Notes under the pieces: model-generated
Told to the model about the DNA's origin: nothing
Databases searched by the model: none
The model's input: only the letters and a program-made list of their open reading frames with translations
Shown here: piece by piece, positions 1 to 64,000 of the stretch
Numbering within the stretch: position 1 is the stretch's first letter
How the letters are laid out: each line of letters begins with the position of its first letter
Position numbers and translations under genes: made by a program
DNA from: a virus
DNA length: 64,000 bases
Strand: one strand, 5' to 3'
Virus record (IMG/VR): IMGVR_UViG_3300030060_004050
Location: 1-64,000 of that record

Positions 1-129
1 CTTCTCCTGCATGGAGATCTGGCGGAGTTCTGCACGGGAGAACTGAACCTTGTTGGTGTCGATACCCAGGCTGGGGGCGTGAGTAAGGATTGCGTTAACA
101 TATGCGGTCTGGCGCTTGGTAAGTGTCAT
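1..129 (-). CDS. partial unknown protein, N-terminus only
   Basis: The first 43 residues of a protein that runs off the left edge are visible. It starts with ATG at 129, and an AAGGA ribosome site lies about 7 nt upstream. The N-terminus has the pattern L-x-x-RQ, then A, then SR-x-EL. A similar pattern (LKPRQ, then SRQEL) occurs at the N-terminus of the CobS-like ATPase at 1015-2265, so the two may share a small helical domain. It is last in the leftward gene set downstream of that ATPase. The function is unknown and only the start can be supported. Confidence 0.7.
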   Translation of the reverse strand, partial: MTLTKRQTAYVNAILTHAPSLGIDTNKVQFSRAELRQISMQEK

Positions 130-140
130 GTCGGTTCCTT

Positions 141-401
141 TCAAATAAACCTTCCGGAGGCATCCTCTTCCGCGAGGAATGCATAGGCCTCTGCGGTGAG
201 ACCTCCGGTTTCATCAAAAAATTCAATGGCGTCATCGCCAGTGATACCCATCTCGTAGGGATCACGTTCCAGTTCCTCCCAGTCCTCATCGTCGGACCAG
301 GGTTCGTCTTCATCATCATCGGGATCGGGGTCGGGGTAGAAGTCCTCGCACTGGATGTCGTCGAAGTCGTCCCAGGCGTCACGTTCGTTGATCATGCTCA
401 T
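141..401 (-). CDS. small highly acidic protein
   Basis: This is an 86-residue protein very rich in Asp and Glu, with a run of D/P/E residues around positions 18-45 and no Lys. Such acidic proteins in phages often act as DNA mimics or bind basic partners, but that is inference only and no family is recognised. A sigma70-like promoter (408-435) ends 6 nt before the ATG. The only Shine-Dalgarno-like GGAGG lies 12 nt away, inside that promoter, so the message may be leaderless. Competing overlapping frames are Arg- or Pro-rich and look like shadows. Confidence 0.7.
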   Translation of the reverse strand: MSMINERDAWDDFDDIQCEDFYPDPDPDDDEDEPWSDDEDWEELERDPYEMGITGDDAIEFFDETGGLTAEAYAFLAEEDASGRFI

Positions 402-407
402 GGTGTA

Positions 408-435
408 ATTATACCTCCAGAAAGGGTCGAGTCAA
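408..435 (-). promoter_or_regulatory. sigma70-like promoter for the acidic protein gene
   Basis: On the minus strand TTGACT is followed by exactly 16 bp and then TATAAT. The expected transcription start falls at or within a base of the ATG at 401. The same 16-bp spacing and TATAATTA ending occur in the promoters at 2327-2354 and 2624-2651 (there TACAATTA). Confidence 0.7.
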
Positions 436-442
436 GAAGAAA

Positions 443-949
443 TTAGCAAGAAACTGGAGATTCTTTGATTCGCCGGAATCCCAGTTCCATCAATGCATCC
501 CAGAATGATCTGGCACCTTCAAGGTGATGCCAGGACGTTCCCGTGGGTGCCGAGGAATCGCCGGACATGGGCTTCCAACTGGCAATTCCCTGATCAGCAT
601 ACACCCGGAAGATCCCACGGACATCATCGTTGATCAGTTCGTATACATCAGTGGCACCAGCAGCACCCACCCACGCAGCAGCCAAGTCGTTGTCCATCGT
701 ACCGATGAACCCGTTGGCCATCTTACGCTGGTTGATTTCGTGCAGACGCTTCAGGGTAACAGCAGGACTTGGCAAGTACCAGTACTTCTCGTTCGCATTC
801 CATTTAGCACCCCACCCCTTCACCTCGTCCTTATCGTCGAAGTGAACGGCCAGGCGAAGTCCCTCAGCAGGGATCCGGCCATGCGCCTCGTAGTCCCCTT
901 GGAGTTCACGGTAGTTTTCTTGGAATTTCTTTAGATCACGCTTGTTCAT
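443..949 (-). CDS. DUF5710-like domain protein
   Basis: This protein has 168 residues. Residues about 32-60 match the DUF5710 pattern seen in plasmid primases and phage proteins: a hydrophobic strand, then K-DE-x4-GAKW-x-A, then WY-x-P. In other proteins this module accompanies DNA or nucleotide metabolism domains, and its biochemical role is not settled. The C-terminal 100 residues are unrecognised. An AAGGAA ribosome site precedes the ATG at 949. The gene lies 65 bp downstream of the CobS-like ATPase on the same strand and is probably cotranscribed with it. Confidence 0.75.
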   Translation of the reverse strand: MNKRDLKKFQENYRELQGDYEAHGRIPAEGLRLAVHFDDKDEVKGWGAKWNANEKYWYLPSPAVTLKRLHEINQRKMANGFIGTMDNDLAAAWVGAAGATDVYELINDDVRGIFRVYADQGIASWKPMSGDSSAPTGTSWHHLEGARSFWDALMELGFRRIKESPVSC

Positions 950-1014
950 GGAGTTCCTTAATTAGCACATGGAGATGAAGCAGAGAATCGACAGGTAAAC
1001 TTCAAATCGTGTCA

Positions 1015-2265
1015 TCAGAAGGGGCACTCCGTGTCCGTGATAGTGGCAACCCCGTCCGCGTCTTCCAGCGACTCGGAGTCATTCATGTTGGCTTCTGCAT
1101 CCACCTTCCCGTAGAGGGAGAGGAATGCTTCCTTAGTGTCATCGTCGAACCGAGCAAGGCACATGGCAAGCGCCTTCTCCTTCTCACCGAAGATCTTCCA
1201 GGCGTTGACGATATCCACCAGACGGCGAGTCGAGATGATCTCGTCAACCGCACCCTCATAGAAGGACTTGCGGATGATCTCGCTCCACTGGGTCAGGTGG
1301 TCAGCGAAGGACTTATCGTCGCATCCCGCCTTGGCGAGAATCTTACGCTCGGTAGCCTTGGTGGGATAGGGCTGCTCAAGGGTCACCGGGAAGCGGTCGA
1401 GCATGGCTTCGTTCATGATACCAGTCCCGACGAATCGTCCGTCATCCGAACCCTTACCCTTGGTGTTGGCAGTGGCGAACACCGTGAAACCGGGAGCAGG
1501 AACAACCCACTCACCAGTCTTCTTGATGAACACACCCTTACCTTCCAGCACGGGCTGGAGACACATGAGGTTGGCAGAACCAAGGTCGATCTCGTCGAGG
1601 AGAAGAACACCACCGGACTTCATCGCGTTGACGACGGGTCCGTAGACAAACTTGGTCTCACCGTTCATGAGACGGAAACCACCGATCAGGTCATCCTCAT
1701 CGGTCTGCTTCGTAATGTTGACGCGGTAGCATTCACGCTTCTGCTTGGCGCAAACCTGCTCCACCATGAGGGTCTTACCGTTACCGGAGAGTCCGGTGAC
1801 GAAGATCGGGTAGAACTGGCGCGACTTGACGATCTTCTCGACATCAGTGAAGTGTCCCCAAGCAACGTAACCATCGAAGCGAGGCGGGACGAGAGTGGCT
1901 CGTTCACCACCAGTCATTCCCATAGTCATCGCAGCGATGGTCGAAGTAGCGGCGGTCTCAACCGCACCCTGAACCGGCGCACTGGAACACTGATCGTTGG
2001 TCGTATTGCCTACAGTGTTCGCAACCGGAGCAGGGGCGGGAGACGCAGCAGCACCCGAACCGGCGACCTCAGCCAGTTCGGGGCAATCGTAGAGTCCACG
2101 CCCGACTTTGCGGGTCGAGTCTTGAGTGAGCCAGGACGGAGGGCAAGCGTAAGCACCGGAGGCCTCGCAGGCCTCGACGAGTTCCTGGCGGGAGACGGGA
2201 GAAGTCGCACCCATATCGGCGAGGGCGCGGAGAAGATCAATTTGTCGTGGTTTGAGGTTGTTCAT
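1015..2265 (-). CDS. cobS: CobS-like MoxR-type AAA+ ATPase
   Basis: This is a 416-residue ATPase. Walker A (GLSGNGKT) is at about residues 158-165 and Walker B (LLLDEID) at about 221-227. The sensor segment FATANT is followed by the GR-F-GT stretch typical of CobS. MoxR-type ATPases work with a VWA-domain partner to insert metals or remodel proteins, and a VWA partner is encoded divergently at 2659-4998. In phages the substrate is unknown, and cobalamin synthesis is only one suggestion from naming. The N-terminal 120 residues form a separate small domain plus an Ala/Thr-rich linker. The ATG at 2265 has AAGGA at the right distance. An in-frame TTG at 2271 is less likely. Confidence 0.85.
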   Translation of the reverse strand: MNNLKPRQIDLLRALADMGATSPVSRQELVEACEASGAYACPPSWLTQDSTRKVGRGLYDCPELAEVAGSGAAASPAPAPVANTVGNTTNDQCSSAPVQGAVETAATSTIAAMTMGMTGGERATLVPPRFDGYVAWGHFTDVEKIVKSRQFYPIFVTGLSGNGKTLMVEQVCAKQKRECYRVNITKQTDEDDLIGGFRLMNGETKFVYGPVVNAMKSGGVLLLDEIDLGSANLMCLQPVLEGKGVFIKKTGEWVVPAPGFTVFATANTKGKGSDDGRFVGTGIMNEAMLDRFPVTLEQPYPTKATERKILAKAGCDDKSFADHLTQWSEIIRKSFYEGAVDEIISTRRLVDIVNAWKIFGEKEKALAMCLARFDDDTKEAFLSLYGKVDAEANMNDSESLEDADGVATITDTECPF

Positions 2266-2295
2266 GGTCAAAATTCCTTATCGGACAGAGGAGGT

Positions 2296-2323
2296 CATGT
2301 CTCGGAATCGTCCCGAGAACATG
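2296..2323 (-). promoter_or_regulatory. hairpin in the cobS leader
   Basis: CATGTCTCGG pairs with CCGAGAACATG across a 7-nt loop, with one bulged base. It lies between the minus promoter (2327-2354) and the ATG at 2265, so it would fold near the 5 prime end of the mRNA. It could be an operator or a stability element, and the sequence alone cannot decide. Confidence 0.5.
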
Positions 2324-2326
2324 TTA

Positions 2327-2354
2327 ATTATACCACATGGCCGCCCCGGCGCAA
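2327..2354 (-). promoter_or_regulatory. sigma70-like promoter for the cobS operon
   Basis: On the minus strand TTGCGC is followed by 16 bp and then a perfect TATAAT. The predicted start is near 2320, giving a leader of about 55 nt that contains the hairpin at 2296-2323. Its sequence resembles the divergent promoter at 2624-2651: both have ACTTGC upstream and G-rich spacers. Confidence 0.75.
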
Positions 2355-2389
2355 GTACTTGTACCCATTTTTCGGTGTTTTTCTTGAGA

Positions 2390-2412
2390 AAACTGACAGA
2401 TCCTGTCAGTTT
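2390..2412. repeat. perfect 10-bp inverted repeat
   Basis: AAACTGACAG and CTGTCAGTTT flank a 3-bp centre. There is no T-run after either arm, so a terminator is unlikely. The symmetry and size fit a binding site for a dimeric regulator between the divergent cobS and cobT-like genes. Confidence 0.6.
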
Positions 2413-2444
2413 ACGCCTAAATCCAGATATTATAGGGACTTACA

Positions 2445-2620
2445 AAAACCCCTCTGGCAGGGCGAAAACGGGGGTTTTATCTGTCCACAAGTTATCCACA
2501 ATTACCCTAACAGCACCCTAACCGTGATAGTACGTCCGATAACCCCTATAGGGGACGTAAGTCCGGTAATGGCAGGGGTTTAAAAAAAGATGCAAAAAAA
2601 CCCCTAAAAATGGACACAAG
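2445..2620. other. candidate replication or control region
   Basis: This is the gene-free part of the 393-bp divergent intergenic region. ACCCCT or its complement AGGGGT, within A/T runs, recurs near 2450, 2542, 2573 and 2598, and a related GGGGGTTTT stretch lies near 2472. It also holds the two DnaA-like boxes at 2481-2500. CCCCTATAGGGG (2543-2554) is a perfect palindrome with outer arms TACGTC (2531-2536) and GACGTA (2554-2559). Iterons, DnaA boxes and palindromes together resemble an origin or a dense operator region. A long plus-strand frame crosses it but is a shadow of cobS. Confidence 0.4.
2481..2500. promoter_or_regulatory. two adjacent DnaA-box-like sites
   Basis: TTATCCACA at 2492-2500 is a perfect DnaA box. 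CTGTCCACA at 2481-2489 matches the same consensus at 7 of 9 positions and lies 2 bp away in the same orientation, an arrangement common in bacterial origins. Confidence 0.55.
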
Positions 2621-2623
2621 CAC

Positions 2624-2651
2624 TTGCATGGGGGCCGATATATGGTACAAT
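2624..2651 (+). promoter_or_regulatory. sigma70-like promoter for the VWA protein gene
   Basis: TTGCAT, 16 bp, TACAAT. The box ends 7 nt before the ATG at 2659, and no purine-rich ribosome site lies between them, so transcription probably begins at or next to the start codon. Confidence 0.7.
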
Positions 2652-2658
2652 TAAGTAT

Positions 2659-4998
2659 ATGAGTCACCGAAAAACCACTACCGTTTCAACGTCCAATAAG
2701 TCCTCTAAGGATATCCTTGCCCGTGCGATGGCGCAGGAGGATATCTTCGTCGAGCATTCCGCCCAGGCGGAAACTGCTGCCTTCGACGTTGCGAATCGTC
2801 GCCTGATTCTTCCCGTGTGGAAGGACATGGATGACGCCCTTTACGATATGCTCGTCGGGCACGAAGTCTCTCACGCCCTGCATACTCCTGCTACTGGTTG
2901 GCAGGAGTTTGTTGGTAATGGACCTCAGTCCGGTGTGCGTCACATGTTCGTCAACGTTGTCGAAGACGCCCGTATCGAACGAATGATCAAGGCGAAGTTC
3001 CCCGGACTTCGACGCGACTTCTCGTCCGCTTACGCTTCGCTTCACGAACGTGACCTCTTCCAGATTACTGGTAAGGATCTCACCGATCTCCCGCTGATCG
3101 ACCGACTCAATCTTCACTTCAAGATTGGTTTGTTCGGACTTGAAACTATCACGTTCGCCGCTGACGAGAAGCAGTACGTCACTCGCATGGAAAACACCAC
3201 GACCTTCGAAGAGGTTGTCGAACTTGCTCAGGAACTCTACGACCTGTGGAAGGAAGACCAGCCAGAAGCAGAAGAGGAGAACGGTGACGAAAACGAAAGC
3301 GTCGAGTCTCCCGAAGGTGGTGAGGGTGAAGGACCCTCGAGCGAGTCCGGCGAACAAGAGCAGGACGGACCTCAGGGTAACGGTGCCACTGGTGGTGAGT
3401 CCGATGAGGGAGAAGAAGAAGGCGAGACCGGTGAGGGTGGTTCCGGTGAGGGTGACGGAGAAGAGTCCGAAGGTGACGGTGAGTCCGGTTCGCCTTCCGG
3501 TGGTGAAGACTCCGGTGAATCGATGGAAGACGATACCGACGATGGTTCGTCCGCCGAAGGTGAGGAGTCAACCGCTGACGGGACTGGTTCGCAGTCCGGA
3601 CGATACGACGACTACCAGAACGGTGTTTCCCAGCCCGGTGCCACTCAGGCTGCCATGGAGCAGGGAGTGAACGATCTCCGCGACGAGTACGCGAGAGACT
3701 ATGCCTACTTCGATCTTCCGACTCCCGATCTCAACAACATCGTCATCACTCCGAAGCAGATTGCTGCCGAGTTCGAAACCATTTCCGATTCGGTTTGGAA
3801 CCGCGAAGATCAGGTTAAGGCACGACAGGATGTCGATGCTCAACTCAAGACCTACCGAAACTCGATCAAGGGTACGGTTGCTCAGATGGTTCAGCAGTTC
3901 CAGATGAAGCAAGCCGCTGACGCCAGCAAGCGAACCGAAGTCGCCAAGACTGGTGTTCTCGATCCCGTCTCCATGATCAACTATCGCTGGAGTGAGGACA
4001 TCTTCCTCAAGAACGAGACTCACGCCGCTGGTAAGAACCACGGTATGATCATCTACCTTGACTGGAGCGGTTCGATGGTGGACATCTTCGACGATACCAT
4101 GGACCAGTTGCTGGTGCTGGTGGAGTTCTGCCGCAAGGTTAACATCCCGTTCGAAGTCTTCGCTTTCTCCTCGCAGGAAGCAGCGTCCTTCGCTGGTGTT
4201 GATCGTTACGACTGGGAAGCCCAGAAGAAGTGGGGCGAAGAAAACCCCAGTTGGAACGGTGGTGAAGATATGCGGATTCACGGTTTCTGCCTTCTGAATC
4301 TTCTCTCTTCCACCATGAAGAAGCGAGACTTTGAGTCTGCACTGACCAACCTTTGGTATCTCCGATCCTACAACGGACCTGGACGATACAACGGGAACTA
4401 CGCGGTGACTTGTCCCGGAACCCTTTCGCTGGGTTCGACTCCTCTGAACGAATCGGTTCTCTGCGCCATGAAGCAGGTTCCCGCCTTCAAGAACGCCAAC
4501 GGTGTGCAGATCGTCAACTGTGTGTTCCTGACTGACGGTGACGGTTCTTCGATCCTCCCCTATTGCAGTGCCACTACCGTCCTGCGAGATCCCAAGACTC
4601 GTAAGACTGCTACCATCGACCGAGGACGACGAGAAACCGACAACCTGATCGGAATGCTGCGGGAGTCCACTGGTGCGAACTGCATCGGTATCCGTCTCCA
4701 CAACGCCAAGAACGTGAACAACATGGTTCGGTATGCTGACGGAATCACCATGGAGCAAGCCGAGATGATGAACAAGAATTACAAGACTCAGAACTTCTGC
4801 GTCTGGCCGGACACCAACTACAACGAGTCCTTCATCATCAAGGGTAACACCGAAGTCCAGACGGATGCGATGGACAACCTCGACGGAGACGCCAGCATGA
4901 CCAAGATCAAGAATGCGTTCATGAAGGGTGGTAAGTCCAAGAAGAGCAGTCGAGTGATTGCCAACCGAATGGTGGACATCTTCTCAGTCGCATCATGA
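2659..4998 (+). CDS. cobT: CobT-like VWA protein with an HEXXH motif
   Basis: This protein has 779 residues. HEVSH at residues 68-72 is followed by EDARIE at about 102-107, the arrangement of a gluzincin-type zinc metallopeptidase. A long linker dominated by Gly, Glu, Ser and Asp runs from about 200 to 330. A VWA domain follows, with MIDAS motif DWSGS starting at about residue 468. In CobS-CobT, NorQ-NorD and RavA-ViaA pairs the VWA protein couples to the MoxR ATPase, here encoded divergently. Protease activity is inferred only from the two motifs. The gene is GC-rich compared with the structural genes. It ends in a strong terminator. Confidence 0.8.
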   Translation: MSHRKTTTVSTSNKSSKDILARAMAQEDIFVEHSAQAETAAFDVANRRLILPVWKDMDDALYDMLVGHEVSHALHTPATGWQEFVGNGPQSGVRHMFVNVVEDARIERMIKAKFPGLRRDFSSAYASLHERDLFQITGKDLTDLPLIDRLNLHFKIGLFGLETITFAADEKQYVTRMENTTTFEEVVELAQELYDLWKEDQPEAEEENGDENESVESPEGGEGEGPSSESGEQEQDGPQGNGATGGESDEGEEEGETGEGGSGEGDGEESEGDGESGSPSGGEDSGESMEDDTDDGSSAEGEESTADGTGSQSGRYDDYQNGVSQPGATQAAMEQGVNDLRDEYARDYAYFDLPTPDLNNIVITPKQIAAEFETISDSVWNREDQVKARQDVDAQLKTYRNSIKGTVAQMVQQFQMKQAADASKRTEVAKTGVLDPVSMINYRWSEDIFLKNETHAAGKNHGMIIYLDWSGSMVDIFDDTMDQLLVLVEFCRKVNIPFEVFAFSSQEAASFAGVDRYDWEAQKKWGEENPSWNGGEDMRIHGFCLLNLLSSTMKKRDFESALTNLWYLRSYNGPGRYNGNYAVTCPGTLSLGSTPLNESVLCAMKQVPAFKNANGVQIVNCVFLTDGDGSSILPYCSATTVLRDPKTRKTATIDRGRRETDNLIGMLRESTGANCIGIRLHNAKNVNNMVRYADGITMEQAEMMNKNYKTQNFCVWPDTNYNESFIIKGNTEVQTDAMDNLDGDASMTKIKNAFMKGGKSKKSSRVIANRMVDIFSVAS

Positions 4999-5037
4999 CT
5001 CTCACAGGATAGAGTCCAATGGATTCTCCTGTTTAAC

Positions 5038-5079
5038 GTCCCCCGTACTTAGTGACTCAGGTGCGGGGGACATCTTTTT
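5038..5079 (+). terminator. rho-independent terminator after the VWA gene
   Basis: GTCCCCCGTAC pairs with GTGCGGGGGAC (11 bp with one G-T) around a 12-nt loop and is followed by ATCTTTTT. It lies 40 bp after the stop codon at 4998. Confidence 0.85.
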
Positions 5080-5125
5080 ACTATCACGCCGGCGTATATG
5101 CACCTATATAGTATAGGAGTACGTT

Positions 5126-5413
5126 ATGCCACGACAGAAGAAACAATCGGTAGACTACAGTGTAGTAAAGGTAGAATGGTTGGATGCTGAAGAGAATGGT
5201 GATGTGGGGTGGAATGATCTGAAGAAACAGTTGGCACACGCCAAGAAACCATGTCCGCTTATGAAGAGTGTTGGGTTCTTAGTGTTCGAGGGTGAAGAAC
5301 ACATTGCGATACTCAGCACGATTGGTCCAGACGAGGCGAGTACGCTTGAGAAGATCCCGAAGAGTTTCATCAAGTCTATTACCCATCTAGTACCCCAAAC
5401 TAAGGCAAAGTAA
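5126..5413 (+). CDS. small conserved-type phage protein, unknown
   Basis: This is a 95-residue soluble protein with no signal peptide or membrane segment. It has the strand-rich pattern KVEWLDA, G-W, then GFLVFEGEEHIAIL and a C-terminal IPKSFIKSI. It looks like a small phage beta-barrel protein, but no family is recognised. GGAG lies 6 nt before the ATG. It is a single-gene unit between two terminators. Confidence 0.7.
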   Translation: MPRQKKQSVDYSVVKVEWLDAEENGDVGWNDLKKQLAHAKKPCPLMKSVGFLVFEGEEHIAILSTIGPDEASTLEKIPKSFIKSITHLVPQTKAK

Positions 5414-5460
5414 TGCGCCTTATGCCTCGACAAACCTATTAAAATAATATTAAATTAATT

Positions 5461-5500
5461 AAAAACCCTCCTGGCACTACGCCAAGAGGGTCTCTATTTT
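5461..5500. terminator. bidirectional terminator
   Basis: ACCCTCCTGGC pairs with GCCAAGAGGGT with one mismatch, with an A-run before it and CTCTATTTT after it. It separates the converging genes at 5126-5413 (plus) and 5515-5712 (minus). Confidence 0.75.
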
Positions 5501-5514
5501 CGTGTTATGTGGGT

Positions 5515-5712
5515 TTACCCGCCTCCACCTACGCTACCATCAGAGGCAACATTAAGTGCTTCAGTCATCTCTTGAAACTTTGCGGTCTGCCCGTCACGCA
5601 CTGCCTTAACAGCACCGATTGAACCCGCACCCATTACAGTACCAAGGATCATATACTCTGCGACTTGCATACCCTCTTCGTCTCGTAAAAACTTCTTAAT
5701 TGCTTCAAACAT
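5515..5712 (-). CDS. Flp/Fap-type (type IVb) prepilin-like protein
   Basis: This is a 65-residue protein with the layout of Flp pilins. A short basic leader KKFLRDEEG ends at Gly14, then M-Q-V-A-E19-Y20 reproduces the G/XXXXEY prepilin peptidase motif. A hydrophobic helix follows to about residue 38, then a polar tail ending in GGGG. In Tad systems TadV-type peptidases cut after this Gly and the pilin polymerises at the cell surface. No other tad gene is visible, so host machinery would be needed. AAAGGA lies about 7 nt before the ATG. It is the last gene of the leftward set 7442 to 5515. The chief alternative is an unrelated single-helix phage membrane protein. Confidence 0.75.
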   Translation of the reverse strand: MFEAIKKFLRDEEGMQVAEYMILGTVMGAGSIGAVKAVRDGQTAKFQEMTEALNVASDGSVGGGG

Positions 5713-5760
5713 TTAGTTTTCCTTTCTAACTATTTTGTTTTTTCTTTTATTTATGTGGGT

Positions 5761-6423
5761 TCACCTAAAAGGTAGACCTAAGTTGTTTAGGAAATCTAAT
5801 ATTGTCCACAATGTGTTGTAGTATTCTTGACTTAGGAAGATGGCGTCTGGACTTACTGCATTATTTTGTCCAAATTGAAGTACTCCATCCACATTCTCAA
5901 TAGTAAATGCTCCATTGGGTCCAAACAGGACATTTAAGTCACCCATACCACCAGGCGAGTGTTCTCTGAGGAAGTTAAACAAATCATTCACAATATCTCC
6001 CGTATAATCTCCCTGAAGGAATGATCTTTCCGCCCACCTAAGAAAGTCTAGAACCATTCGAACACTTTCGGCGTTTCCTACGTCCAACAAACCTTCAATT
6101 TCAGTTAAAAATGCCTCCCACAAGTTGTTCCATGGTACACCACCACCAGTCCACCAGTCTGGAGGCATTCCCATTATTCTCGATAGGTTTCCCATAATTC
6201 TTTCCCATACTGGATTGTCCATGATATGTCTACCAATGGAAAATCCAGAATCCGAATCCATGGGTCCAGTTAATCTTCCTTTTGGAAAGTTTGGTTCTGG
6301 TGTTGGACGACCTCCACCACCACCACCATCTGCAATGCGAAGCAATCTACCAAGCACTCTTCCGAGTTGCTCATTTAGACCTTGTTGCTTGTCAAAATTG
6401 TCGTATTTTTCGTAAAGATTCAT
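5761..6423 (-). CDS. putative capsid-targeted internal protein, MNLYEKYDN leader
   Basis: This protein has 220 residues. The leader MNLYEKYDNFDKQQGLNE ends in LNE followed by Gln19, a fit to the T4-type prohead protease site (L/I)xE. A Gly6 run follows at about residue 33, then a mixed helical domain rich in Trp, Asn and Leu. The start overlaps the stop of the upstream gene (ATGA), so translation is probably coupled. The leader recurs at 6996-7442 and 60486-60881. Packaging in the head is inferred from the leader, and no enzymatic motif is seen. Confidence 0.65.
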   Translation of the reverse strand: MNLYEKYDNFDKQQGLNEQLGRVLGRLLRIADGGGGGGRPTPEPNFPKGRLTGPMDSDSGFSIGRHIMDNPVWERIMGNLSRIMGMPPDWWTGGGVPWNNLWEAFLTEIEGLLDVGNAESVRMVLDFLRWAERSFLQGDYTGDIVNDLFNFLREHSPGGMGDLNVLFGPNGAFTIENVDGVLQFGQNNAVSPDAIFLSQEYYNTLWTILDFLNNLGLPFR

Positions 6424-6995
6424 GGTAGTGGGTTACCATATCCGTTTTCTAGGATATCAATCATGATGTCTATGAGTCCGTCTACGATACCAAGGATACC
6501 CTCCATGTAGATCTGAAGTTGTTGATCAATTGCAGGATCGGTGTGGTGGAAGAATATTCTTCCGGCGTCTACATCCCAACTGATGGTTATATCCATGTCG
6601 TACAGATAGTCGAGTAATGAATTTGCAGCAGCCTCACTTGCTGAGTTTGGAGTTCCCATTATTTTTCTCAACATCATTCTGAATGCAAGAAATGCGTCTT
6701 CATGTAGTTGAAAGAGACCTGGGAAAATGTTGGGGAGATTGTTGTAGTATTGTTCTGCAACTTCCCGAAGCATACCTAGAATTTCATCAGCATAACCGGG
6801 GTTTACCAGTGAGTCAGGTTTGAAACCTGATTCTGGTTTTGGTTTTGGTGTACGAGGACCTCTTGGTGGTCTTCCACCAACAATTGGAGGAGAAGGCCTT
6901 CTTGGGATTAAGTCACCAAGATATCTGACGAGTCTACCTAAGGCTTGTTCATCTAACTCTATAAATTCTTTAAATGTGTACATTTTTTTATCCAT
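6420..6995 (-). CDS. putative capsid-targeted internal protein
   Basis: This protein has 191 residues. The N-terminus contains MYTFKEFIELDEQ, which resembles the T4 internal-protein targeting peptide (MKTYQEFIAE type) and ends in LDE-Q. Pro/Arg/Gly-rich sequence follows at about residues 30-60, then a helical domain. Two starts are possible, ATG at 6995 or ATG at 6983. The second gives the cleaner leader and has GGA 8 nt upstream. It directly abuts the stop of the gene before it. Its molecular function is unknown. Confidence 0.6.
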   Translation of the reverse strand: MDKKMYTFKEFIELDEQALGRLVRYLGDLIPRRPSPPIVGGRPPRGPRTPKPKPESGFKPDSLVNPGYADEILGMLREVAEQYYNNLPNIFPGLFQLHEDAFLAFRMMLRKIMGTPNSASEAAANSLLDYLYDMDITISWDVDAGRIFFHHTDPAIDQQLQIYMEGILGIVDGLIDIMIDILENGYGNPLP

Positions 6996-7442
6996 TTATC
7001 CAAACATTTCGTCCAAGTAGTTTCGAATGTCCATCGGGTTGTTTGGATCTGGAGGTCCCATCAAAGGAGATCCCGGCGTTCCAACAGGAGGATCGCCAGT
7101 AATAGGTCCGACAAATCCAGCAGGAACCTCTCCGTAGGGGTTGGAACCGGGAGGACGAGGAGATGCTTGATCAATAAGATCCAAAAGAGATGCGTCATCA
7201 AGATTTGCGTTGTTTGGATCGGTGATAATGTCAACAATCTTGTCTATTTCGGGATCAATTTCAACATCAATATCTGGACCTCGAACAATTCGTTTAACAG
7301 CACGAATTAAAGTCCTGATTAAGTTCTCTTGTAGATAAATGACTTCTTCATTTAACGTATTGTTACGTTTAGCGACGGCTTCTCTTAATTGCTTAAGCAA
7401 AGTTTGTCGATTCCAATTATCGTACTTACCATATAAGTTCAT
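6996..7442 (-). CDS. putative capsid-targeted internal protein, MNLYGKYDN leader
   Basis: This protein has 148 residues. The leader is MNLYGKYDNWNRQTLLKQLRE with candidate cut sites LRE (19-21) and LNE (29-31). A basic helix and a Pro/Gly/Asp-rich tail follow. The ATG at 7442 is chosen because the family leader begins there and GGGAGA lies upstream. The in-frame extension to 7538 reads through a late-promoter-like box and is not coding. First gene of the leftward unit 7442-5515. Confidence 0.65.
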   Translation of the reverse strand: MNLYGKYDNWNRQTLLKQLREAVAKRNNTLNEEVIYLQENLIRTLIRAVKRIVRGPDIDVEIDPEIDKIVDIITDPNNANLDDASLLDLIDQASPRPPGSNPYGEVPAGFVGPITGDPPVGTPGSPLMGPPDPNNPMDIRNYLDEMFG

Positions 7443-7462
7443 AACTGTCTCCCAGTGGTACA

Positions 7463-7471
7463 ATATGTATA
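7463..7471 (-). promoter_or_regulatory. late-promoter-like box
   Basis: TATACATAT on the minus strand, 20 bp before the ATG at 7442. It is the variant of the T4 late box (TATAAATA) that recurs before many structural genes here. Confidence 0.55.
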
Positions 7472-7502
7472 CGGCATATATATTTGATATTGGAGAGAAA
7501 AC

Positions 7503-8135
7503 ATGTCCACACCATTTCAAAAATATCTGATTGAACAACTACAAACGGTTCCGAATATCAAACCCTACGATATGGATGGGGATGGTGTCCCTGATCTCAT
7601 TCAAAAACCAGTGGAGCCAGTGAAAGATCCGTTTCCTGGCATAGATGATGACTATTGGAATCCTCCAATGGCTCCCCCTGACATTGATGATATCATGTAC
7701 GCATATCCAGATTTGTTTAATGAGGTAATGCAGGAGTTTGCAGATTGGATAATTGAAAACTTTGCTCAGGGAAATCCAACCATCACTCGGTTGATGAGAC
7801 TTTTTGGATACGGACCAGAAGATCTTTTGAATGCTAATTTAACCGGACAGCAAATTTTAGAAAGTATCATATATGTGATTCAAAACTGGGGAGATCCTAG
7901 TGTTGGTGGACAACTTCCTGACTTCCCGTTTAGAGGACCTATCATGACTGGAAATCTTGGTTCCGGTGAAGGATTTGGTGGTTTGTTCGGAACTGTTTCC
8001 AATCTTCTCAACGACTACTTGGATCAAATCATGGATGGTACGCTTTACGGAGATGATCCCCAAACGGCAGATTACATTGCACAATTCTTGCAAATGTTAA
8101 TCGATGCAATCAATCAACAAGAAGGAAATCCGTAA
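7503..8135 (+). CDS. putative capsid-targeted protein with a Ca-binding-type loop
   Basis: This protein has 210 residues. The leader MSTPFQKYLIE-Q ends in a LIE-Q site at residues 9-12. DMDGDGVPD at about 24-32 is a calcium-binding loop of the thrombospondin-3/dockerin type. The rest is acidic and helical with Gly-rich linkers. The leader resembles that of the gene at 9468-10457 (MPSPFQTHLI). It diverges from the gene at 6996-7442 across 60 bp, and GGAGAG precedes the ATG. The function is unknown. Confidence 0.65.
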   Translation: MSTPFQKYLIEQLQTVPNIKPYDMDGDGVPDLIQKPVEPVKDPFPGIDDDYWNPPMAPPDIDDIMYAYPDLFNEVMQEFADWIIENFAQGNPTITRLMRLFGYGPEDLLNANLTGQQILESIIYVIQNWGDPSVGGQLPDFPFRGPIMTGNLGSGEGFGGLFGTVSNLLNDYLDQIMDGTLYGDDPQTADYIAQFLQMLIDAINQQEGNP

Positions 8136-8146
8136 ACTTTTCTGGT

Positions 8147-8155
8147 TATACATAA
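8147..8155 (+). promoter_or_regulatory. late-promoter-like box
   Basis: TATACATAA lies 27 bp before the ATG at 8183, in the gap after the stop at 8135. Confidence 0.55.
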
Positions 8156-8182
8156 AACAGACACACTTTCAAGGAGAAACTT

Positions 8183-8374
8183 ATGTCATTTTACATCAAC
8201 GAATTCAAACAACATCTCGCTGACGTTGCTAAGAAGGTAGATCGTCCATACGACGAACCAGCATCACGACGACAGATGCAAGAGACTCGCACCGTGGGCG
8301 AAGTCTATGCTTCAATGCCTAAAAGACCAGTTCCTCAGCACCTAATGGAACAAATTACAAAGCAAAGAAGTTGA
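8183..8374 (+). CDS. small basic protein, unknown
   Basis: This is a 63-residue polar protein starting MSFYINEFKQHL, with a C-terminal HLMEQITKQRS that contains an LME-Q site. AAGGAG lies 7 nt before the ATG. It is followed after 3 bp by the gene at 8378, suggesting coupled translation. No family is recognised. By its neighbours it belongs to the head-accessory set. Confidence 0.6.
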   Translation: MSFYINEFKQHLADVAKKVDRPYDEPASRRQMQETRTVGEVYASMPKRPVPQHLMEQITKQRS

Positions 8375-8377
8375 AAC

Positions 8378-9016
8378 ATGCATAGGTGGAACGAACTATC
8401 TGAAAGCACACAACGTTGGTTGGAGCAAAATGGCTATCAACCGGATCTTCCTGTTCAGAGATCTCTTCATGAATCTTTGAATGAACCATTAGATGAACAA
8501 ACGGGCAGTGCTATCAGAAACTTACTGCGACTCTTAAAAAGAAGTCCTGAAGTTCCAGATACTCCCGGTGGCGGAGGAGTTCCCATCCCCGGTAGTGGTG
8601 GTGTTCCCAAACCATTCGTTATGGATGATCTTGTAAATATGTTAGATGATTTTCCCACCAGCGGTCAAGGTGGAATGCTCGGTATTCTTCAGTCTATCCT
8701 AAATGGAAGTCTAACAGGAAAGGCTCTCGAAAATCAAATGCAATTGTATGGTAGAATGTTCCGACAGTTTGGTTGGGAGTTCTATGACAATGGCGGTAAC
8801 GTAGGAATTAGAGAAATTAAGGGATTTGAGCCTTCCGGTAATCCTGTGGTCGCATCGGAACAAGGATTCTATGATACGTTAGCAGAGATTCTTTCTGATC
8901 TCTTTGGTCAAAACAACATCCCATGGAGTCCCGGAATGGTGATTCCACCAAGTTCGATCTCTCCAAACTTCCCTGCCGGTGGAGGCGGACGATTCGTACC
9001 CTTCGATGAAATTTAA
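8378..9016 (+). CDS. putative capsid-targeted protein, multiple LxE sites
   Basis: This protein has 212 residues. The first 41 residues contain WLE-Q, LHE, LNE and LDE-Q (38-41), more processing-type sites than in its neighbours. A basic helix (RNLLRLLKRS) follows, then a Gly/Pro/Val linker and a mixed domain ending in Gly-rich sequence. There is no catalytic motif. It sits between two small accessory genes on the plus strand. Confidence 0.6.
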   Translation: MHRWNELSESTQRWLEQNGYQPDLPVQRSLHESLNEPLDEQTGSAIRNLLRLLKRSPEVPDTPGGGGVPIPGSGGVPKPFVMDDLVNMLDDFPTSGQGGMLGILQSILNGSLTGKALENQMQLYGRMFRQFGWEFYDNGGNVGIREIKGFEPSGNPVVASEQGFYDTLAEILSDLFGQNNIPWSPGMVIPPSSISPNFPAGGGGRFVPFDEI

Positions 9017-9034
9017 TTTAAAAAGAGAAAACAA

Positions 9035-9072
9035 ATGAATCTAAACGAACAACTACAACAAGCATATGAAGC
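9035..9072 (+). repeat. 38-bp direct repeat, copy 1
   Basis: These bases are identical to 16089-16126. Both copies encode the leader MNLNEQLQQAYEA from the start codon, and similarity falls away immediately after. This fits transfer of a leader module by recombination or recent duplication. Confidence 0.85.
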
Positions 9073-9367
9073 AGGTCGTCAACAGGCTCTCAATGAGCAG
9101 GTGATGCCGAATCCATACATGCCAACATCTACCCCAGACATGAAGGGTATGAGTGATCTTAACGATCCGATGCTCTATGGTAAGATGCGATACGGTAAGA
9201 AATACTCCGGTATTCCATCAGGTCAGCAAAGAAGTAGTGGTATGTCTCCTCCGGGTGGCTGGAACACTGGTTATGAAGGCCAGACTTGGGAAGACAGGTT
9301 TGGTAACTTCTACCAATATAAAGGTGGACGGTGGGTACATTTGTCCAAACTCTCCACCAATAAGTAA
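9035..9367 (+). CDS. small protein with the MNLNEQLQQAYEAG leader
   Basis: This protein has 110 residues. LNE-Q occurs at residues 3-6 and again at 19-22. The body is rich in Met, Gly, Pro, Ser and Tyr and ends in a W-x-DRFGNFYQYKGGRW stretch like a short WW or carbohydrate-type fold. Its first 38 bases are identical to those at 16089-16126. It ends just before a UUCG terminator. The function is unknown. Confidence 0.6.
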   Translation: MNLNEQLQQAYEAGRQQALNEQVMPNPYMPTSTPDMKGMSDLNDPMLYGKMRYGKKYSGIPSGQQRSSGMSPPGGWNTGYEGQTWEDRFGNFYQYKGGRWVHLSKLSTNK

Positions 9368-9386
9368 AAAAAGAAAACAAAAAAAG

Positions 9387-9411
9387 AAACCCCACTTCGG
9401 TGGGGTTTTTT
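9387..9411 (+). terminator. UUCG-loop terminator
   Basis: AAACCCCAC, loop TTCG, GTGGGGTTTTTT. It follows the stop at 9367 by about 20 bp. Confidence 0.9.
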
Positions 9412-9428
9412 ATTGAATCATATTTCGT

Positions 9429-9437
9429 TATACATAT
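9429..9437 (+). promoter_or_regulatory. late-promoter-like box
   Basis: TATACATAT lies 30 bp before the ATG at 9468, directly after the terminator. Confidence 0.6.
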
Positions 9438-9467
9438 AATACAAACATAGACACAAGCGAGGAAATA

Positions 9468-10457
9468 ATGCCAAGCCCATTTCAAACACATTTAATCAAT
9501 ACTCTTCGAGAGCAAGTTGATCCGAAAATTGCTGCGAATCAACCTTTACGAATGTTTGGACCTACTGGAAAAGAAGTTAACCCAGCAGACGTTGGTATTG
9601 ATGTTAAACCAGTAGACACCGATGGTGAAGTAGAAGTTGTAGATCCTCCAGATCCAGATGATGTAGAAAACGAAGAGGGCGAACAACCAATTGACTATCC
9701 TAATGGACTTGAACCAGTGGACGTTGATGGTGATGGAGTAACAGATCACTGGGTAGACGCTGCCGGAAACATTTATGATGTCACCATCATTTCTGTTAAC
9801 CATAATGGTGTAGATGGGTATATGGAGGTAATTACATACTCCTACACCAACGCAAATGGTGTGACTTATCAATTAGGTTTCGTCAACAACATGTGGCAAT
9901 TAATTGGTGAGGTTAATGGTATTCCAACTCTCATGCCTGGTGTCTTTATCGTGAACTTCCAAGGAGGAGGCACTCCCGTGTGGGGATATCAAGATCACCT
10001 CGGAAACTACTGGTTTACCATTGGGGATCCATACGCAACCAATCCACCAGCAACTTGGACAAACCCACTGACAGGTGGTCAAGTTGCTGGTGATCAAGTT
10101 GATTATCCACAGGGTTGGAGTGTTTGGATGGATTTCCAATTCGACAGCAACGGAAATCCAGTTGGTGTAAGTGGAATTCCACTTGTTCCCGGCGGTGGTC
10201 AGCAAAACACTATCCGTCCAGGCGCATCCAGTATTCCGGGTACACAAACAGGAATTTTTGTTGGAGTTAACATTCCATTTCCCAGTGAGTCATATGGTGG
10301 TAGTCCATTCCTACACCGAATTATGTGGGGACATTTTGTTAACTTGTATCTTGAAATATTCGGAGAACATCCACCAGAGTCTTCATGGCCTACAAACGCA
10401 GACTGGTGGGATATATGGTCTCAACCACCATTAGGATACGGTCCTCCCTATAGTTGA
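9468..10457 (+). CDS. putative capsid-targeted protein with a Ca-binding-type loop and beta-rich body
   Basis: This protein has 329 residues. The leader MPSPFQTHLINTLRE-Q has an LRE-Q site at 13-16. An acidic segment at about 45-75 is followed by DVDGDGVTD at about 85-93, a calcium-type loop. The remaining 220 residues are rich in Gly, Asn, Trp, Tyr and Pro and look all-beta, with a similar GNxY style to the protein at 12901-13944. No enzyme motif is seen. It could be an internal or a surface virion protein. Confidence 0.6.
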   Translation: MPSPFQTHLINTLREQVDPKIAANQPLRMFGPTGKEVNPADVGIDVKPVDTDGEVEVVDPPDPDDVENEEGEQPIDYPNGLEPVDVDGDGVTDHWVDAAGNIYDVTIISVNHNGVDGYMEVITYSYTNANGVTYQLGFVNNMWQLIGEVNGIPTLMPGVFIVNFQGGGTPVWGYQDHLGNYWFTIGDPYATNPPATWTNPLTGGQVAGDQVDYPQGWSVWMDFQFDSNGNPVGVSGIPLVPGGGQQNTIRPGASSIPGTQTGIFVGVNIPFPSESYGGSPFLHRIMWGHFVNLYLEIFGEHPPESSWPTNADWWDIWSQPPLGYGPPYS

Positions 10458-10479
10458 AAACTAAACAAGGAATAAAAAA

Positions 10480-10908
10480 ATGTCAAACATTAAAAGTATA
10501 ATCGCAGAGTATTTACAAGAACAGGGTAGTGTATCAGTTCCATCTCCACCAGGCGCCGGGGGTGGTGCAATCGACTGGAGCGGAGGGACATTCCAAGGAG
10601 GAGTTCTCACCAATATCAGTGGAAATGGTGCAGGACAAGGTGGACCTCCAACTCCCGGTGGCGGAATCGACTGGGGCGGTGGACAAAACCAAGGTGGTAT
10701 CCTTACTCCAATTATGAAACCAGACTTTACTGGTGGTGGTGCTGGTGCTGGTGGTGGCCAAGGCAAACCCACCAACCTTCCACCTTGGGCAATCGGCAGA
10801 CCACAAGTCGGTATTCGTCCCGTCATAGGATCGGGTGGTCAACTTGGTGTTGGTGGAAGATTTGTACTTCAAGGACTTGGTGACGTAAAACCACTACCAA
10901 AACGATAA
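10480..10908 (+). CDS. Gly-rich protein with a capsid-targeting-type leader
   Basis: This protein has 142 residues. The leader MSNIKSIIAEYLQE-Q contains IAE (8-10) and LQE-Q (12-15). The body is mostly Gly, Pro and Gln with two related blocks (IDWSGG..GGVLT and IDWGGG..GGILT), so it has an internal repeat. It appears disordered and its function is unknown. AAGGAA precedes the start. Confidence 0.6.
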   Translation: MSNIKSIIAEYLQEQGSVSVPSPPGAGGGAIDWSGGTFQGGVLTNISGNGAGQGGPPTPGGGIDWGGGQNQGGILTPIMKPDFTGGGAGAGGGQGKPTNLPPWAIGRPQVGIRPVIGSGGQLGVGGRFVLQGLGDVKPLPKR

Positions 10909-10920
10909 GGAAAATATATA

Positions 10921-11223
10921 ATGCCAATTTATGAATATGAATGTGAGTCGTGTGAGCATGTATTTGAAGTGATGCTTGGAATGAATGATCGTGATAAACC
11001 TCTTGAAGATCCTTGTCCTGAGTGTTCCGAAAAAAGTGTGCGAAGATCGGTTGGTATGTTTCAAGCCGGAGCAGATTCTACCATGACGGTGGATAAGATG
11101 TGTCCCGGATTCTCTAAGAGAATGGATCATATCAAAAAAGGTGCGATGATCAATGAATCCGCAAGGAAGAACATTGATCGGGCACAAAACTTTAGTCCCC
11201 ATGGATACCTGAAACCAAGTTAA
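10921..11223 (+). CDS. FmdB-family zinc ribbon protein
   Basis: This protein has 100 residues. The N-terminus MPIYEYECESCEHVFE with a later CPEC is the FmdB-type single zinc ribbon (two CxxC pairs at about residues 8/11 and 32/35). The family is annotated as putative regulators and is common in bacteria and marine phages. The actual role is unclear. The C-terminal half is basic. AAGGAA precedes the ATG. It overlaps the next micro-gene by one base (TAATG). Confidence 0.8.
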   Translation: MPIYEYECESCEHVFEVMLGMNDRDKPLEDPCPECSEKSVRRSVGMFQAGADSTMTVDKMCPGFSKRMDHIKKGAMINESARKNIDRAQNFSPHGYLKPS

Positions 11224-11303
11224 TGGATAATGACTTTTTCATTTTACTTTTATTGACATGTGTAATGCTCCTTGATATATGGTCACCGGAGGACAAAGAA
11301 TAG
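11223..11303 (+). CDS. 26-residue membrane micro-protein
   Basis: The sequence MDNDFFILLLLTCVMLLDIW plus a charged tail (SPEDKE) gives one strongly hydrophobic helix flanked by acidic ends. The ATG overlaps the stop of the FmdB gene as TAATG, so it could be translated by coupling. Its stop lies 22 bp before the next gene. It is short, so chance cannot be excluded. Confidence 0.4.
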   Translation: MDNDFFILLLLTCVMLLDIWSPEDKE

Positions 11304-11325
11304 ATAGGTAAGCAAGGAGACTTAC

Positions 11326-12558
11326 ATGGCACTAGAATTTTCAGAGATTGCGACTCTTGGATGCCTATTCTACAGTGAAAGAGAATTGAAAAAAGCAGCG
11401 AGTGACGTAGGGACACTCGCTAAGTTTACTGCTACTGTTCGAGATAAAGTAAACAAAGATCGATTCGTCAAGTTCGGAACAGGAAAAGCAGAGTTCATTC
11501 GTGCCATGGATCCCACAAATAAAGTGGTTCTTGATGATATGTGTAGAGGTATCTCTGCTGCACTTGCAATCAAGAAGTGGATGACTCAGCACCACAACGA
11601 ACCAACAGACACAAAAATTAAAGCCGGATACATGACTGGTAATGTCTGGCCTTCTCCCGTCGATGCATTTAAAATCGATGCGTTTGGTATGGCAGACTAC
11701 AACTCCTCGGACTTCATTCTATACACCGGGAGACAGGGAACCAACGAATACTACTATGGCATTTCTCTCAAGAAGAAAAATGTAGAACATGCTGCCGATC
11801 CCACCCTAATTAATAAGGCATTTGATTCTGTCATGGACGGTAGAGAATTTGACAAGATCAAAGATGACATCAAGACACTGAGAGTCTCTTGGTTTGCGAA
11901 CAAAGTACGAGAGGCGAGTAAGCAAGGACTAATCCAAATAGAATCCGCACACGAAAAACTACCAGATGAAAAACTTATACTTTCAAGTCCTGCTGGAACC
12001 AAAAAATCATACCCTAATATCAAAGGTTTGTTGAAGGAAGGGTATGAGTCTGGTAATGGGTTTAGAACGTGGATGAACCGACAGGTTGGTAGGGGAGATC
12101 TCTATAGTTCTATGATGAAAATTATTGAACCTCACATGGAGATGTTTGCAAACTCCTTGATTAACTTAGTTCTCAAGGTAAATCTAAACGACAAACTAAA
12201 CGCAAACAAAGATCTTAACAAGTACTATTTTGGATTTGCACTAGCAACTGGGGTAGGACAGATGAAAAAGGACGTTCCTTTCGTTGGTACGGGATCTGTG
12301 TACCCACAGGAGAGTGTCTTGTGTGCTTTGAGTCATCTTGCAAGTTCTAAGAAACCATTCAAGATGGTTCAGGTTCCAAACCCCGCCGGCGATGAATCAG
12401 ACGCAGCAAAGGTGTTCTTTGAAATTCGCAAGGGTAATGTTGCTATTTTAGATCTGCAAGTTCGCTATAAAGGTTCTTTCACTGCACAACCTCAGTTCCA
12501 GGCATTCCTCACCAAAGACTTTAAGAGAATTATCGCTGGCGAATGCGTTAATCCTTGA
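11326..12558 (+). CDS. unknown protein, possible PD-(D/E)XK nuclease-like core
   Basis: This protein has 410 residues with no leader peptide. Residues about 125-150 read ADYNSSDFILYT, then YYYGISLKKK. An acidic residue followed after a strand by S-x-KKK is reminiscent of the D...(E/S)xK core of restriction-endonuclease-like folds, but other readings are possible. The rest is mixed alpha/beta and basic. AAGGAG precedes the start. It lies directly upstream of the 23S-like RNA gene, and the RNA promoter box begins one base after its stop. Confidence 0.6.
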   Translation: MALEFSEIATLGCLFYSERELKKAASDVGTLAKFTATVRDKVNKDRFVKFGTGKAEFIRAMDPTNKVVLDDMCRGISAALAIKKWMTQHHNEPTDTKIKAGYMTGNVWPSPVDAFKIDAFGMADYNSSDFILYTGRQGTNEYYYGISLKKKNVEHAADPTLINKAFDSVMDGREFDKIKDDIKTLRVSWFANKVREASKQGLIQIESAHEKLPDEKLILSSPAGTKKSYPNIKGLLKEGYESGNGFRTWMNRQVGRGDLYSSMMKIIEPHMEMFANSLINLVLKVNLNDKLNANKDLNKYYFGFALATGVGQMKKDVPFVGTGSVYPQESVLCALSHLASSKKPFKMVQVPNPAGDESDAAKVFFEIRKGNVAILDLQVRYKGSFTAQPQFQAFLTKDFKRIIAGECVNP

Positions 12559-12567
12559 TATATAAAA
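12559..12567 (+). promoter_or_regulatory. late-promoter-like box for the 23S-like RNA
   Basis: TATATAAAA starts at the base after the stop codon at 12558. It closely matches the box before the major capsid gene (62950-62958), so the RNA may be made late and strongly. Confidence 0.55.
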
Positions 12568-12780
12568 GACAACCTCCCGCCTGTGACTCTGAGCGGGAGG
12601 TCGTCTACTATGATGACGGTCGTAAGGTAGCGAAATTCCTTGGTGTAGATTAAAACACAGAATAATCTACACCGTGCATGGATGGCGCAACGTTCTGGAA
12701 CACTGTCGCCAAGTTGCCCGGCCGCCTGATTTTGTATAATTGAAAAAACGACGGCACCACTTAAGGCGTCGTCGTTTTTT
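12568..12780 (+). ncRNA. 23S rRNA domain IV (H69-H71) mimic RNA
   Basis: This is a non-coding RNA of about 213 nt. Bases 12599-12712 align with E. coli 23S rRNA about 1906-1990. They contain a helix 69 hairpin (stem 12599-12605 with 12615-12621, loop containing ACTAT). Next is a run of 20 identical bases, TAAGGTAGCGAAATTCCTTG, at 12623-12642 (helix 70 region). Helix 71 is rebuilt as a perfect 11-bp stem (12642-12652 with 12663-12673). The conserved strand TGCATGGATGGCGCAACG follows at 12675-12692, then CACTGTC at 12701-12707. TGGCG (12683-12687) can pair with CGCCA (12707-12711). A GC-rich 5 prime hairpin (12568-12605) and a terminator (12743-12780) bound it. Stems differ from rRNA yet still pair, which points to a selected structure rather than a chance fragment. 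The function is unknown. Confidence 0.85.
12743..12780 (+). terminator. terminator of the 23S-like RNA
   Basis: AAAAAACGACG pairs perfectly with CGTCGTTTTTT (11 bp), giving a hairpin that ends in a six-T run on the plus strand. Confidence 0.9.
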
Positions 12781-12814
12781 CGAGTTAAAGTATTGGTTTC
12801 TTTTACTCACTGTT

Positions 12815-12823
12815 ATATGTATA
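12815..12823 (-). promoter_or_regulatory. late-promoter-like box facing the RNA gene
   Basis: TATACATAT on the minus strand with no minus-strand gene downstream before 12558. A transcript from it would first meet the terminator hairpin read backwards and then run antisense to the 23S-like RNA. Confidence 0.35.
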
Positions 12824-12849
12824 AAACCACAGTAAAAAGAGAACACAAA

Positions 12850-12871
12850 AAACCCCTCTTACGAGGGGTTT
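12850..12871 (-). terminator. terminator for the gene at 12901-13944
   Basis: On the minus strand AAACCCCTC, loop GTAA, GAGGGGTTTTTTG. It lies 30 bp past the stop at 12901. Confidence 0.85.
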
Positions 12872-12900
12872 CTTGTTTAAATTTAAAATTATTTTTCGGA

Positions 12901-13944
12901 TCAACCTGGTCCTCCGGGACCACCGGGACCACCACCACCGCCGGGAGGATCACCACCACCAGTGTCATCGCCTCCGGGAGGATCACCACCACCAGTGTCA
13001 TCACCACCATCATCAACATCATCCCCTGGCGGTTCCTCGGGAGGATCACTTGGCGGAACTGGAGGTCCACCTGATTCGGTGTTTTGGTGTTCGTTATTCT
13101 CCAACCAATCCAAAAGTTCTGCACCCAACCAGATTGCACCTGCAACGGCAGCAGCGATGAGTACAGCCTGGAACCAAGCGGGTTGCCTGTCCCACCAACC
13201 CGCAAGTCCGCCTTCTGGTGCGTTCCAATCAGAGGGTTCGTCTGGCACCCATGCTCCATCGTCATACACACCATCACCGTCAGGATCTGCTACCCATTGA
13301 CCGTTAGCGAGTCTACGGACAACGTATGGTACTCCGAGGTATTGAGGTGGATTTCCGGGAAGAAATTCAATGTAAAGTCCACCACCATGAGCGATGTGTG
13401 CAGGCATACCGTTTCCAGCAGGAACGCTGAACAGTGGAATACCCATGTCATCGAACATTAAAAATTGCCAGTTACCGGGAATTGGTTGAACTTGACCGTT
13501 CATATAAATGTACTGTTGTGCGATTGCACCGTCAGGACCGATGACTCGGTAGATCTTAATAAGATTACCACCGATTTCAATTTCTACTAGGTTTACCTGA
13601 TAACCTGCTGGTAGTGGGTAAAGTCCGTTTGCAGTGAACCAATCGATCAACCACTGTGGTAGAACTTGAACGGGAACACCCTCTGAGTCTTGTGTACCAT
13701 TGTCATCAACAATAACACCACCACTCTCTACTGGTCTAATTGTAAGATTTGGCTTTGATGGTCTTTTACCCATAATAGGACCTGGTGGGACATTGGGTGC
13801 AAGTTTAAGGCCCTGGTCGCCACCTGCTTGCTCAAACATAGTACCATAATACATCCACCTCATCGGGGAAGGTGATGAAAGTACTTTCTCTAGTGCATCT
13901 TCAAACTGTTCTTGAAGCATTCGTTTAAATGAATAGTCGCTCAT
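12901..13944 (-). CDS. putative capsid-targeted protein with membrane segment and Gly-Pro-Asp tail
   Basis: This protein has 347 residues. The leader MSDYSFKRMLQE-Q has an LQE-Q site at 10-13. A beta-rich body follows, and DPDGDGVYD (about 220-228) is a calcium-type loop. A hydrophobic helix (AVLIAAAVAGAIWLGAELL) at about 260-280 could span a membrane, and the final 60 residues are repeats of Gly, Asp and Pro. A protein that is packaged, injected and inserted into the host membrane would fit this layout, but this is inference. The start at 13944 has GGAG upstream. Confidence 0.6.
   Translation of the reverse strand: MSDYSFKRMLQEQFEDALEKVLSSPSPMRWMYYGTMFEQAGGDQGLKLAPNVPPGPIMGKRPSKPNLTIRPVESGGVIVDDNGTQDSEGVPVQVLPQWLIDWFTANGLYPLPAGYQVNLVEIEIGGNLIKIYRVIGPDGAIAQQYIYMNGQVQPIPGNWQFLMFDDMGIPLFSVPAGNGMPAHIAHGGGLYIEFLPGNPPQYLGVPYVVRRLANGQWVADPDGDGVYDDGAWVPDEPSDWNAPEGGLAGWWDRQPAWFQAVLIAAAVAGAIWLGAELLDWLENNEHQNTESGGPPVPPSDPPEEPPGDDVDDGGDDTGGGDPPGGDDTGGGDPPGGGGGPGGPGGPG
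12943..13002 (-). repeat. 33-bp period tandem repeat in the C-terminal tail
   Basis: A 27-bp unit at 12943-12969 is repeated exactly at 12976-13002. It encodes two copies of an 11-residue Asp-Asp-Thr-Gly3-Asp-Pro2-Gly2 unit. Confidence 0.8.
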
Positions 13945-13987
13945 GTATTTTTCTCCATACTCGGTAGGATTACCTATTGATTGTACA

Positions 13988-13996
13988 TTATGTATA
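13988..13996 (-). promoter_or_regulatory. late-promoter-like box
   Basis: TATACATAA on the minus strand, 43 bp before the ATG at 13944. It is paired with a divergent copy at 14033-14041. Confidence 0.55.
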
Positions 13997-14032
13997 AGAC
14001 TATTTTCTTCAACGAACCAAACTCAACTCTGT

Positions 14033-14041
14033 TATACATAA
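14033..14041 (+). promoter_or_regulatory. late-promoter-like box
   Basis: TATACATAA lies 33 bp before the ATG at 14075. Confidence 0.6.
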
Positions 14042-14074
14042 TCATGAAGAACTTTCCAAGACTAGGAGAATACA

Positions 14075-14344
14075 ATGGCAGGAAAAGACGTTTACAAAGT
14101 AGCACAGGGGATTCCTTCGTCAGCAGGACCTACTGGGGATACTACCATATATGGTGTTGCAATATACAACGGTCATGCATCGGGGACAGGTTCGATTGGT
14201 GTTCAAACGGTGAACGGACAAAATATTCAATTTAAAAATGTTCCGGCTGGATCAATACTTCCTGTTCATCACTCTAAAGTCTACGGTGTAACTGCCGATG
14301 CAGCATTGAGAACCACAGCGACTAACATTATCTCTCTACTTTGA
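14075..14344 (+). CDS. small virion-type structural protein
   Basis: This protein has 89 residues. The pattern is GVAIYNG, a Gly-rich turn, V-Q-T-V-NGQ, NVPAGSILPV, then a C-terminal ATNIISLL. It resembles small phage beta-sandwich proteins used as decoration or spike components. There is no leader peptide. GGAGAA precedes the start. It is separated by 8 bp from the next head-type gene. Assignment rests on composition and context only. Confidence 0.55.
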   Translation: MAGKDVYKVAQGIPSSAGPTGDTTIYGVAIYNGHASGTGSIGVQTVNGQNIQFKNVPAGSILPVHHSKVYGVTADAALRTTATNIISLL

Positions 14345-14352
14345 GGATTTAA

Positions 14353-14862
14353 ATGAAAGATTATAGAACATTTCTATCCGAACAAGTAGAACTTAATGAA
14401 AAGGCAAAAAATACATTGTCTACATTAGCAGGTTCTCTTGGTGGACAAGCAGACAAAGCAAACACCATTGCAAGCACCAGAGGAGTCACTGTTAAAATTG
14501 ATCCCTCTGATGTCTCTATGATAAAAGCAATATCAGATAGAACTGTTTATAACTTTGATGCTCTTTTGAGTGGGTTCGAAGCACTTTCTTCATACACAAT
14601 ACGTCCAGAGGAGAAGGCAAACTACAAAAGAACCCTGTCTCAACTAAGAGATGAAGATCCTAGAAAAGTAAAGATACTTCAAGAGTTAGAAAATATAATG
14701 GTTCTTCCTGCAAGTGCGGACAGAACATATAGAACACAGAGTGTTCTTGACACACTAAACAACATTGCAACTGAGATGGGACAGGGAAGTTTGTCCTATG
14801 ATCAGGTGCAACCACAAACATACATACCAGGCAGGTATATGAATTTCGGTAGGGGCAACTGA
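14353..14862 (+). CDS. internal head protein with a T4 IP-like leader
   Basis: This protein has 169 residues. The leader MKDYRTFLSE-Q is the closest in this set to the T4 internal-protein targeting peptide (MKTYQEFIAE type), and a second LNE lies at 14-16. The body is helical and basic, without enzyme motifs. The stop overlaps the next start (TGATG). The most likely role is a head core or internal protein cut by gp21 and packaged with DNA. Confidence 0.65.
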   Translation: MKDYRTFLSEQVELNEKAKNTLSTLAGSLGGQADKANTIASTRGVTVKIDPSDVSMIKAISDRTVYNFDALLSGFEALSSYTIRPEEKANYKRTLSQLRDEDPRKVKILQELENIMVLPASADRTYRTQSVLDTLNNIATEMGQGSLSYDQVQPQTYIPGRYMNFGRGN

Positions 14863-16502
14863 TGAAACTTAGTAAAAGAGATTTTAAATCGTTTAATAAG
14901 GAGGAGCAAGAACTTCTCTCAATGGTTGCTACTATGACAACTGGTGGATCCCCGGTTGTGGAACCTAAAAATTTACATCTCATGACAAAACAAGGGATGA
15001 AAGAAACCCTTGACATGATGAAAAAGGAACAGAAAAATATGTCATCAAAGGGTAAAAAGTTAGTGCAGTCAATTCTCAAAAAAGCCAAACCTCTAGCAGA
15101 GCAGGTTCAGTTTAGTCAGTACGGTAGGAAACGTCCTGACGAAGAAGAGATTCGTAAGATCGCACAGATGACACTGAACAATGCAAAGAGAAACATGGAG
15201 AAACTGGCTCCTGAAATGAAGGGTATGATGAAACCCGGAGCCGTTCGTCCACTTGAGACTGGTCAGCCTGGTGCTGTAAGTGCTGATCTTGGGTTTGATG
15301 ATCTTGCAGGGATGGTAAGAAAACCATCTCTACCTCCACCACCATCTACTGGATCACCAGTGATGCCTGGTATGGAACAGAAACCACCTATGCCTCCAGC
15401 ACCAACAATGGACGATCAACCCGCACTTCCACCTAAACCCAGACAAGCACCCCCACCTCCCGGTGGTATGCCTGGAATGCCTCCAATGCCTGGTATGGGT
15501 GGTCCTCAACCTTCTGAAACCGAAGGACCAAGAGCAATGGAACCTGCAAAGGACTTTGCTCAGAGGATGGGAATCAAAGATGTCGAAAGACACCATCTTC
15601 GTCCAGAAGAGGACGATGCTCCTGTAGACATGGCTCCAGAAACCGCAGATGCTCCCGGACCAGGAATGCCCCCTGCTGGTATGATGGCTCCACAAGCAGG
15701 TCCACAACAAGGACAACCAGTTCCTCCACAACTAGCACAAGATCCTGCTGCACCCAAGGAGATGCCTCGACAACTTCCTCCCGGAACAACCGAAGCATCA
15801 CAAGAGTTTATTGACAAGTATGCAGGTCAAATCAAGTCTTTCCTAAAGAACATTGCAAGGGAAGAAGAGGAAAAGTTTGCTAGGGCCAGAGATCTCACTG
15901 CTATGCCAAAAGCACCTATGAAAGAACAAGCAGTCAACGCAGTCGGTAGTGGTATGTCTCCTGTTGTCGGTGGAGAGGGTGAGATCAAAGGACGAGACAA
16001 GATGCTTGGTGGTAAGACTGCTGGAATGCGTCGGCGCAAAATGATGGAAAATCATACATATAGAACAAACCTTCAAGGAGAAGATGACATGAATCTAAAC
16101 GAACAACTACAACAAGCATATGAAGCCGGAAAACAGTCTGCTTTGAATGAGCAGATGTCAGGCGGTGGCGTAGGTCCTATCTTTACACCCGGACAAAGAC
16201 CAACTAGTCCTTCCCTCCAACCCAACTACGTTCCTCCCGCAGCAAATCCAAACTATAACCCAGGCCAACCCGGACATGTTCCCGGTGCAAAACCAAGAAA
16301 GCCTGGGACGGGTGGATTCCGGATTCCCGCTAGATTTGATAAGAATGGTGATGGAAAGATTGATGCTAAAGAAAGAAGAGCATATATTGAATATATGAGG
16401 CAAATGTACAAAAGATATCTTGAATATAGGCGAACCACCAATGACAATCCTCCGATGCCTTTCAATCAATATTTCAACCAACAAGGATCAAGTCAACTAT
16501 AA
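14862..16502 (+). CDS. Met/Pro-rich head-type protein with a gp23-like segment, fused to a second leader protein
   Basis: This protein has 546 residues. Residues 1-120 are helical and basic. About 145-260 is collagen-like Met/Pro/Gly sequence, followed by further low-complexity sequence. Residues 355-379 match gp23 residues 49-73 at 20 of 25 positions, centred on GMSPVVG-x-EGEIKG and placed just after an MKE-Q site. From residue 410 a second complete leader protein begins (MNLNEQLQQAYEAG, see 16089-16502). The 13 residues between appear to be a translated promoter and ribosome site. It is probably a head core protein made by an in-frame gene fusion. Confidence 0.65.
   Translation: MKLSKRDFKSFNKEEQELLSMVATMTTGGSPVVEPKNLHLMTKQGMKETLDMMKKEQKNMSSKGKKLVQSILKKAKPLAEQVQFSQYGRKRPDEEEIRKIAQMTLNNAKRNMEKLAPEMKGMMKPGAVRPLETGQPGAVSADLGFDDLAGMVRKPSLPPPPSTGSPVMPGMEQKPPMPPAPTMDDQPALPPKPRQAPPPPGGMPGMPPMPGMGGPQPSETEGPRAMEPAKDFAQRMGIKDVERHHLRPEEDDAPVDMAPETADAPGPGMPPAGMMAPQAGPQQGQPVPPQLAQDPAAPKEMPRQLPPGTTEASQEFIDKYAGQIKSFLKNIAREEEEKFARARDLTAMPKAPMKEQAVNAVGSGMSPVVGGEGEIKGRDKMLGGKTAGMRRRKMMENHTYRTNLQGEDDMNLNEQLQQAYEAGKQSALNEQMSGGGVGPIFTPGQRPTSPSLQPNYVPPAANPNYNPGQPGHVPGAKPRKPGTGGFRIPARFDKNGDGKIDAKERRAYIEYMRQMYKRYLEYRRTTNDNPPMPFNQYFNQQGSSQL
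16053..16061 (+). promoter_or_regulatory. late-promoter-like box inside a coding frame
   Basis: CATACATAT is identical to the boxes before gp13 (50059) and gp19 (56808). It is followed by AAGGAGAAG, then ATG at 16089, all within the open frame of 14862-16502. Confidence 0.5.
16089..16126 (+). repeat. 38-bp direct repeat, copy 2
   Basis: Identical to 9035-9072; see that entry. Here it lies inside a longer open frame. Confidence 0.85.
16089..16502 (+). CDS. nested gene with the MNLNEQ leader and an EF-hand-like loop
   Basis: This is a 137-residue protein in the same frame as the C-terminus of 14862-16502, with its own promoter-like box and AAGGAG ribosome site. LNE-Q occurs at residues 3-6 and 19-22, then Pro/Gly/Asn-rich sequence, then DKNGDGKIDAKE, an EF-hand-type calcium loop, and a Tyr/Arg-rich helix. 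Its first 38 bases duplicate those of 9035-9367. It may be made both separately and as the tail of the longer product. Confidence 0.55.
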   Translation: MNLNEQLQQAYEAGKQSALNEQMSGGGVGPIFTPGQRPTSPSLQPNYVPPAANPNYNPGQPGHVPGAKPRKPGTGGFRIPARFDKNGDGKIDAKERRAYIEYMRQMYKRYLEYRRTTNDNPPMPFNQYFNQQGSSQL

Positions 16503-16517
16503 TTTTATAAAAAATAA

Positions 16518-16545
16518 TTGACTTTTGATAATTTTGTTGTATACT
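16518..16545 (+). promoter_or_regulatory. sigma70-like promoter
   Basis: TTGACT, 16 bp, TATACT, ending 18 nt before the ATG at 16564. It is the same spacing class as the gp33 and gp32 promoters, so it is likely early or middle. Confidence 0.75.
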
Positions 16546-16563
16546 TTATGAAACAGGTGATAT

Positions 16564-17241
16564 ATGGACTTGAAGAAATTTAAACATGTTGTCCTTGAAG
16601 AGGCGTTCAAGGATCTAAACACAGTAAATCAGAACGGACAGCGTTTCTACTCCACACCGGAGGGACACTATCCGTCTGTCACCACCGTAACTGGCTGGGA
16701 GAAGCGAAAGTTTTTCGCTAAATGGAGAGCAGAGAATCCCAAGGAATCTAGGCGAGTCCTTGATCGAGGGAACAAACTACACAGTCTCATCGAAGAGTAT
16801 ATCGACAACTGCTTCGACGACAAGACTCTTGGTGGATTGAATCCGTTCATTCTAGATCTCTTTATCAATCTGAAACCAGAGTTAGACAAGATTGACAACG
16901 TGTACGCACAAGAGGTTCCGTTATGGTCTTCCACACTAGAACTAGCAGGGCGAGTAGATTGTGTTGCTGAGTATGATGGTAAATTATCCATTATCGACTT
17001 CAAGGGTTCTACCAAGAAGAAGAGAAAAGAGGATATCCTCAACTACTTCATGCAAGCAACTGCATATTCTATTATGTGGCAAGAGATGACAGGAAAGAAG
17101 ATTGATAATATTGTAATCTTGATTGCAACAGAGACTGGTGAAACCCAAGTCTTCCAAGACAATCCTTTACGATATGTAAAAGCACTTCTCAACTGCATTC
17201 GAAACTACCAAGAAGAAATACTAGTCAATAACGAGATCTAG
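16564..17241 (+). CDS. PD-(D/E)XK exonuclease, RecB/Cas4/MGME1-like
   Basis: This protein has 225 residues. Motifs in order are PSVTTV near the N-terminus, then RG-x-LH at about 75-80, then GRVDCVAEYDGKLSIIDFKGS (about 138-158). In this last segment the Asp of GRVD and the D-x-K of IDFK form the nuclease core, and QATAYSIMW is the trailing helix. This layout matches phage and mitochondrial single-strand exonucleases. It probably acts in DNA replication or recombination. The gene has a sigma70-like promoter and is convergent with 17225-18199, overlapping it by 17 bp. Confidence 0.85.
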   Translation: MDLKKFKHVVLEEAFKDLNTVNQNGQRFYSTPEGHYPSVTTVTGWEKRKFFAKWRAENPKESRRVLDRGNKLHSLIEEYIDNCFDDKTLGGLNPFILDLFINLKPELDKIDNVYAQEVPLWSSTLELAGRVDCVAEYDGKLSIIDFKGSTKKKRKEDILNYFMQATAYSIMWQEMTGKKIDNIVILIATETGETQVFQDNPLRYVKALLNCIRNYQEEILVNNEI

Positions 17242-18199
17242 TCTTTCGTCCAGATCTGGTGCTGATTGCATATTTGTTGCCTAGGTAGTGGTGAAGTCTG
17301 GTTAGATTTTTCTCTGACAGTTTGCTGTCATAAATTAAAATCTCTGCGATGTCACCATCATACTTGTCTTTGTATGTTGTGCTACCTCTGCCAGCGACGG
17401 GCACAGATCCCATATGAAGTTTTGCAAGGTCTCCGAGGGCTAAACCCGTGGCGTTTCCAAGTTCAAAAGATGAGTCAGAAGCACTCTTGTGTCCGTCTTG
17501 AAAAAGGAACATTTCTGTTTCTGATTGATCATATACTGCGGTAAAAATATGTGCTTCGTTATCTGATATTGCATTTGCCGCTGTAACGAGATCACCGTTG
17601 GTGGACTTTCCACATATTGAAAACTTAGAGGAATTCTTGATACCCATCCAAAATACATTACGTTCGTTCGAAGCGATAAGGGATCCGATGTTGGTGCTGG
17701 AATAAAGTCCAAAAATTCTTTGACCGTTATCTGATACATCATGAGGTCTACAAACAATCATCACGGTAAAGTCGCTTCCGAAGTCCTCATCGAACAAACC
17801 ACCTGCTTCGTAATCAGAACTCGTTCTTAAATACTCACTGGTTCCATCAAAGGTAATTGCTGGTTTGGAGTTAATCGCACTTGCGGTGTATGTTGGTTGT
17901 TCAGATGAAGTAGAGGAGTGTGCAAAACTTCCTGTGTTTCCCTCGTTTGAAACTGTGTGACTGGAGGTGATGTTGTCTCCATTTGACGGTCCACTAATCT
18001 GATCTGCTCTGAACCAGAAGTAACAACCTGAAATGTCAAGCGGATCGAACCCTGCTGGTCCTCCACCGACATCAATTGTAGAAACTTTTAATGCTGCTTT
18101 CCGTTTACGCAGAACACCTCTAGACGCAGTAGGTTCTGGTCTTCTGTTTGATTTTTGTCTTGCTGGTTTCTTGTTCTTTGTAAACTTTTCGCTTAACAT
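17225..18199 (-). CDS. LamG/concanavalin-A-like lectin domain protein
   Basis: This protein has 324 residues. A basic N-terminus (about 40 residues, Lys/Arg/Pro) precedes a jellyroll: GCYFWFRADQI, then AINSKPAITFDGTSEYL, a DFTVMIVCR strand, and the closing pattern GDIAEILIYDSKLS with LHHYLGNKY. This is the LamG-like domain found in phage tail and surface proteins that bind glycans. It probably sits on the virion or host surface. It lies 1 bp after the upstream minus-strand gene, so the two form an operon. Confidence 0.75.
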   Translation of the reverse strand: MLSEKFTKNKKPARQKSNRRPEPTASRGVLRKRKAALKVSTIDVGGGPAGFDPLDISGCYFWFRADQISGPSNGDNITSSHTVSNEGNTGSFAHSSTSSEQPTYTASAINSKPAITFDGTSEYLRTSSDYEAGGLFDEDFGSDFTVMIVCRPHDVSDNGQRIFGLYSSTNIGSLIASNERNVFWMGIKNSSKFSICGKSTNGDLVTAANAISDNEAHIFTAVYDQSETEMFLFQDGHKSASDSSFELGNATGLALGDLAKLHMGSVPVAGRGSTTYKDKYDGDIAEILIYDSKLSEKNLTRLHHYLGNKYAISTRSGRKTRSRY

Positions 18200-18200
18200 A

Positions 18201-19292
18201 TCAGTTTGCGTAGTAGCAGTAATTCATTCCCGCATCTACCGTTCCCCGTACATAAATTTTGTTTAGGTTATCCACTTCGACAAAGACTTCTTCTGCATCG
18301 TCGAGATCCCATCCACCAGTCATTGCTGATGTTGATCCAGCAGCAGTGTCATATGAAACGGTAAGTGTACCGGATCCATGCACATTCTTGACACGAACAC
18401 CCGATTTAAGTGCAACGGATGAGGTTCTGATTTGAATACCAGCAGATCCACCATAAGCACCACCTGTGCCAGCAGTACTAGATCCGATGACGTTTGGATT
18501 ATCGACTGCTACCGAACCGATTCCAATGGTAACTCCACCAGCAATTGCGGCAATAGAGTTTGCGAAAGTAAATCCTGTTAGTTCGGCAGAGGTTCCAATG
18601 GTAACTCCACCAGCAACCCCACGAAGATCTGCTGAGAGTCCGCTTACACGATGAACACCGTCCGCACCAGTCCCACCTACCTTGAGTTGACCGAGATAAC
18701 TTGCGATTGCTCTTAATTTAGCAGAAATGGTTCCGATGAATGCACCAGTTGTTCCTCTTGCCTTTGCAGCAGTTGCGTTGGTAGAGAATGTCGAACCAGT
18801 GTCAGTTGTCGCACCAACGTGAGGAATTGCTCCACCAACCGTGGAACCTGCAACCGGAACGTATGCGCCGTTAGTAGTTCCTGCCACTGCAATAAACGAA
18901 CCAGTTGCAGAACCTGCGTTTACATTAGAGATGTCTACTTGTGCTGCTGATCCACCTTGGTTAACAAGGTTGACATCTACGGCTCTGCTAGAGGATCCGC
19001 TGATTGCAGATGTGCTTACTGCGGCACCAGCAGAGGATCTAAGTTGAACTGGAAGTGGTCTAGCACCACCAGTTGTTCCAGTTGTAGTAGATACTTCCTC
19101 GTCTGCCCAATAAAACTCTCCAGTTGAACCCCAAGCAATCTTTACTACCTGACAATCAAGGTCTCCGGTGTATCCGGAAACTCCTGTCGTAATACCAGAT
19201 TGAGTTTGTCCCACTGCTTCGGTAAGAACATAAGAACCTGTGGTTCCCACAACCGCCGAAAGTTGAACTGATCCTTTTTTAGATGCTGCCAT
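18201..19292 (-). CDS. Gly/Ala/Thr-rich virion surface protein
   Basis: This protein has 363 residues, strongly biased to Gly, Ala, Ser, Thr and Val with repeated GGVTIG-type units, which suggests a beta-sheet structural protein. The C-terminus (GTLTVSYDTAAGSTSAM, then EVFVEVDNLNKIYV) resembles phage decoration or neck-fibre proteins. There is no catalytic motif. It is the first gene of a two-gene minus operon with the lectin protein and has a late-promoter-like box at 19330-19338. The specific role is unknown. Confidence 0.6.
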   Translation of the reverse strand: MAASKKGSVQLSAVVGTTGSYVLTEAVGQTQSGITTGVSGYTGDLDCQVVKIAWGSTGEFYWADEEVSTTTGTTGGARPLPVQLRSSAGAAVSTSAISGSSSRAVDVNLVNQGGSAAQVDISNVNAGSATGSFIAVAGTTNGAYVPVAGSTVGGAIPHVGATTDTGSTFSTNATAAKARGTTGAFIGTISAKLRAIASYLGQLKVGGTGADGVHRVSGLSADLRGVAGGVTIGTSAELTGFTFANSIAAIAGGVTIGIGSVAVDNPNVIGSSTAGTGGAYGGSAGIQIRTSSVALKSGVRVKNVHGSGTLTVSYDTAAGSTSAMTGGWDLDDAEEVFVEVDNLNKIYVRGTVDAGMNYCYYAN

Positions 19293-19329
19293 TTATTTTT
19301 CTCCTGATGATCAAAATCTTGATTACTTT

Positions 19330-19338
19330 ATATGTATA
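19330..19338 (-). promoter_or_regulatory. late-promoter-like box
   Basis: TATACATAT on the minus strand, 37 bp before the ATG at 19292. It is adjacent to the divergent gp33 promoter. Confidence 0.55.
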
Positions 19339-19343
19339 AGCAG

Positions 19344-19371
19344 TTGACATTTTGCTCATGTGTTGTATAAT
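19344..19371 (+). promoter_or_regulatory. consensus sigma70-like promoter for gp33
   Basis: TTGACA, 16 bp, TATAAT: both hexamers are perfect. The ATG follows 25 nt later with AAAGGAG between. Confidence 0.9.
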
Positions 19372-19396
19372 TTCCTATATAGAAAGGAGATTCAAT

Positions 19397-19609
19397 ATGA
19401 GTGTAACTGAGTTTGATTTTTGCCAGTTGGTTGAGCAGGAAGCAAAGATATGCGATTCTTACATTAGAGCCGTTATTAATTCTTGCGAATCATTTGACAT
19501 AGACTTTTCCGCCGGAGCAAGACTTCTGTCGAAACCTCTGATTGAGAAGATTCAGCAAGAAGGCGAGGATTCTGATCTCCTCCCAAAAATTACAAAATTA
19601 CCAGTATAA
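19397..19609 (+). CDS. 33: gp33-like late transcription co-activator
   Basis: This is a 70-residue protein that aligns with the core of T4 gp33 (112 residues): acidic helix QLVEQE, hydrophobic residues at the same spacing, LLSKPLIEKIQQEGEDSDLL corresponding to the gp33 IIEKIQSEAIDENLL segment. T4 gp33 links RNA polymerase with the sliding clamp at late promoters. The ATG at 19397 has AAAGGAG. An in-frame ATG at 19352 lies inside the promoter and is rejected. Position next to gp32 matches T4. Confidence 0.75.
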   Translation: MSVTEFDFCQLVEQEAKICDSYIRAVINSCESFDIDFSAGARLLSKPLIEKIQQEGEDSDLLPKITKLPV

Positions 19610-19612
19610 TAC

Positions 19613-19640
19613 TTGACAACAGTCATAAATACTGTATACT
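19613..19640 (+). promoter_or_regulatory. sigma70-like promoter for gp32
   Basis: TTGACA, 16 bp, TATACT, with a leader of about 40 nt before the ATG at 19689. Confidence 0.85.
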
Positions 19641-19688
19641 TAACATACTTTCATACATCGTACACAACAAGAAAACAAAGGAGTACAT

Positions 19689-20573
19689 ATGTCGTTCAAA
19701 GATCTAAAAAGCAATTCCCGTTCTAGTTTCGAAAAGTTGACTGGTGAACTAAACAAGTTGACCAGCAAGAGTGAGTCCTACAAGGATGATCGTCTTTGGA
19801 AACCAGAAACTGACAAGGCAGGTAACGGATATGCGGTTATCCGATTCCTCCCTGCACCACAAAACGAGGAACTACCGTGGGTTCGAGTGTTCAATCATGG
19901 GTTCAAGGGACCTGGTGGTTGGTACATCGAGAACTCTCTCACCACACTGGGACAGAAGGATCCTGTGTCGGAAATGAACAGTCAACTGTGGAACAGTGGT
20001 GTTGATTCTGACAAGGAGATCGCAAGACAGCGTAAGCGTCGTCTAAGTTACTTCGCAAACATCTACGTTGTTTCTGATCCCAAGAATCCCGAGAACGAAG
20101 GAAAGGTTTTCCTTTACAAGTTCGGTAAGAAGATCTTTGATAAGATCATGGACAAGATGCAACCTGAGTTTGAAGATGACGAAGCAGTCAACCCATTTGA
20201 CATGTGGACTGGTGCAAACTTCCGACTCAAGATTCGTAAGGTTGCAGGATTCACCAACTACGACAAGAGTGAATTTGAGTCCGCCTCTGCTCTCCTTGAT
20301 GGTGATGATGAGAAGTTGGAAACCCTCTGGAAGAGTCAGTACTCTCTTCAGGAATTCCTTTCACCTTCTAACTTCAAGTCATACGATGAACTGAAGGAGA
20401 AACTCGACTCCGTGCTAAAGGGTGATGTTCGTCACATGGAGACTGCTGAAAATTCAAACATTCAGCAGGAAGAGCCCAAAACAACTTCAGAAGACACTAG
20501 CAATGCAAGTGATGATTCTTTTGAAAATGAAGATGCATTGTCTTACTTCGAGAAGTTGGCAAACGAAGGTTAA
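19689..20573 (+). CDS. 32: gp32 single-stranded DNA binding protein
   Basis: This protein has 294 residues (T4: 301). A basic N-terminal cooperativity region is followed by the OB-fold core (GYAVIRFLPAP, WYIENSLTTLG, RLSYFANIYVVSDP, then NPFDMWTGANFRLKIRKVAGF), and an acidic C-terminal tail. At 91-97 the sequence DPVSEMN stands where T4-type proteins have zinc-binding Cys, and the protein has no Cys at all, so it cannot hold the T4 zinc site. Marine T4-like gp32 proteins as recalled share this. It coats single-stranded DNA in replication and recombination. Confidence 0.95.
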   Translation: MSFKDLKSNSRSSFEKLTGELNKLTSKSESYKDDRLWKPETDKAGNGYAVIRFLPAPQNEELPWVRVFNHGFKGPGGWYIENSLTTLGQKDPVSEMNSQLWNSGVDSDKEIARQRKRRLSYFANIYVVSDPKNPENEGKVFLYKFGKKIFDKIMDKMQPEFEDDEAVNPFDMWTGANFRLKIRKVAGFTNYDKSEFESASALLDGDDEKLETLWKSQYSLQEFLSPSNFKSYDELKEKLDSVLKGDVRHMETAENSNIQQEEPKTTSEDTSNASDDSFENEDALSYFEKLANEG

Positions 20574-20594
20574 GTCGAAACCTTTCGTTAGCAG

Positions 20595-20624
20595 AAACCC
20601 CCCTCTTCGGAGGGGGGTTTTTTT
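20595..20624. terminator. bidirectional UUCG terminator
   Basis: AAACCCCCCTC, loop TTCG, GAGGGGGGTTT then more T. It serves gp32 (plus) and, with the A-run on the other side, the converging gp29 gene. Confidence 0.9.
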
Positions 20625-22530
20625 ATCCTCTTCTATAATCGTTGTTTGCTGCGGCGAGTAGATCCATCCGATCATGATCACCGAATCCCTCTTCATGATC
20701 ACCTGCTGCAATATAGTTCGTGGTGTTTGTTTGTGAAATGCTAGGCGCATTTACACTATACAACCCAACGTCACGGACTCCGGTTCCAGAGGACAATGCG
20801 AGTTGATTATCAAACACACCAGAGGCATTTCTATCCAGAGTTACCATTCCTGTTACGCTTCTTTGTGTGGGCAACATGGAGATGGGTTTCATACCATCTG
20901 GTCCTAATAATTTTGATTTATCGAATAGTGTTGCTTCAGGAACTAGTGGTATTACATCTATACCACCCTCCATCAGTCCTTGCTCTATTAGTCGTTGGTT
21001 TCTTCTTCTTTGTCCCGCTTCGAATCTGCCACTGGTGATTGGGGTTACTTCTCCTGAGTCTGGATCTCTCTGTAGTCCTTCGAAACCAAATCCTGACATT
21101 GCTTTGTTTATAGTTGCATTGTTTATCATCCAAGGAGTTGTTCCCGTTGGGAACTGACCGGTATCAATAAATCCTGTATTGAATACTAGATTACCGTCTG
21201 GGTTGAAATATTGTAACATGGATAAAGTGCCTTTTAGTGTTGAGGTGGCGATAGGATCAAATAAAGCATTTAACTCTGTCCTAGCATTTTTAAGTTCCAT
21301 CATCGCGGCACCAAATGTATTTTTAGAATCAAATCTTATGATACTAAGTGCCTCTTCTAATGAACGAGGTGAAAGCAGTTGTGCGATTCTCCCTCTATCT
21401 TTAAGTAGAGTTTCTGCTGCTTCAAGGTGCTGAACCCCCTCGCCATCTTCCCCCTTTTCAAATGCTTTGTGTGCTGACTTTATCTGTTCAAAGACGAGTG
21501 CTTCATTTTCTCTCAACAAACCCCGAGCCAATTCCTGACCACTGGTCTCACCCGGCCGGGTTGGTTTACTTGGATCAAGTAGAACCATTCCAGTTCCGGG
21601 AATTACATTACCAAATACATCTCTTTGCACACCCACCGCCTGAGATCGTACAATCCCGTCATCATCTTTTTGCATTGATGGGATGTTTAAAAGAACTTCG
21701 TTTGCTCTAATTTCATCATTTGCTTCTTCGATCATTGCATTACCAATTTGATAGATGGCTTCAGTAATACCAAAACTCACCAAACCACCGAAGAATCTAC
21801 CCATCGAAATTGCTCTTGCTGTTCTAGACAAACCAGTGACAGCACTTGCAGTTCTTCCTGCTCTTGCTGTTTGTGCTGCTCTTTGGGCCTGTATGGCAGC
21901 AAAACCTATTCTACCAGTTTGTGCTACCTTTGTGGTTGCAAAGAATCCCTTTACAAATTGTCCCACTCTTGATTTTGCAAGTGCTTTTAAAGGTCCGGGG
22001 AGAATCATGGTTCCAAGTAAACCAAGATCCATCATGTCCAGTCCACCACCTGCACCCGCAGCACCTGCTGCTCCTGCTGCTCCCGCACGACCTGCTGCAC
22101 CCATACCACCTATAGCAACAATGGATGGATTTCCAACCAGACGATCAGTGTTGGATCTAATTGCTCTAAGATGATCTACTACCTCATCTTCTTTTGCAAC
22201 AACCTCTGATTCCCTTACATCAGCCTCTCTTGTTTCCTCTGCTCTTTCAGATGGAGTGGGTGTAGACTCGGGAGATTCAGGTCTTCTTTTCTTCTTTTCT
22301 CTTTCTAGTTGATCCTCTGCTCTCTTCAGATCACTTTCGGCTCTTCTTCTTTGTGCCTCTGTTACGCTTGCAGGAACATTAGACAGGAATCCACCAACCC
22401 TTGAACCAAGAATGGTAGTAAACAACGAAGCACCACGCTGTCCCGGATCTCCACCGGGAACAAGGTTTGATGCAATCCTTGATTTCGCATCCGCGATTCT
22501 CTTTTCTAGTTGTTCGATTCTATCCGACAC
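20623..22530 (-). CDS. 29: gp29-like tape measure / baseplate hub protein
   Basis: This protein has 635 residues (T4 gp29: 590). The N-terminus is a coiled coil (IEQLEKRIADAKSRI and a later RAESDLKRAEDQLEREKKK). A Pro/Glu linker follows, then an Ala/Gly-rich section (about 150-280) with hydrophobic helices, typical of tape measures. A mixed C-terminal domain ends the protein. It starts with GTG at 22530, with AGAGG 8 nt upstream. It lies 5 bp after the end of the frameshift chaperone extension, the standard place for a tape measure gene. Length determination of the tail is inferred from the family. Confidence 0.7.
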   Translation of the reverse strand: MSDRIEQLEKRIADAKSRIASNLVPGGDPGQRGASLFTTILGSRVGGFLSNVPASVTEAQRRRAESDLKRAEDQLEREKKKRRPESPESTPTPSERAEETREADVRESEVVAKEDEVVDHLRAIRSNTDRLVGNPSIVAIGGMGAAGRAGAAGAAGAAGAGGGLDMMDLGLLGTMILPGPLKALAKSRVGQFVKGFFATTKVAQTGRIGFAAIQAQRAAQTARAGRTASAVTGLSRTARAISMGRFFGGLVSFGITEAIYQIGNAMIEEANDEIRANEVLLNIPSMQKDDDGIVRSQAVGVQRDVFGNVIPGTGMVLLDPSKPTRPGETSGQELARGLLRENEALVFEQIKSAHKAFEKGEDGEGVQHLEAAETLLKDRGRIAQLLSPRSLEEALSIIRFDSKNTFGAAMMELKNARTELNALFDPIATSTLKGTLSMLQYFNPDGNLVFNTGFIDTGQFPTGTTPWMINNATINKAMSGFGFEGLQRDPDSGEVTPITSGRFEAGQRRRNQRLIEQGLMEGGIDVIPLVPEATLFDKSKLLGPDGMKPISMLPTQRSVTGMVTLDRNASGVFDNQLALSSGTGVRDVGLYSVNAPSISQTNTTNYIAAGDHEEGFGDHDRMDLLAAANNDYRRG

Positions 22531-22535
22531 TTAAT

Positions 22536-22729
22536 TTACCTCTGTTTTGCTTGTTCCATTTTTTTGTTCTGTTCTTCTATGTGTTGCGTTAAAAGGTTTG
22601 TGTAAACTTCTCTCTCCCATGGCATCATGTTTTCTAACTCTTCCAGCGAATACTTATGGTGTTGCATCAATTGAAAATTGAGTTTGTAGAATAACACTAA
22701 GGACTCATGTGAGAGAGTCAGAGAAAAAA
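22536..22729 (-). CDS. -1 frameshift extension of the tail assembly chaperone
   Basis: This is a 62-residue extension read in the -1 frame after the slippery site at 22724-22730. Translation runs from SLTLSHESLVLFYKL through HHKYSLEELENMMPWEREVY to a Lys/Gln-rich end. The LENMMPWERE pattern is typical of the downstream part of phage tail chaperones. It has no good start of its own, which supports synthesis by frameshift from the gene at 22718-23410. It ends 6 bp before the gp29 start. Confidence 0.75.
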
Positions 22730-23410
22730 ATCACCAAGTCCCTCCAGCGTTACTTCGTTATCTTTTCCACACTGTGAACATGTATACTGTACGGTATGGC
22801 AAAGTCTAGGCATATCGGCAAAAAACTCAAGGATCTTTTCGAACTGTTCATGTGTTAGGTTTTCAATGAAAGCAACCAGTTCCTTCTTACCAATGGCTTC
22901 AGACTTGAATACTGCTTCACCTTCATAGATCATCTCGATGCAGTCTGCTATTGATGTCAGAGAAAGATCAACACCATCAACCTCTTCTTCTACATTTAGT
23001 GGTGGGTATCTTAGAACCATACCCACGTTTTCTCCGAGTTCTATCTTTTTATTCTTCTCTAGATCCCCAACGACTTGAATTTCAGAGAGGTTTATCTCCG
23101 TTGGATTCTTAAATCTACAGTGTTGACAGATCAGGTTTGGTTCAACGGTTTCACCAACGGACTTTGCTCTAATGTTTATAAACAAATAGCACACATCAAA
23201 GATGGGAATGTTTTCAATATCAAGTTGTTCATATGTGCAAGCATTTACAATGTCCTTAATCGCCTTTGCGATCATCGGATACTCACCACTTTCAAGTGCA
23301 ATCAATAAAACCTTTTCTTCCTTCACAACAAAAGGTCGGTAAAATACCTTTTCACCAGTCGATGGGACATGGATTTGGTATTTTGGTAAAGCAATGCTTG
23401 GTAATTTCAT
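22718..23410 (-). CDS. 26: gp26-like baseplate hub / tail assembly chaperone
   Basis: This protein has 230 residues (T4 gp26: 208). It opens MKLPSIALPKYQIHVPSTGE, followed by the YRPFVVKEEKVLLIALES block typical of this marine T4-like family. Two CxxC pairs are present (CQHC at about 135 and CSQCG near the C-terminus), so it may bind zinc. It ends GLGDFFL at a T7 run that allows -1 slippage. The ATG at 23410 is preferred (GGAG 6 nt upstream and family start). An in-frame ATG at 23422 is possible. It lies between gp54 and gp29. Confidence 0.75.
   Translation of the reverse strand: MKLPSIALPKYQIHVPSTGEKVFYRPFVVKEEKVLLIALESGEYPMIAKAIKDIVNACTYEQLDIENIPIFDVCYLFINIRAKSVGETVEPNLICQHCRFKNPTEINLSEIQVVGDLEKNKKIELGENVGMVLRYPPLNVEEEVDGVDLSLTSIADCIEMIYEGEAVFKSEAIGKKELVAFIENLTHEQFEKILEFFADMPRLCHTVQYTCSQCGKDNEVTLEGLGDFFL
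22724..22730 (-). promoter_or_regulatory. slippery heptamer T TTT TTT
   Basis: In the zero frame the codons are GAT TTT TTT CTC TGA. Slipping back one base after the second TTT reads TCT CTG ACT and enters the 62-codon open frame. X XXY YYZ with all T is a classic -1 site. Confidence 0.75.
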
Positions 23411-23428
23411 AGTATTCTCCATTTTATA

Positions 23429-24265
23429 TTATCCAAGTAAATCATTAAAGAAATCAGATGTCGCAAGTCCTGCATCATCTGTAAGTTGTCCGGGGTTCAA
23501 ACCAAAGGGAAGATTCAAGACAGTTCCACCAATGGCAGTTGGTTCCATGGGAATGGTTCCACCAAACATACCATCGAGTTTTCTGTTGAGTCTTCCGCGA
23601 AGATCGAGACGGTTGATCACACCCTGTAGGAAACCAACCTCGTCTGGTTTTCTGAATCTCCACTTTCTATAAGAGAACGAAACAGTCTGTCTCTGGATTC
23701 CATCTCTCTCATCTCCCAATTCAATTGGGTTGATTGTCTTGGGAAAGCAGTCCTCAAGAACCAAGTGGTAGATTGGTTGATCCTGCAAATCTAGTTGGGT
23801 TATTTCCATCTCGCATGAGTATGAGTCTTTGTAACCTAAGTTGTTGGTAGCAGGATCAACGATTAAATTTTGCCATGAGTCAAAAAAGTTTCTTTCGAAA
23901 TAGTCACCTGCAACTTTGAATGTTGCCTCAAGGTCACCAGCGAACGAAACTTCATATGGCATGTCATCAACTGGTCCGTGCGTTTTGATTTCTTGTGTTG
24001 AAATTGTTTTTCCGGGAAGCGAAACGCTCTCGCAAGAGACTGCAAGTCTGAGATTAGAAAGTGCATCAGCAGTGTTGAATGAGATTTCATATCGGAATGG
24101 ATATGAAAGATTCTTGTTGACAATCATTGCTACCATGGTGTCAACACCATTTGGAACTTTAGATCCCGTATCTCCAAATGGATCAATGCTACCAACGAGT
24201 GGTAGGTTGATGCTGGTGTCTATTTCTAATAAATTGTTCTGAAAATCTGGTGGTAATATTGGCAT
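23429..24265 (-). CDS. 54: gp54-like baseplate tail tube initiator
   Basis: This protein has 278 residues (T4: 320). It has the tail-tube fold pattern: YPFRYEISFNTADALSNLRL, SVSLPGKTISTQEI, DLEATFKVAGDYFERNFFDSW, a YHLVLEDCFPKTINPIEL strand, and VSFSYRKWRF. This is the gp19-like beta sandwich seen in gp54 and gp48, and since gp48 is assigned at 25432, this one is gp54. It caps the baseplate and starts tube polymerisation. Its start overlaps the stop of the gene before it by one base. Confidence 0.8.
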   Translation of the reverse strand: MPILPPDFQNNLLEIDTSINLPLVGSIDPFGDTGSKVPNGVDTMVAMIVNKNLSYPFRYEISFNTADALSNLRLAVSCESVSLPGKTISTQEIKTHGPVDDMPYEVSFAGDLEATFKVAGDYFERNFFDSWQNLIVDPATNNLGYKDSYSCEMEITQLDLQDQPIYHLVLEDCFPKTINPIELGDERDGIQRQTVSFSYRKWRFRKPDEVGFLQGVINRLDLRGRLNRKLDGMFGGTIPMEPTAIGGTVLNLPFGLNPGQLTDDAGLATSDFFNDLLG

Positions 24266-24942
24266 TACTGTTCTGCACTCCCCTCAATTTCTTCTGCTAG
24301 TTTACGTCTGGAATCTGTATAAACTACATTTCTGTTTGCTTTCTTGAACCTTTCTAGTGGAAGGTGAATTGCAAAGTCCCAGTCTTTGGGTGTAATTCTT
24401 AAAATTCTAGAACCAATATATCTAGTCTTATATCTTCGGATACAAGGTCTGTAAAGTCTAAATTGCCTCTGAGATTTTAACATATCATAGTTTATGTTTA
24501 TTCTTGCAAACTCGTCATCTACAGAACCTACCATTCTTTGTCGGATCAAGAGATAAAACCTCTCTCTCAGGTTGTTTGGTAGATAGTGTAGGTTTAACCC
24601 GTAAAATCCATCCTTCGTAAAATCCAACAACAGAACGAGAGGCATGGTGTCAAAGTATTTTAACTTTGATGCACCTTTCGGCATGTAATTGAATATAAAA
24701 AAGTTTCCTCTTCTTTTATATCCAGTCTTCTGAATAATTCGTGTTGGATCTCTAAGGAATGTCTCTTCTGGAGTTGCGTCTGTTTCGTCGAACAACTGAC
24801 GAGCAAGACTCCTAAACCAAGTCATCGCTTGCTGAGATCCTCTCGGGATTTCAGTTTCGTCGAACAGGTCCTCCAAGGCATCGAAGATGTTTTTCCTTGC
24901 TAGAACAGCATCCGGGTTTTCTACAATCTTTGACTTTGCCAT
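24265..24942 (-). CDS. conserved T4-like assembly protein, possibly gp2-type
   Basis: This protein has 225 residues. The conserved block FFIFNYMPKG, then YFDTMPLVLLLDF and GFYGLNLHYLP, is characteristic of a protein found beside gp4 in marine T4-like phages. In T4 the gene beside 4 is 2 (DNA end protector), so gp2 is a possible identity, but similarity to T4 gp2 is not confirmed. The basic C-terminal half would suit nucleic acid binding. The late box TATACATAT ends 4 nt before the ATG and there is no ribosome site, so its mRNA may be leaderless. Confidence 0.6.
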   Translation of the reverse strand: MAKSKIVENPDAVLARKNIFDALEDLFDETEIPRGSQQAMTWFRSLARQLFDETDATPEETFLRDPTRIIQKTGYKRRGNFFIFNYMPKGASKLKYFDTMPLVLLLDFTKDGFYGLNLHYLPNNLRERFYLLIRQRMVGSVDDEFARININYDMLKSQRQFRLYRPCIRRYKTRYIGSRILRITPKDWDFAIHLPLERFKKANRNVVYTDSRRKLAEEIEGSAEQ

Positions 24943-24946
24943 GTAA

Positions 24947-24955
24947 ATATGTATA
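24947..24955 (-). promoter_or_regulatory. late-promoter-like box, 4 nt from the start codon
   Basis: TATACATAT on the minus strand is followed by TTAC and the ATG at 24942. The predicted start of transcription is at the start codon. Confidence 0.5.
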
Positions 24956-24961
24956 TCAAAC

Positions 24962-25396
24962 TTATGGAGCCAAAGTTTCGTCTGTCATAATTTTAAATTT
25001 CCAGCCTTTGTTTTCTGCATACTCAGACGCTGCTTTCCATTTTGCATTATTCACACCCCACGTTTTTATTTCGTTTAGGTACGTTCTTGTTTTCTTTTTT
25101 GGTTTTTTAGGCGCACAACACTGCTTCTTTGGTTTTACCTCTATCAGAAGAGTTTCGGTTATTCCATCTTTGTTTCTCAGTTTGACAACGAAGTCTACAT
25201 AGTAGCGGTGCATCCTATTATCCACCGGAGATTTGTAGGGGACAACAACCTCCTCGGAACCCCACTCCAATATGTTCTTGAATGTGTCACAATATACCAT
25301 GAATCGTCGTTCGAGGAGACTACGATAGATTATATTGGTTGGGTTTCCAATATATTTTTCTGGGTGTTTTGGTTTGTACCGTCCTTTGTATGCCAT
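24962..25396 (-). CDS. 4: gp4 head completion protein
   Basis: This protein has 144 residues (T4: 150). It aligns along its length with T4 gp4: MAYKGRYKPKHPEKY, NIIYRSLLERRF, ILEWGSEEVVVPY, the nuclease-like core RYYVDFVVKL then LLIEVKPKKQ, and WGVNNAKWKAASEYAENKG. gp4 completes the head after packaging and has a PD-(D/E)XK-like core (D in VDF, E-x-K in IEVKPK). No Shine-Dalgarno sequence precedes the ATG. It diverges from gp48 with only 35 bp between starts. Confidence 0.9.
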   Translation of the reverse strand: MAYKGRYKPKHPEKYIGNPTNIIYRSLLERRFMVYCDTFKNILEWGSEEVVVPYKSPVDNRMHRYYVDFVVKLRNKDGITETLLIEVKPKKQCCAPKKPKKKTRTYLNEIKTWGVNNAKWKAASEYAENKGWKFKIMTDETLAP

Positions 25397-25431
25397 ATAT
25401 ACTATGTAGTGTCAAATAAGAGAGGAATTGT

Positions 25432-26700
25432 ATGTCAATACCCGGATTAAATACTCCAGACTTTGGTTACTTCGGACCTTTGGATAACATGAGAAGGTCT
25501 AACCAAGAATCATATCAACCAACTGCCAGAGATTCCGTAAAGAATTTGTCTTCGGACTACTTTGGTAATATTACAGGTCAGAACAGATATACAACGGCAG
25601 ATAGACTAGAATATCCAATTACACTTGGAACAGAAAAGCACACACACATGATTGTGTTTCATGTTTATTCTGATATTGAAGCAGGTATTGATGGTTTAGA
25701 TCAACAGACAATTACCGATGCGAGAGAAGCCGAATCAAAAATTTTCTCTGGAGGATTAGCAGGTGGTGGTGCTGGAGCAGCAGCAGGATTTCTCGGAGCA
25801 AGATCGTTAGCAAGAAGTGGCAGACTCGGACGATACGGAGGGATTGCTCAGTTCCTTGCAACCGTTGGTGGTGCTTGGGGTGGATTTGAAGCAGGGGAGG
25901 CAGCAACAGAGGCATTTAGTGTTACCCCCGAACAATCAGAGGCACTTACTCAAGTTGCGGATGTAGAAGCAAACATCATAAACCAACAGGCAGAACACTC
26001 GGAGCAGGTTTTCGAATCTACCGGCAGACTTGCTAGATTCGGTGAAGCCAAGGTAAAATCAAAAGACACGATTGCACTGTACATGCCTCAGAAGATCCAG
26101 CAACTTTCGCTATTAGAGTATGAACAACAAGATCTCTCCTTTGTTCAAAATGCAATCAATGACTGGCAAGGACTTGCAGCAAGAACACTTATCACCAAGG
26201 CACCTCAAGTGGTGGACAGTGTTGCGGGATTACTTGGTATGAACACAAACATCGATTCTGCTATCCTAGCAGGGGCTAGGATCGCTCCTAACCCACGCAA
26301 ACAACTTCTTTTCAGAGAACCAATCTCTCGGAAGTTCGAATTCTCTTTTAACTTCTCCCCCAGAAACGAGGAGGAATCAGAGAGGGTTTATCAGATTATT
26401 AAGAGGTTTAAGAGACATGCATATCCAACCCTAAACAAGACATACGCACAGGGAGCATTCTACAACTTCCCAGCCGAGTTTGAAATTGAATATCAAACAG
26501 TAAACGAAGTAGGAGAAGTTGTAGAGAATGACTGGATCAACAGAATTGGTAGATGTGCCTTACGAGAAATTAACGTGGATTATTCGGCAGCAGGATCTTT
26601 CTCCACCTTCAAAAATGGCGCACCAACAAACATGTTGCTATCTCTAACCTTCGAGGAAATGTCTCTTCTCGATGCGGATCTCGTAGAACAGGGGTATTGA
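25432..26700 (+). CDS. 48: gp48 baseplate tail tube cap
   Basis: This protein has 422 residues (T4: 364). The C-terminal half carries the family signature: TIALYMPQKIQ, then NPRKQLLFREPISRKFEFSF and NFSPRNEEESERVYQIIKRFK, with HAYPTL. Residues about 105-150 form a Gly/Ala-rich hydrophobic insert (GGAGAAAGFLGARSLA) that may be an inserted tape-measure-interacting segment. AGAGAGGAA precedes the ATG. It is the first gene of the long plus-strand baseplate cluster. Confidence 0.85.
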   Translation: MSIPGLNTPDFGYFGPLDNMRRSNQESYQPTARDSVKNLSSDYFGNITGQNRYTTADRLEYPITLGTEKHTHMIVFHVYSDIEAGIDGLDQQTITDAREAESKIFSGGLAGGGAGAAAGFLGARSLARSGRLGRYGGIAQFLATVGGAWGGFEAGEAATEAFSVTPEQSEALTQVADVEANIINQQAEHSEQVFESTGRLARFGEAKVKSKDTIALYMPQKIQQLSLLEYEQQDLSFVQNAINDWQGLAARTLITKAPQVVDSVAGLLGMNTNIDSAILAGARIAPNPRKQLLFREPISRKFEFSFNFSPRNEEESERVYQIIKRFKRHAYPTLNKTYAQGAFYNFPAEFEIEYQTVNEVGEVVENDWINRIGRCALREINVDYSAAGSFSTFKNGAPTNMLLSLTFEEMSLLDADLVEQGY

Positions 26701-26702
26701 TT

Positions 26703-27614
26703 ATGTACTTTAAGAATTTTCCTAAGATCATATTAGACGGAGCAACCGGAGCAACGGGTAGTTCTGTTATGGCAGTTGACATCCTGAGAAGAGTTGCCTT
26801 TTCTGCTGGTGGTAAAACAGGATCTGAGTTTTTCATAGACTACTATGTTCGTGACGAAGATACACCGGAAAGCGTATCTGAAAAAATTTATGGATCACCA
26901 GATTTCCACTGGGTAGTTATGCTGTTCAATGATAAGTTTGATTCATTCTTTGAATGGCCTATGGGTGTTAATAAATTTGAAAAGTATATTACTAAGAAGT
27001 ATCCGGGTGTCACTTTGTTTTTGGGATCATCGGGTGGTACATATGGCGTAACGGGTTCGTTTGCTAAAAATGACACGGTTATCAAAGTAGACGGAACCGG
27101 AACCACAGGGTGGGGTGGTTTAGTAAAAGACTTCGATCCAGTATTGAACAAAATCACCATTACAGGTTTAGTTTCTGGTGAAGAGTTTAGTGTAGATGAT
27201 ACGGTTAAATCCTACAACGCAAGTGGTGGAACTCTTGTGAGTCAAAACGTAGGAGAAGCAACCGTTCGAAAAGTAATTACTTCTTCGTTCGAATCCCTAA
27301 ATCATTTTGAAAACTCAGGATCCACATTTAGTGGTTATGATGACGTTGGTGGTGGTTATCAAACGACTACCACTTGGTTGGATCCCCTATCCAAGTACGA
27401 CGGTACAACACAACTCTCGATGGGTTCGGGTGGCGTTACCTATGGACAAACTCTTTTGTATTCTTATGTTGAAGGTGGTTCTAGCACATATGTCGTAACG
27501 GATCTACAAGATGAAAGAAACAATAACGAGGGTAAACGACTAATCTCTTTGCTCAATCCCGTTTTCCTAGATCAAGCAGTCAAAGAATTTAAGACGCTTA
27601 TCAATAAGAGATAA
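26703..27614 (+). CDS. 53: gp53 baseplate wedge protein
   Basis: This protein has 303 residues, longer than T4 gp53 (196). The N-terminal 110 residues have the family pattern: MYFKNFPKI, DILRRVAFS, FFIDYYVRDEDTPESVSEKI then YGSPDFHWVVMLFND and FEWPM, which includes a LysM-like segment. An inserted Gly/Thr/Val-rich beta domain (about 115-195) is not in T4. The ATG at 26703 is chosen over an upstream TTG at 26697. It joins adjacent wedges in the baseplate. Confidence 0.85.
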   Translation: MYFKNFPKIILDGATGATGSSVMAVDILRRVAFSAGGKTGSEFFIDYYVRDEDTPESVSEKIYGSPDFHWVVMLFNDKFDSFFEWPMGVNKFEKYITKKYPGVTLFLGSSGGTYGVTGSFAKNDTVIKVDGTGTTGWGGLVKDFDPVLNKITITGLVSGEEFSVDDTVKSYNASGGTLVSQNVGEATVRKVITSSFESLNHFENSGSTFSGYDDVGGGYQTTTTWLDPLSKYDGTTQLSMGSGGVTYGQTLLYSYVEGGSSTYVVTDLQDERNNNEGKRLISLLNPVFLDQAVKEFKTLINKR

Positions 27615-27616
27615 TT

Positions 27617-29032
27617 ATGCAATTTGATATTACATCATCTCCAAATACAGTTTCTGCGTCTAATCCACAGGCGTATAGTAGACTAAACGATGTCAGACTT
27701 AAAGACATAAGTATAGTCTCTCCAAACGGAACTGATATGAGCATCATGAATCAGTATGCTATTCTACAAATTCATGAGGACATATTTCAAAACAATCTTT
27801 CAGGCGTTGTGTCTAACATCGACGCATCGAACATTGTTGTTAACTTCCCCCTGACAGGCGAAGAGTTTTTGATGATAACATTCGAGACTCCCGGATCTGG
27901 TGATACGATTGAACTTGCTTTTATCATAGACAAAATTTTGGACAGAGCGCCACTTAGAAACAACCAGTCTCAGTTTTATGATATTCATTTTGTTTGTCCT
28001 ACCTTTACATGCAATTTGTTTTCCGATGTCTCAAAGGCATACAACACTACGATATCAAGCATGGTGTCCGATATATTTAAGAACAACATAAATGCAGGTG
28101 GAGCAGACTCTACCAGAAAAGAACTAAAGACAAACGAAAAAACCTTTGGTGAGCAAAATGTAATCATACCATCATGGAATGCGTTTACATCAATCAACTG
28201 GTTATCAAGAAGAGCAGTATCGGAAACAAATCAAAAGATATGTGATTATGTTTTTTATCAGGACTTAGATGGTTTTCATTTTAGATCTATAAGTTCCATG
28301 TTTGATGGTGAACCAATGCAAACTTACATTTATGGAGTAGACAATTCAATAGACTTTGTAAGAGATACACCAAACTCTGAAATTGATATGCAGAAGTCAT
28401 TTCAAAACATAAGAAAACTGGCTGCTGGTGGATTTGACAGAAGCAAAGAAACAATGAAAGGTGCTTATGCTTCTAGCGTATTAGTTCACGACATGGTGAC
28501 AAAATCATACGATGAAACAGATTACAAATACTTGGATGATTTTGATCAGAAACCATCACTGAATGGTAATCCAATTATGCCCAAGAATCACATGTACTCA
28601 GACAAAACAAATGCTAGAGGACATTTTGTTCCGTCTCACTTGAACCTATATGGCGAACCATCACAAAGTGAAGAAAACAGTGGCAACGATGGTGTTGAGA
28701 TCTGGCTACCCAGACACGAAGCACAGTTGTGTATGTTGCAGTCGAGTCACATAGAAATTGAAGTGGCAGGAGACAGTTCTCGCAGGGTGGGGGACAAAGT
28801 ATTTGCACTCGTAAACTCATTTGAAGGTGTTGATGAGCAAGGTAGAGTTAAGAACGACACATCTGCGACTGGAAATTACATAATAACAAGAATTACACAC
28901 ACGATACACAAAACAGTTGGACATACAATGCAAATGCAATTGTGTAAAGAGTCAAATATGAATTCAACTCCACAAAATCTATCCTTTGACTCTAACGTTT
29001 TACCAAGTGGAACAGGGAACATTTTATCATGA
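27617..29032 (+). CDS. 27: gp27-like baseplate hub protein
   Basis: This protein has 471 residues (T4: 391). The layout fits gp27: an N-terminal beta domain (RLKDISIVSPNG, then LQIHEDIFQNNLSG), a central segment VSDIFKNNI, IPSWNAFTSINWLSRRAV, and QDLDGFHFRSIS, and a C-terminal beta barrel ending GNYIITRITHTI. It forms the trimeric hub ring to which gp5 attaches. Two bp follow gp53, and its stop overlaps the gp5 start by 4 bp. Confidence 0.8.
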   Translation: MQFDITSSPNTVSASNPQAYSRLNDVRLKDISIVSPNGTDMSIMNQYAILQIHEDIFQNNLSGVVSNIDASNIVVNFPLTGEEFLMITFETPGSGDTIELAFIIDKILDRAPLRNNQSQFYDIHFVCPTFTCNLFSDVSKAYNTTISSMVSDIFKNNINAGGADSTRKELKTNEKTFGEQNVIIPSWNAFTSINWLSRRAVSETNQKICDYVFYQDLDGFHFRSISSMFDGEPMQTYIYGVDNSIDFVRDTPNSEIDMQKSFQNIRKLAAGGFDRSKETMKGAYASSVLVHDMVTKSYDETDYKYLDDFDQKPSLNGNPIMPKNHMYSDKTNARGHFVPSHLNLYGEPSQSEENSGNDGVEIWLPRHEAQLCMLQSSHIEIEVAGDSSRRVGDKVFALVNSFEGVDEQGRVKNDTSATGNYIITRITHTIHKTVGHTMQMQLCKESNMNSTPQNLSFDSNVLPSGTGNILS

Positions 29033-30012
29033 GTTTTATGGGTACAGATGGGTTTGTTTGGTTTCAGGGGGTTGTAGAAGATAGAGCCGATCCCCTGTTT
29101 CTTGGTAGGTGCAGGATTAGATGTCTTGGTTACCACACGGATGACAAGACACAAATACCAACCTCAAGTTTACCTTGGGCGCATCCGATACAACCAATCA
29201 CATCCGCTGCGATTAGCGGCGTTGGACAGTCTCCCATCGGTCCAGTCGAGGGGACTTGGGTTGTCGGTTTCTTCCGAGATGGTTTGAATTGTCAAGAGCC
29301 AGTTTTCTTTGGAACCATAGGCGGTATACCTGCGGAATCACCAGATACCGGAAAAGGATTCAGTGATCCGAACGGTATGTATCCAAAAGAGGATCTTCTA
29401 AAAGAGCAAGACACCAATAGACTTGCAAGAGGTTTAACTGCGGACACAATCGTACAGTCTAAAATAGAAGCAGCGGGGGATCATGCGGAACATGCAACTG
29501 CTAATGAAGCAGGAGATCACAACTGGTCAGAACCCGAGACTCCATTCGACGCAAAGTATCCTAACAATCATGTATATCAAAGCGAAAGTGGTCACGTTCA
29601 AGAATTTGACGACACCGAAGGTGCGGAAAGAATTCACACATACCATAAAGCGGGAACCTTCGAGGAGATTCATCCAGACGGAAGCAAAGTTATAAAAGTC
29701 GTAGGTGACGATTATGAATTGCTTCTTGGTAAAAAGTTCGTGCATGTTTCGGGTAACGCAAACATTCTTGTTGATGGACAAAGCACATTCTATGTAAAAG
29801 GTGATTCTGACATTCAAGTGGATGGTAATGTAAAACAGGTTGTTGGTGGAAACGTCGAGCAAGAAGTAACGGGAAATGTTAAAGTAGATGCTGACGGTGA
29901 GTTTGATGTAAAAGCAAATTCAATAAAAATGGATGCAGGGAGTGGAACAATTAACATAGAGACAAACGGTAACATGGTACTCAAGGGTACTGCGGGTATT
30001 GATCTAAACTAG
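29029..30012 (+). CDS. 5: gp5-like hub spike without lysozyme domain
   Basis: This protein has 327 residues (T4: 575). The N-terminal OB-fold is recognised by FVWFQGVVEDRADPLFLGRC, WAHPIQPITSAAI and WVVGFFRDG. The T4 lysozyme domain is missing. The C-terminal part has repeating short strands (VHVSGNANILVDG, YVKGDSDIQVDGNV, VGGNVEQEVTGNV), the beta-helix needle. It therefore pierces but does not digest peptidoglycan, so another lytic enzyme must exist outside this window or be dispensable. Confidence 0.85.
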   Translation: MSFMGTDGFVWFQGVVEDRADPLFLGRCRIRCLGYHTDDKTQIPTSSLPWAHPIQPITSAAISGVGQSPIGPVEGTWVVGFFRDGLNCQEPVFFGTIGGIPAESPDTGKGFSDPNGMYPKEDLLKEQDTNRLARGLTADTIVQSKIEAAGDHAEHATANEAGDHNWSEPETPFDAKYPNNHVYQSESGHVQEFDDTEGAERIHTYHKAGTFEEIHPDGSKVIKVVGDDYELLLGKKFVHVSGNANILVDGQSTFYVKGDSDIQVDGNVKQVVGGNVEQEVTGNVKVDADGEFDVKANSIKMDAGSGTINIETNGNMVLKGTAGIDLN

Positions 30013-30020
30013 GAGTAAAC

Positions 30021-30296
30021 ATGCCTAAATCACCTATATCAAGATCAGTAGATCCTACCGTACCCTCCGGTGCGATTGCAACATTGTTTGCAAGTAACGT
30101 TCGAGTAAACGGACAGCCGGTTACCCTAGCAAACTCTCCACTAACACCCCATGGAGTTCCTCCTAAACCCGGAGTTATGTCGCAGAGTTCGATTACTGTT
30201 AAAGCAAACGGACAAGGTGTGGTTAGACAAGGGGATGCCTCGTCCACCGGAGAAATTGCAACAAGCGGCGCACCATTAGTGAGAGCAGGAGACTAA
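30021..30296 (+). CDS. PAAR-type spike tip protein
   Basis: This protein has 91 residues. VRVNGQPVTLANSPLTPHG and the Gly/Pro-rich spacing with ITVKANGQGVVRQGD fit PAAR-repeat proteins (T4 gp5.4) that sharpen the gp5 needle. The single visible His (in PLTPHG) is the kind of residue that binds the metal at the tip. AGGAG precedes the start. It lies directly after gp5, as expected for its partner. Confidence 0.75.
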   Translation: MPKSPISRSVDPTVPSGAIATLFASNVRVNGQPVTLANSPLTPHGVPPKPGVMSQSSITVKANGQGVVRQGDASSTGEIATSGAPLVRAGD

Positions 30297-30297
30297 G

Positions 30298-31041
30298 ATG
30301 GGGATTTTACCAACAGACGGATGTACAATCGATTCGGTAAAACTTACAGACAATGAAAAGTCTGTAATAAACCAAGTAACAACAGGAAATGCATTTGTCA
30401 ATCCTGACGAGACTGGTGTGCAAGGTGCAAGTGCATCGACATCAACCACTCTAACACTGATTGCGGGTGCAGTGACTGCTGGAATTTTTGGTACACTAAC
30501 AACCGCGTTAAATACTTTCAATGGAAACCTTACTTCATACCTGACACACAGTAACCGATTATCTGGGGTTGTGTTAGGCGCAACTGGACCTAGTGCTGAA
30601 CCCGGACTCGTTGGACTTCTGGGTGTTGCAAAGGCATATAATTCTATTTGCGAATCTGTCACTGGAGGAACCAAGGACAACTTCAGTCCAATCTTCAATA
30701 GCATTCTTGGACCCGGATCTTTCAAACTAGGAAGAGCAAAAGACATAATTGACAATCAAATCAAAACCTTCGTTGAACGTGAAAGTAGTAGAGGTGCGTC
30801 CAGCGATTCGTTTAATGCAGAGTTGGCAACTCATGTTACCAAGGTTAATTCTTTGTCAACTGATATCACTGGACTGATCACCACCGACAATGCGTCATAT
30901 GAAACGGCAACACAGATAGTCCGCAACTACAACATAGGGGTATCCCTACTTGCCAGTTCTTCAGATCCTTGTTTCACTGGGAAACTTGTAGACAGGATTG
31001 CGTCCAATTCAATGAAAGAAAAACTAGGCAGCATTGAATAA
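30298..31041 (+). CDS. baseplate-cluster structural protein, unknown
   Basis: This protein has 247 residues. A hydrophobic Ala/Gly/Thr-rich stretch at about 50-75 (LTLIAGAVTAGIFGTLTTAL) is surrounded by polar helical sequence, with no signal peptide. The gene lies between the PAAR tip and the gp25 region, a place where marine T4-like phages carry an unassigned virion protein. It starts one base after the PAAR stop. No family name can be given. Confidence 0.65.
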   Translation: MGILPTDGCTIDSVKLTDNEKSVINQVTTGNAFVNPDETGVQGASASTSTTLTLIAGAVTAGIFGTLTTALNTFNGNLTSYLTHSNRLSGVVLGATGPSAEPGLVGLLGVAKAYNSICESVTGGTKDNFSPIFNSILGPGSFKLGRAKDIIDNQIKTFVERESSRGASSDSFNAELATHVTKVNSLSTDITGLITTDNASYETATQIVRNYNIGVSLLASSSDPCFTGKLVDRIASNSMKEKLGSIE

Positions 31042-31044
31042 TAT

Positions 31045-31053
31045 CATACATAT
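31045..31053 (+). promoter_or_regulatory. late-promoter-like box
   Basis: CATACATAT lies 19 bp before the ATG at 31073. Confidence 0.55.
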
Positions 31054-31072
31054 GAGAAGTAAAGGAAGTTAG

Positions 31073-31723
31073 ATGGATATATCACATATGGATGACTGGA
31101 TTGCTCTTGGAGTCTCTTCTGCCGCACTGGTAGCAGGTTTTTTTTCGTTCTTTTTTGCAAAGAGGAGAAAATTAAACAAGAAAGCAGAGGGAATAATCTC
31201 TCCAGACATAGACTTTCCAGATAACTTTTGGGGTGTTCATACGAAGATACAAGAAACACTTACAGAACTTCGAGTGAAAATTGACTCCGCAAGATCTAAC
31301 TTGGTTCAGTTCCACAATGGTGGAACATTCGTAGATGGAATAAGCATGAAAAGAATGTCTCTTACACACGAATCTTTGGAAAGAAGTGTAACAGGAGAGA
31401 TGAAAAATCATCAAGATCTTCTCATGTCAACTTACATGGAATTTCTGAACTGCGTAAGAGAAAATAATAGCAAGTTAAGAAAAGTCAGTGAGATGGAAGA
31501 GTGCTATGCAAAGCAGGATCTAGATAGTGCCAATGTTCTTGCATTTTCCGTTTTACCTATCAAACAAAACAGTTTAATAGTTGGTTATATTACTACAGAA
31601 TGGTGTAGTTGGAACAAACTGGATGAAGCAGACGAAGAACTCATCACAGATTGGATGACAAGAAGCCAGTCTTTGATAGAAGTAGAATTAACAAACCAAA
31701 AGAGAAAAATAAAGCATAAATAA
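31073..31723 (+). CDS. membrane-anchored protein with a GAF-like soluble domain
   Basis: This protein has 216 residues. One membrane helix at about 11-28 (ALGVSSAALVAGFFSFFFA) is followed by a basic stop-transfer (KRRKLNKK), then a soluble domain with the pattern DSARSNLVQFHNGG, MKRMSLTHE and SVLPIKQNSLIVGYITTEW, which resembles GAF/PAS-type folds. Similar proteins occur in marine T4-like phages. The domain would face the cytoplasm if Lys/Arg follow the inside rule. The function is unknown. It sits between virion genes, with its own late-type box. Confidence 0.65.
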   Translation: MDISHMDDWIALGVSSAALVAGFFSFFFAKRRKLNKKAEGIISPDIDFPDNFWGVHTKIQETLTELRVKIDSARSNLVQFHNGGTFVDGISMKRMSLTHESLERSVTGEMKNHQDLLMSTYMEFLNCVRENNSKLRKVSEMEECYAKQDLDSANVLAFSVLPIKQNSLIVGYITTEWCSWNKLDEADEELITDWMTRSQSLIEVELTNQKRKIKHK

Positions 31724-31726
31724 AAT

Positions 31727-32125
31727 ATGGCAGGACAATCAAACACAACCAGATTTAAAGACATAGACTTGGATTTTCTAGCACATCCTGTCACAGGCGA
31801 TGTCGTGCAAAAAACCAACAAAGAGTCAATAAAGCAGTCTTTGAAAAATCTTGTGTTGATGGGTAGATTTGACAAACCATTTCAACCCGAGTTAAGTGGC
31901 AACATTAGAAACTTGCTGTTTGAACCAGACAGTCCTTTGACAAAAGTAGAAATGAGAAAATCTATTTTTGATGTTGTAAAAAGATACGAACCCAGAGTTA
32001 ACCTCTTGGATGTAAGAGTTCTACACAATATCGCAGAAAATTCATACGGAGTAACAATCACATATCAAGTTGTAAACTCCCCACAGGTTGAGGACTTGAC
32101 ACTAACGATGGAGAGGTTAAGATGA
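31727..32125 (+). CDS. 25: gp25 baseplate wedge protein
   Basis: This protein has 132 residues, the same length as T4 gp25. Family features are DLDFLAHPVTGDVV, then IKQSLKNLVLM, RFDKPFQPELSGNIRNLLFE with the conserved E-P pair, and RYEPRVNLLDVRV. It forms the core bundle of the wedge with gp6 and triggers sheath contraction. The stop overlaps the gp6 start by 4 bp (ATGA). Confidence 0.95.
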   Translation: MAGQSNTTRFKDIDLDFLAHPVTGDVVQKTNKESIKQSLKNLVLMGRFDKPFQPELSGNIRNLLFEPDSPLTKVEMRKSIFDVVKRYEPRVNLLDVRVLHNIAENSYGVTITYQVVNSPQVEDLTLTMERLR

Positions 32126-34110
32126 GCAAAAAAATAGAAATAAACGATTTAGATTTCTTTGGTATCAAGAACAATCTAAAAACGTACCTAAGCGGACTTG
32201 ACGAATTCAAAGATTTTAATTTTGAAGGATCGGGAACGTCTATTCTTCTAGACCTTCTTGCTTACGTCACACACTACCAAGGATTCTATAACAACATGGT
32301 TGCTAATGAGATGTTCTTAGACAGTGCAGTAAAAAGAACATCCGTTGTTTCTCATGCAAAATCTTTGGGATATACACCAACATCCTCCACCGCAGCAACC
32401 GCCGTTGTTGATGTTACAATTAACAATGCAGATTCAAGCACAACCTACCTCACAAAGAGGACAAAATTTACTGCGGCGAAAGATAGTGTTTCGTATACTT
32501 TCTCAAACGTGGACACAGAAGAGTTCGAGGTTTTAAACAGCACACAGAAAATTGCCAGAAACGTTACCATAGTAGAGGGGACATGGAGAAATGCATCTTT
32601 TGTGGTTGACAGCAATCTTTCAACTCAGAGGTTTATCATTGCAGATAAAAACATAGACACCTCTCGAATGACTGTCAACATTCAAACCTCCACAACCAAC
32701 ACATCAGGTTACGCAGATACCTGGTCTCCAGTTTCAGACATTACGACACTTACTCCTACAAGCAAAGTGTATTTTCTACAGGAGACAGAAGAGGGACAAT
32801 ATGAACTCTACTTTGGTGACGGGATTCTAGGAACTGCTCTAGCGGATGGAAATCTCATAACGGTGAACTACCTAGTCACCAATGGAGTTGGAGCAAATGA
32901 TATTGGAAGTCAAGATTCTGAAAGTTCAAGATCTTTCAGTTCCAGTCTCTCTGGTGTTGCTGATATTGCCGTAGTTACCTCTTCTAACGGAGGTTCGGGT
33001 AAAGAGACTCTTGCTTCAATTAAATTTAATGCGCCCAAGTCATTCCAATCTCAAAATAGAAACGTCACAACAAACGATTACAAGAGTTACATAGAGACAA
33101 ACTACACTAATGCTAGTGATGTTTTTGTTTGGGGTGGTGAAGACAACACTCCTCCGGAGTTTGGTAAAGTGTTTGTCGCTGTAAAACCGTCAAACTCCAC
33201 CGTCTTAAACAACGAAGAAAAGATCAGTTTACAAAACCTTATCAAAGGTCAAAACATAGTCAGCGTGATACCCGATGTTGTTGATCCGGATTACACATAC
33301 CTTAAGATTAACACTAAGGTTTATTTTGATGCAGACAAAACAACAAAAAGTGCAAGTGATATCAGAAGCGAAGTTATTAACGGAATTGTTGCATTTAAAC
33401 TTTTGTCTCTCGAAAAATTCTCTAGAAACTTACGATACTCTAAGTTTGTCAAAGATATAGATGACACTGATCAGTCAATCATCAGTAACGAAACTTCAAT
33501 CATCTTAGAAAAGAGAATAACCCCGTCCATTGGACAGGAGAGTTCGTACACAATTAAATTTGAAAATCCAATTTACCACCCCGTTGATGGATATCAGCCG
33601 GTTGTAAACACATCTGAATTTACATATACCAAAACAGATGGATCTACATGTGAGGCACATATCGACGACGATGGTAGTGGTAAACTAAGACTTTACGAAT
33701 TAGTGGGTGGAGTTAGAACTTACATCTTGACTGATATCGGAGACGTTAACTACGCAACCGGAACTCTGTCGATTGAAAAATTAAACCCGACTTCAATTTC
33801 AGATGGAATTCTAAAGATAACTGTCGAACCAGAGAACAGAGATATTTTGGCTGAAAGAAGTTCAATTCTATTGATTGACACCGGAGACTCCACTGCAATA
33901 ACAGTGAACGTAGAGGCATACAAACCATACGGAACTAACATTTCATCTGGAAGTGTTCAGATTGCTTCAACCGAAACAACCACGACTACAACAAGTAGTA
34001 CAAGCAGTAGCAGCAGTTCTTCATCTTCGAGCAGCAGCAGTAGTAGTAGCAGTGGTGGAGGTGGTTCATCACCAGGCGGTGGAGGTGGTGGATACGGTGG
34101 AGGTTATTGA
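32122..34110 (+). CDS. 6: gp6 baseplate wedge protein with Ser/Gly tail
   Basis: This protein has 662 residues (T4: 660). The N-terminal block FKDFNFEGSGTSILLDLLAY and YNNMVANEMFLDSAVKR is the gp6/J-like hallmark, and a mid-protein VTTNDYKSYIETNYTNASDVFVWGGED follows. The last 45 residues are almost only Thr, Ser and Gly (Ser-run then Gly-Pro-Gly-Tyr), an unusual disordered appendage. It dimerises to form the continuous ring of the baseplate with gp25 and gp7. Confidence 0.9.
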   Translation: MSKKIEINDLDFFGIKNNLKTYLSGLDEFKDFNFEGSGTSILLDLLAYVTHYQGFYNNMVANEMFLDSAVKRTSVVSHAKSLGYTPTSSTAATAVVDVTINNADSSTTYLTKRTKFTAAKDSVSYTFSNVDTEEFEVLNSTQKIARNVTIVEGTWRNASFVVDSNLSTQRFIIADKNIDTSRMTVNIQTSTTNTSGYADTWSPVSDITTLTPTSKVYFLQETEEGQYELYFGDGILGTALADGNLITVNYLVTNGVGANDIGSQDSESSRSFSSSLSGVADIAVVTSSNGGSGKETLASIKFNAPKSFQSQNRNVTTNDYKSYIETNYTNASDVFVWGGEDNTPPEFGKVFVAVKPSNSTVLNNEEKISLQNLIKGQNIVSVIPDVVDPDYTYLKINTKVYFDADKTTKSASDIRSEVINGIVAFKLLSLEKFSRNLRYSKFVKDIDDTDQSIISNETSIILEKRITPSIGQESSYTIKFENPIYHPVDGYQPVVNTSEFTYTKTDGSTCEAHIDDDGSGKLRLYELVGGVRTYILTDIGDVNYATGTLSIEKLNPTSISDGILKITVEPENRDILAERSSILLIDTGDSTAITVNVEAYKPYGTNISSGSVQIASTETTTTTTSSTSSSSSSSSSSSSSSSSSGGGGSSPGGGGGGYGGGY

Positions 34111-34113
34111 TAA

Positions 34114-36306
34114 ATGCCTTTATTAATATTTGAATCCAGTGGTGGACAAGGACAGGATCTCCCGACGCAGATTGTATCTTTATTAACTCCCGCCGATGAA
34201 GGAATTGAAAATCCTATATCATCAATTATTTCAGAGTATCTCCCTGCATTTGTTCGGGACAATCACTCTGGGTTTGTTAATTTTGTAGAGGCATACTACG
34301 AGTGGTTGGAGAAAAAAGCAAATCCCTATGGGACCTCCGCTACGCTCATGGATACCATGGACATCGATAGAACTCTGGATACGTTTATTGATTACTTCAA
34401 GGAAACATATCTACATGACTTTCCAAAAACATTTGCTGAATCAATCTCTGGGAACAAGGTAAACCAGAAAAATATTCTCAAGAACATTAATGATTTCTAT
34501 AAGGCAAAAGGCACTGAAAAGTCATATCAACTTTTATTCAGAATTCTACACGACAGTGATGTTTCGTTTTATTATCCGAAGCAAGATCTCCTTAGAGTTT
34601 CCGATGGTAAATGGGTAGAAAAGAAATCTATCAAAATTACCAGTCAAAACGGAACACAAAATTTTGACATGAAAAATCGTCTTGTGCAGCAGGTCGATTC
34701 AAGATTAAACGGAGCAGTTACTGCCTACGCAAACGTCGATAACGTTTATCAATATGATGTAAACCAGTATAAAATTACCGAGTTATTTCTCACCGACATT
34801 AACGGAGTATTTAATCAAGGTTCTAAACTAAAGTGTACGTTAAGTGACGGAACAGAACTTACCGAAGATATTTTCGGTGTCCCCACAGTTCCCATCACCA
34901 TCTCGAATGGTGGTGCTGGTTATAAAGTCGGAGACTCTGTAGAAATTGATACGACATCAACAGACTACGTTTCCGGTTCTGGTGCAGTAGGATCTGTCAC
35001 CAGAGTTTCTAACACAGGGATTATTCAAACAGCACAGATTGACAACTTCGGAGTTAACTATGCCTCATCAAATGCAGAAAACACTCTGCCTGTTGTATTC
35101 AAATCTGGATCGGGGTTTGGTGCCACTGGATATGTTGATCTGGATGCACTCTGCACATATCCAGGCTATTACGCTAATAATGACGGTAAGGTAAGTTCCA
35201 ACAAAAGAATAAGAGACAATGATCTTTACCAAGAATACTCTTATGTTCTAAAAACAGAAATCTCTCTAGACGCATATAAAGAGCAAATTAAAAAACTTGT
35301 TCACCCCGCAGGCACTAAACTGTTCGGGAACATTTCTATCCTAGACACGGTTACCTCCACTTCACCTTATAGCACACAACTACAACAAAAAACAAAGTCA
35401 GTTGTCGGTAGGTACGCACCATACACGTTTGAAACTCACGATAACTTAAGAGGTGCAACTGGATCTGGAGGTTCCGTAGATTTATATCCAAAGGGATTTA
35501 ATCCCGGTGCAACATCACCCAACCACTGTTTAGCAAATACCGGCGGAAGAATCGGAATTCAATCTACCGGGGATGGTGGTTTTACTATTGGATCTTTTAG
35601 ACAAGGAGAAGGTTTCACTGCTGCTAGTGGTGCGACTGGTGTGATCTTTGGTTGGCATAGAAATAGTGCAACTGGTGGCGCTTTGCTTTTGTACACTGCT
35701 GCCACAGGAGGAACCCTTGGATTTACTTCCGGAGAAACTATCACAGCAACTGGTGGGATGACTGCCTCTGTTACAAGCGTTCAACTTGGAAACGGGACGG
35801 TGTATGAGTTTGATTCTCATGTTCATGTAACAGGCGGAGCAGCACTGACAGCAGGAGCGACTGCGTATGGTGCAACTGCATACTGGGACGTTCAGAGTTC
35901 TCCTATCGTAGCATCAGGAACCACTGAAGTTATAACTGTTCAAAAATTTACAACCACTTCAGGATATACAGCAGGATATGACTTTACCATAGGTAATGTT
36001 GTAACACAAGGTTCTCAAGCAAATGGAAACCTCAGTAGAGGAATTGTCAAAGATTGGATTCCAGGCGCATCTGGTTCTTCCAGCAATACTTTAAAAATAC
36101 AGTTAACCTCTGGTAATAATTTTTCAGCAGGCACAATAAACGAGATAGATAATAGGACAGGAAGTATTTCCGTGTCGTATACTGTAAGTGGATCGATGAC
36201 AGAGGAAACCACCTTTAGAAATAAAGTAAAACATCTAAAGATGGATGACTTCTTAACACTCGCTCCAACATGGCAATACCACAGCGATCATGGATATACA
36301 ATCTAG
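34114..36306 (+). CDS. 7: gp7-like baseplate wedge protein
   Basis: This protein has 730 residues (T4 gp7: 1032). The N-terminal 190 residues carry the marine T4-like wedge pattern: FVNFVEAYYEWLEKKANP, then MDIDRTLDTFIDYFKETYL, NINDFYKAKGTEKSYQLLFR and LLRVSDGKWVEKKSI. The rest is beta-rich, Gly/Thr-dominated sequence with fibre-like repeats (about 450-650). The order gp25-gp6-gp7-gp8 supports the name, and direct similarity to T4 gp7 is weak. Confidence 0.65.
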   Translation: MPLLIFESSGGQGQDLPTQIVSLLTPADEGIENPISSIISEYLPAFVRDNHSGFVNFVEAYYEWLEKKANPYGTSATLMDTMDIDRTLDTFIDYFKETYLHDFPKTFAESISGNKVNQKNILKNINDFYKAKGTEKSYQLLFRILHDSDVSFYYPKQDLLRVSDGKWVEKKSIKITSQNGTQNFDMKNRLVQQVDSRLNGAVTAYANVDNVYQYDVNQYKITELFLTDINGVFNQGSKLKCTLSDGTELTEDIFGVPTVPITISNGGAGYKVGDSVEIDTTSTDYVSGSGAVGSVTRVSNTGIIQTAQIDNFGVNYASSNAENTLPVVFKSGSGFGATGYVDLDALCTYPGYYANNDGKVSSNKRIRDNDLYQEYSYVLKTEISLDAYKEQIKKLVHPAGTKLFGNISILDTVTSTSPYSTQLQQKTKSVVGRYAPYTFETHDNLRGATGSGGSVDLYPKGFNPGATSPNHCLANTGGRIGIQSTGDGGFTIGSFRQGEGFTAASGATGVIFGWHRNSATGGALLLYTAATGGTLGFTSGETITATGGMTASVTSVQLGNGTVYEFDSHVHVTGGAALTAGATAYGATAYWDVQSSPIVASGTTEVITVQKFTTTSGYTAGYDFTIGNVVTQGSQANGNLSRGIVKDWIPGASGSSSNTLKIQLTSGNNFSAGTINEIDNRTGSISVSYTVSGSMTEETTFRNKVKHLKMDDFLTLAPTWQYHSDHGYTI

Positions 36307-36316
36307 GAGATAATAA

Positions 36317-38647
36317 ATGGCATCTGATGCGATGACAAAATCATTCACTCTAACATTTGCAGAAGATCTAGCAAATGAATTTGAAAACGACAACACCAAT
36401 CAATACTTTTTGTATTTTGGTAAGGTTGATTCGTGGGAAAATTTACCATACTCTAGTGCAAGTGCGTCTACTCCTGCTAGTAACGTTGACTCTGTTGATA
36501 GAGCAAACTATGCGAAAAGAGACGCTGTTGCAGCAAAGAGAATTTCCTCCAGAAACATATACAGATTGGTTCCAAGAAATGACTGGACTAGTGGTACAAC
36601 ATACGATGAGTATGATCACACCGCAGAAATGCTGAGTAGCACGACAGTAAAAACATTCTTTGTATACACATCAACGGGAAACATTTACCTTTGCTTAGAC
36701 AACAACAATAGTGGAACATCAACATACGAACCCGATCATACTATTACTTCGCAGGTTTCATATACCGATGGTTATGTTTGGTTGTTCATGGGTAAAGTTC
36801 TTGAAGATGCCAGAGATTTCATTACCGAGTCTTACATTCCCGTTGAGTTTGCACTGGACAACTCGGAAAACTACTTAAACCAGTGGAATGCTCAACAAGC
36901 ATCTGTCGATGGTGCTGTCACAAAAATTAAAGTACAGACTCCGGGAGGCGGATTTACCGCCGCTGCTTGGGTAAGATCTTCTGCGAGTGCAGCAAGCAGC
37001 GAGGAAACAGACACCGAAGTAAGTCAGATCTCTGGAGTTGGTGCTACCACAATTTCAATTGCTGCTACCGATAGCAACATAGATGATTACTATAACAGTT
37101 ACGCAATTTATATAACAAGTGGTCCTGGCGTTGGACAGAGAAGAGTCATAACAGACTACGACGGAGCAAACAGAACAGTTTCATTTGCTGTCCCTCTAAT
37201 TACTGAGGTAAAACCTTCGGTTGGTGGTGTGCAGGGAAGTAAGTATAAAATCATACCGAACCTTGTAATCAATGGTGATGGTGTTTCTGCTGAAGCAGTC
37301 CCCACCCTGAACGCACAGTTTGAAATTACAGGAGTAAATGTAATTAACTCTGGCTATGATTATACGATAGGCGAAGTGGATGTGTATCCAAAGTCTGTCT
37401 CTGGTGGAGTAATTGGTTCAGACAATATTGCTGGACCTACCTTCTCCGTGGTTATCCCTCCCGTTGGAGGACACGCCGACGATATACTCAAAAGTCTTGG
37501 TGCAAACAAGGTAATGATCAGATCCGTAGTTAAGGGAACAGACACAAACTTCAAAACTGCACAAGATTATAGACAAATCACTTTGGTTAAAAATCCGACT
37601 CTTCTTGGTGGAACCAATGATGGTAAAGTGGCAGGATCTGAGATTGTAAGAAGAAAACAACTTAGAGTTGCAAAACCATACTTCATGACAAACAGTTTCA
37701 ACGACTCATCATTCGTCGCAGGAAACTCGGTGATGGGTGAAAATACAAGAGCAACTGGTAAAATTGAAGCATGGATTAGTGACGCAGATGGTTCTGTTGG
37801 TACACTTGAACTCACAAACATTCAAGGTAATTTTGATATTGAAGATCCAACTTCAACTCTTACCAGAATAGTTTTCCCATCTACCGCATCGGGTAACACA
37901 GGAGACTTTACGGTTGGTAATGTTGTAAAGCAAACTACCAGCGGTGTAATTGCAGAGGGGAAAGTGATAAATTGGGTTGCTCCTACAGATGGTCCATACG
38001 AACTTGTAATTAGAGTCACATCAAATTCTTTTTCTGCATCCACTATTGATCTTTCAAATGGTATTCTTGAATATAACTCAACAGGAACTGCGTTGACTGG
38101 TGTTGACTGGCTAGGAAGCACCGTCGTAGAAAGAAAAATGGGAGAACTACTAAAACACTTCTCTTCCATAGACGGAACAACTTTTGAATTTAAGACTTTC
38201 CCGACAACAAATGGATTCCAAAATGTAGCAAGGGCCAATAAACTCACAGATGTTCAGGACGAGGATACACTAGAAAGATCGTACAGACTTACTACCGATC
38301 TGATATTAGAAGATAGTGGTGCAGCGTTTGATGCGAACTCATTTGCAAAAGATGATACATTCTATCAAGTAAATTACGATGCAACTGGTATCACTGGTAA
38401 CATCGTAACCGGAAAAATTGTAGACTGGACTGCTTCGAGTGGATCAACCGGAGTTCTACATCTCAACGATGTGCGGGGATCCTTCTCCGCTGGAGGTATT
38501 TCTGGATCCACAAATCACTCAATTACTACAATTACTCAACCAGAATTAAAAATAGGCTCTGGAGAAGTCTTATACATAGAGAATATAAGACCTGTTACTA
38601 GAGGCATCGAGCAAGATGAAGAAATCAGGATCATAATTGGATTTTAG
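36317..38647 (+). CDS. 8: gp8-like baseplate wedge protein
   Basis: This protein has 776 residues, more than twice T4 gp8 (334). The N-terminal 150 residues fit gp8: YFLYFGKVDSWENLPYSS, RISSRNIYRLVPRNDWTSGT then TYDEYDH and YTDGYVWLFMGKVLEDARDF. Long beta-rich insertions follow, with repeated TGDFTVGNVVKQTTSG-like units also seen in gp7, so the two wedge proteins share a repeated module. It lies 10 bp after gp7. Confidence 0.75.
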   Translation: MASDAMTKSFTLTFAEDLANEFENDNTNQYFLYFGKVDSWENLPYSSASASTPASNVDSVDRANYAKRDAVAAKRISSRNIYRLVPRNDWTSGTTYDEYDHTAEMLSSTTVKTFFVYTSTGNIYLCLDNNNSGTSTYEPDHTITSQVSYTDGYVWLFMGKVLEDARDFITESYIPVEFALDNSENYLNQWNAQQASVDGAVTKIKVQTPGGGFTAAAWVRSSASAASSEETDTEVSQISGVGATTISIAATDSNIDDYYNSYAIYITSGPGVGQRRVITDYDGANRTVSFAVPLITEVKPSVGGVQGSKYKIIPNLVINGDGVSAEAVPTLNAQFEITGVNVINSGYDYTIGEVDVYPKSVSGGVIGSDNIAGPTFSVVIPPVGGHADDILKSLGANKVMIRSVVKGTDTNFKTAQDYRQITLVKNPTLLGGTNDGKVAGSEIVRRKQLRVAKPYFMTNSFNDSSFVAGNSVMGENTRATGKIEAWISDADGSVGTLELTNIQGNFDIEDPTSTLTRIVFPSTASGNTGDFTVGNVVKQTTSGVIAEGKVINWVAPTDGPYELVIRVTSNSFSASTIDLSNGILEYNSTGTALTGVDWLGSTVVERKMGELLKHFSSIDGTTFEFKTFPTTNGFQNVARANKLTDVQDEDTLERSYRLTTDLILEDSGAAFDANSFAKDDTFYQVNYDATGITGNIVTGKIVDWTASSGSTGVLHLNDVRGSFSAGGISGSTNHSITTITQPELKIGSGEVLYIENIRPVTRGIEQDEEIRIIIGF

Positions 38648-38659
38648 GAGTAACGCTTA

Positions 38660-41600
38660 ATGGTTTACAGTTCAACACTTTTTAATACCGATCCTTATTG
38701 GGACGATTATAACGAAGATAAGAAATTTCTTCGTATGCTGTTTAAACCCGGAAGAGCAGTTCAGGGTAGGGAATTAACTCAACTTCAAACTATTGTCCAA
38801 GATCAAATCAAAAGATTTGGAGATCATATCTTCAAAAATGGCTCTAGAGTTCTTGGTGGGGAACTTACTAACCAAGACGTTGTATTTCTTCGAGTGCAAA
38901 CCACAGAGCAATCTACCTTTAATGATCTTGATGTTTCTGCTCTAATCGGAACCGACATCACAACAAATACACCAGTTGGAACCGATACAAGAAGAGCAAA
39001 GGTTCTTCACGGTATAACTGGATCTACATCCGACAACGACAATTACTATATTCTTATGGTTCAATATGTCGATGGTGGTGGTGGTGCTGGTTCTCAATTC
39101 AACCCAGGCGACTACATCAAGGGAACCACAGGAACAAGCACATACATTGCTAGAGTTGGACTCACCTCTGGTGCAGCAGCAACAGATGCAGCAATAGTAA
39201 ACGGCATTACAGGAACTGCTAAACTTACAACTACGCAAAATGGCATTTTCTTTGTCGATGGTAGTTTTGTAAAGAGCGATACTCAATCAGTCTCTCCCTT
39301 TTCTATGACTGGTGCAAGAGGGTTCATCCGTGACTTCGGGAATCCTACCAGCAGAGTTGGTTTTAATATTGAAAAGACCATTGTAGAACACACCGAGGAT
39401 TATACTCTGAGAGATCCAGCGTCTGGTTCTTTCAACTACAACGCTCCTGGCGCAGATCGATACAAAGTTGATCTTAAACTGGACTTTAAAAACTTTGTAA
39501 ACGACTCCTCTTATGGTGTAAGTGGATTTGGTGATCCCAACTTCATCGACATGGTTAGATTTGTAGATGGTAAAATTAAAGTAACCAACGAGTTTAACCA
39601 GTACTCAGAGATTGAGAAAAATCTTGCCAGGAGAACATACGACGAGTCGGGTTCTTATACTACCAAACCATTTGAAATTGACATCAGAGAATCACTAACA
39701 ACACTAGGTGGACCTTACACATCCAGTGAAGGTGGTGGTGAAACTCTTGCTGCTGTTGGACTACAACCAGGCAAGGCATACGTCTTTGGTTATGAGTTTG
39801 AAACCCAAGGAACACAATATGTTCTTGTTGATAAGGCAAGAACTACGCAAACCTTAACCTCCCAACCAGTAAACGATGCACTCTATGGACAATTCATAAA
39901 GGTATCACCAAAGGCAAACATGTCACTCACTGGTGGTTTTGGAGAACTTCTCTCCACCAACTATCCTCTTGTCCAACTTAAGGATGGTGGTGGTGTAACT
40001 GGTGATGCTAGAGTCAGACAGATTATTCCAAACAACGATTTTGGATCTGCTGGTATGACAGCGATTGCTCAGACTTACAACATGTATCTTTTTGATATCA
40101 ACCTAAATGGCATTACTGCTTTTGGTAATGTCACCACCGTAGGGGAAACCAGTCTTGGAGCAGGAAGTCTCACCGCAGGATTTGTAATCGGATCTGGCGG
40201 AACTGCTGGAACCAGTGGTGGTACAGGTGGAACTATTCTTTTCCAACCCGGATTTAACTCATCCCTGTTCCCACTTCCAATCGGTAACTCTGTCAACGGA
40301 GTTTCAGATCTAACTTATAGAATCTATAAGGGATTCACCTTCTCGACATCTGATGCAACAACAGTTACCACAGTTTCGTCTGGTAGCGATGCAATGACTT
40401 TTGTGGGAACAACAGACTCAACAGACAACGACTCATATTTCCCAACAGACAAAAGATCTTTCTATACCTTAATCTGCGACGATGGTGGTGAGAACTCAAA
40501 GGGTAGATCTGGTGAAAGAGTTTTGACTGATACCATTCAGTTTAAACCGGCATCAGATAAAAAGTCGATTGAAATCGGTCACGCAAGCACCTCATCAAAG
40601 CAACTTGCGCCTGGTAACTATACCCTTATCTCAACAGTAGATGTTGCTGCTCCCTTCTTGTTTAGGAAAAAGACGGCAGCAACTGGAAGCACTTCATACT
40701 CAGTAAACAATGGTTCATCTGTAAGTCTCTCCGGTACTACAGGATCTTACTATGTTCCACTTGATCATCACGATATTATTGATGTCACCAGTGTCGTAGA
40801 CAACAACAACACAGTCTCTAACGCAGTAGGATTAGCAGCATCGGACGTAAAGGGTGCATTCTTGCTAGACAGTGGACAAAGAGACAACTACTACGATTTC
40901 GGTAGGTTGTACCTAAAACCAGACTTGGGTGTGGATGCCATTACTGGAGACATTAACCTAACAGTTAACTATACCAAATTTACACATGGAGCAGGAGAAG
41001 GTCCGTTTGTTGTAGACTCATACACACATGCCACTTCTGGGTTCACTTTTGATAACATTCCAATCTATGTGAGTCCTAAGACTGGTAAGAGTTTCTCTCT
41101 TAGAAACTGCGTTGACTTCCGAGGAACAAAACAATCTGATGGTACAATCAAACCTGACGGTCTAAGTATTAAGAGTTCTTCTGACTTTAGAGCAGACTAC
41201 ACACATCACCTCTCTAGAATTGATAAGATTGTTCTTACCAAAGAAAGAAAGTTTGATGTCATTAAGGGTATTCCTGCACTTAATCCAGTAACTCCTCCAG
41301 ATCGTCCTGATGCGATGACTTTGTATGTCATTACAGTTCCTGCATACACATACGACATCGACGACATTACCACCAAGTATGTTGAAAACAGAAGATACAC
41401 CATGAGAGACATTGGTGGTATCGAAAAGAGAGTTGAGCGGCTAGAATACTTTACAACTCTTTCTCTTCTGGAACAGCAAACAGAAAGCACATATTTTGCA
41501 GACAACGATGGTAATGATATCTTCAAGAACGGAATCTTGGTAGACGCATTCCGAGGACACTCTGTTGGAGATGTTCTAAACGGAGACTATGATTGTTCAA

Positions 41601-43897
41601 TCGATTTCGAGAATGGACATTTACGACCTCCATTCGTTGCAAAGAATGTAAAACTAGAGAACAGTTCGAACTCGGGTATTACAATTTCACCAGACGGAAT
41701 TGTAACTCTTGATTACTCAATCAACCCGCAGTTTATCTGGCAACCTTTTGCCAGTGACTGGGTAAAGGCAAATCCATTCAACGTTCCAAACTTCATGGGA
41801 CACATAGAGTTTGATGATCCGTTTGATAATTGGTGGGACGAAAACTACAAACCAACCGTCAAGATCAACACACAAGGCGAAAATGATCGTTGGAAAGTTA
41901 AGAATGAAAACACCTCTTACGGATTTGGTACACAGTGGAACGACTGGGAGGTAATCTGGTCGGGAAGAAACATCACTGAGAGTGATCTCTACGCAAACGA
42001 GGGTAGAAACTTCCTGAACAACATCACCACTGCGGATCTCAACAAGGACATCGAAGAAAGAACGGCAGTTGCAAATGATGCTTCCATTCGATCCACAGAG
42101 ACAACAAAGGTAAATCAGTCGAGAGTTGGAATTCGTGTTAGGAAACTTCCTCAAAGATTGGAAAAATTAGTCAACGATAGAATTGTAGATGCTAGTGTTG
42201 TTCCATATATGAGATCTAAGACTGTAACCTTCAATGCGTATGGATTAAAACCAAACACAACTTTTTATCCATACTTTGATGGTGACGAGGTTTCAAGTCA
42301 TTGTGGTCCTAGTGGTGGTGATTCGGGTGGTGCGATTACCTCCGGTTCTAGTGGTGAAATTGAAAATGCTTTCTTCTCCATTCCGCTTGGAACTTTCAAG
42401 TCTGGTGAGAAACTGTTTAGACTTACCGACAGTCCATCGAACACTCTTTCCGAAACTACAACCGCCGCAGATGCAATCTACTATTCAGCGGGTGTGGTTG
42501 ACTCAAGAGATGGAACTTTAGTTTCCACAAGACCTATTACTTCTAGAAGACAAGTTGTAAACGATGACTCTATTGTTCGGGATTCGTTCGATAGAGATAT
42601 CTACTACGATAGCATTTCAAACAACCTTTGGATTGATCCTCTTGCACAGACGTTCACCGTAAACGCCAGTGATCATGAAGAGGGTGTCTTCCTACACAGC
42701 GTTGACCTGTTCTTCCAAAGAAGATCAGAGAACGTTCCAATTACACTTGAGGTAAGACCCACACTGAATGGTTATCCTCACTTGTCCAAGGTTCTTCCAT
42801 TGTCTAGCGTTTCGCTCATTCCCGAAACCAGCGAGGTACGAGAAGACTTCCCAGAGGCAGGAACATACACCAGATTCAAGTTTACCAGTCCTCTTTTCTT
42901 AACACCAGGCGAATACGCACTATGCTTAAGAACCAGTAGTCAAGATTATAACTTGTTCAAGTCAACAATTGGACAGAACGATCTAAACAGCGGTGCTTAT
43001 ATTTCCGATCAACCTGCAAGCGGATCTCTATATGTTCCACAGAACACAGGAATTGCTACTAGCACTCCATCGGAAAATCTAATGTATAGGATCAACACTT
43101 GTAACTTTGATCTCTCTGGTAGCATTTCAACTGCAATACCATCCTCTGAATTTACAAGCGAAGGTTTAACTAACTCTGTTGTTGACACACTCAAGATTGT
43201 ATCTGGTGAACATACTCCAAGAAATACAACTCTAGGAGCAAGAGTAACACTCGGGACTGTTTTGTCAAACACCGACATTATTGCAAACGAGAATATTTAC
43301 TTAGAAAGTCCTGCGACTCTAGCATCAACTTCAGACTTCTCTTTGACTTCAACTCTAACATCAACCAACAACGATGTTTCTCCGGTAATTGACTTGAGAA
43401 GATTGGATCTTGTTTCAATACACAATGATGTAAACAACAGCACCGACACCTCTACCAACGGCGAACTTAATGCGAATTCCAATTCGTCAGACAGTTCTCT
43501 TTATGGACCAGGGACAGACAATCCTAATTCCACTGCTGGTGCAGCGGGACGGTACATCACAAGAAGAGTTACATTGGAGGACGGATTCGAATCCAAGAAC
43601 TTTAAGGTGATCATGTCTGTTAACAAACCAGCAGAGGCAAGTGTTCAGGTGTTTGTCAAACCTCTTGGAGTGGACGATGCAACTCCGTTCGAGGAAGTTG
43701 CATTCACACAGATGACCGCCGACTCGACAATTTCAAACTCGGGTAGTGATTATGACTTCGACGATGTTACATTCTCTTTGTCTACAAACTTTACCAACCC
43801 AGTGAAAACTTTTGCTGTTAAAATCTGCCTATACAGTTCATCCTCTACTAAAGTTCCTTTGGTAAGAGATCTCAGAGTGATCGCACTACAAGGATAA
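38660..43897 (+). CDS. giant DUF4815-like baseplate or fibre protein
   Basis: This protein has 1745 residues, the largest gene in the window. The N-terminus (MVYSSTLFNTDPYWDDYNED, FLRMLFKPGRAVQGRELTQL, IKRFGDHIFKNGSRVLGG) is the DUF4815-type start found in marine T4-like phages, where the protein is thought to attach to the baseplate periphery. The central part has a coiled-coil element (IGGIEKRVERLEYFTTLSLL, about 915-940), and the C-terminus is beta-rich with a Ser/Asn/Thr-rich linker. It probably plays the part of T4 gp10 or links fibres to the baseplate. Confidence 0.7.
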   Translation: MVYSSTLFNTDPYWDDYNEDKKFLRMLFKPGRAVQGRELTQLQTIVQDQIKRFGDHIFKNGSRVLGGELTNQDVVFLRVQTTEQSTFNDLDVSALIGTDITTNTPVGTDTRRAKVLHGITGSTSDNDNYYILMVQYVDGGGGAGSQFNPGDYIKGTTGTSTYIARVGLTSGAAATDAAIVNGITGTAKLTTTQNGIFFVDGSFVKSDTQSVSPFSMTGARGFIRDFGNPTSRVGFNIEKTIVEHTEDYTLRDPASGSFNYNAPGADRYKVDLKLDFKNFVNDSSYGVSGFGDPNFIDMVRFVDGKIKVTNEFNQYSEIEKNLARRTYDESGSYTTKPFEIDIRESLTTLGGPYTSSEGGGETLAAVGLQPGKAYVFGYEFETQGTQYVLVDKARTTQTLTSQPVNDALYGQFIKVSPKANMSLTGGFGELLSTNYPLVQLKDGGGVTGDARVRQIIPNNDFGSAGMTAIAQTYNMYLFDINLNGITAFGNVTTVGETSLGAGSLTAGFVIGSGGTAGTSGGTGGTILFQPGFNSSLFPLPIGNSVNGVSDLTYRIYKGFTFSTSDATTVTTVSSGSDAMTFVGTTDSTDNDSYFPTDKRSFYTLICDDGGENSKGRSGERVLTDTIQFKPASDKKSIEIGHASTSSKQLAPGNYTLISTVDVAAPFLFRKKTAATGSTSYSVNNGSSVSLSGTTGSYYVPLDHHDIIDVTSVVDNNNTVSNAVGLAASDVKGAFLLDSGQRDNYYDFGRLYLKPDLGVDAITGDINLTVNYTKFTHGAGEGPFVVDSYTHATSGFTFDNIPIYVSPKTGKSFSLRNCVDFRGTKQSDGTIKPDGLSIKSSSDFRADYTHHLSRIDKIVLTKERKFDVIKGIPALNPVTPPDRPDAMTLYVITVPAYTYDIDDITTKYVENRRYTMRDIGGIEKRVERLEYFTTLSLLEQQTESTYFADNDGNDIFKNGILVDAFRGHSVGDVLNGDYDCSIDFENGHLRPPFVAKNVKLENSSNSGITISPDGIVTLDYSINPQFIWQPFASDWVKANPFNVPNFMGHIEFDDPFDNWWDENYKPTVKINTQGENDRWKVKNENTSYGFGTQWNDWEVIWSGRNITESDLYANEGRNFLNNITTADLNKDIEERTAVANDASIRSTETTKVNQSRVGIRVRKLPQRLEKLVNDRIVDASVVPYMRSKTVTFNAYGLKPNTTFYPYFDGDEVSSHCGPSGGDSGGAITSGSSGEIENAFFSIPLGTFKSGEKLFRLTDSPSNTLSETTTAADAIYYSAGVVDSRDGTLVSTRPITSRRQVVNDDSIVRDSFDRDIYYDSISNNLWIDPLAQTFTVNASDHEEGVFLHSVDLFFQRRSENVPITLEVRPTLNGYPHLSKVLPLSSVSLIPETSEVREDFPEAGTYTRFKFTSPLFLTPGEYALCLRTSSQDYNLFKSTIGQNDLNSGAYISDQPASGSLYVPQNTGIATSTPSENLMYRINTCNFDLSGSISTAIPSSEFTSEGLTNSVVDTLKIVSGEHTPRNTTLGARVTLGTVLSNTDIIANENIYLESPATLASTSDFSLTSTLTSTNNDVSPVIDLRRLDLVSIHNDVNNSTDTSTNGELNANSNSSDSSLYGPGTDNPNSTAGAAGRYITRRVTLEDGFESKNFKVIMSVNKPAEASVQVFVKPLGVDDATPFEEVAFTQMTADSTISNSGSDYDFDDVTFSLSTNFTNPVKTFAVKICLYSSSSTKVPLVRDLRVIALQG

Positions 43898-43901
43898 TGC
43901 A

Positions 43902-44129
43902 ATGGGTGAACTGATAGAAATAGAAGGAAGAGAAGACGTAGCAAGAGATATTAACTCAAAGGCTCTTTTAAAAACCAATCTTCGTGAAAAAGAAGCATGG
44001 TTAAGAAAAAAAGAAAGAGATAATAAAATTATAAGCAACGAAAATGAAATAAATAAAGTAAAAGAGGAACTTAGTGAAATGAAAAATACACTAAATCAAA
44101 TTCTCAAAATTGTAAGGAAGAGTAACTAA
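43902..44129 (+). CDS. small coiled-coil protein
   Basis: This protein has 75 residues, mostly Glu, Lys, Asn and Leu. Heptad spacing (ENEINKVKEELSEMKNTLNQ) predicts a coiled coil over residues about 40-72. It lies between the giant baseplate protein and the first fibre gene, and its stop overlaps the next start (TAATG). It could be a fibre-trimerising or chaperone peptide. No family is recognised. Confidence 0.65.
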   Translation: MGELIEIEGREDVARDINSKALLKTNLREKEAWLRKKERDNKIISNENEINKVKEELSEMKNTLNQILKIVRKSN

Positions 44130-45538
44130 TGGGCGTTGAAGATAAAGATTACAACATACCAGAACTCGTTCTCGGAGATACGTTCTTTGAGTGGTTGAAG
44201 GTAACAAACGATTCAATTATCACCAAACTAAACAGCATTGGAACATACAATGCTACAGGTGGTGATGGTGTCAACGTCACCACTTCTTCCGCAGGATTGT
44301 CCGAGGTTTCTCTTGCAGATACCATTCCCAATGGTGTTACTTTTTCTGGTAACGTAATCTTTAATGGTGCAGTTACTACAGTAAACTCCACTGAAATTAC
44401 AGTAGACGACTTCAACCTTGTTCTGGGTGCAACTGGATCTGGTAAGTCGGACGCATACATTGGTGCAAGCGGCGGTGGTGGTATCATACTCATGAGAGCA
44501 GACGGTCCAACTGCTTCTTTCTTGTGGAGGGGAATGACAACTGGTAGTGCCAGTTTAACTTTCAATGCACTTGGTGTTGGTAGTTCGGGTGCATGGACTT
44601 GCTCTGAGTACCTAAACCTTACTGGTGGTGTAGGACTGAAATCCAACGACAGCACTCTAAGATTTAAGTCTGGTGTTAACGCAACAGGTGCGGGTATGAT
44701 GTTAAAAAGCATCGGTACTGCTGGTGGACCTCATATGGCAGGAGACGTTGTGTACTCCTCCGAGTCTATGCAACTGAGTCACATGGGAACAGGAAGTGTT
44801 TCTAATACAGGTGGTGTCTTCTTTGACGAAGACGGAATGGTTAGAATTTATAATGGCGTAAACAAGAGAAAGTTTACACATGCAAGTCACGGATTTACTT
44901 TTGGACAATCGGTAAGACTAAATGGTTTTACTTGTGCTTTAGCACATGCAAACACTGAAGCAGATGCAGAAGTGTTTGGTGTTGTCTCTGAAGTTCTAAA
45001 CAGTGATGAATTTGTTGTAACCATGCAGGGTGAAGTTCACGGAGACTTTGGTGTTGCACTTGGTAGTGCAGGTGCCACCGTTCAACCCGGAGTGGTTTAC
45101 TTCTTAGGAGGAACCGCAGGAAACAGTGGTGAAATTTCCTCCTCGGAAATTACAACCGCTGGTAAGATTAGAAAACCAATGTTGATTGGTATAGGAGCAA
45201 CTGCTGGTTATGTGTTGCAGTATGTTGGTGCAAAGATTGCTCCAGAAGTAGATACTGTTGCTCCGGTAATGAGAAGACTAACCTTAGATAAGGACGGGGT
45301 TAAACAGTCCGGATCTAGCAGCATAACTTGTGCAAAAATTGCAACTGGACAATACTCACTTACTCATGGATTTGGAAGTGCAAACTATTCAGTAAGCGTT
45401 GCAGGAAATACAACAGGAGCAGTAATCGGAACCCTCCTAGATAAACAATCAAACGGTTGCACCATTGGTGTCTTCGGACATGCTGGTTCAGCAGTTGATT
45501 GTGCGGCAGAAATTATACTAGCAAAGGATGTATCATAA
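44129..45538 (+). CDS. tail fibre protein
   Basis: This protein has 469 residues. The N-terminus (IPELVLGDTFFEWLKVTNDS) is the baseplate attachment pattern of marine myovirus fibres. NSTEITVDDFNLVLG and Gly/Thr/Ser-rich beta repeats follow. The C-terminal 80 residues (GQYSLTHGFGSANYSVSVAG) form a tip module that resembles the C-terminus of the next gene. It is likely trimeric and host-contacting. Confidence 0.75.
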   Translation: MGVEDKDYNIPELVLGDTFFEWLKVTNDSIITKLNSIGTYNATGGDGVNVTTSSAGLSEVSLADTIPNGVTFSGNVIFNGAVTTVNSTEITVDDFNLVLGATGSGKSDAYIGASGGGGIILMRADGPTASFLWRGMTTGSASLTFNALGVGSSGAWTCSEYLNLTGGVGLKSNDSTLRFKSGVNATGAGMMLKSIGTAGGPHMAGDVVYSSESMQLSHMGTGSVSNTGGVFFDEDGMVRIYNGVNKRKFTHASHGFTFGQSVRLNGFTCALAHANTEADAEVFGVVSEVLNSDEFVVTMQGEVHGDFGVALGSAGATVQPGVVYFLGGTAGNSGEISSSEITTAGKIRKPMLIGIGATAGYVLQYVGAKIAPEVDTVAPVMRRLTLDKDGVKQSGSSSITCAKIATGQYSLTHGFGSANYSVSVAGNTTGAVIGTLLDKQSNGCTIGVFGHAGSAVDCAAEIILAKDVS

Positions 45539-45539
45539 T

Positions 45540-45872
45540 ATGGCTCAGAGTGCAAGACAAATAACTGGTGCAGGTCCAAGAAATGCTTTCATCATGCATG
45601 GTAACAGCAGCAACGCTGGTTGCACTGTTGATCAGGTTCTTGGTGTAGATATTTCTGCTGCGAGAACTGCTGCTGGTAAATATACAATTACCCACAACAT
45701 GGGTAAGACCGGATATTGTGCAGTCTTTACCGCAGATGATAATGGTGCGGATGGTATACCTCTAATCATAAGGTTGTTCGGAAGATCTGGTAACACATGT
45801 GATCTTAGAGTAGAAGACGATGCGGGTTCCCTCACTGATCCAGACTTTGTACACGGTGTCTTTTACGACTGA
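45540..45872 (+). CDS. short fibre tip-like protein
   Basis: This protein has 110 residues. Its C-terminal half (GKYTITHNMGKTGYCAVFTA, then LIIRLFGRSGNTCDLRV) resembles the tip module at the end of the fibre at 44129-45538, so it may be a duplicated or detached tip that assembles on a fibre. The ATG at 45540 lies 1 bp after the preceding stop. An in-frame start at 45528 inside the previous gene is less likely. Confidence 0.6.
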   Translation: MAQSARQITGAGPRNAFIMHGNSSNAGCTVDQVLGVDISAARTAAGKYTITHNMGKTGYCAVFTADDNGADGIPLIIRLFGRSGNTCDLRVEDDAGSLTDPDFVHGVFYD

Positions 45873-45884
45873 TTGGAGAAATAA

Positions 45885-47891
45885 ATGGCAAACTCAGCAT
45901 TCACACTTACAAGTTCAGTCGGCACAGATGGTAAATCTATGCGGGCTACTAAATTCCAAACATCACACGGATTTTCTGCTGGTAGCGTTATCCGGTATGT
46001 TCAACAAACAGATGGTGTTACTGGAAACTTTGCACTCGCACAGGCAGATGGTGGTGTAACTGCTGAGGCCGTTGGTATTGTTGAAAGCGTTGATGCAGCA
46101 GGAAACGAATTCACTGTAGTGTATGGTGGTGAAATTAACACCGCAAACTTTGCATCCGTAAACTCAACTCTAGGTGTAACTGGTTCGGATGTTTGGTTCC
46201 TAGATCCAGATGTTCTTGGTGGACTTACAGATACTGCTCCAACAAACAGCGGTGATGTTGTTAAACCAATTCTCACACTGGTAAGCGGATCTCTAGACGA
46301 TAGAGGTCTTGTAACCAACTATGTTGGTACGCAAATTGGTGGTGAGAATACTGTAAGTCTTGATTCAGTTCACCCAGTTGGTGAAATTATTGCGTTCGCA
46401 GGAAACACTTCGGATGTACCGGATGGTTGGCAACTTTGCGACGGTAGCACTCTTTCAGTTGAAGGTGACTATGCAGAGTATTTTGCAAGAGTTGGAACCA
46501 AGTATGGTTACAACATTGAACTTGAAATCGTAGATCGCGGACACACAGGTTTTATTGGCAAAACTGGTTCCCAAGAAATTTCCTCAACAGCAATTCCAAG
46601 TTTCTGTTTAGGGTTTACCGCAAGTGCAGGAACAACTGCTCAGGTGTTGTTGAACCCAGACACACTGACTGGAATCACCGGAGGCGAAACTGTTGGTGAC
46701 AACACTGGATTCCCCTCTGGTTTAGTTTATTCAAACTCTACTTTTGTTTCTCTGCAACACGACAGCGGTGGTGCCACTTACACTGTAAACAGTGCCACCG
46801 TTAAACTAGTAAAAACCCCAGACTTAAGATCTAGAACTCTTATTGGTGCAACATCGGATTACTTTGGTGTTACTGGTGACAGAAGATCCACTGGTATGGA
46901 TGGATTTACTGCTGGACAAATCGGTGGTGCGGAGGATGCAGTAACTGTTGAGATTGCTGATACTGGAAGTGGAACTCATGTCTACAGTGCCCAAGCATCT
47001 GGTGAAGCGTCACTTCGACAACCATTCATGGCAGCACACTATATTATTCGAACAAAGAACACTGCAAAGGCAGCACTTGTTGATGGTTTAAATGTTGCTC
47101 TTGCTGATGCAGGACTTACCGATCACGAAACAACAAATGTAAATGATGGTGACTTTACAGTCTACGATGGAACGGATAGTAAGTTTAAAGAACTCAAGAT
47201 TCTTGACTCTTATCCAAACGATCAAACAAACTTTGAAGCATCATTCCGAATCAACTCGTCGAACGGTTACATTTCCGTTGGACACAATGGTGGGGACTAT
47301 CCTCTTCATGTTAAGAACGCCGCTAATGCGGAAATTCGTGTTGAAGATACTACAAATAGTAGAACTTTAAGTATGAAGGCAAGAGATGGTGTAACCGAAC
47401 TTGAGGCATCTAGCGGAAGCGTTTTAGATATCATAGGAAGTGGTACGATTGGTATTAGAGATGGTGGGGACAATACTAGACTTTTCAAAGATACAGTTAC
47501 TGTAGATGGTACTCTTGGAGTTACCAATGGTATCGAAGCAAGAACCGGAAATATTTTCGCAAAAGATGGTCAAATATACTCAGAGGTTGATAACAGATCA
47601 GTGAGTTCATCCTTTACCCCTGATGCCTCGAACGGAAACATATTTAATGCAACAGTGAGTGCAACATCTTTGACGTTGAATAATATGACAAATGAAGCAG
47701 CAGGTGCAGCATACAGTATTGTTTTGAATAACTCGGGTTCTGCAAATTGCACACTAACTTTTGGTAATCAGTATAAATTTGCAAATGGAATTAAACCTAA
47801 TATAATAAGAGGAAACTCCACGTTAGTAATTTCTGTCATTTGCAATCAGTCGAACAATTTCTTATGTACATGGGCAGAGGACTTCTCATAA
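45885..47891 (+). CDS. tail fibre with phage tail collar domain
   Basis: This protein has 668 residues. A beta-rich N-terminal part (HGFSAGSVIRYVQ) is shared with the neighbouring fibre (HGFTFGQSVRLNG). A tail collar domain follows at about 160-215: HPVGEIIAFAGNTSDVPDGW, QLCDGSTLS and YFARVGTKYG. HYIIRT closes this unit at about 385. The C-terminal 270 residues are beta repeats. Collar-domain proteins form trimeric receptor-binding fibres (compare T4 gp12). Confidence 0.8.
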   Translation: MANSAFTLTSSVGTDGKSMRATKFQTSHGFSAGSVIRYVQQTDGVTGNFALAQADGGVTAEAVGIVESVDAAGNEFTVVYGGEINTANFASVNSTLGVTGSDVWFLDPDVLGGLTDTAPTNSGDVVKPILTLVSGSLDDRGLVTNYVGTQIGGENTVSLDSVHPVGEIIAFAGNTSDVPDGWQLCDGSTLSVEGDYAEYFARVGTKYGYNIELEIVDRGHTGFIGKTGSQEISSTAIPSFCLGFTASAGTTAQVLLNPDTLTGITGGETVGDNTGFPSGLVYSNSTFVSLQHDSGGATYTVNSATVKLVKTPDLRSRTLIGATSDYFGVTGDRRSTGMDGFTAGQIGGAEDAVTVEIADTGSGTHVYSAQASGEASLRQPFMAAHYIIRTKNTAKAALVDGLNVALADAGLTDHETTNVNDGDFTVYDGTDSKFKELKILDSYPNDQTNFEASFRINSSNGYISVGHNGGDYPLHVKNAANAEIRVEDTTNSRTLSMKARDGVTELEASSGSVLDIIGSGTIGIRDGGDNTRLFKDTVTVDGTLGVTNGIEARTGNIFAKDGQIYSEVDNRSVSSSFTPDASNGNIFNATVSATSLTLNNMTNEAAGAAYSIVLNNSGSANCTLTFGNQYKFANGIKPNIIRGNSTLVISVICNQSNNFLCTWAEDFS

Positions 47892-47892
47892 A

Positions 47893-49773
47893 ATGATCGG
47901 TGGATTAGGAACACATGTCAAGTCTCCATACGGCTGGAAATGTGAGACAACTGGTGAACCTGAAGTATACTACTGGCAGGGACCTGTTTTCTATTACAAC
48001 CCCACATATGATTATGTGAATAATTCATTTGTTCTAAACTATGCCGTTTCGATTGATGAAAACAAAAGCAACAAACTTTATAAACTAACCTTTAACCACA
48101 CCACCAGAGAGGTGAGTAGAGAATTGGTTTGGGATGGTGCTTCTACTTTTATATCGAATAATAGTAATTATAGTAAGACTTTTGGAAACCTCGAATTTAT
48201 ATCAAGAGATACCTTCTTGATTACTGAAGAGTATAGTCCAGCAGATCCTAATCATGCACTTGCAAACACCTATCGAAAAGCAATCATCTGGGCAAACAAA
48301 ATAGAGGATGATGGTACAGTTACTCCTAAAGTTTGGAGTCGAGTTGTATTTCAAGATAATGTAACGGAAAATGCCAGTGAATCTGCAAACCAGTTTGATT
48401 ATCCCGGATCGATTATGGGCGTATCCAGCATATCTCCACTGTCCAATTTGTATGATTCCTATAGCAAATATAAAAATATTGTTATCATGACTGCCCCTGG
48501 CGACTACGGAAAGCCATGGTTTGCATCTACAAACAATGATCATGCTAAAAAGTTTTTAAGACTCGATGCAGATGGTGAAGATATTACCAACAACGAATAT
48601 CTTGCAAACTCCGGAGCATGGAATGGTGTTAGAGCAGCAGGAACTCCAGGCGATTTTAAACTCATAGGAGAGATTCCGTTCCAGAACACATCAAACGAAA
48701 GTGGACATGGAATTAATGAAGGTTTTATGACAATAGCGTCAGACGACTCTGTAATTTACGGAAACGTTCAGGGTTATAAAGACAACAGTTCAGGTGAGTG
48801 TTTTGAGCAAGGAAGAGGCACAGGATACTGGTCGCAAAATCCGGGAGCAACAGGAATTTATTGGAACAGATGTGCTGGATCATATCAAGGTCCACCCGAT
48901 TTTGATAACATAACAACAGACAGACTTTATTATCATGACATCGGACTTGTTGAAGATCTTAATTCTTCACTAACAGAAATTCAATCTTCCAACGCAGGAA
49001 ACCACTCTGCTTGTAAACTAGACAGAGGACTCACATATGATTATGAAAATGGAATTAGATGGCGATTTAATATTAGTAATGACACCAAGTATGGAACAAA
49101 CGGGAACGGTGACAAGGAAGAGCAAGCAGAAACGGGTTATGGAAGATACTACGAGTACTGGAATAACAAGACATTTGCTGATGGAGCATGTACAGATTGG
49201 TTTGCTGAAACAAAATGGGGACAAGAATATGGCAGAGATGTGATCCTCATGCATGTTGCAAGAAATCAATCCGGACCAATTTTTGCTCCAGATGATGGGT
49301 GGGGAAATTCGTTTGTGACAAACCGAGAAGGCATTCTCGTAATGAAAAGAGATGAAAACAGCAACAATTTGGTTCTGTTAGATCAGGATCAATTGAACTC
49401 CGGTGACTTTACCGACATTAATGGTTATGAAAAACTTGCGTATAAGTTTGACAACACTTGGGGAACTATATACAACTCTCCTTGCTGCGAAGACTCTAGT
49501 GGAGTTTGTTTTGATCTGCCTAGTAACCCCACTTTGGTGATGACAGATTGTTCCAACAAACCTACTTTTATTTGGCCTAATCCAAACGGACCTTATGTTG
49601 GTGGGTATTATGACTGGGCAAACTGGAGTGAATCCTCTGTTCAGGAATCATATGGACTCGCAGACAACGGAGATATCCCTACTCTTCGAGGATCTCTCCA
49701 ACCATGGTTACCTCAACCCTTCTACAGTGCAAGTTCAGGCGGACTTTCCTTTAGACCTAACTGGAAGATATGA
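47893..49773 (+). CDS. large orphan tail-associated protein, candidate adhesin
   Basis: This protein has 626 residues, rich in Tyr, Trp, Asn and Gly with few repeats, unlike the neighbouring fibres. Strand-turn patterns (FVLNYAVSIDENKSNKLYKL, FGNLEFISRDTFLITEEY, NIVIMTAPGDYGKPWFAS) suggest a beta-propeller-like or enzyme-like globular fold. It has 8 or more Cys (CCEDSSGVC, CSNK). Its position after the collar fibre suggests a receptor-binding or glycan-active tip. No family is recognised. Confidence 0.65.
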   Translation: MIGGLGTHVKSPYGWKCETTGEPEVYYWQGPVFYYNPTYDYVNNSFVLNYAVSIDENKSNKLYKLTFNHTTREVSRELVWDGASTFISNNSNYSKTFGNLEFISRDTFLITEEYSPADPNHALANTYRKAIIWANKIEDDGTVTPKVWSRVVFQDNVTENASESANQFDYPGSIMGVSSISPLSNLYDSYSKYKNIVIMTAPGDYGKPWFASTNNDHAKKFLRLDADGEDITNNEYLANSGAWNGVRAAGTPGDFKLIGEIPFQNTSNESGHGINEGFMTIASDDSVIYGNVQGYKDNSSGECFEQGRGTGYWSQNPGATGIYWNRCAGSYQGPPDFDNITTDRLYYHDIGLVEDLNSSLTEIQSSNAGNHSACKLDRGLTYDYENGIRWRFNISNDTKYGTNGNGDKEEQAETGYGRYYEYWNNKTFADGACTDWFAETKWGQEYGRDVILMHVARNQSGPIFAPDDGWGNSFVTNREGILVMKRDENSNNLVLLDQDQLNSGDFTDINGYEKLAYKFDNTWGTIYNSPCCEDSSGVCFDLPSNPTLVMTDCSNKPTFIWPNPNGPYVGGYYDWANWSESSVQESYGLADNGDIPTLRGSLQPWLPQPFYSASSGGLSFRPNWKI

Positions 49774-50042
49774 ATTATTTGTACCATAAAAATGATGTCG
49801 TTGAAATAAACAATAGAAAGTTCAACGTAGAAGTTTTAAAAACCTTTGATCCAGATTTTGAAGAACCGCCTACTGGGTGGGTTCGATCATATCAACAGGG
49901 TAGAAGACATCTATTAACCAACGGAAGAAATCAAGTTGGTTGTGATTTTCCATGGAACCAAGGAGACAAATACATCAAATCTGTTCCTGAACTAATACTT
50001 GTCGAGAGACAAATCGCCTTAGATAATGAATCTAATAATTGA
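49770..50042 (+). CDS. small protein after the adhesin gene, unknown
   Basis: This is a 90-residue soluble protein starting MNYLYHKNDVVEINN, with the mixed pattern VEVLKTFDPDFEEPPTGWVR. Its start overlaps the preceding stop by 4 bp (ATGA), so it is coupled to the 626-residue protein and may be its chaperone or partner. No family is recognised. Confidence 0.6.
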   Translation: MNYLYHKNDVVEINNRKFNVEVLKTFDPDFEEPPTGWVRSYQQGRRHLLTNGRNQVGCDFPWNQGDKYIKSVPELILVERQIALDNESNN

Positions 50043-50058
50043 TGTGAGGCATTAGTTA

Positions 50059-50067
50059 CATACATAT
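50059..50067 (+). promoter_or_regulatory. late-promoter-like box before gp13
   Basis: CATACATAT lies 20 bp before the ATG at 50088, with AAGGAAAAGGAG between. Confidence 0.6.
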
Positions 50068-50087
50068 AAAGGAAAAGGAGCGTCAAA

Positions 50088-50831
50088 ATGGCTAAACCGT
50101 CTTCACGATCAACACTAAAAGAATACGCTTTGCGACGACTAGGTGCGCCAGTAATTGATATTAATGTAGATGATGCTCAACTGGAAGATAGAATTGATGA
50201 TGCACTTCAGTTTTTCGCAGAGTATCATTTCGATGGTGTAGAGAAAACATATCTCAAGCACGAAATTACACAAACAGACATCGATAATGAATACATCACT
50301 GTTGATGACAGCGTTATCTCCGTAACTAAACTGTTTCAGTTCAGCGAAGGAACCGTAAATCTGTTTGATGTTCGATATCAAATGGCACTAAATGACTTTT
50401 ACGGACTTAGGAACCCCAACCAGTCAATGGTTCAGTATGATATTACAAAACGACATCTCTCGTTGATTCAGGATATTCTTTCTCCTGAAAAAATGATTAG
50501 GTTTAGTAGAGTCACTAACCAACTAAAGGTGGACATGGATTGGAGCGAAGAGGTGGTTGTCGGTGACTTCTTAGTTGCTGAAGCATACGCCGTTCTTGAT
50601 CCGGACACATACCCCGAGATCTACAACGACAGACTCTTGAAGAGATACGTCACTGAACTGTTCAGAAGGCAGTGGGGTGAAAATCTTTCCAAGTTTGAAG
50701 GTATTCAACTTCCAGGCGGAGTTACCTTCAACGGCAGAGAGATTATGCAAACTGCACAAACCGAAATCGATAAGATCGAGGAGAACGTCCAACTAATGTA
50801 TGAACTCCCTCCCGACATGATGGTGGGATAA
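50088..50831 (+). CDS. 13: gp13 neck protein
   Basis: This protein has 247 residues (T4: 309). The N-terminus RSTLKEYALRRLGAPVIDIN, followed by VDDAQLEDRIDDALQFFAEY and HFDGVEKTY, is the conserved start of this family. The C-terminal FRRQWGENLSKFEGIQLPGG is also typical. It forms the neck ring that closes the filled head and docks the tail with gp14. Confidence 0.9.
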   Translation: MAKPSSRSTLKEYALRRLGAPVIDINVDDAQLEDRIDDALQFFAEYHFDGVEKTYLKHEITQTDIDNEYITVDDSVISVTKLFQFSEGTVNLFDVRYQMALNDFYGLRNPNQSMVQYDITKRHLSLIQDILSPEKMIRFSRVTNQLKVDMDWSEEVVVGDFLVAEAYAVLDPDTYPEIYNDRLLKRYVTELFRRQWGENLSKFEGIQLPGGVTFNGREIMQTAQTEIDKIEENVQLMYELPPDMMVG

Positions 50832-50834
50832 TAA

Positions 50835-51770
50835 ATGGCTACAAACAAGTTCTTTAGACATCAGGTTAAGTCAGAGCAAAATCTTGCTGAGGATCTTACA
50901 ATCGAAGCAATTCGAATGTATGGTCATGATGTCATTTACATTCCAAGAACACTTGTAAATAAAGACTTCTTGTTTGGTGAGGATACCATTTCAAAATTTG
51001 AGCAGGGTTTAAACATAGAGATGTATATTTCCAGCATCGATGGGTTTGAAGGAGAGGGTGACTTTGCATCAAAGTTTGGTATTCAGATTAGAGATACCGT
51101 AGAGTTTATCGTATCAAAGAAAGTATTTGAAAAAAATCTATCGCACGAAACAACAATAAACAGACCTAGAGAAGGAGATTTGATTTATCTTCCGTTATCT
51201 AAAGGACTGTTTGAAATTAAATTTGTAGAACATGAAAATCCATTCTACCAAATGGGTAAACTATATACGTTTAAACTTTCGTGTGAATTGTTCGACTATA
51301 GTCAAGAGGACTTCGATACAGGATTCTCCGATGTGGATAGAGTCGAAGGAGTCGCAGAAGACGTTGCGTTTAACATTTACCTAACAGGCGGTGCTACTAC
51401 TAACTACAGCGTTGGTGAACTTGTATATCAGGGATCTACTTTCGGAACAGAGGGTTCCAGTGCAGACTGGTATGCAACCGTACTTGAATGGGCAACAGCA
51501 GGAACTGCCGGACCTTCTGGTGCAGGGTACAACCTTCTCACCGTATCAGGTCCCTCTGGTGCAAGTGGATTCGTTGTTGGTGTTGGTGATACAGCAGGTG
51601 TTAGTGGATCTGTATCTAACGCATTCTATAAAGCAGGAACAACCGCAGACACAGCAATCAGAACAGTTACGATTGCAAGAGAGTTTGACGAGTCTGATGA
51701 TTTTGAACTTGAAGCAGACTCAATCTTTGACTTTACCGATAAGGATCCTTTCTCGGAGGGTAATATCTAA
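50835..51770 (+). CDS. 14: gp14 neck protein
   Basis: This protein has 311 residues (T4: 256). The conserved beginning is EDLTIEAIRMYGHDVIYIPR, then LFGEDTISKFEQ, and ENPFYQMGKLYTFKLSCELF later. A Gly/Thr-rich insert at about 180-275 accounts for the extra length. It shares its last base with the start of gp15. It works with gp13 at the neck. Confidence 0.9.
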   Translation: MATNKFFRHQVKSEQNLAEDLTIEAIRMYGHDVIYIPRTLVNKDFLFGEDTISKFEQGLNIEMYISSIDGFEGEGDFASKFGIQIRDTVEFIVSKKVFEKNLSHETTINRPREGDLIYLPLSKGLFEIKFVEHENPFYQMGKLYTFKLSCELFDYSQEDFDTGFSDVDRVEGVAEDVAFNIYLTGGATTNYSVGELVYQGSTFGTEGSSADWYATVLEWATAGTAGPSGAGYNLLTVSGPSGASGFVVGVGDTAGVSGSVSNAFYKAGTTADTAIRTVTIAREFDESDDFELEADSIFDFTDKDPFSEGNI

Positions 51771-52594
51771 TGTTTACTACATTTTACCACAACTCCGTTA
51801 GAAATTTGGTTGTTGCGTTCGGATCTCTGTTTAACGATATAGAGGTAGACAGAAAGAATGCAGATGGAACTACCAAAGAAAGAGTCAAGGTTCCAATCGC
51901 ATATGGTCCTAAAGAAAAGTTTCTGCGAAGAATAACAGAACCAAGTTCTATAAGTGACGACATAAAGACACAAATTACTTTACCTAGACTTGGTTTTGAA
52001 ATTACTGGCATGGATTACGATCCTACTCGTAAAAGAAACACAATGAACAGATACCATGTTACGTCTGGTGTTACTGCTGGACAAAACCTATCTTACGATT
52101 ACTCCGAAGTTCCATACAACTTTACCTTTCAGTTGTCTGCAATGGTTAGGCACATGGACGATGGTTTACAGATAACCGAGCAAATTCTTCCATACTTCAC
52201 TCCAGAGTTTAACGTATCTTTGAACTTCAACTCTCTACACACCAAAGTAGACGTTCCAATTATTCTACAATCCTCTACGATTGTGGAAGACTATGAGGGA
52301 GATTTCGATTCGAGACGATCAATTCAGTTTGACTTTACGTTCTTGGCAAAATCATATGTGTATGGACCTGTAAAGACATCGAAGATCATCAGAGAGGTGG
52401 ATATCAAATTCTTGGACACAGAGGACTTCACAACTACAGGTGGCGTCTCTGGTGCAACTGCTGCGTTGTCTAGAGTCATAACCACAGTAACTGGTCCATC
52501 TGGTTCGTCCTCTGGTATAAATAATTACTCATCCGAAAACACCACGTTTGTACAGGGTGCATCAATGGATGTTGCTGGTGTAACATATGCATAA
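51770..52594 (+). CDS. 15: gp15 tail sheath stabiliser and completion protein
   Basis: This protein has 274 residues (T4: 272). Family signatures are FNDIEVDR, KVPIAYGPKEKFLRRI, LPRLGFEITGMDYDPTRKRN and YNFTFQLSAMVRHMDDGLQI, with LNFNSLHTKVDVPIILQS. It terminates the tail tube and sheath at the neck. The last 35 residues are Ser/Thr/Gly rich. Confidence 0.9.
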   Translation: MFTTFYHNSVRNLVVAFGSLFNDIEVDRKNADGTTKERVKVPIAYGPKEKFLRRITEPSSISDDIKTQITLPRLGFEITGMDYDPTRKRNTMNRYHVTSGVTAGQNLSYDYSEVPYNFTFQLSAMVRHMDDGLQITEQILPYFTPEFNVSLNFNSLHTKVDVPIILQSSTIVEDYEGDFDSRRSIQFDFTFLAKSYVYGPVKTSKIIREVDIKFLDTEDFTTTGGVSGATAALSRVITTVTGPSGSSSGINNYSSENTTFVQGASMDVAGVTYA

Positions 52595-52606
52595 TTGAGG
52601 TGATAT

Positions 52607-54713
<2,107 letters not shown>

Positions 54714-54730
54714 ATGAAATACTCGATTAG

Positions 54731-54739
54731 TATACATAA
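54731..54739 (+). promoter_or_regulatory. late-promoter-like box before gp18
   Basis: TATACATAA lies 54 bp before the ATG at 54794. AAGGAG precedes the start. Confidence 0.55.
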
Positions 54740-54793
54740 ATCAGAACATAATAATTCCTACTATGAATTAAGTAAGACTCAAGGAGAATTCAC

Positions 54794-56797
54794 ATGGCAT
54801 TTAGAGTAAGTCCCGGCGTATCCGTAACAGAGAAGGATTTCACTAATGTAATCCCTGCTGTTTCGACAACCAGAGGCGCCGCTGTAATTAACTCGGATTT
54901 TGGACCAGAAGAACAAAGAGTTCTCGTAGCAAACGAACCTGAACTTGTATCTCTCTTCGGAAAACCAAACGTAAACAACTATAGAAACTGGCTAAACGTT
55001 GCAAACTACCTCAGTTATGGTGGTTCGTGTCTCGTAGCAAGAGCAACCACTACCGACTCGATGAACTCCGGATTCGGTGGATCTGGTAAGCACATTAAGA
55101 ACGATGATGAATACAACACCGGATTTAGTGCAGGTGGTGCTGTATATGGGACTGGAGTTGCTGCCGGTAGTGTATTCTATGGTAAGTTCCCCGGTGATCT
55201 TGGTAACTCGCTAAGAGTTGCGGTTGTTGCTGGAGTTGCATCACAAGCAGGTGGTGGAACCGCACCAAACGGTATCAGAGCAAACTCTGCAACTGTTGCT
55301 GGTAGACACATGGGACTTTCTGGTTCCGCAGTCGCAACTGAAATTCTTGCAAGGACTGGTGGTACTGGTGGACAGACTGCTGCCATTGTAGGCGACACTC
55401 TTAAGATTGGAAACATCACCACTAAATTCACCGTCACTGGTGTTACTCACGGTTCTGCTGGTAGTACAATCTCGTTTACACCTGCACTCAGTGACGCTAC
55501 TGTTGCACTTGGAACCACTGCTGAGTGGGAATTCAAGTATGCTAATTTCGTTGAGCGTCCTTACACCACATCTAGCCTAGAATTTGTAGGTGGTACTGGT
55601 GATCAATTTACCGTTCTAGTCGTCGATGAAGATGGTAAGTTTAACGGAACCAAGGATGAAGTTCTTGAAGTGTTCAACGGAGTTTCTCTCGCTAACGATG
55701 CTAAGGATGGAGATGGAAACTCTAACTTCTATGTTGACATCATCAACAAGAACTCCAAGTACATCAAAGCAGGAAACCAACTTCTAGGTGTAACTGGTGG
55801 ATCTGGTGCAAACACAACCGTAGATAACGGTGCTGGTGGTGGAACTACCTTCGGTAACGTCATCCGACGATATGACTCTGGAGTTTCTGGTGCTTATGGT
55901 GCCACCTCCAGCGATACTCAACTTCTCACCGCATACAACTTGTACTCTGATCCAGACACAGTAGATGTTTCACTGATCCTTAGTGGTGCTGCAAGTGCAT
56001 CCCTCGCAGGAAGCATCGTCGATATTGCTGATGCAAGAAAAGACTGCGTTGCATTCATCTCTCCAGAAGAGGACGACTGTGTTGATGTCGATAACCTAAG
56101 CACTGGTGTTTCTAACGTCAAGGACTTTAGAAATACACAATTCAACAAGTCTAGTTCCTACGCATTCATGGATAGTGGTTGGAAGTATCAGTATGATCGA
56201 CACAACGACACTCTTCGTTGGGTTCCACTAAACGGTGACATGGCAGGACTCTGTGCTAGAACAGATAATGTCAACGATCCTTGGTTCTCTCCTGCTGGTT
56301 TCAACCGTGGACAGGTTCGTGGTGTAGTTAAACTTGCCATTAACCCAACACCAGAAGCACAGAGAGATGATCTCTACATCGATCAAATTAACCCTGTCGT
56401 TTCTTTCCCCGGAGAGGGAACAATCCTCTTCGGTGACAAGACTCTTCAGTCCAAGGGAAGTGCGTTTGATAGAATCAATGTTCGAAGACTCTTCATCGTC
56501 ATGGAGAAAGCAATCTCCACTGCTGCGAAGTTCCAACTCTTTGAACAGAACGATGCATTTACTCGATCACAGTTCAAGAACCTCATTGAGCCATTCTTGA
56601 GAGATATTCAGGGACGAAGAGGTATTACCGACTTTAAGGTTGTTTGTGACGACACCAACAACACATCTGAAGTCGTCGATGGTAATAGATTCGTTGCAGA
56701 CATCTTCGTCAAACCAACTCGTTCGATCAACTTCATCCAACTTAACTTCGTTGCTGCTCGATCTGGAGTAGATTTCAACGAAATCGCAGGTACTTGA
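54794..56797 (+). CDS. 18: gp18 tail sheath protein
   Basis: This protein has 667 residues (T4: 659). The N-terminal SPGVSVTEKDFTNVIPAVST is the sheath start. The C-terminal block is WFSPAGFNRGQVRGVVKLAI, then LYIDQINPVVSFPGEGTILF, GDKTLQ and INVRRLFIVMEKAI, the conserved sheath core. The middle domain is Gly/Thr rich and variable. It forms the contractile sheath around gp19. Codon choice is C-ending and even, as in gp23, fitting high expression. Confidence 0.97.
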   Translation: MAFRVSPGVSVTEKDFTNVIPAVSTTRGAAVINSDFGPEEQRVLVANEPELVSLFGKPNVNNYRNWLNVANYLSYGGSCLVARATTTDSMNSGFGGSGKHIKNDDEYNTGFSAGGAVYGTGVAAGSVFYGKFPGDLGNSLRVAVVAGVASQAGGGTAPNGIRANSATVAGRHMGLSGSAVATEILARTGGTGGQTAAIVGDTLKIGNITTKFTVTGVTHGSAGSTISFTPALSDATVALGTTAEWEFKYANFVERPYTTSSLEFVGGTGDQFTVLVVDEDGKFNGTKDEVLEVFNGVSLANDAKDGDGNSNFYVDIINKNSKYIKAGNQLLGVTGGSGANTTVDNGAGGGTTFGNVIRRYDSGVSGAYGATSSDTQLLTAYNLYSDPDTVDVSLILSGAASASLAGSIVDIADARKDCVAFISPEEDDCVDVDNLSTGVSNVKDFRNTQFNKSSSYAFMDSGWKYQYDRHNDTLRWVPLNGDMAGLCARTDNVNDPWFSPAGFNRGQVRGVVKLAINPTPEAQRDDLYIDQINPVVSFPGEGTILFGDKTLQSKGSAFDRINVRRLFIVMEKAISTAAKFQLFEQNDAFTRSQFKNLIEPFLRDIQGRRGITDFKVVCDDTNNTSEVVDGNRFVADIFVKPTRSINFIQLNFVAARSGVDFNEIAGT

Positions 56798-56807
56798 TCA
56801 AAGTAGG

Positions 56808-56816
56808 CATACATAT
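56808..56816 (+). promoter_or_regulatory. late-promoter-like box before gp19
   Basis: CATACATAT lies 16 bp before the ATG at 56833 and is followed by GAGAAGGAAAC as ribosome site. Confidence 0.6.
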
Positions 56817-56832
56817 AGAGAAGGAAACTTAA

Positions 56833-57423
56833 ATGAACATTAATACTTTTAAGAACAATCTAAAGCAAGGTGGAGTTCGACCGAATCTCTTCAGAGTTAA
56901 CGGTCAAATCGGTCCAGAAGGGACAGACGATTCAGTTAGTTTTCTATGTAGATCTGCTGCACTACCAGCGTCAAATATGAGTACTATTCTTGTTCCTTTC
57001 CGTGGTAGACAGTTAAAACTACCCGGAAACAGAACTTTTGATGATTGGACAATCACAATCATCAGTGACAGCGAGTTCAATCTTCGCACTAAGTTTGAGC
57101 GTTGGTTCGAAGCAATCAATTCTACAATCGGAAACGTTGCAGAGCAAGCACACGACCTAAGTCAGGGAAGTTTCCTTGCTGGTGGTCTTTTCCCAACATG
57201 GAGCGTGGATCAACTAGATCGACAAAATAATCCAATCAAGACATACTCATTCTTCCACTGTTTCCCAACAGTGATTGGTGATATGGCACTTGATTCTGAT
57301 GCAAGTGATACTCTCTCTGAGTTCACAGTGACACTAAGTTACTCCTACTTCTTAGCGAGTGACGCACCTGATGCCAATCTCATCGAATCCGTCGATCTCG
57401 GCGCTGTCGGTGAAATCGGTTAA
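56833..57423 (+). CDS. 19: gp19 tail tube protein
   Basis: This protein has 196 residues (T4: 163). The tube fold is recognised by GVRPNLFRV, SFLCRSAALPASNMSTILVP, RGRQLKLPGNRTFDDWTITI and FNLRTKFERWFEAIN, with CFPTVIGDMALD near the end. It forms the inner tail tube on gp54. Its separate late-type box suggests high output. Confidence 0.95.
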   Translation: MNINTFKNNLKQGGVRPNLFRVNGQIGPEGTDDSVSFLCRSAALPASNMSTILVPFRGRQLKLPGNRTFDDWTITIISDSEFNLRTKFERWFEAINSTIGNVAEQAHDLSQGSFLAGGLFPTWSVDQLDRQNNPIKTYSFFHCFPTVIGDMALDSDASDTLSEFTVTLSYSYFLASDAPDANLIESVDLGAVGEIG

Positions 57424-57447
57424 TCAGATACAAAATGAGGATTTATA

Positions 57448-58959
57448 ATGCCAGAATTATTCGGATTTAGTTTCGGGAGAAAGAAGAATCCTGACGTACC
57501 AGTAAATGATGTAGAGTCTTTCGTCCCAAGAGATAGAGAAGATGGTGCTACAACAGTAGTATCAGGCGGTTTCTATGGATCGTATCTAGATCTCGAAGGT
57601 GATCAAAAATCAGATAGCGGATTTATCAACCACTATAGAACCATGATTCTTCAACCAGAGGTTGAGATTGCGGTTCAAGATATTGTCAACGAAAGTATTG
57701 TGTTTGATGATTACAGAACTCCTGTAAAATTAAATCTAGATCACTACGATCAAAGCAAAACAATCAAAAGTAAAGTCCAAGAAGAGTTCAAGGAAATTCT
57801 ATCTCTCCTTGATTTTAATAATAAAGGTATTGACATGTACAGGAAGTGGTTTGTTGATGGCAGACTATACTTCCACAAGGTGGTTGACGAAAAGAACACC
57901 AAAAAGGGGATCGTTGAATTACGACCTATTGATCCCACTCGAATTAAAAAGATTCGTGAGGTTAAAAAAGAAAAAGACAATAAGGGTGTAGAAGTAGTTA
58001 AAGAGACAAACGAATTCTACATGTACGACATGTCAGAAAAGACTTCTAAGTATCAACCACAGTTCGTACAAAAGGGAATCAAAGTATCTCCCGATGCAAT
58101 CTGCTACGTCACCTCCGGGTTGTTTGATTCTACTAAGAAAAAGGTAATCGGTTATCTACACAAAGCCATTCGTCCTCTGAATCAATTAAGAATGATCGAG
58201 GACTCCGTTGTCATCTATAGAATCTCCCGTGCGCCAGAAAGAAGAGTGTTCTATGTTGACGTTGGTAACCTACCCAAGAACAAAGCAGAGCAGTATCTAA
58301 AAGGTCTAATGAACCAGTATCGAAACAAACTTGTTTACGATGCAAACACTGGTGAAATTAAAGACGACAAGAAGCATATGAATATGCTTGAGGATTACTG
58401 GTTGCCACGAAGAGAGGGTGGTAGAGGAACAGAGATCTCCACACTTGATGGTGGACAAAACCTCGGTGAAATGGAAGACGTTCAGTACTTCCAGAAGAAA
58501 TTGTTCCGATCTCTCGGTATCCCTACCAGTAGACTAGAAGCCGAAAACGGTTTTAACATGGGACGAAGTGCTGAGATCACCAGAGACGAAGTTCGTTTTT
58601 CCAAGTACATCGAACGACTAAGACATCGCTTCAGTGATCTATTCATGGATCTTCTTAAGACTCAACTCATTCTGAAAGGCGTTATTACTGCTGATGACTG
58701 GAAGCATATCAGTCAAGACGGGTACATCGAATACGCCACTGACTCTTACTTCTCTGAACTAAAAGAATCAGAAATTCTTAAAGAAAGAATGGATGTGTTA
58801 AGAGAGGTCAATGAATACATAGGTAAGTATTACTCCATGGAGTGGATTCGTAAAAACATCCTTAAGTTCAACGAGGATGAAATTAAGGAAATGGATGCTC
58901 AGATGTCCAGCGAAAAAGAAGGCGGACTTTACTCAGAGGGGGATGAAGGAGAACTCTAA
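57448..58959 (+). CDS. 20: gp20 portal protein
   Basis: This protein has 503 residues (T4: 524). Conserved segments include GFINHYRTMILQPEVEIAVQ, DIVNESIV, YRKWFVDGRLYFHKVVD, ELRPIDPTRI, YRISRAPERRVFYVDVGNLP and EDYWLPRREGGRGTEISTL, with GFNMGRSAEITRDEVRFSKY. It forms the dodecameric DNA entry ring and nucleates head assembly. Its stop overlaps the next start by one base. Confidence 0.97.
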   Translation: MPELFGFSFGRKKNPDVPVNDVESFVPRDREDGATTVVSGGFYGSYLDLEGDQKSDSGFINHYRTMILQPEVEIAVQDIVNESIVFDDYRTPVKLNLDHYDQSKTIKSKVQEEFKEILSLLDFNNKGIDMYRKWFVDGRLYFHKVVDEKNTKKGIVELRPIDPTRIKKIREVKKEKDNKGVEVVKETNEFYMYDMSEKTSKYQPQFVQKGIKVSPDAICYVTSGLFDSTKKKVIGYLHKAIRPLNQLRMIEDSVVIYRISRAPERRVFYVDVGNLPKNKAEQYLKGLMNQYRNKLVYDANTGEIKDDKKHMNMLEDYWLPRREGGRGTEISTLDGGQNLGEMEDVQYFQKKLFRSLGIPTSRLEAENGFNMGRSAEITRDEVRFSKYIERLRHRFSDLFMDLLKTQLILKGVITADDWKHISQDGYIEYATDSYFSELKESEILKERMDVLREVNEYIGKYYSMEWIRKNILKFNEDEIKEMDAQMSSEKEGGLYSEGDEGEL

Positions 58960-60050
58960 TGTCAAACACACATGATCTAGTAAACAGTGCTTTAAATAAA
59001 AATCTACAAGAATTTAGACAGCATTTCTCTAAAGTGTTGGCAGAAAGATCTGTTGATTTTTTAGGTGCTAGATCTACAAATCTATCTAAAGAATTGGTTA
59101 CCGAGTGTGAGTGTGGTTGCGATGCTCCCATAGATGAGGTAAAAACCTTACATCAAGACACCCATAAGATTAAAAAGACAAGAAATGGGTATCAGTTGTT
59201 TATCTATAGTCCAAGCACTGGTAAGTTTATCGCACAAGGACCTCCACACAAAACAAAAAGAGCAGCAGAAAAAGACGCAAGGAAGTTTCTAGAAAGTCTA
59301 GACGAAGAAAAGGCAACTTCAAGGAATATTGTCAAGGGACTCTCTGATGCTGATGGACCGTTTACCGTTGTAGCAATCAAAAACAACAAGGTAATTAAAC
59401 AAGAAGGCACCAAGATGAAAAACATGCTTCCTGCTATCGTTAAAGAGATGCGGAAAGATGTTGGTCGTGGGGTTACAATTTCCATCGAGGACAGAAAGGG
59501 AACTATTCGTAGTACCTTTAAGGAACAAAAAATCAATGAGGCAGTAAAAAGCGTTGATCAAAAAATTGCCATTAACGTATATAACAAACTAAAAAAAGGT
59601 GATAAAGTAAGAGTAAATTTTGGTAACGTAATGTCCATGAACTCAAAACCAATCGAATTAGTTGTAACAAGTCCTCATAGAATTGTAGGTAAATCAAAAG
59701 TCGGTAGAATTATTCTCAAGAACCCAAAGAATATGGGGGGTGTAAAGTACACACTATACAACCGGGGTGGAAAAGTTTCACTCGCTCAGGGAGATATGGG
59801 AACAGTTCTTAAAGATATTCAGATTATCAAAGAATCAAACCTCTATTCTATCGCAGAATCGGCAAGAACCAAAATGCCGGTTGATATAGATATAGATGGA
59901 AATATCGTTCACGTTACACCAGATGTATCAGAGCGAATAGTAGACTTACACGATGAATTGAATGAATCGAATCAAAAAGACATGATCAAACTTTTAGAGT
60001 CTGATACGAGTTCATTCTTAAAACTAGTTAAATTCACTCAGGAGAGGTAA
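58959..60050 (+). CDS. putative head core protein with gp67-like N-terminus
   Basis: This protein has 363 residues. Residues 6-45 (LVNSALNKNLQEFRQHFSKV and the following ERSVDFLG) resemble the N-terminus of T4 gp67 and of the next gene. A Cys cluster ECECGCD lies at about 48-54. Two small beta domains follow: GYQLFIYSPSTGKFIAQGPP and a C-terminal KGDKVRVNFGNVMSMNSKPI with VKYTLYNRGGKVSLAQGDMG. Several (L/I)xE sites are present. Its place between portal and protease genes supports a prohead core role, but the function is not known. Confidence 0.6.
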   Translation: MSNTHDLVNSALNKNLQEFRQHFSKVLAERSVDFLGARSTNLSKELVTECECGCDAPIDEVKTLHQDTHKIKKTRNGYQLFIYSPSTGKFIAQGPPHKTKRAAEKDARKFLESLDEEKATSRNIVKGLSDADGPFTVVAIKNNKVIKQEGTKMKNMLPAIVKEMRKDVGRGVTISIEDRKGTIRSTFKEQKINEAVKSVDQKIAINVYNKLKKGDKVRVNFGNVMSMNSKPIELVVTSPHRIVGKSKVGRIILKNPKNMGGVKYTLYNRGGKVSLAQGDMGTVLKDIQIIKESNLYSIAESARTKMPVDIDIDGNIVHVTPDVSERIVDLHDELNESNQKDMIKLLESDTSSFLKLVKFTQER

Positions 60051-60051
60051 A

Positions 60052-60480
60052 ATGGACCAAAGAGTAAACAATATTTTAAACCAAATTCTTAATGGTAATC
60101 TAGTAGAGACTAAGGATGAACTCCAGTCTGTTCTTTTCTCAAAAGCAAACATGTTCATTGAGGGTAAAAAGAAGAGCAACCTATACGGTGAGTTAGATCC
60201 AGTTGGTAAAGAAGACGACGACGTTGACAACGACGGAGATGTCGATTCATCCGACAAGTATCTAAAGAAGCGCCGTAAGGCTATTGGTAAGTCAATGAAG
60301 AATGAGCAAAGAAGACCTGTTGGAGAACCTAGACCGGGAAGTCCTTATGGTAAGCAAGATCCATACTCCGGAATGGATCCGCGAAAACGTCGAGAGATTG
60401 GTAAGAAAAGACCTTCCGCTGCTGTAAACTTTGCAAGAGCATCAGAACTATCTGGTGGTATGCCATCATCAATGGGTTGA
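60052..60480 (+). CDS. 67: gp67-like prohead core protein
   Basis: This protein has 142 residues. An N-terminal helix (NNILNQILNGNLVETKDELQ) with KANMFIE-G, a candidate gp21 cut site, is followed by an acidic calcium-type segment (DDDVDNDGDVDSSD) and YLKKRRKAIGKSM, a pattern recalled from marine T4-like gp67 proteins. The rest is basic, Pro/Gly rich. T4 gp67 is an abundant core component cut to small peptides. It starts one base after the previous stop. Confidence 0.65.
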   Translation: MDQRVNNILNQILNGNLVETKDELQSVLFSKANMFIEGKKKSNLYGELDPVGKEDDDVDNDGDVDSSDKYLKKRRKAIGKSMKNEQRRPVGEPRPGSPYGKQDPYSGMDPRKRREIGKKRPSAAVNFARASELSGGMPSSMG

Positions 60481-60485
60481 AGTAA

Positions 60486-60881
60486 ATGAATCTATACGAA
60501 AAGTACAATCTACTAGAGCAAGGTATGCCCCCACAACTCGCAGCAATGATGGGTGGAGGTCCGGGAGGTCCGGGAGGTCCGGGAGGTCCACAGGGCCCCC
60601 CTCCTAGTATTGCAGATAAACTTTTTGATAGAGTTAGAGCATACCCAAAAATTGATTTATTCATTCAAAAGTTGCAACAAGCAGGAGTTTCAGACTCTCG
60701 TATTCTAGATGAGATCTATGAAAAATTTAAACCAGAGTTTGTTTATTTTGCTAAAGAAATAATTCAACAGGAAAACAAACCCAAACCACCTGCTGGACCT
60801 GGAGGTCCCGGTGGTATGCCTGGTATGCCTGGTATGCCTCCAATGCCTGCTGGTGAACCCATGGGTGCAGGAGGAGAATAA
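60486..60881 (+). CDS. collagen-like head core protein with MNLYEKYN leader
   Basis: This protein has 131 residues. The leader MNLYEKYNLLE-Q has an LLE-Q site at 9-12 and shares MNLYEKY with the accessory protein at 5761-6423. GlyGlyPro repeats surround a helical domain (IADKLFDRVRAYPKIDLFIQ) and end in Met-Pro-Gly repeats. It occupies the position of T4 gene 68 (prohead core), which may be its counterpart. A 9-bp DNA repeat encodes the first Gly-Pro block. Confidence 0.6.
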   Translation: MNLYEKYNLLEQGMPPQLAAMMGGGPGGPGGPGGPQGPPPSIADKLFDRVRAYPKIDLFIQKLQQAGVSDSRILDEIYEKFKPEFVYFAKEIIQQENKPKPPAGPGGPGGMPGMPGMPPMPAGEPMGAGGE

Positions 60882-60885
60882 TCAA

Positions 60886-61530
60886 ATGAAACTAATTACA
60901 GAAACAACTGAAGACATTAAACTCATCAAAGAAAATGTAGAGGGTGGTAATCCAAACTATTACATTAGTGGTGTGTTTATGCAAGCCGAACAAAAGAACC
61001 GAAACGGGAGAATCTATCCCAAAGATGTTCTCATGAACGAAATTAAAAAGTATAATCAAGACTTTGTTTCGGGAAAGAGAGCATTTGGTGAACTTGGACA
61101 TCCGGACGGTCCAACCGTAAACCTAGAAAGAGTATCCCACCTTATTACAGATTTACATGAAAATGGCGATGATGTGATGGGTAAAGCAAAAATCATGGAC
61201 ACCCCCATGGGTAAGATTGTAAAGAATCTTCTTGATGAAGGCGCTCAACTTGGAGTTTCCTCCCGAGGAATGGGTAGTTTAGAAGAAAAAGGTGGTAAGA
61301 AAATCGTAGGTAAAGATTTTATGCTTGCTGCCGTTGATATTGTCGCAGATCCATCTGCACCAAATGCATTCGTCGATGGAATCATGGAAGGTAAAGAGTG
61401 GATTTGGGACAATGGTATGATCAAAGAGTCTACCATTGCTGGATATAAGAACATAATCAATAAAGCAAGTCAAAGAACAGAAGACGATATCGCAACTTTC
61501 TGTTTTGCCGACTTTTTGTCCAAATTATAA
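60886..61530 (+). CDS. 21: gp21 prohead protease
   Basis: This protein has 214 residues (T4: 212). Catalytic residues fit the U9/S78-type fold: His72 in GELGHPD, Ser125/126 in LGVSSRGMG, and an Asp-rich DIVADPSAP block after. The N-terminal YISGVFMQAEQKNRNGRIYP is the conserved start. It matures the prohead by cutting scaffold, core proteins and gp23 after (L/I)xE. The ATG at 60886 is preferred over an in-frame start at 60811 inside the previous gene. Confidence 0.93.
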   Translation: MKLITETTEDIKLIKENVEGGNPNYYISGVFMQAEQKNRNGRIYPKDVLMNEIKKYNQDFVSGKRAFGELGHPDGPTVNLERVSHLITDLHENGDDVMGKAKIMDTPMGKIVKNLLDEGAQLGVSSRGMGSLEEKGGKKIVGKDFMLAAVDIVADPSAPNAFVDGIMEGKEWIWDNGMIKESTIAGYKNIINKASQRTEDDIATFCFADFLSKL

Positions 61531-61535
61531 AAAAG

Positions 61536-61543
61536 TATAAATA
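61536..61543 (+). promoter_or_regulatory. T4-type late promoter before gp22
   Basis: TATAAATA, a perfect T4 late box, lies 34 bp before the ATG at 61578. AAGGAG precedes the start. Confidence 0.8.
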
Positions 61544-61577
61544 AACCTATAAGTACCAAAACTAAGGAGAATCTCCA

Positions 61578-62936
61578 ATGAACAGTGTAATTAACAGCGC
61601 CCGAAACCTTATGGAGCGGGCACAGCAAGAATCGGCAAAACGATCAGACGGTAGAGTTGATTTAGTAATCTCTGAACTCAACTCTATGGGCGTTTCTGAT
61701 CAGTACATCGGCGGTGTTTTAGAAAGACTTTCAGTCTTCGACAACGAGTCCGACCTCGCAGAAGCAATCGACAGAGAACTTTACAAGGCAGCACAGTTCG
61801 CTCTTATGGAAGACGACGAAGAGGATGCTACTGGTAAGGGTTCTGAGGATGCTTCCGGTAAAGGTGCTGTCTTTGCTCGTCCCGTTGCAAAGCAGGACGC
61901 AGCAAGCACCCTAAAGGGTAAAAAGAAGAAGAAGATGGAAATGGCTCATGAGGGTTACCATGAAGATGCTCACGCTTCCATGGAAGATCCTGATGACGAA
62001 AAGAAGAGAATCAAGATGATGGCCGCGTACATGAAAGAGTACGGTGGTGGTATGAAGGAAATGCACCACGGTAAGAAGAAGATGAACGCTGGTTACCATA
62101 AAGAGATGGCTCATGGTGGTAAAAAGAAGATGAACGCAGGTCACATGATGAATGCTGGACACAGCATGAAGATGGAGCATCTCGACGCTCTGTTCTCCGG
62201 CGAAGATCTAACCCCAGAGTTCAAGGCAAAGACTGCTGCAATCTTTGAAGCAGCAGTTAACGCTAGAGTTGAAGAAGTTCAAGCAGAACTAGTTCGTCAG
62301 TCAAGAGACGTATTCGTAGAGGAAGTCACTTCTGCAAAGGCAGATATGGCAGAAAAACTAGACGATTACATGAACTATGTTGTCTCTGAGTGGATGAGCG
62401 AAAACGAACTCGCCATTGATTCTGGTATTCAGACTGAAGTTACTGAGTCATTCATGACTGGTCTTCGTGATCTCTTTGAGAGTCACTACATCGAAGTTCC
62501 TGAAAGCAAGGTTGATTTGGTTGATGCACTTACCAGCAAGGTAGATGCTCTTACTGAAAAACTCAACGAGAGCATTCATGAAAACGTTCAACTAAGCAAC
62601 GCAAAGACTGTATCAAACTGTGATGCACTCTTTGAAGCCGCTTGTCACGGACTAGCAGCAACCGAAGTTGAAAAGTTTAAGTCCCTCGCAAGAGGTATTG
62701 AATATCGAACCGAGGATGAGTTTGCTACCAAACTAGCAACCATCAAGGAAAGTTACTTTAACAGTTCAGCAAGAGGCGTTTCCGGACTTCTCACTGAAAC
62801 AGTTGAAGACTACACTCTACCCTCGAACGCAGTCGCCTCTACTCCTATCGTAGAGAATCTAGATCCAAGAATGTCTGCGTACTTCAACAGCGTTGGTAGA
62901 CTCGCTGATCACGAACGCCAGAACTCACAGTCGTAA
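61578..62936 (+). CDS. 22: gp22 prohead scaffold with a Met/His/Lys-rich insert
   Basis: This protein has 452 residues, far longer than T4 gp22 (269). The N-terminus (RNLMERAQQES, then LVISELNSMGVSDQYIGGVL) and the helical C-terminal half fit a scaffold. Residues about 115-200 are an insert of Met, His, Lys and Gly with repeats GKKKMNAG (twice) and MNAGH (twice). Such a composition could bind metal or DNA, or be quickly cut and expelled. The gene order gp21-gp22-gp23 is as in T4. Confidence 0.9.
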   Translation: MNSVINSARNLMERAQQESAKRSDGRVDLVISELNSMGVSDQYIGGVLERLSVFDNESDLAEAIDRELYKAAQFALMEDDEEDATGKGSEDASGKGAVFARPVAKQDAASTLKGKKKKKMEMAHEGYHEDAHASMEDPDDEKKRIKMMAAYMKEYGGGMKEMHHGKKKMNAGYHKEMAHGGKKKMNAGHMMNAGHSMKMEHLDALFSGEDLTPEFKAKTAAIFEAAVNARVEEVQAELVRQSRDVFVEEVTSAKADMAEKLDDYMNYVVSEWMSENELAIDSGIQTEVTESFMTGLRDLFESHYIEVPESKVDLVDALTSKVDALTEKLNESIHENVQLSNAKTVSNCDALFEAACHGLAATEVEKFKSLARGIEYRTEDEFATKLATIKESYFNSSARGVSGLLTETVEDYTLPSNAVASTPIVENLDPRMSAYFNSVGRLADHERQNSQS

Positions 62937-62949
62937 ATTTTAAAATTAC

Positions 62950-62958
62950 TATATAAAA
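62950..62958 (+). promoter_or_regulatory. late-promoter-like box before gp23
   Basis: TATATAAAA lies 50 bp before the ATG at 63009, with AAGGAG upstream of the start. It nearly duplicates the box before the 23S-like RNA (12559-12567). Confidence 0.6.
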
Positions 62959-63008
62959 AGAACTCATAAACAGGTCTTTAACAACAGACAAACAAGGAGA
63001 ATCATCAA

Positions 63009-64000
63009 ATGAGTAATCTCGAAACCGCAGCCCAGTTCTTGGGTGAGAAATGGAAGCCCATCATTGAGCATCCAAGTCTTCCCGCCATTAAGGACTCATA
63101 TAGAAAGAACGTCACAACCGTTCTTCTTGAGAACCAAGAGAAGGCACTTCAAGAGCAGGCTAACAACATTGTAGGTGGCGGTATGTCGCCTGTCGTAGGT
63201 AGTGAAGGTGAGATTAAGGGTTTCGATCCTATTCTTATCTCGCTCGTTCGTCGTGCTATGCCTAACCTAATGGCATACGATATCTGTGGTGTTCAGCCAA
63301 TGACTGGACCTACTGGACTTATCTTCGCACTTCGTGCTAAGTTTGCCACACAGGATGGTACTGAAGCCCTCTTCAACGAACCTGACTTTACCTTCTCCGG
63401 TTCTACCAGTGCAACTGGTGGTACTGGTATCACTCACGGTGCTTCCGGTACTGATGGTGATCCAATTGGTCAAGCAGCATTCCGAGATGGTGCTAGTGCT
63501 GATGGTAACGCCAACTCTTACTCCGGTGCTACCGTACAGGGTGGTCTTTCTACTTCTGTCGGTGAAGTCCTTGGTGCATCTGGTAACTTCGTATTCCCAG
63601 AGATGGCATTCAGCATCGAGCGAACCTCGGTTGAAGCCAAGACTCGCGCCCTCAAGGCAGAGTACACCACTGAACTCGCACAGGACCTCAAGGCTGTTCA
63701 CGGACTAGACGCTGAGACTGAACTTGCTAACATCCTTAGCACCGAAGTCCTTGCTGAAATCAACCGTGAAGTCATCCGTACCATCTACCGAATTGCTAAA
63801 CTTGGTGCCCAGCAGAGTGATCTCTACTTTGGACCAGGTGGTACTACAACTGCTGGTGCCCTCAAGGCAGCAACTGGTGGTGGTGCAACCGCTATCGCAA
63901 CTGCTGGACTCGGTGGTATCTACGACCTCGACAAGGACTCTGACGGACGTTGGAGTGCTGAGAGATTCCGTGGACTCCAGTTCCAGTTAGAGCGTGAAGC
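63009..64000 (+). CDS. 23: gp23 major capsid protein, 5 prime part
   Basis: The first 330 residues are visible, and the gene runs off the right edge. The start at 63009 has AAGGAG upstream. ALQE49-Q50 is the likely gp21 cut site. LVRRAMPNLMAYDICGVQPM and TGPTGLIFALRAKF are the gp23 hallmark, followed by a Gly/Ser/Thr-rich insert (about 120-185) and NFVFPEMAFSIERTSVEAKT with EYTTELAQDLKAVHGLDAE. It forms the capsid hexamers. Residues 49-73 recur in the protein at 14862-16502. Confidence 0.97.
   Translation, partial: MSNLETAAQFLGEKWKPIIEHPSLPAIKDSYRKNVTTVLLENQEKALQEQANNIVGGGMSPVVGSEGEIKGFDPILISLVRRAMPNLMAYDICGVQPMTGPTGLIFALRAKFATQDGTEALFNEPDFTFSGSTSATGGTGITHGASGTDGDPIGQAAFRDGASADGNANSYSGATVQGGLSTSVGEVLGASGNFVFPEMAFSIERTSVEAKTRALKAEYTTELAQDLKAVHGLDAETELANILSTEVLAEINREVIRTIYRIAKLGAQQSDLYFGPGGTTTAGALKAATGGGATAIATAGLGGIYDLDKDSDGRWSAERFRGLQFQLERE

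Follow-up and report, generated by a model that had tools for sequence, protein, structure and literature searches.

Why would a bacteriophage carry a gene for a pilus subunit? The question is raised by a 64,000-nucleotide stretch of viral DNA (hereafter the window; positions 1 to 64,000 of the 118.5-kb IMG/VR record IMGVR_UViG_3300030060_004050), in which a small ORF had been proposed, from its letters alone, to encode a Flp/Tad-type pilin. The genome is that of a marine T4-like phage, T4-like as the original prediction held, with strong matches to the large terminase, tail sheath, portal, single-stranded DNA-binding and baseplate-wedge families. Models for the prepilin peptidase (PF01478) and secretin (PF00263) had no match in the phage record, which may be incomplete, and we found no pilus-assembly gene of any kind in it. 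Judged from this record, the phage does not appear to encode a complete Tad system, the marks of which would be an assembly ATPase, a secretin or a prepilin peptidase.

The ORF and its flanking signals

The ORF lies where it had been predicted, at positions 5515 to 5712 on the minus strand; it begins with an ATG, ends with a stop codon at 5515-5517, and its 65-residue translation, read from the window, is MFEAIKKFLRDEEG|MQVAEYMILGTVMGAGSIGAVKAVRDGQTAKFQEMTEALNVASDGSVGGGG. Class III signals consist of a hydrophilic, Gly-ended leader of 6 to 26 residues, followed by a hydrophobic stretch with Glu at position 5 (PMC4471445). The window protein has this arrangement: the predicted leader, MFEAIKKFLRDEEG (5671-5712, minus strand), is 14 residues long and ends in Gly14, after which cleavage is predicted, and the mature protein would carry Glu5-Tyr6, these features being invariant among homologues. 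Both the G-x4-E-Y motif and the single hydrophobic stretch on which the proposal of a pilin was based are present; Gly14, Glu19 and Tyr20 do not vary in 14 homologues, and Gly14 aligns to Gly-1 of host Flp pilins. The leader had also been described as basic, which overall it is not (three K/R, four D/E, net -1). The predicted mature pilin (5518-5670, minus strand) is very short, its 51 residues after Gly14 running from M1 through E5-Y6 into one hydrophobic helix and a C-terminal tail of exposed type, with no globular domain; an AF2 model of low confidence (pLDDT 55) is helical, with helices at residues 2-10, 12-39 and 43-53.

Signals on the same strand flank the gene. Direct reading of the sequence places a Shine-Dalgarno-like AGAAAGGA at 5720-5727, and a box resembling a T4-type late promoter, CATAAATA (5748-5755), begins 43 nt upstream of the pilin ATG. 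This box is one base off the exact TATAAATA, of which the 118.5-kb record holds seven copies, six of them no more than 120 nt upstream of a gene, where chance would put about 0.5; this placement indicates that TATAAATA is probably the late promoter of this phage. The late setting proposed for the gene thereby gains a promoter-like motif, and late expression of the pilin from a T4-type late promoter is supported at the level of sequence. Just past the stop codon lies a terminator-like hairpin of 17 pairs with a loop of 3 (5460-5496).

Window positions 5761-9016 encode a run of proteins without database relatives, which have in common short N-terminal motifs (MNLYEKY, MNLYGKY, MSTPFQKYL) that the original prediction read as capsid-targeting leaders. 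The pilin had been said to lack such a leader, and the N-terminal motif of its neighbours is indeed missing from it.

Relatives in planctomycete tad loci

Searches with the window protein itself gave little. Against Pfam, NCBIfam and PHROGs it had no useful match and no Flp model among its matches; PF04964 (Flp_Fap) was not found anywhere in the phage record; a PDB sequence search returned chance matches only, and tblastn in the phage collection a sole match, a 15-residue chance stretch in cyanophages. An HMM search with Flp/Fap models had been put forward as the way to check the pilin; with the window protein as query no Flp model matched, so this check alone would have missed the pilin. The window protein does not reach the curated cut-off of the Flp_Fap model, and canonical planctomycete Flps likewise score under it, which indicates that PF04964 is insensitive here.

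We therefore relied on relatives. Bacterial genomes were scanned with an alignment of the phage homologues, which returned two loci, both in planctomycete MAGs: an uncultured Phycisphaerales MAG (L032) and Planctomycetes bacterium TMED75 (L033). At each, two tandem pilin homologues follow genes for TadA/CpaF, TadB, TadC, a putative lipoprotein and a TPR (TadD-like) protein, and prepilin peptidase and secretin genes sit on the same host contigs. Host homologues, which the original prediction had suggested looking for, thus exist as tad-locus flp genes in these two MAGs. They are the closest cellular relatives of the window protein, which is 71% identical to L032 copy b and also shows 68% identity to a tad-locus flp.

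A profile of the phage pilins aligned by hhalign to nine planctomycete Flp pilins at E 2.6e-14 (probability 98.3), with Gly-1 and Glu+5 in register. Weaker matches within the same bacterial family were plain Flp pilins, for example MKNWIKNFINDERGTAAVEYGITAVVMAGG..., a protein that matches PF04964 at 2.3e-5, and 12 of the 14 phage-pilin homologues gave weak matches to DUF4244 (PF14029); the PF04964 and DUF4244 matches of the relatives all fall below the Pfam curated cut-offs. Both families hold short prepilins with Gly-1 and a Glu-Tyr pair, and relatives of the phage pilin match one or the other, whereas the window protein matches neither. Membership of the Flp/Tad prepilin family, as originally claimed, is supported through these relatives, by identity to tad-locus pilins, the profile match and the weak DUF4244 matches; taking ORF, homologues, selection (below) and profile match together, the product is almost certainly a Flp-type pilin. 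No holin family was matched by the ORF in Pfam, PHROGs or NCBIfam, or by its homologues in Pfam, and a holin identity was rejected because the homology points to Flp.

With the planctomycete tad-locus pilins (L032, L033) the phage pilin shares 55-71% identity, the leader, the Gly-1/Glu+5/Tyr+6 motif and its length. It differs in lying in a phage genome, in being unaccompanied by tad assembly genes, and in a more divergent C-terminal tail: over a 28-residue core it averages 86% identity to the closest host copy, over the tail 52%. The best explanation of these sequences is that the phage pilin is a homologue of the Flp/Tad major pilin, of planctomycete (Phycisphaerales) origin.

Distribution, exchange and partner genes

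Homologues in other phages had likewise been suggested as a check, and two scans of viral contigs located the gene on 20 of them. Sorted by flanking genes, these contigs form at least five groups that share little, where differing flanks, some of them short, means that at the E limits used they have no common protein except the pilin, small partners and a few common genes. The groups are a T4-like one (the window phage and contig L001); one with a phrog_38 terminase (L019-L023, L018); a T7-like one with scaffold, head-tail adaptor and tail genes (L012-L015, L029); one with helicase and primase (L026, L030, L031, to which shared small genes add L017 and L024); and others (L025, L027, L028). The pilin tree is built from short proteins and has weak support, so that independent captures are not countable from it. 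Across 17 phage copies, pooled pN was 0.128 and pS 0.764 (pN/pS about 0.17), with synonymous sites near saturation; that pN is low even so shows strong purifying selection on the pilin protein.

Comparison of related phages points to gain, loss and exchange at this position. In the T7-like L197-L201 the pilin lies between a small ORF (family c1) and the major capsid gene, and it is absent from the same syntenic site in the T7-like L202, L203, L204 and L207. In its major capsid protein L197 shows 88% identity to L204 and 90% to L207, and alignment of L197 with its pilin-less T7-like relatives leaves a single insertion of about 0.4 kb, which comprises the pilin and an ORF for a small basic protein. 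L018 has flanks like those of L021, but its pilin (L018:1181-1375) is of the other sequence type, which hints at a swap of the pilin gene. The two T4-like contigs have pilins that are 91% and small c37 proteins that are 90% identical, against only 33% for the peptidase, which suggests that the pilin and c37 moved between phages as a pair. Nineteen other T4-like records, linked to the window phage through their terminase or peptidase, had no pilin, though most of them are fragments.

In most groups a small protein combining an N-terminal TM segment with a coiled coil (families c3, c17 or c37) adjoins the pilin or lies one to two genes off, and proteins with three TM segments (c5) or a lipobox (c1) are sometimes near it too. 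The c3 family weakly resembles XhlA (E 0.032). At loci without a recognised pilin c37 also adjoins c5 or c1, and in a Roseobacter phage genes for TM and coiled-coil proteins follow a c5-like gene. In the window phage, homologues of c5 and c37 occur a long way from the pilin, at around 108-109.7 kb of the record, so the adjacency is not universal. Searches for annotated relatives of c5, c37 and c1 returned hypothetical proteins at best, and any functions given to the partner genes are guesses from topology.

A second Flp-like prepilin family (for example MDFIKRLFKDEKGGESIEMALVVSTVAIG...) was seen at L174:1970-2158, L175:4001-4189 and L176:4001-4189, in each case directly after a c37-like gene. 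Two of its three proteins match PF04964, at 1.4e-4 and 3.2e-4. A search for its hosts gave no match in one order sample and only weak planctomycete matches in a phylum sample.

Possible roles in infection

Interference with host pili is the role that we favour for the phage pilin, at about even probability. A host prepilin peptidase would remove the 14-residue leader, cutting after Gly14, and the mature 51-residue helix would join the pilin pool of the host's inner membrane, where it could co-assemble with or compete against host Flp, so that Tad pili are changed, stalled or shed. The benefit might be that other pilus-using phages are kept out of the occupied cell or, alternatively, that progeny are not lost by re-adsorption to debris and producing cells. 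The host would have to supply processing and assembly, because peptidase and secretin genes lie on the host contigs and none was found in the phage record. A core so like the host's joined to a divergent, predicted exposed tail suggests either co-assembly with a different surface or stalling of the filament.

Several observations are in keeping with such interference. The pilin is under purifying selection. Gly-1, Glu+5 and Tyr+6 are kept in all copies, and in Caulobacter Tad pilus assembly involves the Glu-Tyr pair (PMC11067988). Presence or absence at one site and exchange of pilin type fit a host-interaction gene. Precedents add to our preference: small phage proteins are known to disable type IV pili (PMC8143254, PMC11436027), and phages exploit Tad or type IV pili as receptors (PMC11067988; suggested in PMC7643831). 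The interference reading supposes both the phage-host link and a use of Tad pili by these phages or their competitors. Against it, in the T4-like and T7-like groups the gene has the look of a late one, whereas classical superinfection exclusion would call for earlier expression, and the lysis-like small membrane genes beside the pilin in several groups point elsewhere.

Those partner genes are why we retain a role in lysis as the main rival, improbable as we consider it. Here the pilin, together with the small TM/coiled-coil and holin-like multi-TM proteins, would help to make the host envelope permeable, or to open it, as infection ends; pilin might load the inner membrane, for instance, or act through the Tad envelope channel. 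The frequent proximity of c3, c17 or c37, and sometimes of c5 or c1, the faint XhlA likeness of c3 and the position of the second Flp family after a c37-like gene all accord with this, but the lysis role of the partners is itself putative. Moreover, c5 and c37 turn up at loci with no recognised pilin and, in the window phage, far from the pilin; a lysozyme gene is found elsewhere in the genome, and close T7-like relatives manage without the pilin.

A pilin with an intact and very host-like assembly core might instead boost the host's pili, the extra subunit raising or re-tipping Tad pili, which mediate adherence (PMC11067988), so that more adhesion or aggregation brings progeny to new hosts. 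We think this doubtful, and more so than a lysis role: late expression would leave little time for building pili, the phage carries no assembly gene, and the tails are unlike the host's. Less probable again is a virion part, or a packaged and injected protein like the predicted packaged neighbours. A late-gene context beside genes of the capsid region, seen in T7-like phages as well as in the window, would suit it, but the neighbours' N-terminal motif is missing, and we judge the role unlikely because the prepilin signal targets the product to the inner membrane and close T7-like relatives with the same capsid genes do without it. Least credible is a neutral passenger or host contamination of the assembled contigs, for although the gene is patchy across relatives it is under strong purifying selection with saturated synonymous sites, bears promoter-like and terminator-like signals, and recurs in several phage groups with clear phage genes on its flanks and no tad neighbours, on which grounds contamination was rejected.

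Interference with host pili has parallels among phage proteins. Tip acts on PilB (PMC8143254), and proteins of Pf4 and other Pseudomonas phages also disable type IV pili (PMC11436027). Like the pilin these proteins are small and phage-encoded, and several are tied to superinfection exclusion; they hit the assembly machinery or pilin expression, whereas here the phage carries the subunit itself and the effect on pili is one we infer. We found no earlier report of a phage-borne Flp pilin in the literature searched, a provisional result given that most subscription journals and all preprints lay outside the search. At its broadest, our reading is that repeated capture has given phages of marine planctomycetes Tad-type pilins (two Flp families, several groups) as tailored late subunits with an exchangeable tail, which would rewire or jam the host Tad system as superinfection immunity or as an unusual envelope-exit module; we hold the case for this to be evenly balanced. 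A pilus subunit carried by phages, under strong selection and common to different groups, would be a new way of handling host pili. The finding suggests that marine-planctomycete phages have to deal with Tad pili, and makes their handling of these pili testable in a poorly known host-virus system.

Elsewhere in the phage genome, L066:8078-9664 (record 108,078-109,664, minus strand) encodes a cluster of proteins, one with three TM segments (phrog_38283), one secreted and bearing a dockerin-like repeat (PF00404, E 9e-4, below cut-off) and one with TM and coiled coil, which is possibly a lysis module. The dockerin-like protein and the pilin together suggest a planctomycete host for this phage. 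At L065:13536-13982 (record 95,536-95,982, plus strand) lies a candidate endolysin gene, whose destabilase/lysozyme-like product (PF05497, E 1.9e-15) may have a signal-anchor. Several genes at L064:12053-18295 resemble, in their sequences, enzymes of sugar-nucleotide or surface-polysaccharide metabolism within the phage genome.

Follow-up and report, generated by a model that had tools for sequence, protein, structure and literature searches.

T4-like phages encode a family of structured RNAs that are derived from, or locked to, helices H69-H71 of 23S rRNA. One version lies in the window, a 64,000-nucleotide stretch of virus DNA (positions 1 to 64,000 of IMGVR_UViG_3300030060_004050), and 13 more were recovered from other public viral contigs. 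The best explanation, to which we assign a probability of about 0.45, is that these elements specify widespread antisense small RNAs that would pair in trans with the intersubunit core of 23S rRNA, straddling H71, and so regulate how ribosomes are assembled or their subunits joined during infection.

The element in the window

The virus record that holds the window is 118,538 bases long and contains T4-like portal, terminase, gp32-type SSB and baseplate genes. The best annotated relatives of its portal protein, at ∼54% identity, come from cyanophages; the record contains no psbA, making a cyanophage less likely, and no tRNA genes. The element occupies a noncoding block (Table 1) flanked by a + strand gene whose end is at 12558 and a - strand gene whose end is at 12901. 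An ORF scan of the region found no frame of at least 60 aa, and its predicted fold is far more stable than those of shuffled sequences (z = -5.8). The adjoining - strand gene (12901-13944) encodes a 347-aa Gly/Pro/Asp-rich protein with no Pfam or PHROG match; similar-sized genes occupy the equivalent position in three related loci (L002, L004 and L006; viral loci are given L numbers throughout). Next to the bidirectional terminator, the segment TTTTACTCACTGTTATATGTATAAAAC (12783-12835) is conserved in L002, L004, L006 and L029 irrespective of gene neighbours and may be a second small RNA or a promoter.

Table 1. Features of the element, in window coordinates
Feature	Position	Strand	Description
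T-rich tract	12559-12567	-	TTTTATATA, immediately past HP1; tail of the - strand intrinsic terminator. The + strand text, TATATAAAA, is the 'late-type box' of the sequence-only reading
HP1, 13-bp hairpin	12568-12605 (arms 12568-12580 and 12593-12605)	-	Terminator stem of the - strand RNA
Linker	12606-12616		ACTAT at 12607-12611, like the H69 loop; retained in about half of the lineages
P1 strand a	12617-12623		CGGTCGT, equal to 23S 1920-1926, last positions vary; partner 12719-12724
Core 1	12624-12639		+ text AAGGTAGCGAAATTCC, identical to 23S 1927-1942; - strand RNA GGAAUUUCGCUACCUU, its complement
Hairpin at the H71 place	12640-12674 (stem 12642-12652 / 12663-12673)		11 bp; sequence unrelated to H71
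Core 2	12675-12692		+ text TGCATGGATGGCGCAACG, like 23S 1963-1980; - strand RNA complementary
CACTGTC	12701-12707		Like 23S 1989-1994; longer form GCACTGTCTCC in L008, L013 and L030
P1 strand b	12719-12724		CGGCCG; closes the element
Degenerate late box	12731-12738	-	TATACAAA, 6 nt before P1 strand b; TATAAATA or TAAATA at the equivalent place in relatives
Bidirectional terminator hairpin	12743-12780	both	T6 on both strands; element boundary in the window's subclade

Positions 12617-12707 match the 3′ strand of H69, H70 and residues 1963-1980 of 23S rRNA, with an unrelated hairpin substituting for H71. In blastn, real 23S genes align over 30 bases at 93% identity, with the same DNA sense (E = 5e-3, 2.3 Gb searched). 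In the 23S structure the retained segments correspond to the 3′ strands of H69, H67 and H64 and to the H70 core, which is mostly unpaired. When the phage elements are compared with 23S domain IV H69-H71 (RF02541), core 1 is identical, core 2 is similar, and the segment CACUGUCUCC of some versions resembles 1988-1997. H71, by contrast, belongs to the 23S region lost from the phage elements, being absent or replaced by unrelated sequence, and the 5′ strands of H64, H67 and H69 are also absent; the elements have a closing helix and a terminator of their own and are probably transcribed mostly from the opposite strand.

The sequence-only reading, which regarded the block as a sense-strand mimic of H69-H71, had placed the 23S likeness correctly, and several of its details are borne out: the identity through helix 70 (AAGGTAGCGAAATTCCTTG at 12624-12642), the 11-bp stem replacing H71, the conserved strand of core 2 followed by CACTGTC, the strong terminator and the lack of an open frame. 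Its H69 hairpin, late box and sense of transcription require revision. The covariance-model check that it proposed fails formally: RF02541 gave no match in 11500-14000 even at E 10, and scored an E. coli fragment, the positive control, at 594 bits. The existence of a family supersedes this check. The box (TATATAAA, 12559-12566) is a partial match only, and the same bases form the terminator T-tract of the other strand.

A family of relatives in T4-like phages

Eight DNA-pattern scans with different queries identified 14 versions of the element, the window's included, in public viral contigs; the carriers are T4-like phages from water samples. Their common layout runs from the strong hairpin HP1 through GGUCnn, AAGGUAGCGAAAUUCC, a spacer at the exact position of H71 and GCAUGAAURGCGUAA, frequently with CACUGUCUCC, to a closing strand that covaries. 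HP1, GGUCnn and AAGGUAGCGAAAUUCC (at most one change) are present in all versions, the sequence following the spacer in most, and CACUGUCUCC in several. Type A, the window's subclade (window, L002, L004, L006 and L029), has the bidirectional terminator in common and, except for L029, the hairpin at the H71 place. Type B (L008, L013, L015, L016, L021, L022, L023, L024 and L030; L014 and L017-L020 are near-copies of L013) mostly has a spacer of about 2-7 nt there, and one of ∼40 nt in L024. Core 2 is present in L021-L024, L029 and L030 even though it lay outside the pattern by which these were found, and for that reason it constitutes independent evidence.

HP1 varies in sequence among lineages, and its pairing is always kept. 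P1 is formed across the family by GGUCnn and the 3′ strand, and P1 strands of the same lineage fit each other better than swapped ones (48/20,000 permutations for the sense strand, 66/20,000 for the antisense strand). Neither C1925 nor U1926 of 23S is ever matched by the two bases that follow GGUC, which counts against the antisense reading. Folding of the H69 hairpin proposed in the sequence-only reading is possible in the window, L004 and L006; L029, L008, L022 and the remaining versions do not form it. Across the family the GGUC strand is engaged in P1 instead, and the H69 hairpin is not a family feature.

Differing gene neighbourhoods among the lineages exclude a single copied contaminant, and the 13 further versions with the same layout exclude chance and chimeric assembly. 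In this respect the sequence-only reading was right: the element is a phage-encoded structured RNA under RNA-level selection in many phages, and is not contamination.

Beyond these versions the searches were negative. Matches at L007, L009-L012, L025, L028, L031 and L032 lack a second core and were rejected as chance, and weak profile matches in phages phiW-14 and phiM12 fall within coding genes. A pattern scan of 84,980 bacterial and archaeal species, one genome each, returned only genuine bacterial or organelle-like 23S, and blastn of the window and L013 elements against 50,697 phage records returned only real or contaminating 23S and weak chance matches. Neither the window's element nor those of six relatives matched any Rfam family at the gathering score, and the phage-RNA profile did not find the element in eight T4-like isolates (T4, HTVC008M, Cr30, phiM12, S-PM2, phiW-14, KVP40 and P-SSM2). 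An intergenic segment at L001:3588-3620 (IMGVR_UViG_2600255149), GTCGTAAGGTAGCGAAATTCCTTGTCGAGT, matches ∼29 bases of 23S H70-H71 with two changes and has no second core; the gene adjoining it resembles those of Streptococcus phages (BLAST).

Several element-bearing contigs contain other RNA-related genes. L021:8678-9235 and L022:3287-3841 encode a protein that by eye resembles SpoU/TrmH-type RNA methyltransferases, and both loci have tRNA genes together with the element. tmRNA genes are found at L015:4997-5199 (permuted, Rfam) and L030:11027-11346 (marked permuted by ARAGORN), and L015:3091-3266 gives a group I intron-like match scoring under the Rfam gathering threshold. The permuted tmRNAs fit alphaproteobacterial hosts, among others, without proving them.

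Strand of transcription

Promoters, terminators, HP1 wobbles and tRNA co-orientation point to transcription opposite to the 23S sense. In 7 of 13 lineages the antisense strand carries the late-promoter core TAAATA no more than 20 nt outside P1 (background 0.0068, chance about 1e-12), against one of 13 with the core on the sense side of HP1; perfect copies of TATAAATA stand 4-5 nt from P1 on the antisense strand in L016, L022 and L024. Only on the antisense side does a T-tract come after HP1, with at least five T in the nine bases past the hairpin in 12 of the 14 versions. A generic terminator scan reported HP1 in L022 and L023; it missed the HP1 of L013 and of the window because their tails or loops fall under its thresholds. 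Read on the sense strand, A-C is among the non-Watson-Crick pairs of HP1 in four independent lineages and G-U never is, and therefore G-U wobbles occur only on the antisense strand. The fold energy of HP1 is -25.5 kcal/mol on the - strand versus -21.0 kcal/mol on the + strand. In all seven loci that have tRNA or tmRNA genes (L008, L015, L016, L021, L022, L023 and L030) these run in the antisense direction, which is supportive without amounting to seven independent coin tosses, because same-strand genes cluster. The minimum free energies (MFE), the P1 wobble test and the duplex test of the 1979-2002 segment did not discriminate between strands.

Most of this evidence comes from type B, in which most lineages have their own antisense promoter and terminator, and is transferred to the window, where the terminator is present and the promoter degenerate. 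Signals in type A are mixed. The antisense late box matches at six of eight positions in the window and is absent in L029, which instead has a perfect TATAAATA on the sense strand; the bidirectional terminator stands between the type A element and any upstream antisense promoter. The HP1 wobbles favour the antisense strand, and the L029 box favours the sense strand. Taken together, these signals indicate that the family is probably transcribed mostly opposite to the 23S sense, and that its RNA would usually be a 23S complement. The description of the block as lying in the rRNA sense is accurate for the DNA text but probably not for most transcription of the family.

The main rival to the antisense reading is a sense-strand mimic, in which a copy of the H69-stem/H70/1963-1980 surface titrates a factor that reads that surface, such as an RlmD-type m5U1939 methyltransferase, RRF or a host toxin cleaving H69/H70. 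Core 1 contains the entire U1939 loop, sense-strand G-U pairs occur in the P1 helices of the window, L004, L006 and L013, a strong sense terminator ends at 12780, and sense late boxes are present in L029 (TATAAATA) and, as the partial match TATATAAA, in the window. Nucleases acting at H69 also exist, as illustrated by a Pseudomonas enzyme that cleaves eukaryotic H69 (PMC13189344). The promoter and terminator bias, HP1 wobbles and tRNA co-orientation nevertheless indicate the other strand, and neither the H69 loop hairpin nor H71 is conserved. We consider the mimic unlikely, and the original proposal of one probably wrong for the family, although in the window's own subclade the perfect sense late box of L029 means that it could still apply. 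The more specific suggestion of an RluD/TlyA-type decoy fares poorly: it needs an H69 hairpin, which the family does not conserve, and most relatives also lack H71.

Predicted pairing with 23S rRNA and its proposed consequences

When phage RNAs were cofolded with U1967-type 23S (RNAcofold), the antisense RNA gave ∼30-50 kcal/mol of binding in every lineage, versus ∼1-12 kcal/mol for the sense strand. The predicted duplexes of the window, L013, L016 and L022 span 23S 1919-1924, ∼1927-1944 and ∼1963-1985, and H71 stays folded; pairing of this kind would explain both the missing H71 and a hairpin opposite it. Most of the core sequence is also complementary to the 23S of E. coli K-12. A profile built from the phage RNAs detects real 23S genes on the opposite strand, aligning both cores and treating H71 as an insertion (E = 7e-10 in G003, whose 23S pattern is on the + strand). 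Most phage elements carry U1967 (GCAUGAA), which is rare in bacterial 23S: in one class the exact pattern occurs in 6 of 240 genomes and in a second class in 1 of 229, among them small (1.2 Mb) genomes with GCATGAATGGCGTAACGA...CACTGTCTCC in their 23S. The presence of U1967 in most of the phages is consistent with these RNAs tracking the rRNA of a particular host. Eight distinct changes from 23S keep G-U pairing, against 2 transitions that break pairing, a small excess that is suggestive only.

From the computed family, conserved segments, covarying closing helix, strand bias of promoters and terminators, and favourable predicted duplex with H71 folded, we infer pairing inside the cell and an effect of that pairing. 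The gene, ordered as late promoter, closed domain P1 and intrinsic terminator HP1, would produce a small RNA of ∼110-170 nt, most likely from the - strand between about 12730 and 12559. This RNA would be complementary to 23S at 1919-1924, 1926-1944, 1963-1980 and part of 1981-1997, and its short linker or own hairpin opposite H71 would let it pair on both H71 flanks. Most likely it would sequester H70 and the 3′ strands of H64, H67 and H69 while 23S/50S is newly made or free, since the pairing sites are buried in the finished subunit; assembled ribosomes would be spared for the same reason. New 50S assembly (domain IV folding) or subunit joining would be blocked, and the production of new ribosomes would stop late in infection. 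A point against the antisense reading is that a late, ribosome-harming RNA has no obvious benefit for the phage.

Other explanations account for parts of these observations. The element could be a structured RNA that uses its rRNA-like parts to bind a shared partner, either a protein or a phage RNA, as might a translation-related RNA produced along with the tRNA cluster; 23S pairing and surface mimicry would then both be secondary. Co-location with tRNA arrays and tmRNA and the closed, covarying P1 domain are consistent with this idea, but it leaves unexplained why only one 23S region is retained and why the gap falls exactly at H71, and we regard it as distinctly improbable. Guide-like complementarity to a multicopy host gene could also reflect a guide RNA for a nuclease that cuts host rDNA or rRNA; no conserved nuclease gene was found among the element's neighbours, however, and a gap at H71 is sensible for an RNA partner but not for DNA, which makes such a guide very improbable. 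The 23S similarity within a virus contig that the Rfam LSU model does not match might have signified a neutral captured rRNA fragment, a chimera or contamination. That explanation is refuted by the existence of the family: fourteen versions on separate contigs, in different neighbourhoods, with conserved cores, replaced stems and a covarying P1.

The antisense small RNA that we favour resembles known bacterial and phage trans-acting antisense sRNAs in its order of promoter, structured RNA and intrinsic terminator and in its complementarity to a target RNA, the extended form of which was found by both the profile and RNAcofold; it differs in that the target would be structured, universal 23S rRNA and not an mRNA. 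Archaeal and eukaryotic C/D and H/ACA guide RNAs are trans-acting RNAs that pair with rRNA, as the phage RNA would, but the phage element has no such boxes by eye, belongs to a bacterial virus and has no known partner proteins. T4 species 1 and 2 RNAs (rnaC, rnaD) are comparable as small stable RNAs of a T4-like tRNA cluster. In T4 rnaD (L048:1254-1372) and its homologues L049-L053, an invariant GGGUCGCUACCGG hairpin contains UCGCUACC, which is complementary to 23S 1929-1936; the remainder of rnaD is unrelated to the phage element. Homology with rnaC or rnaD was rejected; the longer rnaD match AAGGAAUUGCGUUA is not conserved among rnaD homologues and the phage profile has no T4 match. The 8-base coincidence between UCGCUACC and 23S has a roughly estimated probability of 0.04, and the complementarity is a possible clue to the unexplained T4 species 2 RNA.

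A literature search, which reached few subscription-journal papers and no preprints, found no described case, and a viral RNA of this kind seems to be undescribed. Antisense or mimic alike, it would be a virus RNA whose target is the functional region most conserved in the large ribosomal subunit; if the antisense reading is true, it would be a viral antisense RNA directed at the ribosome itself. Such an RNA would reveal a new phage route to acting on ribosomes, would supply a natural tool to probe 50S assembly, and would offer a way of testing the stable RNAs of T4-like tRNA clusters, which have long lacked an explanation.
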